Source: Holosporales bacterium
GTDB lineage: Bacteria > Pseudomonadota > Alphaproteobacteria > Holosporales > Holosporaceae
DNA: 51,737 nucleotides
Direction: 5' to 3'
Assembly (NCBI GenBank): GCA_947461445.1
Contig: CANHKV010000008.1
Coordinates: forward strand, 1 to 51,737
The notes under the pieces are model-generated. The model was not told where the DNA came from, made no database searches, and saw nothing but the letters and a program-made list of their open reading frames with translations. Each line of letters opens with the position of its first letter. The stretch's first letter is position 1. A program made the translations under genes and the position numbers. This document shows, piece after piece, positions 1 through 51,737 of the stretch.

Positions 1-139
1 CTGGGCACAACGCAGATCCATTGGGCTGGAACAATGGTTGGTCTTGCGTCCGAAAAGGTTTGCTCAAGTAACGTTTTAAAAAAGCTGAAAAATAGGGGTG
101 TGTTGTTGATTTTTTTAACAATGTGTGATAAGGTAAATA
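1..139. other. Window-edge stretch, no gene assigned
   Basis: One plus-strand frame is open from base 2 to a TAA at 77-79 and could be the last 25 codons of a gene that starts before the window, but a second frame is also open through 159, so the choice cannot be made from sequence alone. Bases 80-139 are AT-rich and hold an AAGG ribosome-binding sequence (about 129) for the next gene. Confidence 0.3.
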
Positions 140-853
140 ATGAAAAAGTTCAGTAAAAATGAGGTAAAAATGCGATCTGTTCGAACAACCTTTCGGCGTG
201 CCGTTGATGTCGGCCTGCACACCTATTTGCTTGGTGTTTATAAGTACATGGGGTTGGGATTATTGGTGACGGCAATGGTGGCGTATACCCTATCGTTGTT
301 GCCAGCACGCTCGTTGGGCGTATTTCCATTGTTGGCCATGTTTGGTACGGTGGGTATCAGCATTTATTTCGGTGCAGCATTAAACAAGATGGCGGCATCC
401 ACGGCTCAGATGTTATTTTGGGCTTATTCTGCCTTAATGGGGGTGGCGTTAAGCAATATTTTTCTGGCCTATAGTGCTCAAAGCATTGCGTCGGCTTTTT
501 TTATTACTGGTTTAACCTTTGGCGCCATGAGCGTTTATGGGCACAGAACACAGCGTGATTTAACGGCAATGGGTTCGTTTTTAATGATGGGTGTGTGGGG
601 AATCGTTATTGCCAGTGTTGTGAATTTATTTTTAAAGAGCAGCATGATGAATTTTTTGGTCTCTTTAATTGGTGTTTTTGTGTTTACAGGATTAATTGCC
701 TATCAAACTCAGACATTAAAACAGCTGTATTACGCATTGCCAAGCAACAAAGACATTCGCGAAAAAATGTCCATTCTGGGAGCATTAAATTTGTATATGA
801 GCGTCATTAATTTGTTCATATCTCTGTTAAACTTGATGGGAGAGCGTAAATAA
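140..853 (+). CDS. Bax inhibitor-1 (YccA/YbhL) family membrane protein
   Basis: The 237-residue product is almost entirely hydrophobic and reads as about seven membrane-spanning helices after a basic N-terminus of about 35 residues (MKKFSKNEVKMRSVRTTFRR). Length, the number of helices and segments such as YFGAALNKM and LTFGAMSVYG match the bacterial Bax inhibitor-1 family (UPF0005, YccA/YbhL), inner-membrane proteins thought to act as ion channels or to interact with the FtsH protease. The start at 140 has AAGG 6-7 bases upstream; an internal ATG (MRSVRTTF) is a possible alternative. The gene stands alone, with an intrinsic terminator about 65 bases after its stop. Family assignment is good; the exact function in this organism is unknown. 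Confidence 0.85.
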   Translation: MKKFSKNEVKMRSVRTTFRRAVDVGLHTYLLGVYKYMGLGLLVTAMVAYTLSLLPARSLGVFPLLAMFGTVGISIYFGAALNKMAASTAQMLFWAYSALMGVALSNIFLAYSAQSIASAFFITGLTFGAMSVYGHRTQRDLTAMGSFLMMGVWGIVIASVVNLFLKSSMMNFLVSLIGVFVFTGLIAYQTQTLKQLYYALPSNKDIREKMSILGALNLYMSVINLFISLLNLMGERK

Positions 854-919
854 TTCGGGACTTTTGACTCCATTCTGGGGAACACAAGACCCACGTCTTG
901 ACTTAAAATTGGGAAATAG

Positions 920-948
920 GGGGGGCTAGAGCCCTCCTTTCTTTTTTT
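920..948 (+). terminator. Intrinsic terminator of the Bax inhibitor-like gene
   Basis: A 7-bp stem (GGGGGGC at 920-926 and GCCCTCC at 931-937, with one G-T pair) closes a TAGA loop and is followed by TTTCTTTTTTT. Confidence 0.8.
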
Positions 949-1232
949 ACCTGATTTACAGATTTTTTCTTTTTAGATCCAATAAAAAGCCTTATAAAAT
1001 TGATTTACAGATCTGTGGACTGTTACTCTTAAAAAGAGTCCAATAGATTGTTTTTATATGGCTTTTTTTCAAAAAAATATTGGTAATTTTTTACATCGAC
1101 TATCTGTTTTTTTTATTTTTTCTCAAATTCGTTTTAATCTCTGGGGCAGGCACTTATTTGCCTTGAAACACGCCCCATGGGACCAGACCCATTCTCTATC
1201 GGGCAAAAATGGTGTGCAGGAGGGCCAGATTC

Positions 1233-1655
1233 ATGAAACGGATCTGTCCTTGTGTTCTTGGCCCATCATCCATCCAGAGGCCGATGTCGGCCATTTTGCA
1301 TACCCACAACAGAGCACTCATTGTGCATGCCCAAACCGGGGGCTTCAATCCGAAGGCTTGACCAAGGGGGTCTGTGCTTACCTGGGGGCACAATGTCATT
1401 TTTTTGGCGACAACCATCCATCACAGGTGTTGTCAAGCCAGGGGAGTCTATCCCCATTGTGTGCCAACCATGAGAACCATTTTAATGGGCGAGAGGACGG
1501 CATGGACCTTCCCTTGGATGTGCTTGCTTGGGGGACAGATCAAAAAAAGTGCGATGTTTTTGGCATTTTACGGGAACAATCCGATGGCGCTTGCGGCCTG
1601 TTATTGCAAAAACGCATTAGAACATCCTGGTATTCGTGATGGAGAACAATTATGA
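1233..1655 (+). pseudogene. Possible interrupted reading frame upstream of the PIN gene
   Basis: The interval 854-1651 has no convincing gene. Bases 950-1140 are AT-rich; 1150-1650 is more GC-rich with long open frames on both strands. The best candidate starts at ATG 1233, nine bases after AGGAGG (the strongest ribosome-binding sequence in the interval). It runs 42 codons to a TGA at 1359-1361; the same frame then stays open to a TGA at 1653-1655 that overlaps the PIN gene start as ATGA. That layout is what an antitoxin-toxin pair would show, but the predicted protein has no antitoxin-like features and all three plus-strand frames are largely open here, so it may be chance. Confidence 0.2.
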
Positions 1656-2044
1656 CTGCAGAAACCATTGTGCTTGACAGTAATATTATTATTGATTATT
1701 TGCAAGGTCGCCATCAAGCCGCAAGATTGTTGCTGTTTTATCGCCATGAAAAAATCCGTATTTTCATCAGCATCATTACATTAATCGAGGTTTTAGTTGG
1801 CATTGGGGATCAGGAAAAGCGTGAGCGGGTAAAGCAGTGGCTTTTGGATTTTTCCCCCATCCATGTGGGTCTGGATATTGCCGAAAAAGCCATAGAATTA
1901 AGAAAGCATTACCGCTTGCGGGTTCCTGATGCCATTATTGCATCCACTGCCCGATGTCATCAGGCCGTTTTGGTGACCCGTGACAGAGATTTTCAGAAAA
2001 TGCCAGATGTTAGGTACCCCTATTCATTGAATGATCAAGAATAA
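1652..2044 (+). CDS. vapC: PIN-domain ribonuclease, VapC-like toxin
   Basis: The 130-residue product carries the PIN-domain acidic set in order: VLDSNIIIDYL near the N-terminus (Asp8, Asn10, Asp13), Glu in the TLIEVLVG segment, Asp in the VPDAIIAS segment, and TRDRDF near the C-terminus. VapC proteins of type II toxin-antitoxin systems use this Mg-dependent site to cleave tRNA or rRNA, and the length is typical. A GGAGA ribosome-binding sequence lies 8 bases before ATG 1652. No recognisable antitoxin gene is adjacent on either side: upstream is a degenerate-looking frame and downstream is tRNA-Trp. It may be an orphan domesticated nuclease, or its antitoxin may be decayed or encoded elsewhere. 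Confidence 0.8.
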   Translation: MTAETIVLDSNIIIDYLQGRHQAARLLLFYRHEKIRIFISIITLIEVLVGIGDQEKRERVKQWLLDFSPIHVGLDIAEKAIELRKHYRLRVPDAIIASTARCHQAVLVTRDRDFQKMPDVRYPYSLNDQE

Positions 2045-2200
2045 CATTGGGAAACCCATCCCATGGCCCTGTGGGGCTCTTGCCAAGATGGCCAGCTGCA
2101 CCACGCTCTGGTTTTTAACGGTATTTTTAAAAATTTATTTGAAAAAGATCCTTTAACCTCTTTTCTTTTTATACCGCGATGACGTATGATTGCAGAGTAT

Positions 2201-2273
2201 AGGAGTGTGGCTCAATGGCTAGAGCACTGGTCTCCAAAACCAGCGGTTGGGGGTTCGAGTCCCTCCACTCCTG
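2201..2273 (+). tRNA. tRNA-Trp (CCA)
   Basis: The 7-bp acceptor stem AGGAGTG/CACTCCT, the anticodon stem CTGGT/ACCAG with loop CTCCAAA (anticodon CCA), the T-arm with loop TTCGAGT, and discriminator G fit tRNA-Trp. The 3' CCA is not encoded. In many bacteria this tRNA sits before secE-nusG; that neighbourhood is absent here. No other gene was found in 2045-2488; bases 2280-2480 are AT-rich. Confidence 0.95.
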
Positions 2274-2488
2274 CACGATTTAATAAAAAATAAAAACCAC
2301 AATTTTATTTATTTTTATTTAATTTTTTGCAGTAAAAGTTGCTCATTTCCCATAATTTTGTGAGTATTCATCACCTTTGCCTTTCTTTTCAATGGGTTGT
2401 GTGGGGTGTTTTTTTACATGAAGTGGGTTGAATTATTTCAAGATTTTGTTATAATGTTTTAATGAATAGAAAATAAAACTAAATCGTT

Positions 2489-4057
2489 TTGAGAACTTTG
2501 TACCCCAGTAAACCTTTTTTTAAGACAGATTTTATAAATCATTTTATTTGTCAAAGAATAGAAAATTTTGAAAAGAGTTTAAAGGGTGTAATTTCTATTG
2601 CCTTGTTGTCCTGTGGAACGGCCGTGTTGGATGTCCCAGCGCCGGATCAGGTTATGGTTATAAAAACTAGGGCAAGTCAAGTGGTGAAACCCATTGGGAA
2701 AACAGAGGAAATCCGCCCTCTGGATTGCCAAGAATCGTCTATCCGCATGGGGTCTGATGGATCTCTGTGTCGTACGCTGCGTCAATCTGGTGTTCGTCAA
2801 GATGTCATTAACGGCATTGCCCGTTGTTTGTCTGCCAAGATGGTTCGGTGTTTTCGTCCCAACCAGGTTATAAAAATGGGATTTGAATCTGGGGCATTGT
2901 CCAGCATCAAGGTCTATACCGGTGTGGGCAGTGCTTTTTTGGTTCAGCGCAATAGGGCAGGGTCCTGGTCCAACAAACGGGTCAAGGTTCCTGTTGTTGT
3001 AAAATACGAACGTTTGAAATTACCAATCACGCATACGCTGAAAAAATCTCTTTTGTCATCAGGGCTGGATAGGGCTTTGATTGTGGATATTGCCAGAGGT
3101 TTGGCCCGCAGTGGGGTTGTGTGGGGAAATCTAAAGGGGTCAACCGTGGAATTAATGATCCAAACCAGGCGTTGCTCGGAAACCAGTGCCTTGATTCTTG
3201 ACCACATTGCGATGATTCAGATTGGAAAAAAGGGGGTTAAAAAAACCTATTACGCCTATCAGCGTGGCCCCCATGATTCGCGCAGAATTTTTTGCACACT
3301 GGCAGGTTTTGGGTTGCAGTCGGGTGGGTTGGCTCGGTCTGTTCCCTGGTGTCCCCCAGTATCAAAAGTCAAAGTGACCTCCCGTTTTGGAAAAAGACTG
3401 CACCCCGTTTACAAGTACATCAAGCACCACAATGGCACAGATTATGCTGGGGCCCATGGTTCACCTATTCGTGCAGTTGGTGACGGCATTGTCAAGTCGG
3501 TTTGCCAAAATGGATCCTATGGCAAATATGTCACCATTGCTCATGGCAACGGTTATCGCACATTGTATGCGCATTTATCTCGAACCATGGTTCGCATTGG
3601 TCAAAGGGTTCGTAAAGGGCAAACCATAGGGGGGATGGGCAGTACGGGTACGGCAACGGGGACGCATTTGCACCTGGAAGTTTTGGATCGATCCAGTCGA
3701 CCTATCAATCCGGAATCCTTTTTGCAATCGAGCAAAAACCAGCCGAAAATCCAAACCCCGGCGGTTTCTGGAAAGCAAAAGATCAATTTTTATAAGCAAG
3801 CACAAAGCTTGAGACAAAAATATGCTGCTTTGGGGGGGTCCGTTGGTGCAGTTATCCCCGTTGGCGGCCATTCTGTTCCCCGGGCCAGCAATCTGGTGGT
3901 GCCCAAGAAAAAGAGGCTTCAGATTAGATCTGACAAGCATACGGCGTCCAGAAAACCCGTTTCCATGAAAAAAAGCTTGAAAAGTTTTTCTGCCATAAAG
4001 AAATCCAAAACCTCTGTTCGCCATAATCGGCGGGTAAAAAAGATTGTCCGTGCCTAG
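2489..4057 (+). CDS. M23-family murein endopeptidase with basic C-terminal tail
   Basis: The product (522 residues from TTG 2489; TTG 2498 is also possible, there is no ATG start) has a hydrophobic export or anchor segment at about 31-50, a poorly conserved middle region, and a LytM/peptidase M23 domain at about 290-412. The zinc site is visible as H314-N-G-T-D318, H362 in YAHLS and H393-L-H395 in GTHLHLE. M23 enzymes cut peptide cross-links in peptidoglycan and act in the periplasm in growth, separation or as amidase activators. Residues about 460-522 form a Lys/Arg-rich low-complexity tail unlike the usual family ending; the carboxypeptidase at 33060-34289 has a similar tail. The gene is monocistronic. 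Confidence 0.85.
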   Translation: MRTLYPSKPFFKTDFINHFICQRIENFEKSLKGVISIALLSCGTAVLDVPAPDQVMVIKTRASQVVKPIGKTEEIRPLDCQESSIRMGSDGSLCRTLRQSGVRQDVINGIARCLSAKMVRCFRPNQVIKMGFESGALSSIKVYTGVGSAFLVQRNRAGSWSNKRVKVPVVVKYERLKLPITHTLKKSLLSSGLDRALIVDIARGLARSGVVWGNLKGSTVELMIQTRRCSETSALILDHIAMIQIGKKGVKKTYYAYQRGPHDSRRIFCTLAGFGLQSGGLARSVPWCPPVSKVKVTSRFGKRLHPVYKYIKHHNGTDYAGAHGSPIRAVGDGIVKSVCQNGSYGKYVTIAHGNGYRTLYAHLSRTMVRIGQRVRKGQTIGGMGSTGTATGTHLHLEVLDRSSRPINPESFLQSSKNQPKIQTPAVSGKQKINFYKQAQSLRQKYAALGGSVGAVIPVGGHSVPRASNLVVPKKKRLQIRSDKHTASRKPVSMKKSLKSFSAIKKSKTSVRHNRRVKKIVRA

Positions 4058-4093
4058 GGGCTCCTTCTGAACAGAATCGTTTGCCTTCATCCT

Positions 4094-4116
4094 CTGACAA
4101 CGTCAGTATGTTTTTT
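4094..4116 (+). terminator. Weak terminator-like hairpin after the M23 gene
   Basis: A 5-bp stem CTGAC/GTCAG with loop AAC (4094-4106) is followed, after four bases, by six T residues. The stem is short, so the call is tentative. Confidence 0.35.
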
Positions 4117-4183
4117 CACCAATACATAGAGTCAGATGACTGATCTTCTGTATTTTTTCAGCATTTATCCAATATAGGGTGGA

Positions 4184-4871
4184 CAACAGGGCAGTTTTGT
4201 CCTCAGTACGCAAGCTGATTCTGCGTGCTGAAGGTGGTTTTTTCGCCTCGCGTTGTCCACAGAGGGTGAGAATGCTTTATGCAACGGGGCAGTTTTCTCC
4301 GACGGATCTTAATTTTATGCAACAGGGCAGTTTTCTCCTCAGTACGCAAGCTGATTCTGCGTGCTGCAGGTGGTTTTTCCACCTCGTGTTGTCCACAGAG
4401 GGTGGGATTGCTTTATGCAACAGGGCAGTTTTGTCCTCAGTACGCAAGCTGATTCTGCGTGCTGCAGGTGGTTTTTTCGCCTCGTGTTGTCCACAGAGGG
4501 TGGGACTGCTTTATGCAACAGGGCAGTTTTGTCCGATAGAGCTTAATTTTATTCAACAGGGCAGTTTTGTCCTACAGCAGGGGGGGGTTATGCTTTTCAA
4601 CAGAATTCAGTTTTCTCCGACGGATCTTAATTTTATGCAAAAAGGCAGTTTTCTCCTCAGTGCGCAAGCTGATTCTGCGTGCTGCAGGTGGTTTTTTCAC
4701 CTCGTGTTGTCCACAGAGGGTGGGACTGCTTTATGCAACAGGGCAGCTTTGTCCGACGGAGCTTAATTTTATGCAACAGGGCAGTTTTGTCCTCAGTACG
4801 CAAGCTGATTCTGCGTGCTGCAGGTGGTTTTTCGCCTCGTGTTGTCCAAAGCAGGGGGGGGTTATGCTTTT
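4184..4871 (+). repeat. Modular tandem repeat array (98-bp A units, 38-bp B units)
   Basis: About 690 bp consist of contiguous modules that nearly all begin with CAACAGGGCAG. A units (98 bp each): 4184-4281, 4320-4417, 4418-4515, 4638-4735, and a variant 4774-4871. B units (38-40 bp): 4282-4319, 4516-4553, 4598-4637, 4736-4773. A 44-bp variant at 4554-4597 shares its G-rich end with the last A unit. Each A unit contains a dyad (GTACGCA with TGCGTGC, 9-base loop) and four contain TTGTCCACA (4253, 4389, 4487, 4707; 4842 is altered to TTGTCCAAA), one base from the DnaA-box consensus. The 98- and 38-bp periods are not multiples of three, so the open frames crossing the array are unlikely to be protein-coding. 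Confidence 0.9.
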
Positions 4872-5446
4872 CAACAAGAGTCTGCCCCCACAGGGGCGGC
4901 TATTTTACTTGATACAGATTGATTTTACCCCAGACAGGATTCGTTCTGGCAACAGAATGCACAACTGCTTTTTTGCTTTAAGGTTCCGAATCAAAAACAG
5001 GGTGCAGATTCAAAAACAGAAAGGAAGAGACGAGCGTTCTGAGACAACGGGTATACTTTAAACATAACGCGTTTTACCCGAGAAAATAAGGGTTTTTGGG
5101 ATGGTTTCCAAAAGCCATCAGCAGAGATACCAACACACAGCTGCATCAAAAAATGCATTATAAAGAGGGGGCGGTGAAAAAGATATGGAACAGTTCAGAG
5201 TCTTCAAAATACTGCGACTATATTTAAAGTATAACCAGAAATATAGATTGATTTTTTTATGGGCAGACTCATAGTGCGCAACATCCATAAATATTTTAAT
5301 TCAGGAAAATATCCAGATTTTAATTCAGGAAAATATCCAGTTTTATATCTATTTTATGGGCGAACTAAAAAGGGGTTCAGGCTGTTTTCTGAACATACAA
5401 AAATAGTTCAAATAAAAACCCGCCCCGTTTTTTGATTACGAATTGA
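4872..5446. other. Gene-free stretch between repeat array and rpmB
   Basis: No convincing gene is seen. Bases 5195-5445 are clearly AT-rich. Two short tandem duplications lie here and are listed separately. The AAAAAC/GTTTTT arms around 5414-5432 could form a weak hairpin downstream of rpmB. Confidence 0.6.
5293..5340. repeat. 24-bp perfect tandem duplication
   Basis: Two head-to-tail copies at 5293-5316 and 5317-5340 begin ATTTTAATTCAGG and end AAATATCCAG. The AATTCAGG core also appears in the degenerate repeats at 26681-26920. Confidence 0.9.
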
Positions 5447-5455
5447 TTACGAATT
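5434..5455. repeat. 11-bp tandem duplication across the rpmB stop
   Basis: GATTACGAATT occurs twice in a row (5434-5444, 5445-5455) and begins a third time. The rpmB stop codon (5447-5449) lies inside the second copy. Confidence 0.85.
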
Positions 5456-5755
5456 GATTTCCATCGCGATCTTTTTGGCTGTAAACAAGGCCAAGTCTTT
5501 TTTCAATTTTAACAGCGGGGCCGTTAATTTTCTGTTGGATGTTTTTTGAACAAACAAATCAATACCACCACTTTTATCGATGGTTTTCATTCCAGCAGAG
5601 GATACTTTCAGCATAATATTTTTGGAAAGTGTTTGGCTGTAAACGCTAACCCAACGAACATTTGGATAGAAAACGCGCTTGGTTTTATTGTTGGCGTGGC
5701 TGACATTATTACCAACCATGGGTCCTTTTAGGGAGATGCAGCAAAATCTCGACAT
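5447..5755 (-). CDS. rpmB: 50S ribosomal protein L28
   Basis: The 102-residue basic protein begins [20 protein letters not shown], continues with the conserved [12 protein letters not shown] stretch of L28, and ends with a Lys-rich segment; length suits alphaproteobacterial L28. It is a component of the 50S subunit. L33 (rpmG), a frequent partner of L28, is not adjacent. The gene is transcribed away from rpsB, and its stop codon sits within an 11-bp tandem duplication. Confidence 0.93.
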
Positions 5756-5836
5756 GGAAAAATCGTAAACTTATTTATGTGAAATGATAACGCGTTTAAA
5801 TCCACGCGTCAAGGGTTAGCCCGATGGTGTATGTGC

Positions 5837-5864
5837 TTGTGCAGCAGGGGTCTTTTGTGATAAT
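5837..5864 (+). promoter_or_regulatory. Putative sigma-70 promoter of rpsB-tsf
   Basis: TTGTGC (5837-5842) and GATAAT (5859-5864) are separated by 16 bp. Transcription would begin near 5871, giving a leader of about 80 bases before rpsB. The leader holds the palindrome CTCTGCAGAG, and S2 operons are commonly autoregulated through their leader, but no known leader motif was recognised. Confidence 0.5.
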
Positions 5865-5950
5865 ATTTGGTGGAAATCATATCTCTCATGCAGGGCATCC
5901 TTCCGGTGCACAATCAGCGCTCTGCAGAGGAAAACTGGACAGGACATAAA

Positions 5951-6727
5951 ATGAGTTTTACAGTACCAACCATATCATTAGAAGATTTATTGCAAAGAGG
6001 TGTCCATTTTGGCCATAAAAGAGCCCGTTGGAACCCGAAAATGGCACCCTATATTTATAAAGAACATCACGGCGTTCACATTATTGATTTGCCTCAAACG
6101 GTGATGCTGATGAATAGGGCCATGGCCGCCCTGCACCAGTGTGTCAAAAATGGTGGCAGAATCTTGTTTGTGGGGACAAAGTTGCAGGCCAGAAAAGCCA
6201 TCAAAGAGTCGGCAATTCGGTGTGGTCAATATTATGTGGACCATCGTTGGTTGGGTGGAACGTTGACCAATTGGAAAACCATTTCTGCCTCATTAAAGCA
6301 TTTCAGAGAAGTAGAAGATCGCGTAAATTCTGCGGATTTTTCTTCTTATACTAAAAAAGAGCAGCTGGGTTTTCATCGTGAATTGGGGAAGTGCGAGCTT
6401 GCTCTGGGTGGCATTCGTAACATGGGTGGCTTGCCAGATATGGTGTTTTTAATTGATGCCAATAAAGAAAGTATTGTGGTCAAAGAAGCCAGAAAACTGA
6501 AAATACCCACCATTGCCATAGTCGACACCAATACAGATCCAACGGTGGTGGATTATCCCATACCTGGAAATGACGATGCATTGCGTGCCATCGAATTTTA
6601 TTGCGATGTGGTGGCCAAGACCGTCTTGTCGGGTTTGCAAGAGGAATTTGATCAAAAGTCCTATGATGTTCCTAATGTTCCGGATTTTGAGCCTTCTCCT
6701 GCGCCTTCGGTTAAAGCAAAGGGGTGA
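5951..6727 (+). CDS. rpsB: 30S ribosomal protein S2
   Basis: The 258-residue protein begins MSFTVPTISLEDLLQRGVHF, with the S2 signatures HFGHKRARWNPKM, FVGTKLQARKAI, DHRWLGGTLTNW and LPDMVFLIDANKE. The open frame extends upstream to 5867, but the ATG at 5951 aligns with the conserved N-terminus and follows AGGA; the extra upstream residues are not expected in S2. It lies directly before tsf (40-bp gap), the normal rpsB-tsf order, and the pair probably shares the promoter at 5837. Confidence 0.96.
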   Translation: MSFTVPTISLEDLLQRGVHFGHKRARWNPKMAPYIYKEHHGVHIIDLPQTVMLMNRAMAALHQCVKNGGRILFVGTKLQARKAIKESAIRCGQYYVDHRWLGGTLTNWKTISASLKHFREVEDRVNSADFSSYTKKEQLGFHRELGKCELALGGIRNMGGLPDMVFLIDANKESIVVKEARKLKIPTIAIVDTNTDPTVVDYPIPGNDDALRAIEFYCDVVAKTVLSGLQEEFDQKSYDVPNVPDFEPSPAPSVKAKG

Positions 6728-6767
6728 TCTGATCAATGAGTCAATATAAATAAGGAGATTGAGTGTT

Positions 6768-7694
6768 ATGACGTTTTCTATAGATATTTTAAAGCAATTG
6801 AGGGAAGAAACGCTTGCTCCTTTTGGTGCGTGCAAAAAAGCTCTGACGGAATCAGGGGGAGATTTGTCTTTGGCCATGGATTGGTTGAGGAAAAATGGGG
6901 CTCTGGTTGGTGCGAAAAAGACCGATCGTCTGGCATCAGAAGGAGCCATCGCGGCCGACTGTGTTGGTGGGTTTGGTGCGCTGATAGAAATCAGTTCAGA
7001 GACAGATTTTGTGGCGCGTGGTGATCAGTTCAAAGGGATGGTTTCTTCTGTTTTAGGTGTAGCCATGGCGCGTTCTGAAATGGCTGCGGATCGATTGCTT
7101 GATCATCCGTTTGATTCGGAAAATCACAAAAAAGGGACCATTGGAGAATGTATTTTAGAGTTGGCTGGGACCATCGGGGAAAATATTGTGCTGCGCCGTT
7201 TGGTTGCCCTTAATGTTGATCCTGGCGTGGTGGTATCGTATATCCACCAATCCTTTCCAGGTACACCAAACATTGGAACATTAGGCGTTTTGGTGGCCTT
7301 GGAATCAGAGGCCAACGAGGACGAATTAAAAGATTTGGGTAAAAACTTGGCCATGCAAATCGCCTTTACCAAGCCCCATTGTGTTTCCATTGACAAGGTT
7401 GCCCCTCTGGTTTTGGAAAAAGAGAAGACGTTCTTACAAGACCAAATTCAAGAGCAATCTGGCGATAGGCCAGCCGAAGTTCAGGTCAAAATGGTTGAGG
7501 GACGTTTGAGAAAGTTTTTTGAAACCATTGTTTTAGAAGAGCAAGATTATGTCCGCGATTCTGAGAAAACCGTTAAAGAGTTTGTGAAACAGGAAGCTGA
7601 GCGCTTGGGTAAACCTATTCGTATTGCTGGTTTTGCCTATGCCAAATTGGGTGAAAGTTCAAAAGAGGGCCACGAAAAGGCCCAAGAAGAATAA
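6768..7694 (+). CDS. tsf: Translation elongation factor Ts
   Basis: The 308-residue product is the nucleotide-exchange factor for EF-Tu. The N-terminal UBA-like segment (LREETLAPFGACKKALTES), the EF-Tu contact motif SSETDFVARGDQF and the core and dimerisation domains are present at normal length. ATG 6768 follows AAGGAG (6750-6755) with 12 bases of spacing; an upstream in-frame TTG at 6759 is too close to that sequence. The usual follower pyrH is absent: the next 420 bp are gene-free. Confidence 0.95.
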   Translation: MTFSIDILKQLREETLAPFGACKKALTESGGDLSLAMDWLRKNGALVGAKKTDRLASEGAIAADCVGGFGALIEISSETDFVARGDQFKGMVSSVLGVAMARSEMAADRLLDHPFDSENHKKGTIGECILELAGTIGENIVLRRLVALNVDPGVVVSYIHQSFPGTPNIGTLGVLVALESEANEDELKDLGKNLAMQIAFTKPHCVSIDKVAPLVLEKEKTFLQDQIQEQSGDRPAEVQVKMVEGRLRKFFETIVLEEQDYVRDSEKTVKEFVKQEAERLGKPIRIAGFAYAKLGESSKEGHEKAQEE

Positions 7695-8116
7695 CCTATT
7701 GCCCAAATAGGCGCATCTGTGGGGTTATGCCTTAACAGGTGAGCGCTGTTGGGCGGATTAATAGCCAAAAAACCTTCTTGACCTGTGGTGGATGCATCAC
7801 TGCGGTCAAGAGGTCCTGATCCAGAAAAATTGACAGGTAAAATACTTCCCACAGTGGAACCAAATATTAAAATAGCCCGTACACAAGCCTTTTTATGTGG
7901 CCATCGCATTCTGGTCTTTTGGCTGAACCTGTCTTTTTTCATAAGGACAAAAAAATTAGCAATTTTAAGAGCTGCAATATAATATTTTTATTAAATTTTT
8001 ATAAAGTTTTTTAAATTTTCTATAAAAAAAGACTTTTTTAACTTTGATATCCGGAGTTAATTGCGCAAAAGATCAGACCGTGGTATGGTACAGACAATGT
8101 AAAAATAGAGTGTCAT
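7695..8116. other. Gene-free interval with inverted repeats
   Basis: No convincing gene. A CCTATT/AATAGG hairpin lies just after tsf (about 7697-7713) without a T-tract. A second dyad, CTTGACC (7777-7783) with GGTCAAG (7804-7810), encloses the palindrome GATGCATC. Bases 7960-8040 are strongly AT-rich. Open frames on both strands overlap tsf or lack ribosome-binding sequences. Confidence 0.5.
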
Positions 8117-8665
8117 ATGGGTGCAAAAACAAATCGAATAGAGTCGCTGGTGGCGTGGATCATTCTATTTCTTGTGGTATCTATTTTGGGTGGGGTGTAT
8201 TACAAATATTGTGGTCACACACACAGGACCTCTACGTTTTATGCAGAATTTGACAGCATTACGGGACTGAACATTGGTGCTCCGGTTAAAATTAATGGTG
8301 TGGTGGTGGGAAAAGTGGTGGGCTTTGATCTTGATCACAAAAAAAACTTTGTGGTTAATGTGGAATTTGCCGTGAACAAAGATATTATACTGCCCGAAGA
8401 TACCCGTGCATCTGTGACTTCTGAAAGTTTGTTTGGATCCACCATATTGATGCTGTTGCCAGGCATGAGCGAGCGTTTATTGCCCCACGGTGGAACGATT
8501 TTTGATACACAATCCCCTCTGCACATTCACGAGTTGTTACAAAAATTCTTGTTTAATGCAGCCGATTCAGATCGTGATTCCAGTCAAAATCGAGAGCAAG
8601 AAGGAGCCGAAAAATCAGAGACTGCCCGAAATGGTTCTAATGAGGATGAGGATTGCATGGTGTAA
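8117..8665 (+). CDS. mlaD: MlaD-type MCE-domain lipid transport protein
   Basis: The 182-residue protein has a basic N-terminus, one membrane helix at about 12-30, then an MCE/MlaD domain (about 38-115) with TFYAEFDSITGLNIGAPVKI and GVVVGKVVGFDLD. The C-terminal 35 residues are acidic and low-complexity. MlaD is the periplasmic, inner-membrane-anchored, lipid-binding subunit of the Mla system that moves phospholipids between the membranes. The MlaF ATPase and MlaE permease are not neighbours here, although mla genes are usually clustered. The ribosome-binding sequence is weak. Confidence 0.85.
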   Translation: MGAKTNRIESLVAWIILFLVVSILGGVYYKYCGHTHRTSTFYAEFDSITGLNIGAPVKINGVVVGKVVGFDLDHKKNFVVNVEFAVNKDIILPEDTRASVTSESLFGSTILMLLPGMSERLLPHGGTIFDTQSPLHIHELLQKFLFNAADSDRDSSQNREQEGAEKSETARNGSNEDEDCMV

Positions 8666-8717
8666 ATCAAAGACATGGTGTAAAATGGGGGAGAGACAGT
8701 ACAGATTTCATACCTAA

Positions 8718-11126
<2,409 letters not shown>

Positions 11127-28135: not shown

Positions 28136-29572
28136 CTATTTTTTCGGAGGCTTTTGCCTCAAAAATGAGGGGATTTCCAAATCTTCGGGTCCAGATTGAG
28201 AAAATTTATCAGAAAACTTGTCAGAATGTTTAGGCATTTCTGGGTACAACGGTACCGCCTCTTTGCGTCTGGTCAACCCCATCAAGCGTTGTAAAAAAGT
28301 ACTCGGTGCAGGCTTGGCTTTTTTGCGCTCTGACACATACCCAAAATCAGACTCTTCCGATGCACGCGTATTGTACCCAAATGCTTCTTGGGGCTCTTCT
28401 TGCAAAGCAAAAGAAGAAAAGGACTCCGTCTCTTCGAATTCATAGCTGTTATGGCGCGAACCCATTGTGGAAAATGTGTCAGACAACGGATCATCCGCCC
28501 GCAAAGAATCATTGGCAGCAGACGCCGTGACCGCCGCCAAATTGGGAACAATGGATGGATCTTGAATGCCCGTGGCCACAACGGATACACGTACCACACC
28601 TTCTAAATGTTTCTCAAACGTTGCACCAAAAATAATGCGGGCCAATTCACGCCCAGGTAATTCATGGTCAACTTCTTGCTTGATACGGCCAATGGCTTCA
28701 TCCACATCATACAGCTTCAAATCCGGACCACCCGTAACGTTGATCAGTACAGATTGCGCCCCATTGATGGAAACATCATCCAATAATAAACAGCCAATGG
28801 CTTTTTCAGCCGCCTCTGTAGCACGAGATTCCCCGGATGCTTCTCCTGTCCCCATCATGGTTTTACCCGAAGTATTGCGCATAACCGTACAAATATCGGC
28901 AAAGTCACAATTGACCAATCCTGGATTAATCATCAAGTCAGTAAAGGTTCGGACACCCGAATGCAAAACATCATCCGCCATGGCAAAGGCTTCGACAAAC
29001 GTTGTATTTTGCGTGGCCAAACGGAATAGATTTTGATTGGGAATGACCAACAAGGTATCCACACAATCACGAATCACATCAATACCTTTGTCGGCTGCCC
29101 GCATACGCTGAGTTCCCTCGAAATGAAACGGTTTTGTTACCACTCCCACCGTTAAAATGCCTTGCTCTTTGGCCGTAGCTGCAATAACGGGCCCCGCACC
29201 TGTGCCCGTTCCACCCCCCATCCCAGCCGTAATAAAGACCATATGAATGCCCTTTAAATGACGCATTACTTCTTGAATACTTTCTTCGGCTGCCAAACGA
29301 CCCACCTCTGGAGAAGATCCCGCACCCAATCCTTGGGTCACACCAAAACCCAAACGAATGCGCTGATTTTCAGGACACAGCGATTGGCTTAAGGCTTGGG
29401 CATCGGTATTGCATACTAAAAATGATACCCCTTGCAAACCCGATCGAATCATGTTGTCAACCGCATTTCCTCCGGCCCCCCCCACACCAATGACCGCAAT
29501 TCTTGGAACAATGCGTTCTAAGCTGGTTTCATGGATCAAGTCATCTGATCGATTTTCGTGATTTCCCATCAT
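28136..29572 (-). CDS. ftsZ: Cell division GTPase FtsZ
   Basis: The 478-residue protein carries the tubulin/FtsZ GTPase domain: [17 protein letters not shown], the signature [10 protein letters not shown] (119-128), and the T7-loop region [15 protein letters not shown] variable linker of about 130 residues follows, ending in the conserved C-terminal peptide [13 protein letters not shown] that binds FtsA and other partners. FtsZ forms the division ring. It is the last gene of ftsQ-ftsA-ftsZ, 37 bases after ftsA, with an intrinsic terminator downstream. ATG 29569 is an alternative start. Confidence 0.97.
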
Positions 29573-29609
29573 ACAAAACTCTATTATTCATTAATGATTT
29601 ACAATTATA

Positions 29610-30809
29610 TCACATTTTTTTTCGTAACCAAGAAAAGAAATCAAAATCTTTTTTAGGAGAAACCAACAAAGAGTCCTTTGGTAACCCATGATACATCATT
29701 CCGCCAATTACTCCAGAAAGATCAGAGGTATACCTCGGCGCATTCTCTGGAGCCATAGGACGGGCAAAGCGCACGGATCGATTTAACATCCTTTGTACCA
29801 GTTCTCGCAGCCCAGGCAACTGTGCACCCCCCCCGGTTAAAACAATTCTCTGAACAGAGCCAGAGTAAGGGCAAGCATCCATTTGTTTTTTCAATAAAAC
29901 CAGCATTTCTTCGGACCGGTTTTGTATCAAGCGAATTAATGCCGAACGGGGAACGGGGTTGCTTGAATCGGCATCCCACTGGTTCAGCAAGGGCACAGGA
30001 ATGGTTTCATGATGATCGCTTTGAGTGACCAGAGCCGCCCCATGAAGAATTTTCAAACGCTCTGCGTGCAGCAACGATGTTTCAAAGGCCTTGGCAATAT
30101 CTTGGGTAATCAAATGCCCCCCCATGGGCAAGGTAATTTGATCCATAAACAGGCCATTTAAAAAAACAGAAGCACTGGTGGTGCTGGCCCCCAAATCAAT
30201 CAATAAGGTTCCCAATTCACGCTCGTCGGCACTGAGACAGGACAGAGCACTGGCACATCCAGAAAAAAGAACATTTTGCACCTGAACCTGACAACGTTTT
30301 AAGCACGACACAAGGGTTTCATAACGCCCTTTATCCATCCAAATGCCATGAAACTGACCCCTCAACTGTTTTCCAACAATGCCCCTGGGATCGCGTATAT
30401 TTTCTTGCTGATCTACTTTGAATTCCAGAGGAATGATTTGTGTACACTGGTATTGGGGATGGTGCAGTTTGGAAATCATGGTTTGAATGTCTCCATCTGT
30501 TACGATGCCTTGCCTCAGGGATGTCTTTAAAACACAGCGCTCGAAGATAAAAAAGGACCCATTTAACACCAGTGTGGCATGACGAATTTGAGTCTTGGAT
30601 TGCTGCTCTGTATCGTATAAAATACGCACCAATGATTCTTCTAATGTCCGGACATCGGTCAATTGCCCCCCCCATAAACCGCGTGATGCAATGTGGCTTG
30701 CCCCCAGAACGGTCAGTACTTTTGATTCGTTTTCTTGACCCAACCAACAGGACAGTTGACTGCTGCCTAGATCGATGGCAGTTTGATAAAAGCGCGATAA
30801 AAAATTCAT
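29610..30809 (-). CDS. ftsA: Cell division protein FtsA
   Basis: The 399-residue actin-like ATPase has TAIDLGSSQLSCWLG (phosphate 1), LLIDLGASTTSASVFLNG (phosphate 2), and IVLTGGGAQLPGLRELVQ (adenosine motif). It ends with FDFFSWLRKKM, the amphipathic membrane-targeting helix that ties FtsZ to the membrane. Its ATG overlaps the ftsQ stop as ATGA (30806-30809), indicating coupling. Confidence 0.95.
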   Translation of the reverse strand: MNFLSRFYQTAIDLGSSQLSCWLGQENESKVLTVLGASHIASRGLWGGQLTDVRTLEESLVRILYDTEQQSKTQIRHATLVLNGSFFIFERCVLKTSLRQGIVTDGDIQTMISKLHHPQYQCTQIIPLEFKVDQQENIRDPRGIVGKQLRGQFHGIWMDKGRYETLVSCLKRCQVQVQNVLFSGCASALSCLSADERELGTLLIDLGASTTSASVFLNGLFMDQITLPMGGHLITQDIAKAFETSLLHAERLKILHGAALVTQSDHHETIPVPLLNQWDADSSNPVPRSALIRLIQNRSEEMLVLLKKQMDACPYSGSVQRIVLTGGGAQLPGLRELVQRMLNRSVRFARPMAPENAPRYTSDLSGVIGGMMYHGLPKDSLLVSPKKDFDFFSWLRKKM

Positions 30810-31492
30810 GGGCGTGGTAACGGTTTTTTTGGTTTGAAAATAAGTGCATCGGGAAACCTTAAATCAATTAAAGTGGCATTTTGGAGCATAGGCCAAAATC
30901 GCAACAGCTTTATCAAGGCTTTTCCTCTATTGTTTTCTGGCAATTGAATGCGCATGCCGTTTTCCAGATACAAATCCCATCGCTGACTGCGCAAAAAACA
31001 GGCGGCCTTAATGACAGGAAGACCTGATATTTTCGGCAATTGATCCAGCAGGGAACGCACATGCTCTGGCGCTTCTTTTCCCGTCACAACAATTAACTGC
31101 CCAAAGTGTTTTGGTACAGCCCCCACAATGGGTTTTCCATTCTGGTCAATGACACACTTTTTGCCATCATTCTGCCAAATGGCCATAGGTGTTTTTTCCA
31201 CCAAATGGATGACAAGTGTCCATGGCAAACGTCTTTGCACGCAGGCTGATTTTACCCAGGGCAAGGATTCCAGGCGCGTATGTATGCTCATCAGAGATTG
31301 GGCCCACATGTGATCACCCTTGGCCATTTGCAAAGCCCAAAACAGGGATCGATTGCTTGTGCGGTTTTGACCCAAAACAATAATTTCTCGTAATTCTAAT
31401 CCCAAAACACCTGCTGCGACCTGCCGATAGGAATAACCAACGTACCCCAGGCTGCCAATGATGGCTGTAAAAACGAAAAACCACCGCGTCAA
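30806..31492 (-). CDS. ftsQ: Cell division protein FtsQ
   Basis: The 228-residue protein has one N-terminal membrane helix (about 3-22), a POTRA-type segment (LREIIVLGQNRTSNRSLFWA) with the LPWVKSACVQRRLPWTLVIH motif, and the FtsQ beta domain (CVIDQNGKPIVG). FtsQ links cytoplasmic and periplasmic divisome parts. The cytoplasmic tail is very short for FtsQ. Upstream partners often seen (murC, murB, ddl) are absent; tRNA-Pro lies upstream. Confidence 0.92.
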   Translation of the reverse strand: MTRWFFVFTAIIGSLGYVGYSYRQVAAGVLGLELREIIVLGQNRTSNRSLFWALQMAKGDHMWAQSLMSIHTRLESLPWVKSACVQRRLPWTLVIHLVEKTPMAIWQNDGKKCVIDQNGKPIVGAVPKHFGQLIVVTGKEAPEHVRSLLDQLPKISGLPVIKAACFLRSQRWDLYLENGMRIQLPENNRGKALIKLLRFWPMLQNATLIDLRFPDALIFKPKKPLPRP

Positions 31493-31657
31493 GAGAACAA
31501 AACAAACAAAAACACTGTAATGGAATCATGACACACTCTGACAGAATGAAACAAGGTTTGATTATGGTTTTAATATTTTTATAGGGACCACCAGCATTCT
31601 GACTTTTTAGAAATCGGCTGCCAGCACCCTTGGACCCAAAAAACAGAGGACACAGCA

Positions 31658-31734
31658 TGGTCGGAATGGCGGGATTTGAACCCACGACCTTCGCTTCCCG
31701 AAAGCGACGCGCTACCAGACTGCGCTACACTCCG
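31658..31734 (-). tRNA. tRNA-Pro (CGG)
   Basis: On the minus strand the acceptor stem CGGAGTG/CATTCCG, D-arm AGCGCAGTCTGGTAGCGC, anticodon stem TCGCT/AGCGA with loop TTCGGGA (anticodon CGG), and a T-loop TTCAAAT are clear. The 3' CCA is encoded (31660-31658). Confidence 0.95.
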
Positions 31735-31838
31735 TATTTTTCAAGTTTAAAGGATAGAGCGCAAGGATACAAGGCGCTCGCATTTCTGACTCCGTCCATC
31801 TGGTAGGCATCTTGATTAAAACAGGCTAGGCTGGATTC

Positions 31839-32942
31839 ATGATGATGATTCCTGCGAATCCAATGAAACCTTTTCTGTTTTATAATTCTATTCATGCGGG
31901 CTCTTGGGCCGATTTTCAACATCAATGGCACCACATCCATCATACCTTAAATGCAAAAGCCCAAGGTGTACACCCCATTATTGGGGATATTTCAGCTATA
32001 AAAGGAAAAGAGTTGCGCGCTCAGTTGGTCTTTTTTACCGCACAATTGTTGAAAAATATACAGACCGATCATCACCGTTTGGCCTGTGTCATAGAATATT
32101 TGCATATGGCATCCTTGTTGCATGATGATGTGCTGGATCAAGGGCAAATGCGCAGACAAAGGCCCTGTATGCACAAACAATATGGCAATACCTTGGCAAT
32201 TTTGGGTGGAGATTGGTACGTTGCTCAAGCCTTTTCTCTGATATTGACCTTGCAGGACAGGAGCGTGATGGAAACGGTACAAGGGGTGATGAAACCTCTG
32301 GTCCAAGGGCAAATGATGGATTGTTCTGTGCAATCTCATATCAGTCAGGATGATTATTTAATCATGATTGGGTATAAAACAGCCGAGTTATTCGCCGTTT
32401 CAGCCCAAGCTGCGGCCATGATTTCCGGTGCCAGTCATTTCATCATTCAGACCTTGATGCATTTTGGTTATGCCATGGGGATGGCTTATCAATTAAAAGA
32501 TGATGGGGCAGAGTATGCTGCACCCGTTGAATCGTGGGATTTTGGTCACGATTTTTTTCAAAATAAATGCACTTTACCCTGGATTCTGACCCGACAAAGG
32601 TGTTCTGTTACCCAATGGAACGAGATTTTGGATATTCAAAAAACGGTGTGTACTCTGAACCATTCCACAGATCCTTTGGTAACACAGGGGGGAAGAGCCA
32701 TGGTGGACATCCAGTCCAGCCCACCCTTTTCTGTTGCGCCATGTTCCAATCCATCTTGGGCAGGGGCTGCTTTTTCCCCCAAACAATTGGATTTGCTTTG
32801 CCGAATTCACATTCTTTTTCAAGAGGGCGTAAGGCTGACAAATGACTTGGCCCAAGGGTACAAGAATCAAGGAATAAAATCCTTGGAATGCCACTGGCCA
32901 GCAGAGTCTATTCAACCGTTATTACAGTGGGGGGCTTTTTGA
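31839..32942 (+). CDS. Polyprenyl diphosphate synthase
   Basis: The 367-residue protein is an all-helical trans-prenyltransferase. The first Asp-rich motif is HDDVLDQGQMRRQRP, followed by GNTLAILGGDWYVAQAF; the second is AYQLKDDGAEY, then NKCTLPWIL. These enzymes chain isopentenyl diphosphate onto allylic diphosphates for quinone or carrier-lipid chains. The second motif departs from DDxxD (its last position is Glu) and the region after TLP is longer and less conserved than usual. Product chain length cannot be told; octaprenyl (IspB-like) is likely. Several ATG codons lie near the start (31839, 31842, 31845, 31863). Confidence 0.85.
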   Translation: MMMIPANPMKPFLFYNSIHAGSWADFQHQWHHIHHTLNAKAQGVHPIIGDISAIKGKELRAQLVFFTAQLLKNIQTDHHRLACVIEYLHMASLLHDDVLDQGQMRRQRPCMHKQYGNTLAILGGDWYVAQAFSLILTLQDRSVMETVQGVMKPLVQGQMMDCSVQSHISQDDYLIMIGYKTAELFAVSAQAAAMISGASHFIIQTLMHFGYAMGMAYQLKDDGAEYAAPVESWDFGHDFFQNKCTLPWILTRQRCSVTQWNEILDIQKTVCTLNHSTDPLVTQGGRAMVDIQSSPPFSVAPCSNPSWAGAAFSPKQLDLLCRIHILFQEGVRLTNDLAQGYKNQGIKSLECHWPAESIQPLLQWGAF

Positions 32943-33059
32943 TGGTTTCTCATGGCGCAGAGAAGGCTAGGGGGCTTTTTCATCGCGCACCATTGGGTAG
33001 AGTGAATCAGCCTAACCTTTGATTTCAAAGGTGATTCCAAATGAGAAAAAGAGAGAGCA

Positions 33060-34289
33060 TTAGGATTTTTTTGGTTTAATCCGTGAAGATGATGGCCGTG
33101 TTTGGCGAGCAGCGCGCTTGATCAGAGATTGTCTTTTTCGCGTTATTCTCTTTGAAGGAATGGTTCCTGCACGACCTTTGACCTTTCGTGGTATGGCCCT
33201 GGTTGCCCCTAGGGTGTTCCGTTTCTTAGGGTGTTGAGGGCGTATTTTTTGGGCAATGAATAGAGGTTTTGTGCTTTTTTTGGACTTGGGTCTATGTTTT
33301 CCAGATGCTTTTTCCCGATTTATTTTTGCTAAATGTACGACTGTTGCACGCCTGCTGCTTCTATTTTTATTCCCGATTTTACTTTTTTTAACCTGTTTTG
33401 TTCTTCTGGGTTTGATTAACTTGGCCAAAACCAAGTGAGGTGTTTCGGATAACGTGTTTAGAGGTTTAGCAATGGCCAAATGCAATCGACAGGGATCCTT
33501 GTAACAGGTTTCAATCAAAGAAGCCATTAATTGATCCCTCTGGATTTTAGACGGCATCCCCATGACCACCACAACAATGGGCTGATTGTTTCGACTGGTG
33601 ACCGTCACCAAATTATATCCAGATGGACAGGTGTACCCTGTTTTTCCCAAATATAAACCTGGAACACGGCCCAGCAATTTATTGGTATTGCGAATGACGC
33701 GATTGCCTTTTTGAATGCTTGGAACACCTAAAAACCCTGAATATTCAGGAAAATTGATGCAAATGGCACGCATTAAAATTGCCATATTATGGGCGGTTGT
33801 CTTTTGAAGCCGATGATGCCACCCCGACGGGTTGTAAAATACAGTTTTCAACATGCCCAATTTTAATGCCATGGCATTCATGTTTTTAACAAACAATTCT
33901 GTGGATTCATACAAGTTTTCAGACACCACATGGGCCACATCATTACACGATTTTACCGAAAGAGCCAAAATGCATTGGCGTACAGAAATACGAGATCCCG
34001 GTTTTAATCCCCAATTGGATGGGGGCTGTCTGGCGGCAAAGGCAGATACTTTGAACAATGTATCCATGCGAATGAGCCCTTGTTCCAGGGATTGGAACAG
34101 CAGGTACAGCGTCATTAATTTCGTCAAAGAGGCCGGATAAACTGGGGTATGGGCAGAACTTTGCGCCAAAACATTTCCCGTTTTCAGCTCTGTAATCACC
34201 GCAGTATAGATGGCCCCTTGGATTTGCCCAACCAATAGACAAAAACAGCAAATGATGCGTAACAGATTCACCATGCCCATATAAATCAT
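33060..34289 (-). CDS. D-alanyl-D-alanine carboxypeptidase (S11) with basic tail
   Basis: Starting at ATG 34289, which overlaps the maf stop as ATGA, the protein has 409 residues. A signal peptide (about 1-26, LLRIICCFCLLVGQIQGA) precedes the penicillin-binding fold with S54-L-T-K57, S114-C-N116 and K216-T-G218, the three S11 catalytic motifs. It trims the terminal D-Ala of peptidoglycan pentapeptides in the periplasm. Residues about 290-409 form a long Lys/Arg/Ser/Pro-rich tail; the usual membrane-anchoring beta-sandwich domain (PBP5_C) is not visible. The M23 peptidase at 2489 has a similar tail. Confidence 0.88.
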   Translation of the reverse strand: MIYMGMVNLLRIICCFCLLVGQIQGAIYTAVITELKTGNVLAQSSAHTPVYPASLTKLMTLYLLFQSLEQGLIRMDTLFKVSAFAARQPPSNWGLKPGSRISVRQCILALSVKSCNDVAHVVSENLYESTELFVKNMNAMALKLGMLKTVFYNPSGWHHRLQKTTAHNMAILMRAICINFPEYSGFLGVPSIQKGNRVIRNTNKLLGRVPGLYLGKTGYTCPSGYNLVTVTSRNNQPIVVVVMGMPSKIQRDQLMASLIETCYKDPCRLHLAIAKPLNTLSETPHLVLAKLIKPRRTKQVKKSKIGNKNRSSRRATVVHLAKINREKASGKHRPKSKKSTKPLFIAQKIRPQHPKKRNTLGATRAIPRKVKGRAGTIPSKRITRKRQSLIKRAARQTRPSSSRIKPKKS

Positions 34290-34903
34290 GCCGATAATAG
34301 GGTCGACAACTTCCCAGCATTCAGAGTGATGTTTGATGAGGCATTCCACAGCCCATGCCCCTTTAACAGGGTGTACGCATCCCACAAGGGCAAGCCTTGA
34401 ACCGTCGAAGACAGCCCCCGAATCATACGAATGTACATTCCCATGATGCCTTCTATGCGATAAACGGCCACATTGCGCCATTCCCCTGACTGAACAAAAA
34501 AGTCCATTTCTTGGGGTTCTAAAATTTTCACAGCCACATGGGTTACGCAAAGTCGCGTATAGTACGCCCCCGATGGCATGCGTAAGGCTAGTGCCGTATA
34601 TACCCGATGGCGCCGACCTGAAATAAGATGCAATTGGTCATACACCTTTTCCTCGCTTTCCGCTTTGCGCAAAATACGCGTACCCACCGCCACGATGGTG
34701 TCGGCCGCCAAAATGGGTCGGTGGGGAAACTGTTCGGAAACCTTTTCAGCTTTTTCTCTGGCCATACGCAGCACATAAGCGGTGGGGCGCTCTCTGGCAA
34801 TGGGGGTTTCATCAATGTGCGCAGGATGAACGTCAAAGGGAATGCCCAATTGTGTTAACAAAGTAAACCGTGATGGCGATTGAGAGGCCAAAATGAACGT
34901 CAA
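34286..34903 (-). CDS. maf: Maf-type nucleoside triphosphate pyrophosphatase
   Basis: The 205-residue protein begins MTFILASQSPSRFTLLTQLG and has ILAADTIV, SGRRHRVYTAL and YRIEGIMGMYIRMIRGLSST, then VQGLPLWD, which are Maf family signatures. Maf enzymes hydrolyse non-canonical or canonical NTPs and influence septation. Its stop overlaps the carboxypeptidase start, so the two are probably made together. Confidence 0.93.
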   Translation of the reverse strand: MTFILASQSPSRFTLLTQLGIPFDVHPAHIDETPIARERPTAYVLRMAREKAEKVSEQFPHRPILAADTIVAVGTRILRKAESEEKVYDQLHLISGRRHRVYTALALRMPSGAYYTRLCVTHVAVKILEPQEMDFFVQSGEWRNVAVYRIEGIMGMYIRMIRGLSSTVQGLPLWDAYTLLKGHGLWNASSNITLNAGKLSTLLSA

Positions 34904-35081
34904 GTGCGTGGATGCTGTATATATTCACCCTATTGTAAGGGGTTTGACACCCGTTTTCAATGGAAAAAAAGAGACGGGATGCTGTGACGTTGCACGTTGT
35001 TTCTGTACAGAATATAGGCCGGACTCGGGGTTACCCTTGGAATGCACCCGGTCATTTGATAGATTGGTAAGGATTATTATT

Positions 35082-35783
35082 TTGTTTGATCAGCCTTATA
35101 TGCCATGGCTATTGCTGTCATTTTGGTCTACACGGTGTTTTTTCAGAGCTTTTGCCCTGTTTTCTGTGCTGTGTATGCCCGTTTGTGGCAGTGATCCCTA
35201 TGGTTCTTTTCAGCCCAAAGATGGAAAAATAGAGTTGGCCGACGGCGCGTCTTGGATGGCACGTCTGGCATCCCTTTCGCAAAATATTACGTACCATTGC
35301 GCCATGACCTCAGATCATGGGGTACAAGATTTTGCCAGCCTGGCCTGCGATCCATTTTTAGGCCCAGCATCCCACGCATTTTATGATGCCAGTGGGATTA
35401 ACAATAAAATTTTTCCATCTGTGTTTGAAATTGGCGCACGGTACGATCGTGCCCAATGTTACATATCCCTTGGAGGGGGACGCCCGACAGACAGCGGATT
35501 GTTCAAAGATTTTTCGCCAAACAGCCAGATATCCATGGGCATTGGTTTACGCTATGACTGGAGCGATACCATTGCATTGCAACTGGCGGCAACCCTGCAT
35601 TATGTGGGTTCTTCCACTATTGATTCTGTCCCTGAAAGAGACGGCTTGACATTGGATTCCTCGACCTATTCTGGCCATCAACCCATGTCGGATTTAAATA
35701 ATCAAGTGAACGGATTGTCCTCCCCCTCTGGTGGCAGCTTTGCAGAGGGTTTGTTTACGGTTGTCTATTATTTCTGTAAATAA
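35082..35783 (+). CDS. Putative outer-membrane or secreted protein
   Basis: The frame opens at 34893, but an export signal (PWLLLSFWSTRCFFRAFALF, then VLCMPVCGSD) lies further in, so the real start is likely TTG 35082 (TAAGGA 8 bases upstream) or ATG 35100. The mature part has alternating hydrophobic strands such as SVFEIGARYDRAQCYISLGG, SMGIGLRYDWSDTIALQLAA, and ends FTVVYYFCK, with a terminal aromatic-rich strand like outer-membrane barrels. No family is recognised; an OmpA/OmpW-like barrel is a guess from pattern only. Confidence 0.55.
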   Translation: MFDQPYMPWLLLSFWSTRCFFRAFALFSVLCMPVCGSDPYGSFQPKDGKIELADGASWMARLASLSQNITYHCAMTSDHGVQDFASLACDPFLGPASHAFYDASGINNKIFPSVFEIGARYDRAQCYISLGGGRPTDSGLFKDFSPNSQISMGIGLRYDWSDTIALQLAATLHYVGSSTIDSVPERDGLTLDSSTYSGHQPMSDLNNQVNGLSSPSGGSFAEGLFTVVYYFCK

Positions 35784-35841
35784 AGGGCAGGGTCTCTGAA
35801 TCGTAAAGAGGGATCTTGACGGATGAATACCTCCACCTTAA

Positions 35842-38034
35842 CTAGGCCTTTCCAACAGTACTCTCAGGGTGAGCCCGCAACAATGACGTCCACTCTTGTC
35901 CCATAACGGGCTTCCCCATCATGGATCGATACGTCATGTACGACTCCATAATGCGTAAAACATAATGGTGGGTTTCCTTGTACGGAATGCTTTCCATCCA
36001 AACAATGCCATCTTCGGGAATACCCAAATTCGGCGTGTTTTGAATCCAGGGAATGGCCCGATGGGGTCCTGCATTATAGGCTGCAATGCCTGGAGCATAC
36101 ACGGACCCGACTTTTTTTATGTAATCGGTAATGATGTGGGTGCCCATGGAAATTTGGTACGCTGAATCCGTCTTCAAACGGTTCATATCCAGGGCAATCC
36201 CCATGTCTTTTGCTGTTGTTTTCGCCGTTTCAGGCATGATTTGCATCATACCAACAGCGCCGACCCAACTGGCTATAATGGTGCGAAAACACGATTCGGC
36301 CAAAATAATGCTGTGAATTAACGCCGGATCTTTACACCGTATGCTGGGTAAAATGGGGTACAGTTTTTTGAATACGGTGTTGGAATTTTTGGCCATACCT
36401 TTGGCACATTCCACCACATAATCCGGATAAATTACACCGACCAGTTTTAAAACGTGAGCATAATCACCGGGTGTTTTCCCCAATGCCATCAAATCCTTGC
36501 ACAAGGATAATGTGGTTTCATAGGCCGGAACAGACGACGCGGTCCCAGATTTTCTGCCGTCATTTTTACCACCGTTCCCATTTTTTCCTACGTTTTCTTG
36601 CCAGATGGTGATGATGCGGGATGCTTCTTGTTGTCCGGCCTGTTTCCAATCGGTTCGGGTTGGCTCAGGATTTGCAAAATTGGGTTTAACGGGAATGCCG
36701 AGTTTCCAGCATGCCAATTGCCCATACAAAAAGGTTGGGCACAACGAAGCCGCACCATAATAAGCCTTTGCCAAGGCCGGTTTTTTCAAATATTGACAAC
36801 ACACACCAGCCCAAAACAAGGCACGAACATCATGACGACGTAATCCTTTTTTAACGGCTGTATTCAGCGCTGTTCTAGAACGCATAATGCCCTGAGCAGA
36901 GATGACAGCCATGGGCAAGTTTTGCGCAGAACGAATAAAATATTCGTGGGCACGGGCATAATCTTGCAGTCCTGTAAAGCAAATTAATCCCTTGACCCAA
37001 TAGGCATCATTGGCCGTATCCTCGCCCAGCGCGGATGGTTGTCCAGGATAAGTTGGGCTGACGATGGGCATATTCAAGGCCTGATGATACAGCGTCTTTG
37101 CCCCAGCCATGTCTCCTTTTGTCACAGCTTCCTGACCTTGTTGCATCAATTGTTTCAGAATATAGACATCCAACTTGTTGATGGATTGGCTGTTCTGTTG
37201 AATGTATCCTTTTGGCATGCGCAATCGCTCGGTCACAGCAGCCATGCCATTATTGGTCCGAATGGCACATCGCATCATGGCCAGCGATAAAACTGGATCC
37301 CATCCATGGGTGCGCGACCATGTAGCATAGTCATTCAAAACAGTGGCATCAGGATTTTTGGTCATTAATCGGGTCAGCAGATTAAACCGAGGGGTTTTGG
37401 AGTTCCATTCTTGCAGAATGGTTCGCAGTTCGCTGAAACTTTTCGTGCTGCCTTCCAGAATCAAACGGGACATCAAGGGGGAAAGAACCTGTTCCATGGA
37501 TCGGATGCCCAAAGCCCCGAGATGGGGACGAATCTCTTGAAATTGTTTCAAACTGGCCTGAGCCACAAAAGTGGATAAATCCCCGTCAAAAATGGCCGTA
37601 TGTTTGGAATTGTTTCCCACCAATTGTCTATACAATTTCCAGCCTTGGACTGTTCTGGGTGGATTTTTATGAAAAAATGCGCATAATTCAGAACGCTGAG
37701 CCCCATTTTGCATGGGTAGACCCTTTTTTTCAGCCACCATTTGTACGGTTTTCATGGTTTCAGCGAACCATTGCCACCACAAGGGGTGCCGTTGATGCAC
37801 ATCCAACAATTGCAGCATCGGATTTTGATGATTGGGAAACAGACCCCGTAACAGCTTTACGTCATTAACCAGCTGGGCATCCTTGGTTAAAGGCTGATGG
37901 GGCAAAAGGTGACCCAATCGTTTTACATCCTTGACCAGTTTAGAAGCAACCGTTTTCAGGGCAGACCAATCTTTAGCCGACACGGGCAAAAGGATGCTGT
38001 TTAATAGGCCCATCAAAAAAAAGGTTTTTTTCAT
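35842..38034 (-). CDS. slt: Soluble-type lytic murein transglycosylase
   Basis: From ATG 38034 (MKKTFFLMGLLNSILLPVSA, a signal peptide) the protein has about 730 residues. A long alpha-helical superhelical region is followed by the goose-lysozyme-like SLT domain near the C-terminus: IILAESCFRTI with the catalytic Glu, VGAVGMMQIMPETA, and GIAAYNAGPHRAIPW. It cleaves glycan strands to 1,6-anhydro products in the periplasm. A start at 38067 adds eleven residues before the signal and is less likely. It is divergent from dapA, with which slt is often linked in alphaproteobacteria. Confidence 0.9.
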   Translation of the reverse strand: MKKTFFLMGLLNSILLPVSAKDWSALKTVASKLVKDVKRLGHLLPHQPLTKDAQLVNDVKLLRGLFPNHQNPMLQLLDVHQRHPLWWQWFAETMKTVQMVAEKKGLPMQNGAQRSELCAFFHKNPPRTVQGWKLYRQLVGNNSKHTAIFDGDLSTFVAQASLKQFQEIRPHLGALGIRSMEQVLSPLMSRLILEGSTKSFSELRTILQEWNSKTPRFNLLTRLMTKNPDATVLNDYATWSRTHGWDPVLSLAMMRCAIRTNNGMAAVTERLRMPKGYIQQNSQSINKLDVYILKQLMQQGQEAVTKGDMAGAKTLYHQALNMPIVSPTYPGQPSALGEDTANDAYWVKGLICFTGLQDYARAHEYFIRSAQNLPMAVISAQGIMRSRTALNTAVKKGLRRHDVRALFWAGVCCQYLKKPALAKAYYGAASLCPTFLYGQLACWKLGIPVKPNFANPEPTRTDWKQAGQQEASRIITIWQENVGKNGNGGKNDGRKSGTASSVPAYETTLSLCKDLMALGKTPGDYAHVLKLVGVIYPDYVVECAKGMAKNSNTVFKKLYPILPSIRCKDPALIHSIILAESCFRTIIASWVGAVGMMQIMPETAKTTAKDMGIALDMNRLKTDSAYQISMGTHIITDYIKKVGSVYAPGIAAYNAGPHRAIPWIQNTPNLGIPEDGIVWMESIPYKETHHYVLRIMESYMTYRSMMGKPVMGQEWTSLLRAHPESTVGKA

Positions 38035-38069
38035 GAATTTGGTCGCTTTTTGTTGTGCAATAATCACAG

Positions 38070-38075
38070 TATAAT
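38070..38075 (+). promoter_or_regulatory. Probable -10 element of dapA-addA
   Basis: TATAAT at 38070-38075 lies in the divergent slt/dapA gap; transcription would begin about 30 bases before dapA. No good -35 is visible. The same bases give TATACT on the minus strand (38073-38068), so the two divergent promoters may overlap. Confidence 0.4.
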
Positions 38076-38112
38076 AAGTATATCAATCTGCATATAAAAA
38101 AGGTAGCGCACA

Positions 38113-39051
38113 GTGAGTATGGTAAAATCTGGTGTGTATGTCGCCATGATCACCCCATGGACCAGCCAGGGTCTTATCGATTGGGTGACTTTGAAAAACT
38201 ATGTGACAGGGCTGTGTGAAACACCCATTTCTGGTTTTGTTGTGGCGGGAACCACCGGCGAAGGCATGGCGCTGGGTGCAAAAGAGTATCAAGAGTTGGT
38301 ATCCCGAGTGGCGGAATGGAGCCATAAGAAAAAGCATATCATGGCAGGCGTTTCTGGCATTCTGGCTGATCAGGTTGTTTCCATGATTTCTGGTGCTGAA
38401 AAATCTGGTGCAGACAGCGTTCTGGTATTGACCCCCCATTATATTCGCCCATCACAAAAGGGATTGTTATCCTTTTTTCACCATATTCACGAGCACACTG
38501 CTTTGCCCATGGTCATGTACAATAACCCTGGACGGACTTGTGTTAATATTGATATCGATACGGTGTGCCAATTGGCGGCCTATCCACGCATTGTGGGCAT
38601 CAAGGACAGTACACCTGATTTATCCAGACCCAGTGCCATGCGTGCACGCATTCAAGATCCCCATTTTCAAATTTTTTCTGGCGAAGACAGTACATTTGTG
38701 CCCTTTGTTGCCGGTGGGGGCAGTGGCGTTATTTCTGTCCAAGCGGGTATTTTACCCGTGCTGTATACCCATATTTGGCAAGCCATGAAAAACCAAAAAT
38801 GGCCAGTGGCTCAAGAAAAATCTCAAATGTTGAATCCATTGCATCGCGCCATGGCCTGTGGAGTCAATCCAGGGCCAATAAAATATGCCGCATCGGTTTT
38901 AGGCTGGGGTAATGATCATACACGCTTTCCTTTGGGCCCCCTTTCCAGTTCAGGACGCAGTGCCATAGACGAAGCATTGCACGCCTTAACGCCCTTTGTG
39001 TATAGGGACGAACGGAAAGAGTACGAAACACCCCATCTTGTTACGGCATGA
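38113..39051 (+). CDS. dapA: 4-hydroxy-tetrahydrodipicolinate synthase
   Basis: The 312-residue TIM-barrel protein has GTTGEGMAL, the catalytic Tyr and Arg in VMYNNPGRT, and the Schiff-base lysine in IVGIKDST. It condenses pyruvate with aspartate semialdehyde, the first step of lysine and meso-diaminopimelate synthesis, and so feeds peptidoglycan. GTG 38113 (AAAGG about 10 bases before) is favoured over ATG 38119. It overlaps addA by ATGA. smpB, its usual neighbour in many alphaproteobacteria, lies 7 kb away. Confidence 0.95.
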   Translation: MSMVKSGVYVAMITPWTSQGLIDWVTLKNYVTGLCETPISGFVVAGTTGEGMALGAKEYQELVSRVAEWSHKKKHIMAGVSGILADQVVSMISGAEKSGADSVLVLTPHYIRPSQKGLLSFFHHIHEHTALPMVMYNNPGRTCVNIDIDTVCQLAAYPRIVGIKDSTPDLSRPSAMRARIQDPHFQIFSGEDSTFVPFVAGGGSGVISVQAGILPVLYTHIWQAMKNQKWPVAQEKSQMLNPLHRAMACGVNPGPIKYAASVLGWGNDHTRFPLGPLSSSGRSAIDEALHALTPFVYRDERKEYETPHLVTA

Positions 39052-42000
39052 CACCAGAACAGCGTAAAGCGCTGGATATTGGGGCAAGTGTGTGGGTTGA
39101 CGCATCGGCGGGATCTGGAAAAACCACTCTTTTGGTGGCCCGCATGGTGCGATTGCTGTTATCTGGAATAGGTGGACGCACCATTTTATGCCTGACCTTT
39201 ACCAAGATTGGTGCCATAGAGATGCAAGAGCGTCTGGATCAAAAATTATCCCGATGGTTCCGGTGTTCAGAACAGGAATTACAGCAGGATTTGTCCATTA
39301 TTTTGGGGCATCCTCCATCCCATGACACCTTGGCTTGTGCCAGATCCTTGTATGAATCGTATCAAAAAAACCCTGTGATCATCCAAACATTCCACAGTTT
39401 TTGTCATGACACCTTGATGCGTTTTCCCATAGAATCGGGCGTGAATATTCCCTTACAGATTCTGGACCACCCATCCTCTGTTCGCCTGTGGGATAAAGCC
39501 TTGGATGGGATGTTACGCCATATGGATCCCCTATCCCCCTTGGGCCAAATGGTGCAACGCATGATGGACTCTGGCGTGTCCTTAACGGATGTGTTAACCC
39601 AATGGTTTGAACGGCGATTATTACCCAGGCCAGACTATGACCTGTTGGCTATGAATTTTTCCAGTCAAGATTTTTTACAGATTCGGCCTAACCTCATGCC
39701 ACAACCGGATGGTTTAAGTCCATCTGACCAAAAATGGTGCGACCAATTTCGGGATATTCCCAGAGGATCTGTGGCCTATTGTGGTTTGATTTTAGCAAAA
39801 ATTCCAAAAAAATCTGCATTGCACCATCCTAGGTTACAACAGTGGCACCAACAAGAAATTCTGTGGATGCAGGAATTGATTCAATGGCAAAATCGAAAAA
39901 AACAGGCCACAAAGGAACACGATCTGACCATGCTGTTTCAATCCACCATGGCCGAGTACACGCGTAACAAGCAAGGTTCCTTGGATTTTGATGATTTAAC
40001 CATAAAAACCCTTGATTTGATGGAACATACCCTGTATTCAGGCTGGGTAGGACACACATTGTATCAGACCATAGAGCACATTTTGGTGGACGAAGCCCAA
40101 GACACCAGTCGGCATCAATGGAAAATATTGCGTGTTTTGATCGAGGCCATTATGCAAAAACCCCACCGAACAGTATGTGTTGTGGGTGATCCTAAACAAT
40201 CCATTTACGGATTTCAAGGGGCAGACCCAGAAGGCTTTTTTTTGATGCGGCAATTTATAAAAGCATGGGTCTTGTCCCAATCGGGATTGTTTTATGATGT
40301 GTCTCTTACCATATCGTTTCGATCCGCCCCCGTCATTTTAAACGTGGTTAATGCTGTTTTTACCCATGCTAAACGTACGGGTATGGATTTTTTAAAACAC
40401 ACCAGCATACACCAAGGACGACCAGGGCGTGTTACATTGTGGGCGCATAGCGGACAAGGATTAGAGTATGGAGATTTGTCAGCCGCATGGGTTTCCACAT
40501 TAAAGGGTTTGTTGCAAGAGGGGGATGTTTTGCCCAGTCAAAATCGCCCCGTTCAAGCCAAAGATATTATGATCATTTTACCCCGTCGAACGACTTTTTT
40601 CAAAATATTGCAAGATCAACTGTACGAATCGGGCCTGTTGACAGGAAAAGACATGACGTGCAAAGACAACCCTGTGCTGGCCATGATGGTGGCCTGGTGT
40701 CGCATGGTTGTCCATGGGGATAATGATGTGGCTTTGGCCCATATATTGTCTGGAATGTCCCGTTTTTCCAAAGAATGTCTGGTTTTTTCATCGGCCTATC
40801 AACGGGGTCGACGATCCATTTGGCAAAACATTTCAAACCAATCGGAACACCGATTTTTTTCAGCATTTTCCCGGTATATTCGAAACATTTCAGGGGTTAA
40901 AACGTCTCTGCGGCTGTTGGATTTGGTGGTCCATTGGATTTATGTTGATGGGGGCATGACGTTTTTATCTGCACTGATACCGGATAAACACAGTGTGCAA
41001 AATGCCGTGGATGTTTTTATCCATGCCTTACAAACCTGGCATGATCCAGAAGATGCCGTGGGTTTTTTAGATTGGATGATGAAATCCGATACGGTATTTA
41101 AAAACCCCATGGGCGGGGGAATCCGTCTGTTGACCATTCATGGCGCCAAGGGAACCCAAGCCCCCATCGTTATTTTACCCGATTTACCAGAAAGCGTAGA
41201 AAAAGATGATCCGGAATATTGGCGTTTATTGTATGTGGCCATGACGCGCGCCCAAGATCGATTGTATATATCATCCTGTAAATCCATCAGTCCTTGGTAT
41301 CAGGCCATTGAAGAAGCCATGATGGGGTGCGCAACATTAGACGGCCAGAATGATGGGGGAAATTTGCCCATTGTGTCTTATGTCCTATCCCATACCTTGC
41401 TGGACATGGTGCCAGAGACTGGGTTGGGTGATGCAGGACCATTGCCTTTATCTCATCATCCAGAACCCGATGAGCGTCTGGAAAGGGCTGGGGCAGGTCA
41501 AATATTACACATCCACCCCACGGGTCAACAGGAAAACGCTGATCAAAAACACCCCACGGGTCAACAGGAACGCCCTTTTACCGGGCAAAAGCCGGTCTAT
41601 GGATCTTTTGCTTGGTTGCTTTCTGGGCTGGCTGATAATGATTGGGGTAATCCCACCTTGCCCAATCATCAACCCGTGCTTACAGAAAATAAGGCGGCAT
41701 CCTTTTCTCGTGATGCCTTTTTTTATCGACGTCGCGGAGAATGCTTGCACCAATTGTTGGATGAATTGCCACGCAGCGATCCCCAGCATTGGTACACATT
41801 TGCCTGGCGATTTTTATACCAACAGGGTATGGGTCAAGCGCAATCAGATATTTGGGCAAAGCGTGTGGTCGACCTGTTACAACACCCCCTGTTACAGCCT
41901 CTATTTTTCCAAGCAAAATCAGAGGTCGAGTGGTGTGGGCCAGGACATATTCGACGTATGGATCGGGTATTGGTGGGTAAAGCAGACCTTTGGATTGTGG

Positions 42001-42191
42001 ATTTCAAGAGTACGCGTATGACAGAGTCGTGGGACAGCATGCCTTATGGCAATCAGATGCAAAGGTATGCCGATTTAATGGGTCCAATTTATCCGACAAA
42101 ACGCATTCACCAAGGGATTTTGTGGTTAAAGCAGGGCATTTTGCAATGGCACCCACAATCCCACTGCTGGTCACAGTGTGGCGGTTTCTAG
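39048..42191 (+). CDS. addA: Double-strand break repair helicase-nuclease AddA
   Basis: The 1047-residue protein is a UvrD-family (SF1A) helicase with Walker A DASAGSGKTTLLV near residue 18, LCLTFTKIGAIEMQERL, Walker B ILVDEAQDTSRHQW, GDPKQSIYGFQGADPE, the LLTIHGAKGTQAPIV motif, and YVAMTRAQDRLY. The C-terminal RecB-type nuclease has GKADLWIVDFKST. AddAB processes double-strand breaks for RecA. AddB, normally adjacent, is absent here, and the protein is slightly short for AddA. An in-frame 36-bp duplication (HPTGQQENADQK, 41514-41585) lies in the linker. Confidence 0.93.
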   Translation: MTPEQRKALDIGASVWVDASAGSGKTTLLVARMVRLLLSGIGGRTILCLTFTKIGAIEMQERLDQKLSRWFRCSEQELQQDLSIILGHPPSHDTLACARSLYESYQKNPVIIQTFHSFCHDTLMRFPIESGVNIPLQILDHPSSVRLWDKALDGMLRHMDPLSPLGQMVQRMMDSGVSLTDVLTQWFERRLLPRPDYDLLAMNFSSQDFLQIRPNLMPQPDGLSPSDQKWCDQFRDIPRGSVAYCGLILAKIPKKSALHHPRLQQWHQQEILWMQELIQWQNRKKQATKEHDLTMLFQSTMAEYTRNKQGSLDFDDLTIKTLDLMEHTLYSGWVGHTLYQTIEHILVDEAQDTSRHQWKILRVLIEAIMQKPHRTVCVVGDPKQSIYGFQGADPEGFFLMRQFIKAWVLSQSGLFYDVSLTISFRSAPVILNVVNAVFTHAKRTGMDFLKHTSIHQGRPGRVTLWAHSGQGLEYGDLSAAWVSTLKGLLQEGDVLPSQNRPVQAKDIMIILPRRTTFFKILQDQLYESGLLTGKDMTCKDNPVLAMMVAWCRMVVHGDNDVALAHILSGMSRFSKECLVFSSAYQRGRRSIWQNISNQSEHRFFSAFSRYIRNISGVKTSLRLLDLVVHWIYVDGGMTFLSALIPDKHSVQNAVDVFIHALQTWHDPEDAVGFLDWMMKSDTVFKNPMGGGIRLLTIHGAKGTQAPIVILPDLPESVEKDDPEYWRLLYVAMTRAQDRLYISSCKSISPWYQAIEEAMMGCATLDGQNDGGNLPIVSYVLSHTLLDMVPETGLGDAGPLPLSHHPEPDERLERAGAGQILHIHPTGQQENADQKHPTGQQERPFTGQKPVYGSFAWLLSGLADNDWGNPTLPNHQPVLTENKAASFSRDAFFYRRRGECLHQLLDELPRSDPQHWYTFAWRFLYQQGMGQAQSDIWAKRVVDLLQHPLLQPLFFQAKSEVEWCGPGHIRRMDRVLVGKADLWIVDFKSTRMTESWDSMPYGNQMQRYADLMGPIYPTKRIHQGILWLKQGILQWHPQSHCWSQCGGF
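41514..41585 (+). repeat. 36-bp in-frame duplication in addA
   Basis: The 21-base core CACCCCACGGGTCAACAGG + AA occurs at 41514 and 41550, giving two HPTGQQE copies 12 residues apart. It lies in a poorly conserved linker between the helicase and nuclease regions. Confidence 0.8.
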
Positions 42192-42309
42192 GGCAGACGC
42201 CTTTACAACCCTATGGATTGGCTGACGCTCTGCCCTTTGATGCCATACCCTTGTCCTTCTCTCATTCCTGTATCCTGGGCGGGGTACCCCCAGTGACAGA
42301 TCTTGGGGG

Positions 42310-43326
42310 TTATGGAGCAGCGCTGGTTTTTTGCTTTCCAGCATCTGCCTGGGAAAGAGTATTGTGCAAGGAAGAATACTCTGCCGTTGATATCATGTCT
42401 GCCGTCAGTTTGGGGAGCATAGAAGGAGGTTTGGGGAGCATAGAAGGAGTTTGTCCCAAGGTAATATGATTAATAACCACAGGTGGCATCATATTCACAG
42501 GTGGAATTGTATTCGTAACATCTGTGTTCTGATTGTTCTTGGAAATTTTCTGATCAGAGTCATATTCCTCGTACTCATCCTCTGTGGATGCCTCTGTTTC
42601 ATCATCGTAATGGGTATGGTGCTTTGGGCTCTGTTTATCTGCTGATGCAGCACCATCGTGTTCTATATGATATTCCCGTACAGGAGCAACTTCTTCCATC
42701 ACCGATTCACCCAATACTGTGGTTTGGGGTACAGCAATGATTTCCGGGGTCCCAATGAATCCTGCATTGCTTGCCGATCCTGCGGCTGCACCCATCATGG
42801 CTGCATTCTCTATTGCGCCCATGGCAAGGGCGCCTGTAGCCAAACCAGCACCAACAGCAGCAGAATTCCACCCATTTCCATTCCAGTTGGGGCGATCATT
42901 CAAGGGATTGGTGTTAAAGTGATCATTGTCTAAATTTCCTCCATGATTATTTCGGCGATGGGTGGCTGATGTCTTGTGAGGATGAACCGCGTTTTTGGCT
43001 CTGTTCACGGCATTGGAATGATTTTTAATGGCGTTGCGGGCTTTTGGATGCTGTTGTTGTCCCATACCTTTTTTCTTTTTGGCCTTTTGTTGGGTTTTCC
43101 CGGCGTTGGCTTTCTGTAACGCAGAGTCTGGGTGGTGAGAAGCAGAGTGAGCAGGTTGGTGATTGCTGTGGCTGCCCATATGACTCATACCACCAAAATG
43201 GTGACTGCGACTAAAATGATGATCGCCACCACTGTGGCCACCACCACCTAAACCACGGGCATCCAAGTTGCCAACCCCTAGGGCAAATACAGCCAACAGC
43301 GCTGTGGATATCATAGCTATATTCAT
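42310..43326 (-). CDS. Secreted His/Gly-rich low-complexity protein
   Basis: I do not recognise this 338-residue protein. ATG 43326 opens a signal peptide (MNIAMISTALLAVFALGVGN); an ATG 48 bases earlier is less likely. Next comes a Gly/His-rich region (GLGGGGHSGGDHHF, HHFGGMSHMGSHSNHQ), a basic Lys/Asn-rich section, a small-residue hydrophobic stretch (VGAGLATGALAMGAIENAAM), then an acidic section (ETEASTEDEYEEYDSD) and a Pro-rich end with a 7-residue duplication (PSMLPKP/PSMLPKL). The His clusters could bind metal. It lies tail-to-tail with addA and upstream of nothing obvious. Confidence 0.65.
   Translation of the reverse strand: MNIAMISTALLAVFALGVGNLDARGLGGGGHSGGDHHFSRSHHFGGMSHMGSHSNHQPAHSASHHPDSALQKANAGKTQQKAKKKKGMGQQQHPKARNAIKNHSNAVNRAKNAVHPHKTSATHRRNNHGGNLDNDHFNTNPLNDRPNWNGNGWNSAAVGAGLATGALAMGAIENAAMMGAAAGSASNAGFIGTPEIIAVPQTTVLGESVMEEVAPVREYHIEHDGAASADKQSPKHHTHYDDETEASTEDEYEEYDSDQKISKNNQNTDVTNTIPPVNMMPPVVINHITLGQTPSMLPKPPSMLPKLTADMISTAEYSSLHNTLSQADAGKQKTSAAP
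42408..42449 (-). repeat. 21-bp in-frame tandem duplication
   Basis: GTTTGGGGAGCATAGAAGGA occurs at 42408 and 42429 (period 21), encoding the repeated PSMLPK segment of the His-rich protein. Confidence 0.85.
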
Positions 43327-43474
43327 TGAACTTTCTCTTATTTTTTGTTTTAAAATAATGATACCAATATTCAAATAATTTTATGTAAACAGAGAGCATA
43401 TGCATTTTCTATGCACAATCTGCAAGGTGGGGTGTCCATGACTGGGCATGCCCGATGGTGATCGTCCGTTAATA

Positions 43475-43509
43475 CAAAAAAGCCCCAATGGGTCAATACC
43501 CAAGGGACT
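43475..43509 (-). terminator. Intrinsic terminator of the Ala/Lys-rich protein gene
   Basis: On the minus strand AGTCCC and TGGGT pair with ACCCA and GGGGCT around an ATTG loop, followed by six T residues. It lies about 40 bases after the stop at 43551. Confidence 0.8.
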
Positions 43510-43550
43510 GTTTTGTTGTTCTGTTTCAAACGATATGTAGACGTCCGTGT

Positions 43551-44834
43551 TTATGCCTGAGCTGTTGTCAGTGCCGCCAGATTTTCTTCTGATGTTTTAA
43601 TTTTTAATTCCATATCTTTTACTCTTTGTTTCTTGGTTTTATTGTTATTGCTTAAACCTTGTAATCTTGAAAGCTCGGTCTTAAGATTATTCAGATTAGC
43701 CTCTTCCGCAATTTTTGCGGCCTCTGCACCCTTTTTCGCTATTTCGGCCTTTTCTGCTGCATCAGCTGTATCTTTCTCTAATTGTGCTTTTGCCTTTGCT
43801 GCTTCATCCTTTTCTGCTTGGGTTGCTTCTGGGGTTGCGGCCTTTGCTTCAGCCTCTTTTACTAATTTTTCATCCTTGATGACTTGTAATCTAGCAACTT
43901 CTCCTTCCTTTTTCTCTGTTGCGGCCTTTGCTTCAGCCTCTTTTGCGTCTTGTTCTGCCTTATCTGACACATTCTTCAAAGCGATTATTTCCTCTTCAAC
44001 TTTCTTGTCTTCTTCGTTTATGACTTCTTTGGTTGGTTCATTTTTTACTGCTTCTTTATTCAGATCTGCAGTAGCTTTTTCTGCTGCATCTTTTGCGTCT
44101 TGTTCTGCCTTTGTCAAAGGGCCTTGAACAACGACGGTTGTTCCTGGTTTTAATGGTGCATCCATTTCTGCTGCTGTCTTTGCATCATATGCTTCCTTTG
44201 TCAGAGGTCCTTGAACCATTTGTCCTGGGTGTACTGGATCAGGGATAAGCGCTGCAGTACCACCAGCAGCAACACCGGCCGCAGCCGCAGCCTTTACATC
44301 AGCACCCGCAGTACCAGCAGCAGCTTTTTCTGCTGCCGTATGTTGTTCCTTTGTCAGAGGTCCTTGAACCATTTGTCCTGGGTGTACTGGATCAGGGATA
44401 AGCGCTGCAATACCACCAGCAGCAACACCGGCCGCAGCCGCAGCCTTTACATCAGCACCCGCAGTACCAGCAGCTTTTACATTAGCACCATTTATTACTG
44501 CAGCATTATCCCCAGCAGTGTTCTGTTTTTCGGTTTTACCATCTGATGCTTGTTTATCTGGGCTCTGTTCTTCTGCAACATCTTTTTTCACATCATTTGC
44601 AACATCTTTTTTCGTGTTTGCAGATTTGTTTTTTGATTTTAAGTTTTTATTGTTTGTGGGCTTCTTTTTTGCAGCAGCCTTTTTTGCCTGCTGTTTATTT
44701 ATCTTGTTTGCTACTATCTTTTTTGCAGCAGCTTTCTTCTTGGTTGTCTTTTGTGCGGCCTCTGTAGTCGTTAGAGCAGAATCCGTACACATCATAAGAG
44801 CCAAACAAATCAGCAATAATTTATTAATATTCAT
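43551..44834 (-). CDS. Secreted Ala/Lys-rich coiled-coil protein with internal repeats
   Basis: I do not recognise this 427-residue protein. It has a signal peptide (MNINKLLLICLALMMCTDSA), a Lys/Ala-rich basic region to about 90, then two 51-residue repeats with GADVKAAAAAGVAAGG and AALIPDPVHPGQMVQGPLTK; a third partial copy keeps only VVQGPLTKAEQDAK. The last 200 residues are Glu/Lys/Ala-rich, a likely long coiled coil (TolA- or surface-fibre-like by composition only). An intrinsic terminator follows. Upstream is a TTAA-N7-TTAA sequence. Confidence 0.7.
   Translation of the reverse strand: MNINKLLLICLALMMCTDSALTTTEAAQKTTKKKAAAKKIVANKINKQQAKKAAAKKKPTNNKNLKSKNKSANTKKDVANDVKKDVAEEQSPDKQASDGKTEKQNTAGDNAAVINGANVKAAGTAGADVKAAAAAGVAAGGIAALIPDPVHPGQMVQGPLTKEQHTAAEKAAAGTAGADVKAAAAAGVAAGGTAALIPDPVHPGQMVQGPLTKEAYDAKTAAEMDAPLKPGTTVVVQGPLTKAEQDAKDAAEKATADLNKEAVKNEPTKEVINEEDKKVEEEIIALKNVSDKAEQDAKEAEAKAATEKKEGEVARLQVIKDEKLVKEAEAKAATPEATQAEKDEAAKAKAQLEKDTADAAEKAEIAKKGAEAAKIAEEANLNNLKTELSRLQGLSNNNKTKKQRVKDMELKIKTSEENLAALTTAQA
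44195..44475 (-). repeat. 153-bp in-frame tandem repeat, about 1.8 copies
   Basis: Copy one begins at about 44195 and copy two at about 44348, nearly identical at the base level. It encodes the 51-residue repeat of the secreted coiled-coil protein. Confidence 0.9.
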
Positions 44835-44889
44835 TTTTAATACACCTTTTAATATTAAGTTGTTCAGATCAAATATTACAAAGATATTG

Positions 44890-44904
44890 TTAAATTTTAG
44901 TTAA
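44890..44904 (-). promoter_or_regulatory. TTAA-N7-TTAA site (CtrA-like)
   Basis: TTAA at 44890-44893 and 44901-44904 with seven bases between them match the CtrA box of alphaproteobacteria, 56-70 bases upstream of the coiled-coil protein gene. The region is very AT-rich, so chance is a real possibility. Confidence 0.2.
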
Positions 44905-44979
44905 TGCATCGTATTCAGAAATTCATAAATTTTTACCTGTATTGATATCACATCAATGCCCAAGGCCCCAGTAAGGCAT

Positions 44980-45861
44980 TTAACAGGATTTAATATAAAC
45001 AGAAAAAGGCTGTTGATCTGGTATATCCAGTGCGACAATCCCAACTTCATCCTTATTTTCATGAATGGCCTCGTGTAATACCATTAAGCCTGCATTCCCA
45101 CAATGGCTGCCCATCCAACCCATACGGGCCTGATCCTTTGCATTAACCAAGGGGGTGCCAGATTCTGGAAAGGTCCCATATTGTAATGTGGCATGATAAA
45201 GATGTTTACGGATAACGCCACGATGAAACGTGCGTGCCATCAACTCTTGGCCCATATAACATCCCTTGGTCCAAGAAATGGCATTAATGTTCTGATACCC
45301 ATACTCCAAAATAATGGAATGGTCATGAACAAGATCATAAGCGCCCTCTGGAATGCCCAAATGGATGCGATGGTGATGATATACAGATTCCGGGCATGGA
45401 TTTAAATAAGGGTGCGGTAATTCATTCCATAAGTCATAGGGAATCAGGCTGCGTAATCCCAGATTGGGATGTCTGGGGTCTGTATAGAAAAGAGCTTCCG
45501 GATTTTTTTGATTATAAAATGGAGATTCTTGCTTTAACGTTGCGGCATCCGGACCCAAGGCCGCACACACCGCATAACGCGAACTGTAATCATGTATGGA
45601 TACATCGTGCAGAGGGGCATAAAACTGTAACACATCCATCAATGGGACATGATGGACCTGGGCACAATCAAGAATCAGACTGTTTTCGGTGGGAAGGGTA
45701 AAAAAATCCGTAAAAAATCGACCTTTGGGTGTTAAAAGGGCAGAAAACCCTGGCTGGCTTGGGGATAATTTCTGAGTACATAATCCTTCTAAAAACCCCA
45801 TGTGTTCTGGTCCGGTAATGCCGATCAGCCTACGCGATGGTAAAGAGCACCAGGAAATCAT
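44980..45861 (-). CDS. ygfZ: Folate-binding Fe-S cluster repair protein YgfZ
   Basis: The 293-residue protein belongs to the aminomethyltransferase-like YgfZ/GcvT fold, with the signature SWTKGCYMGQELMART (conserved Cys). YgfZ uses folate to support Fe-S cluster assembly or repair. ATG 45861 overlaps the smpB stop as ATGA and begins MISWCSLPSRRLIGITG, matching family starts; the longer frame to 45906 lies inside smpB. Confidence 0.93.
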   Translation of the reverse strand: MISWCSLPSRRLIGITGPEHMGFLEGLCTQKLSPSQPGFSALLTPKGRFFTDFFTLPTENSLILDCAQVHHVPLMDVLQFYAPLHDVSIHDYSSRYAVCAALGPDAATLKQESPFYNQKNPEALFYTDPRHPNLGLRSLIPYDLWNELPHPYLNPCPESVYHHHRIHLGIPEGAYDLVHDHSIILEYGYQNINAISWTKGCYMGQELMARTFHRGVIRKHLYHATLQYGTFPESGTPLVNAKDQARMGWMGSHCGNAGLMVLHEAIHENKDEVGIVALDIPDQQPFSVYIKSC

Positions 45862-46313
45862 TCGTGTGATCCTTGTTTCAAGATGCGTTGTTTTTGTCGA
45901 TTCCATTCTTTGGTTTTTAACGCCGCACGCTTGTCATGGGTTTTTAGCCCTACTGCCAGAGCAATTTCAATTTTAATTAAACCCTTGGCATTGAGATAAA
46001 TTTTCAATGGGATGGCCGTCATGCCTTTTCGCGTAATTTGTCCAATGATTTTTGATATTTGCCGTTTGCGTAATAATAATTTACGGTCACGCCTTGGCGT
46101 ATGACTGAATTGAGCCGATGGGGCATATTCATTGATGTGGGCGTTGTGTAAAAACAATTCTCCGCCACGTTCCAAAATATAGGATTCGGCAATGCTAGAT
46201 TGATTTTTACGCAGAGATTTGACCTCACTGCCCATTAAAACCATGCCACATTCAAAACGCTCTGTTATGGAATAATGGTGCGTTGCGCTGCGATGATAAC
46301 ATAAAATGGTCAT
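45858..46313 (-). CDS. smpB: tmRNA-binding protein SmpB
   Basis: The 151-residue protein has SITERFECGMVLMGSEVKSL, SYILERGGELFLHNAHINEY, RKLLLRKRQISKI and the basic tail KTHDKRAALKTKEWNRQKQR that enters the mRNA channel. SmpB binds tmRNA and is required for trans-translation. With ssrA (27.5 kb) and sspB (27 kb) three parts of this pathway are in the window. It overlaps ygfZ. Confidence 0.96.
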   Translation of the reverse strand: MTILCYHRSATHHYSITERFECGMVLMGSEVKSLRKNQSSIAESYILERGGELFLHNAHINEYAPSAQFSHTPRRDRKLLLRKRQISKIIGQITRKGMTAIPLKIYLNAKGLIKIEIALAVGLKTHDKRAALKTKEWNRQKQRILKQGSHE

Positions 46314-46401
46314 GGGAAACCCCTTAGATCATAGACCGATCGTGTATACTCCCAGTGTGATGAAATTCATCTGTGCTGACAAGATCGAAAAACGACTATG
46401 G

Positions 46402-47037
46402 TTATCCCATGGGTGAAATGGTGGGCATGCAGTCATGGGGAAAGCAGAACAGGCGTTGCGAGGGTAAAATGGTTTGTTTCAGATGCTGGGCCAAAGCACT
46501 CTGGGTCTTGGTGACACTGATCACATCGGCGGACGTTTTCCATACGGCCTGATCTTTCCAACTGTCCCCAATATAGGTATACCCAAAAGGGCCAAATCGA
46601 TGGCGCAATAGGTTGCCTTTTTTATGTCCCACCAAATTATGTTGGGCAGAGCTGGACCAAACATCTGTAAACAACCCCACACCATCGGCCACATAATGGG
46701 CAATTTTTTCTGGTGCCCCTGTAACCAAATACAGCCGTAACCCCTGGGCATGCCAATGGTGCATTTGCAACAGCAGACCCCTATGATAGGTCATTTTTGC
46801 TTGATCCATATGGGCCGCATGGGCCATTCTGGTTTTAACACCTGGCCACAAAACCTTTGGAAAAAGGGACTTTAAATCCGTTTGCACCCAAGCCTTTGTC
46901 ACGGCCCAAAGGGATAGATTCAAATGCCAAATGGTGTGCTCACAAACCAATGTGCCATCCAAATCAATACAAATGGGAAAACCAGGGGCATAATCGGGCA
47001 AGGAATGGACCGCAAGGGTATGCGCACTGGAAATCAT
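46402..47037 (-). CDS. HAD-superfamily phosphatase
   Basis: The 211-residue protein has HAD motif I ICIDLDGTLV, motif II LVTGAP, motif III lysine in GHKKGN, and motif IV YIGDSWKDQAVW. It resembles the HAD hydrolases often found as stand-alone or fused to UbiA-type prenyltransferases. Substrate unknown. Motif spacing suggests a soluble enzyme with a helical cap at about 35-100. Confidence 0.82.
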   Translation of the reverse strand: MISSAHTLAVHSLPDYAPGFPICIDLDGTLVCEHTIWHLNLSLWAVTKAWVQTDLKSLFPKVLWPGVKTRMAHAAHMDQAKMTYHRGLLLQMHHWHAQGLRLYLVTGAPEKIAHYVADGVGLFTDVWSSSAQHNLVGHKKGNLLRHRFGPFGYTYIGDSWKDQAVWKTSADVISVTKTQSALAQHLKQTILPSQRLFCFPHDCMPTISPMG

Positions 47038-47243
47038 GGCAAAGCATCAAAAAATGGATATCCATATAGGCAGTCTGCAAAGTTATCATGCCCCTTGTCA
47101 ATAATGGGTTGGGGCTTTTAAACCAGAAGGTTTTTCCAATAAAAAGCAATGTTTTGTATATAGAAAAATGGAAAAAACCACAGATCAGTGCTATGATTGG
47201 GATTATTTTTGGGGTCTTTGTCCTGATACCATAAGGTTGGTTA

Positions 47244-49043
47244 ATGTTTTGGATTTCTGGTGTGTTCAGCAAATGGTCACAGTTTAGATGGTCTTTGGCT
47301 TCTGGGTTATGGGGTGCGCTGTGGGGATTGCTCATGGCCAGCGTTATATCGGCTGGACCCGTCACTGTGAAGTGGGGAACACCAGAATGGACCTCGGCGA
47401 CCCATGTGCGCATACCATTGACAATCAGCCTCTATTCCAACTGGAAAATTTATGGCCCAGTTTTAAAGGACACCGATATTGGCCAACCCACCACCCTTAC
47501 ATGGGATCAATCAACCAATATTTGGCATGTCGATGCCCATTGGCCTGACTATGATTTCACCAGGGTGATTAACAACAGGGTGATTAGCAATGTGTCTAAG
47601 CTGGGGGATCCATCTCAAGAAGAAATAGACTCTCGCATGCAAAGCCTCATAACCGTGAATCTTGATGTCTCTTTGAAAGAGCGGTCCCCAGCATGCATAC
47701 AGATGGTGGTTCGCGGTTTGGCGTGCTCCAAGGTATGCCAACCGTTTGATATCGCATTACCGGATTTGATTTTGACTCCGCCCGCCATGACGTGGTTTGA
47801 TTGGTGGTTTATGTTGGGGTGTGCCTTTTTAGGCGGATTGATCCTGAACATTATGCCCTGTGTTTTACCCGTTTTGGCCTTAAAGCTGAAAGGCTTGACC
47901 CAACAAGGGCCAGATATGTTTCGATCCATATGTCTTGTTACAACGGGGGGCATTGTCACGGGGTTTTGGGGATTGGCGGCACTGACCATCTTGGTTAAAA
48001 CGGTTTTTCAGCAACAGGTGGGATGGGGAATGCATTTGCAAAACCCCTATTTTGTCGCGTGCATGATCATCATCATGATGTTTGGTGGTTTTGGGCTGTT
48101 GGGGTTATTTCATGTCAATACTCCCCAATGGGCGGGGGCGTTGTTGGCTCCGGCACAACGGCGTTCGGCGTATACCCAGGCCTTTTTATCGGGCCTGGTG
48201 GCGGTTTTGTTGGCCACACCGTGCTCTGCGCCCTTTTTAGGGACGGCTCTGGGGTTTGCGCTGACAGGGCAGGGCATAGAGATCATCATATTTTATACGG
48301 CCATTGCTTTGGGTTTTGCCTTGCCCTATGTATTGGGCCTGATTTTCCCCATTCATAAGATATTGCCTCGACCAGGGCAGTGGATGGTGACGTTTGAAAA
48401 AATTCTTGGGTTTTGTTTGATGCTATCGGCCGGATGGTTTGTGGCCACATCATTGGCGGGATTATTGGGTTTACCTTGGGACAAGGTGGCGCTCGGCCTG
48501 TGGACCGTATGGCTGGTTTTGCCTTTTGTGGCTGGAATCCGAGTCATTTCATCCAGCCCAAAGATGTATAAGGCTGTGGTGTACGCCATTCCTGGAATTT
48601 TTTCCATTCTGTTGTTGATTTTACCAGCCTTGCCTGGCCCCATAGAACACCCCATTTCCATGCAAGATGGATCCGTATCGTGGCAGGCTTTTTCCTCAGA
48701 AACTTTGGAATCTGGTCTGATGCAAGGCAAAACGGTGGTGGTGGATATTACGGGGATGGGGTGTGCTTTGTGCATGGTGAACAAGTCTGTATTTAAACAC
48801 CAGGGGGTCCAAGAACGTTTGCAACGGCCCAATGTCCTGTGTTTGCGCGGTGATTTTACCAGAGGAGACCCAGCCTTGATGATGTTTTTACGAAAATATG
48901 GCCGTTCCGCCATACCATTTAATATGGTGATTAACGCCAAGCATCCCAAAGGGGTTGTATTATCCGAACGCCTGACCCGAGAAGAATTGTTGGGGGCTGT
49001 GGCTTTTGTGGAAAATCCAACGGAAACCCCATCTGTGAAATAA
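47244..49043 (+). CDS. DsbD/ScsB-type transmembrane thiol-disulfide reductase
   Basis: The 599-residue protein has a signal or anchor helix (about 17-36), a periplasmic N-terminal domain with CSKVC, an eight-or-so-helix membrane domain with NIMPCVLPVL and TPCSAPFLGTALGFA (the two redox Cys), and a C-terminal thioredoxin-like domain with GMGCALCMVNK. Such proteins carry electrons from cytosolic thioredoxin to the periplasm for DsbC-like proteins or cytochrome maturation. The N-terminal Cys pair is ScsB/DsbD-like. ATG 47244 has AAGG 7 bases upstream. Confidence 0.9.
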   Translation: MFWISGVFSKWSQFRWSLASGLWGALWGLLMASVISAGPVTVKWGTPEWTSATHVRIPLTISLYSNWKIYGPVLKDTDIGQPTTLTWDQSTNIWHVDAHWPDYDFTRVINNRVISNVSKLGDPSQEEIDSRMQSLITVNLDVSLKERSPACIQMVVRGLACSKVCQPFDIALPDLILTPPAMTWFDWWFMLGCAFLGGLILNIMPCVLPVLALKLKGLTQQGPDMFRSICLVTTGGIVTGFWGLAALTILVKTVFQQQVGWGMHLQNPYFVACMIIIMMFGGFGLLGLFHVNTPQWAGALLAPAQRRSAYTQAFLSGLVAVLLATPCSAPFLGTALGFALTGQGIEIIIFYTAIALGFALPYVLGLIFPIHKILPRPGQWMVTFEKILGFCLMLSAGWFVATSLAGLLGLPWDKVALGLWTVWLVLPFVAGIRVISSSPKMYKAVVYAIPGIFSILLLILPALPGPIEHPISMQDGSVSWQAFSSETLESGLMQGKTVVVDITGMGCALCMVNKSVFKHQGVQERLQRPNVLCLRGDFTRGDPALMMFLRKYGRSAIPFNMVINAKHPKGVVLSERLTREELLGAVAFVENPTETPSVK

Positions 49044-49145
49044 GATGATCAACGCCACGTCTGGTAAAAAACCCCAGGTGTTCTTGTTTTGACAACGGTG
49101 GAAAGGGCAGGGTATTGTGTAAAAACATGATAAAAGAGGCTAACC

Positions 49146-49388
49146 ATGGCGACCAATACGCAATCATCAACAGAGCAGAGTTTTGAAGAATCCTTGAAAG
49201 AACTGGAAGGTTTGGTCAAGCGATTTGAGGAAGGGCAATTGACTCTGGACCAGGCCGTAGCAGCCTTTACCCGCGGGACCCTATTAAAAAAGCAATGCGA
49301 GGTGAAATTGCAACAAGCCAAATCTAAAATAGAGTTGGTTACTGCGGAACAATCTGGGTCAGATTCTGATGCGCTAGATTCGAAATAA
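49146..49388 (+). CDS. xseB: Exodeoxyribonuclease VII small subunit
   Basis: The 80-residue protein contains SFEESLKELEGLVKRFEEGQ and LTLDQAVAAFTRGTLLKKQC, the XseB helical hairpin, and a Ser/Asp-rich end. It partners XseA to degrade single-stranded DNA; xseA is not nearby. AGAGG precedes ATG 49146. Confidence 0.93.
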   Translation: MATNTQSSTEQSFEESLKELEGLVKRFEEGQLTLDQAVAAFTRGTLLKKQCEVKLQQAKSKIELVTAEQSGSDSDALDSK

Positions 49389-49555
49389 TGGTTATAATGA
49401 TGTAAGATGTTCTTCATCATCCCGTTTGTTTTTAAGCAGGAAGACATGGAGACAGAGCAAAGAATTTTCTGATTTTTTCTGCAAAAGTAATAGAAAAGAG
49501 AGTGTTTTCTTGGCACTATACAATCTGTAGATCAATGACATGATGGGGTGATGTG

Positions 49556-50929
49556 ATGGTAAATGTGGGACAAAACAACGGTCACATCGGGGCGTACGAT
49601 AAGCAGATCATAAAATCCAGATGGGGAATGATGGCCACCAACCTGGTTATTCTGACATTGGCGGTGTCTGTGGTTGGGGCAAGCCCTGGATCAAACCATG
49701 AAAAAGGAGCTGTGGGTGCGTCCAGCACATTATCCTCTGCTGTACCCAGTGGAAAAGGTACTGGAAAATCCGCGCAATCGGCTGGGGGAAAAACAGTGGC
49801 ACGCGATGAAAAAACAGGCAAAAAAAGTCTTGCATCCTCTGCTGTGCCTGATGGATTAAAAATGCCTACCACCACGACACAAGCCCGGTATGCCTATTTA
49901 AAAGATTTATCTACCCAGTGCGTTTTGTTGGACAAGGGGTCTGATGATTCCATGGCACCATCCTCCATGACAAAAATCGTTACGGTGTACTTGATGTTAC
50001 AGGCATTGGCGCAAAAATCCTTGGATTGGTCAGACCTGATTTATGTATCCAAAAATGCCGCCACAAGACCTGGCAGCCGTATGTTTATCAAACCAGAGGA
50101 AAGCATCCGTGTGCTTGATTTGCTCAAAGGCATTGTGGTGACATCTGGCAATGATGCATGTACAGCCATGGCAGAACATTTGGGGGGCAGTGAAGAAGGG
50201 TTTGCAGAGTTGATGAATGGGTTGGCGTTGAATCTGGGAATGACGAATTCCCATTTTACCAATGCCTCTGGTTTACCCGATGAGGGGCATTACAGCACGT
50301 GCAAGGATTTGGCCATTATTGCCGAACGCACCATCACAGATTTCCCAAAAGAATATGCCCAATTTTATAAATTAACGTCCTTTAAATTTAATGGCGTACA
50401 ACAGCCCAACCGCAATGATTTGTTAAAAGGGGGGTTTGCCGATGGCATGAAAACGGGTATGACGGATGCAGGAAAATATGGCATTGTGGCCACAGCCGTA
50501 CGACCAGGCCACCCCCCACGGCGCTTGTTATTGGTGCTTAATGGGGTGGCCAGTTCATCATTACGTGCAGCAGAGGCTCGGCGATTGTTGAATTGGGGCT
50601 TTCAGCGGTTTGAGTCGCTGGTGGTGCCCAAAGGACGCTGTATGGCCACATTAACCTTATGGAAAGAGGGCAGCGTTAACTTGGTCACTGACTCCGATTT
50701 GGCCATCACGTTACCAAAAGGAACCCTGCGTCGCGCGAAAATAGTGGCCCGTTATCACCAGCCGTTAACGCCACCTGTTAAAAAAGGTCAAAAACTAGGT
50801 GAATTGGTCATCCATATGGATGACCTTGCCCCTATGGTAATGCCGCTGGTGGCAGAAAGCGATGTGTCTGCACCAGGATTATGGGGCACTTTGAAGGGGA
50901 TATTTTCAGGGCGCGCACCCGCAGCATAA
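49556..50929 (+). CDS. D-alanyl-D-alanine carboxypeptidase (S11, PBP5-like)
   Basis: The 457-residue protein has a hydrophobic export segment at about 25-43 (start at ATG 49556, or at 49628 if the first residues are not translated), a low-complexity Ser/Gly/Lys linker, and the S11 motifs S137-M-T-K140, S197-G-N199 and K299-T-G301. A C-terminal domain (GQKLGELVIHMD) fits PBP5_C. It removes D-Ala from peptidoglycan stems in the periplasm. It is the second S11 enzyme of the window; unlike the one at 33060 it keeps PBP5_C and lacks the basic tail. Confidence 0.92.
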   Translation: MVNVGQNNGHIGAYDKQIIKSRWGMMATNLVILTLAVSVVGASPGSNHEKGAVGASSTLSSAVPSGKGTGKSAQSAGGKTVARDEKTGKKSLASSAVPDGLKMPTTTTQARYAYLKDLSTQCVLLDKGSDDSMAPSSMTKIVTVYLMLQALAQKSLDWSDLIYVSKNAATRPGSRMFIKPEESIRVLDLLKGIVVTSGNDACTAMAEHLGGSEEGFAELMNGLALNLGMTNSHFTNASGLPDEGHYSTCKDLAIIAERTITDFPKEYAQFYKLTSFKFNGVQQPNRNDLLKGGFADGMKTGMTDAGKYGIVATAVRPGHPPRRLLLVLNGVASSSLRAAEARRLLNWGFQRFESLVVPKGRCMATLTLWKEGSVNLVTDSDLAITLPKGTLRRAKIVARYHQPLTPPVKKGQKLGELVIHMDDLAPMVMPLVAESDVSAPGLWGTLKGIFSGRAPAA

Positions 50930-51101
50930 AAACAGATCTATGGTATGACCTGGTTTTGGGTTTTTTCAACGGGGGCATTTGCTGATTATGTCGGTATTGC
51001 CCATGCCTCTATTGTTCTTCTCATAGACCCGGGGAGGCCGTACGCTCTGGCGTGCCCCCTCTTCCTATCAAGGGGGTGCATTAAACAGGATATGGGCTTG
51101 T

Positions 51102-51737
51102 TTAACCCAAGCGGGACCCATCCTCTGATAAGCTAGGGGATTTATTCTTGACCAAATGCTCCATAACAGCGGAGGGTAGATCCGACAGGGCTACTAGATT
51201 TTGCTGACCAGAGTTCATGCATTTGATTTGGACGCACCCCTTTTCCCATTCTTGGGCATTGGCCAACACCACCACGGGAAACCCCTTTCGATTGGCATAA
51301 TTCAATTGGTTTTTTAACGAAGACAGGCCAAAGAAAACCTCTGTCCGGACCCCCAGATCGCGTAACCTGTCGCCCAGCTGAATGGACGCATCCAAATATT
51401 GAGCATCCTGGACGCACATCAACACATCGCCGGATGGGGACAGGGGGGTCTGATGCTCTATAAATCGAGCAAACAGTCGAGACAACCCGATGGACGCACC
51501 AACGCCAGGGAAAGCCTTTTTTGAAGAGAGCATGCTGGCAAGATGGTCATAACGCCCGCCAGCACAAATGCTGCCCAAATCCGCATGTTGTGGCAATTTT
51601 GCTTCGAAGGTAATGCCCGAATAATAGGTTAACCCTCTGGCCAATAGTGGGGAAAATACAATGGTTTCAGGTCCCATGCCTCGCATACACAGGTGCTGAA
51701 TGGTCTGATCTAGGTGCCGTAACCCATCATGAAAACC
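51102..51737 (-). CDS. hisS: Histidyl-tRNA synthetase, 3' part (truncated by window end)
   Basis: The frame is open to the window edge. It has HisRS motifs LARGLTYYSGITFEA and ICAGGRYDHLASML, the class II motif 3 GVGASIGLSRLFARF, and the anticodon-binding domain. About 211 C-terminal residues are present; the N-terminus with motifs 1 and 2 lies beyond the window. It charges tRNA-His. Confidence 0.95.
   Translation of the reverse strand, partial: GFHDGLRHLDQTIQHLCMRGMGPETIVFSPLLARGLTYYSGITFEAKLPQHADLGSICAGGRYDHLASMLSSKKAFPGVGASIGLSRLFARFIEHQTPLSPSGDVLMCVQDAQYLDASIQLGDRLRDLGVRTEVFFGLSSLKNQLNYANRKGFPVVVLANAQEWEKGCVQIKCMNSGQQNLVALSDLPSAVMEHLVKNKSPSLSEDGSRLG

Follow-up and report, generated by a model that had tools for sequence, protein, structure and literature searches.

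A run of repeat units at positions 4184 to 4871 of the window (the whole stretch of DNA analyzed, 51,737 bp, which is the entire contig C8 of G000, an 835-kb, 18-contig Holosporales genome) is in all likelihood an intergenic minisatellite of the bacterial VNTR type, confined to a single locus and bearing hairpins. The units are copied head to tail at one noncoding locus, they include hairpins, short direct repeats that favor slippage, and deleted unit variants, and the length of the locus differs between relatives, in this case between three congeneric species only. One genome represents the species that carries the array, and the length comparison is with two other species of the same genus, G001 and G002 ('Ca. 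Finniella' MAGs). The first-pass annotation had proposed a DnaA-binding or titration locus, an origin element, or a repeat family of another kind, and it is the last of these that takes definite form here.

Anatomy and setting of the array

Ten units lie end to end on the forward strand in the order A1 B1 A2 A3 B2 C B3 A4 B4 A5, and unit mapping, TRF, and repeat finding all recover the same 4184-4871 array, confirming the coordinates and the A-B-A-A-B-C-B-A-B-A pattern given in the first-pass annotation. The A units are 98 bp long (A1, 4184-4281; A2, 4320-4417; A3, 4418-4515; A4, 4638-4735; A5, 4774-4871) and are 90 to 99% alike across their first 70 bp, with A3 nearest to the consensus. The B units are 38 bp long (B1, 4282-4319; B2, 4516-4553; B4, 4736-4773), apart from the 40-bp B3 (4598-4637), and the single C unit (4554-4597) is 44 bp, with a G8 run in its tail. 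The tails of C and A5 are the same, and AGCAGGGGGGGGTTATGCTTTTCAACA is repeated in them at 4576 and 4850. Matches to CAACAGGGCAGTTTT with up to three mismatches number 14 in the window against 2.7 expected, nine of them within the array. The unit start, described at first as common to all units, is exact in seven of the ten and is replaced by variants in the other three: CAACGGGGCAG (4282), CAAAAAGGCAG (4638), and CAACAGAATTCAG (4598).

The array occupies part of the 1389-bp spacer that separates two convergent genes: an M23 peptidase gene (2489-4057, forward strand; Pfam PF01551, E 1.2e-30), whose orthologues are 80 to 85% identical in the two same-genus genomes, and rpmB, coding for ribosomal protein L28 (5447-5755, reverse strand; Pfam PF00830, E 2.2e-21). 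Two terminator-like hairpins on the forward strand, each recognized by a consensus match only, bracket it: one with a T-run just 3' of the peptidase gene (4094-4116; CTGACAACGTCAG TATGTTTTTT), and one directly 3' of the array (4882-4908; CTGCCCCCACAGGGGCGG CTATTTTACT), the strongest of the scan. The AT-rich stretch that had been noted downstream (5195-5445) is real (69% AT, where the window averages 56%), but it begins more than 300 bp past the array and is ordinary flank, alignable with a sister species; it contains a separate tandem repeat (5293-5345; 24 bp x 2.2, by TRF).

Several other features of the window are of note in their own right. A 91-bp tandem duplication of a gene end (...DPVEFGQALVHIE) lies at 14874-15048, with the first copy ending in a stop codon; read by eye, this gene is presumably accB. 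A second, of 153 bp and 99% identical, keeps the frame of an Ala/Gly-rich reverse-strand coding sequence (44193-44474). A permuted alphaproteobacterial tmRNA (Rfam RF01849), nothing unusual in this class, is at 27437-27828 on the reverse strand. Runs of at least seven G or C are about sevenfold in excess (17, against 2.3 predicted from base composition), with G runs at 919, 3832, 4580, 4854, 11204, 16764, 17450, 17901, 18124, 20378, and 26142 and C runs at 14787, 19333, 29476, 29827, 30117, and 30666; their strand tends to go with GC skew.

Comparison with sister species

PIN, M23, rpmB, rpsB, tsf, mlaD, and gyrB follow one another in G001 and G002 as they do here, and neither of the two species has the array in its syntenic spacer. 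The M23-rpmB spacer is 1389 bp here, 716 bp in G002, and 496 bp in G001. The upstream flank (to ~4167) and the downstream flank (from ~4909) align with those of G002, scoring above 200 of 200 shuffles, and between them ~130 bp in G002 stands opposite 741 bp here. That ~130-bp piece holds its own unrelated, degenerate 20-bp tandem repeat, which indicates that the spot is repeat-prone; with this piece and its unrelated repeat in place of the array, we regard the array, on the evidence of the three spacers, as an expansion specific to this lineage, at a site that is unstable. An A unit shows weak, borderline similarity to the G002 piece (score 38, best shuffle 37), and the A-unit-like sequence there may mark the founder.

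How the array grew

Two TTGTCC copies, spaced 56 bp apart, occur in the A unit. When the interval between them is deleted from A5, the remaining 43-mer differs from C by a single insertion and a single substitution, and A3 and C resemble each other in their tails more than chance would allow (p = 0.0015); by this comparison, C is clearly an A unit that has lost the interior between its TTGTCC repeats. The B units probably arose from A by the same internal deletion, the tail similarity in their case being weak (p = 0.017). A CTCC variant is common to B1-A2 and B3-A4, where it stands in each half of the pair, and a CACC variant in hairpin 3 is common to A2 and A4, indicating that B+A blocks of ~136 bp were duplicated.

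We propose that the array would have started from a hairpin-rich 98-bp A sequence in the convergent M23 peptidase-rpmB spacer, which would have been duplicated in tandem, for the most part in 136-bp B+A blocks, while some copies lost the interval between the two internal TTGTCC repeats. The process may have been replication slippage or unequal recombination, aided by the hairpins and short direct repeats, and the DnaA-box-like sites would be passengers without a selected role. Such a process is in line with that proposed for Wolbachia VNTRs (PMC3287509).

The parallel with Wolbachia extends to the anatomy of the repeats. In Wolbachia wMel, likewise an intracellular alphaproteobacterium, VNTR-105 and VNTR-141 are tandem repeats in intergenic DNA with periods of ~100 to 140 bp, and they share with the array hairpins with 9-bp stems, internal short direct repeats, and a mixture of full and internally deleted periods (PMC3287509). 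VNTR-105 in particular, with its 105-bp period, 9-bp palindromic stems, internal short repeat, and internally deleted copies (PMC3287509), is closely matched in anatomy by the array. The likeness drawn here is one of anatomy; the copies are 90 to 99% alike over their first 70 bp here, compared with 98 to 99% in Wolbachia, and the array is known from one strain. It is an ordinary hairpin minisatellite, of a kind already known.

Structure and possible transcription

Read as forward-strand RNA, an A unit is predicted to form three hairpins with stems of 5, 9 to 10, and 6 pairs (-34.2 kcal/mol, z -2.2 for A1), and the array region as a whole (853 bases) folds at -303.8 kcal/mol, with a z of -5.2 from 20 shuffles. 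Three substitutions fall in pairs of helices 2 and 3 that most copies form, and each of them keeps standard pairing on the forward strand; read on the reverse strand, two of the pairs never form and the variants break more. Helix 1 is weaker in A2 and A4, and the five related A copies contain no compensatory changes. The retention of forward-strand pairing in these models is a hint of a transcribed structure, and, together with the strength of the fold and the terminator-like hairpin in which the array ends, it is what one would expect of a structured 3' region or transcription insulator, in which transcription running on from the peptidase gene would be stopped or paused by the repeated hairpins. 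We consider this reading improbable, because the terminator-like site at 4094 already separates gene and array, the internal T-runs are not directly 3' of strong stems, and the array is missing from sister species that keep this order of genes.

Other products or functions at the locus were also considered. Protein coding is rejected, since none of the unit lengths (98, 38, 40, and 44 bp) is divisible by three and the frame shifts between units; open reading frames across the array match no Pfam family above a cutoff, and no known RNA family reaches the Rfam gathering score there. A possible type III antitoxin RNA with ToxI-like tandem repeats was set aside, as 4900-5446 contains no toxin-like forward-strand open reading frame. 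GATTC occurs once in each A unit, and control by CcrM through GANTC was set aside because GANTC is about as frequent in the window as expected by chance (169 against 165) and the genome has no match to the N6_N4_Mtase family.

Possible DnaA binding and titration

The four A units first described as carrying TTGTCCACA are A1 to A4 (4253-4261, 4389-4397, 4487-4495, and 4707-4715), giving four same-strand sites in 463 bp, but the A units number five, and in A5 the box is degraded to TTGTCCAAA. At two positions of a box cluster that is probably the replication origin of the genus (see below), TTGTCCACA in G000 is TTATCCACA in G002 and vice versa. TTGTCCACA is thus probably a working box, bound by DnaA in this genus, and the exchange makes binding to the array possible; the same sequence is the high-affinity DnaA box in Streptomyces and Mycobacterium (PMC4285127). 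One could picture a datA-like element at which the four sites bind DnaA and lower the free or ATP-bound pool after replication has passed.

The history of the sites argues against such a role. As judged from the unit alignment, the four boxes are a single site multiplied by unit duplication, the A5 copy has been lost, and exact TTRTCCACA is absent from the syntenic spacers of G001 and G002, so that boxes are not conserved at the locus among these relatives. E. coli datA, by contrast, keeps its DnaA boxes across strains (PMC4585315). The array resembles datA and the DnaA-box clusters of E. coli in having several DnaA-box-like sites in noncoding DNA outside oriC; it differs in that its sites are copies of one, are not conserved in the sister species, are predicted from sequence, and lie in an array without the IHF site WATCAANNNNTTR, although this is the E. 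coli consensus and may not fit the species. Boxes within one mismatch of TTATNCACA are found in ~11% of the window's 98-bp stretches. We judge a titration or regulatory role for the array quite unlikely and unsupported.

The presence of TTGTCCACA in the founder unit is explained by chance only partly, since it is a rare word in the genome: outside the probable origin and the array there are 28 TTRTCCACA sites in 835 kb, and the chance of a strict site in one 98-bp unit is ~0.3%. That minisatellite amplification of one working DnaA box has given a species-specific DnaA sink is a very unlikely proposition; if true, it would be a new titration locus created by tandem duplication and not by the gradual gain of separate boxes.

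Elsewhere in the three Finniella genomes, two or three TTATCCACA boxes are found with conserved spacing (76 to 77 plus 12 bp) at L030:2271-2355, L031:2169-2265, and L032:2120-2217. The gene downstream, from its translation, is presumably rsmH of the dcw cluster, and these boxes are a candidate DnaA-regulated promoter.

Search for copies elsewhere

Palindromic units with shared ends are also a feature of dispersed mobile repeats of the REP, BIME, or Rickettsia-palindromic-element type, one of which could have landed at this site; many copies scattered over the genome are typical of these elements, and the array does not show them. The search of the genome for further units, suggested as a check in the first-pass annotation, found a single locus and no scattered copies: no second locus of array DNA was detected in its own genome, where the 19-bp unit start with up to three mismatches recovers, besides the array, two weak single matches on contig C3. 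Array DNA was likewise not found in 60 relatives (E 0.01) or in plasmid and phage collections, and 84,980 species genomes, which possibly do not include the source genome, contain no match to an exact main-hairpin pattern. The bare stem pattern gives one viral match, in unrelated sequence. A covariance model of the A unit recovers the array and otherwise scores below 19 bits; such matches in G005, G009, and G014 were considered as distant copies and taken as chance. One of those in G005 falls within a coding frame, presumably that of the signal-recognition GTPase Ffh, which its translation resembles. Confinement to one locus, at the sensitivities used for relatives, viral contigs, phages, and plasmids, thus removes dispersed-repeat explanations, and we consider a mobile repeat highly improbable.

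A probable origin on another contig

The least tenable proposal, that the array belongs to the chromosomal origin of replication and that the AT-rich stretch is its unwinding element, draws on the proximity of DnaA-box-like sites to AT-rich DNA and is close to excluded by the distance between the two, by the constant positive GC skew around the array, and by a better candidate elsewhere. GC skew is positive throughout 1 to 25 kb of the window, and no switch was seen at the array.

TTRTCCACA has 42 sites genome-wide, 10 of which are packed into 183 bp at G000:C6:59013-59195 (L021:5014-5196), in the spacer between two genes that, from their translations read by eye, we take to be glmU and fabI. 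Corresponding clusters are present at G002:C1:191693-191918 and G001:C21:6757-6925. Across the three species the cluster has 9 to 13 boxes in 170 to 230 bp, with order and spacing kept almost to the base (common spacings of 12, 12, 11, 17, 23 to 24, 11, 22, and 52). The array shares the TTGTCCACA 9-mer with this cluster, but has four boxes in 463 bp in an arrangement that is not conserved. The GC-skew trend of G002 turns near the cluster from mostly negative to mostly positive, although noisily. Dense boxes in a conserved arrangement are the mark of an oriC, and we conclude that the cluster is probably the oriC of the genus 'Ca. Finniella'; dnaA is on a different contig (C3:29425). Among three papers listed for Holosporales and oriC, no title or abstract describes such an origin. 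We note that an open frame with repeated peptide motifs (SRSKTLP / PMGCEAVS-like) lies next to glmU, beside the probable oriC (L021:3118-3543).

Implications

Reading the array as a minisatellite disposes of an origin assignment that is attractive but mistaken, and it illustrates how a motif of regulatory appearance can be multiplied by tandem duplication into the semblance of a designed cluster. For strain typing in this uncultured, protist-associated genus, the locus is a possible marker. Of greater use than the array is the probable 'Ca. Finniella' oriC between glmU and fabI.
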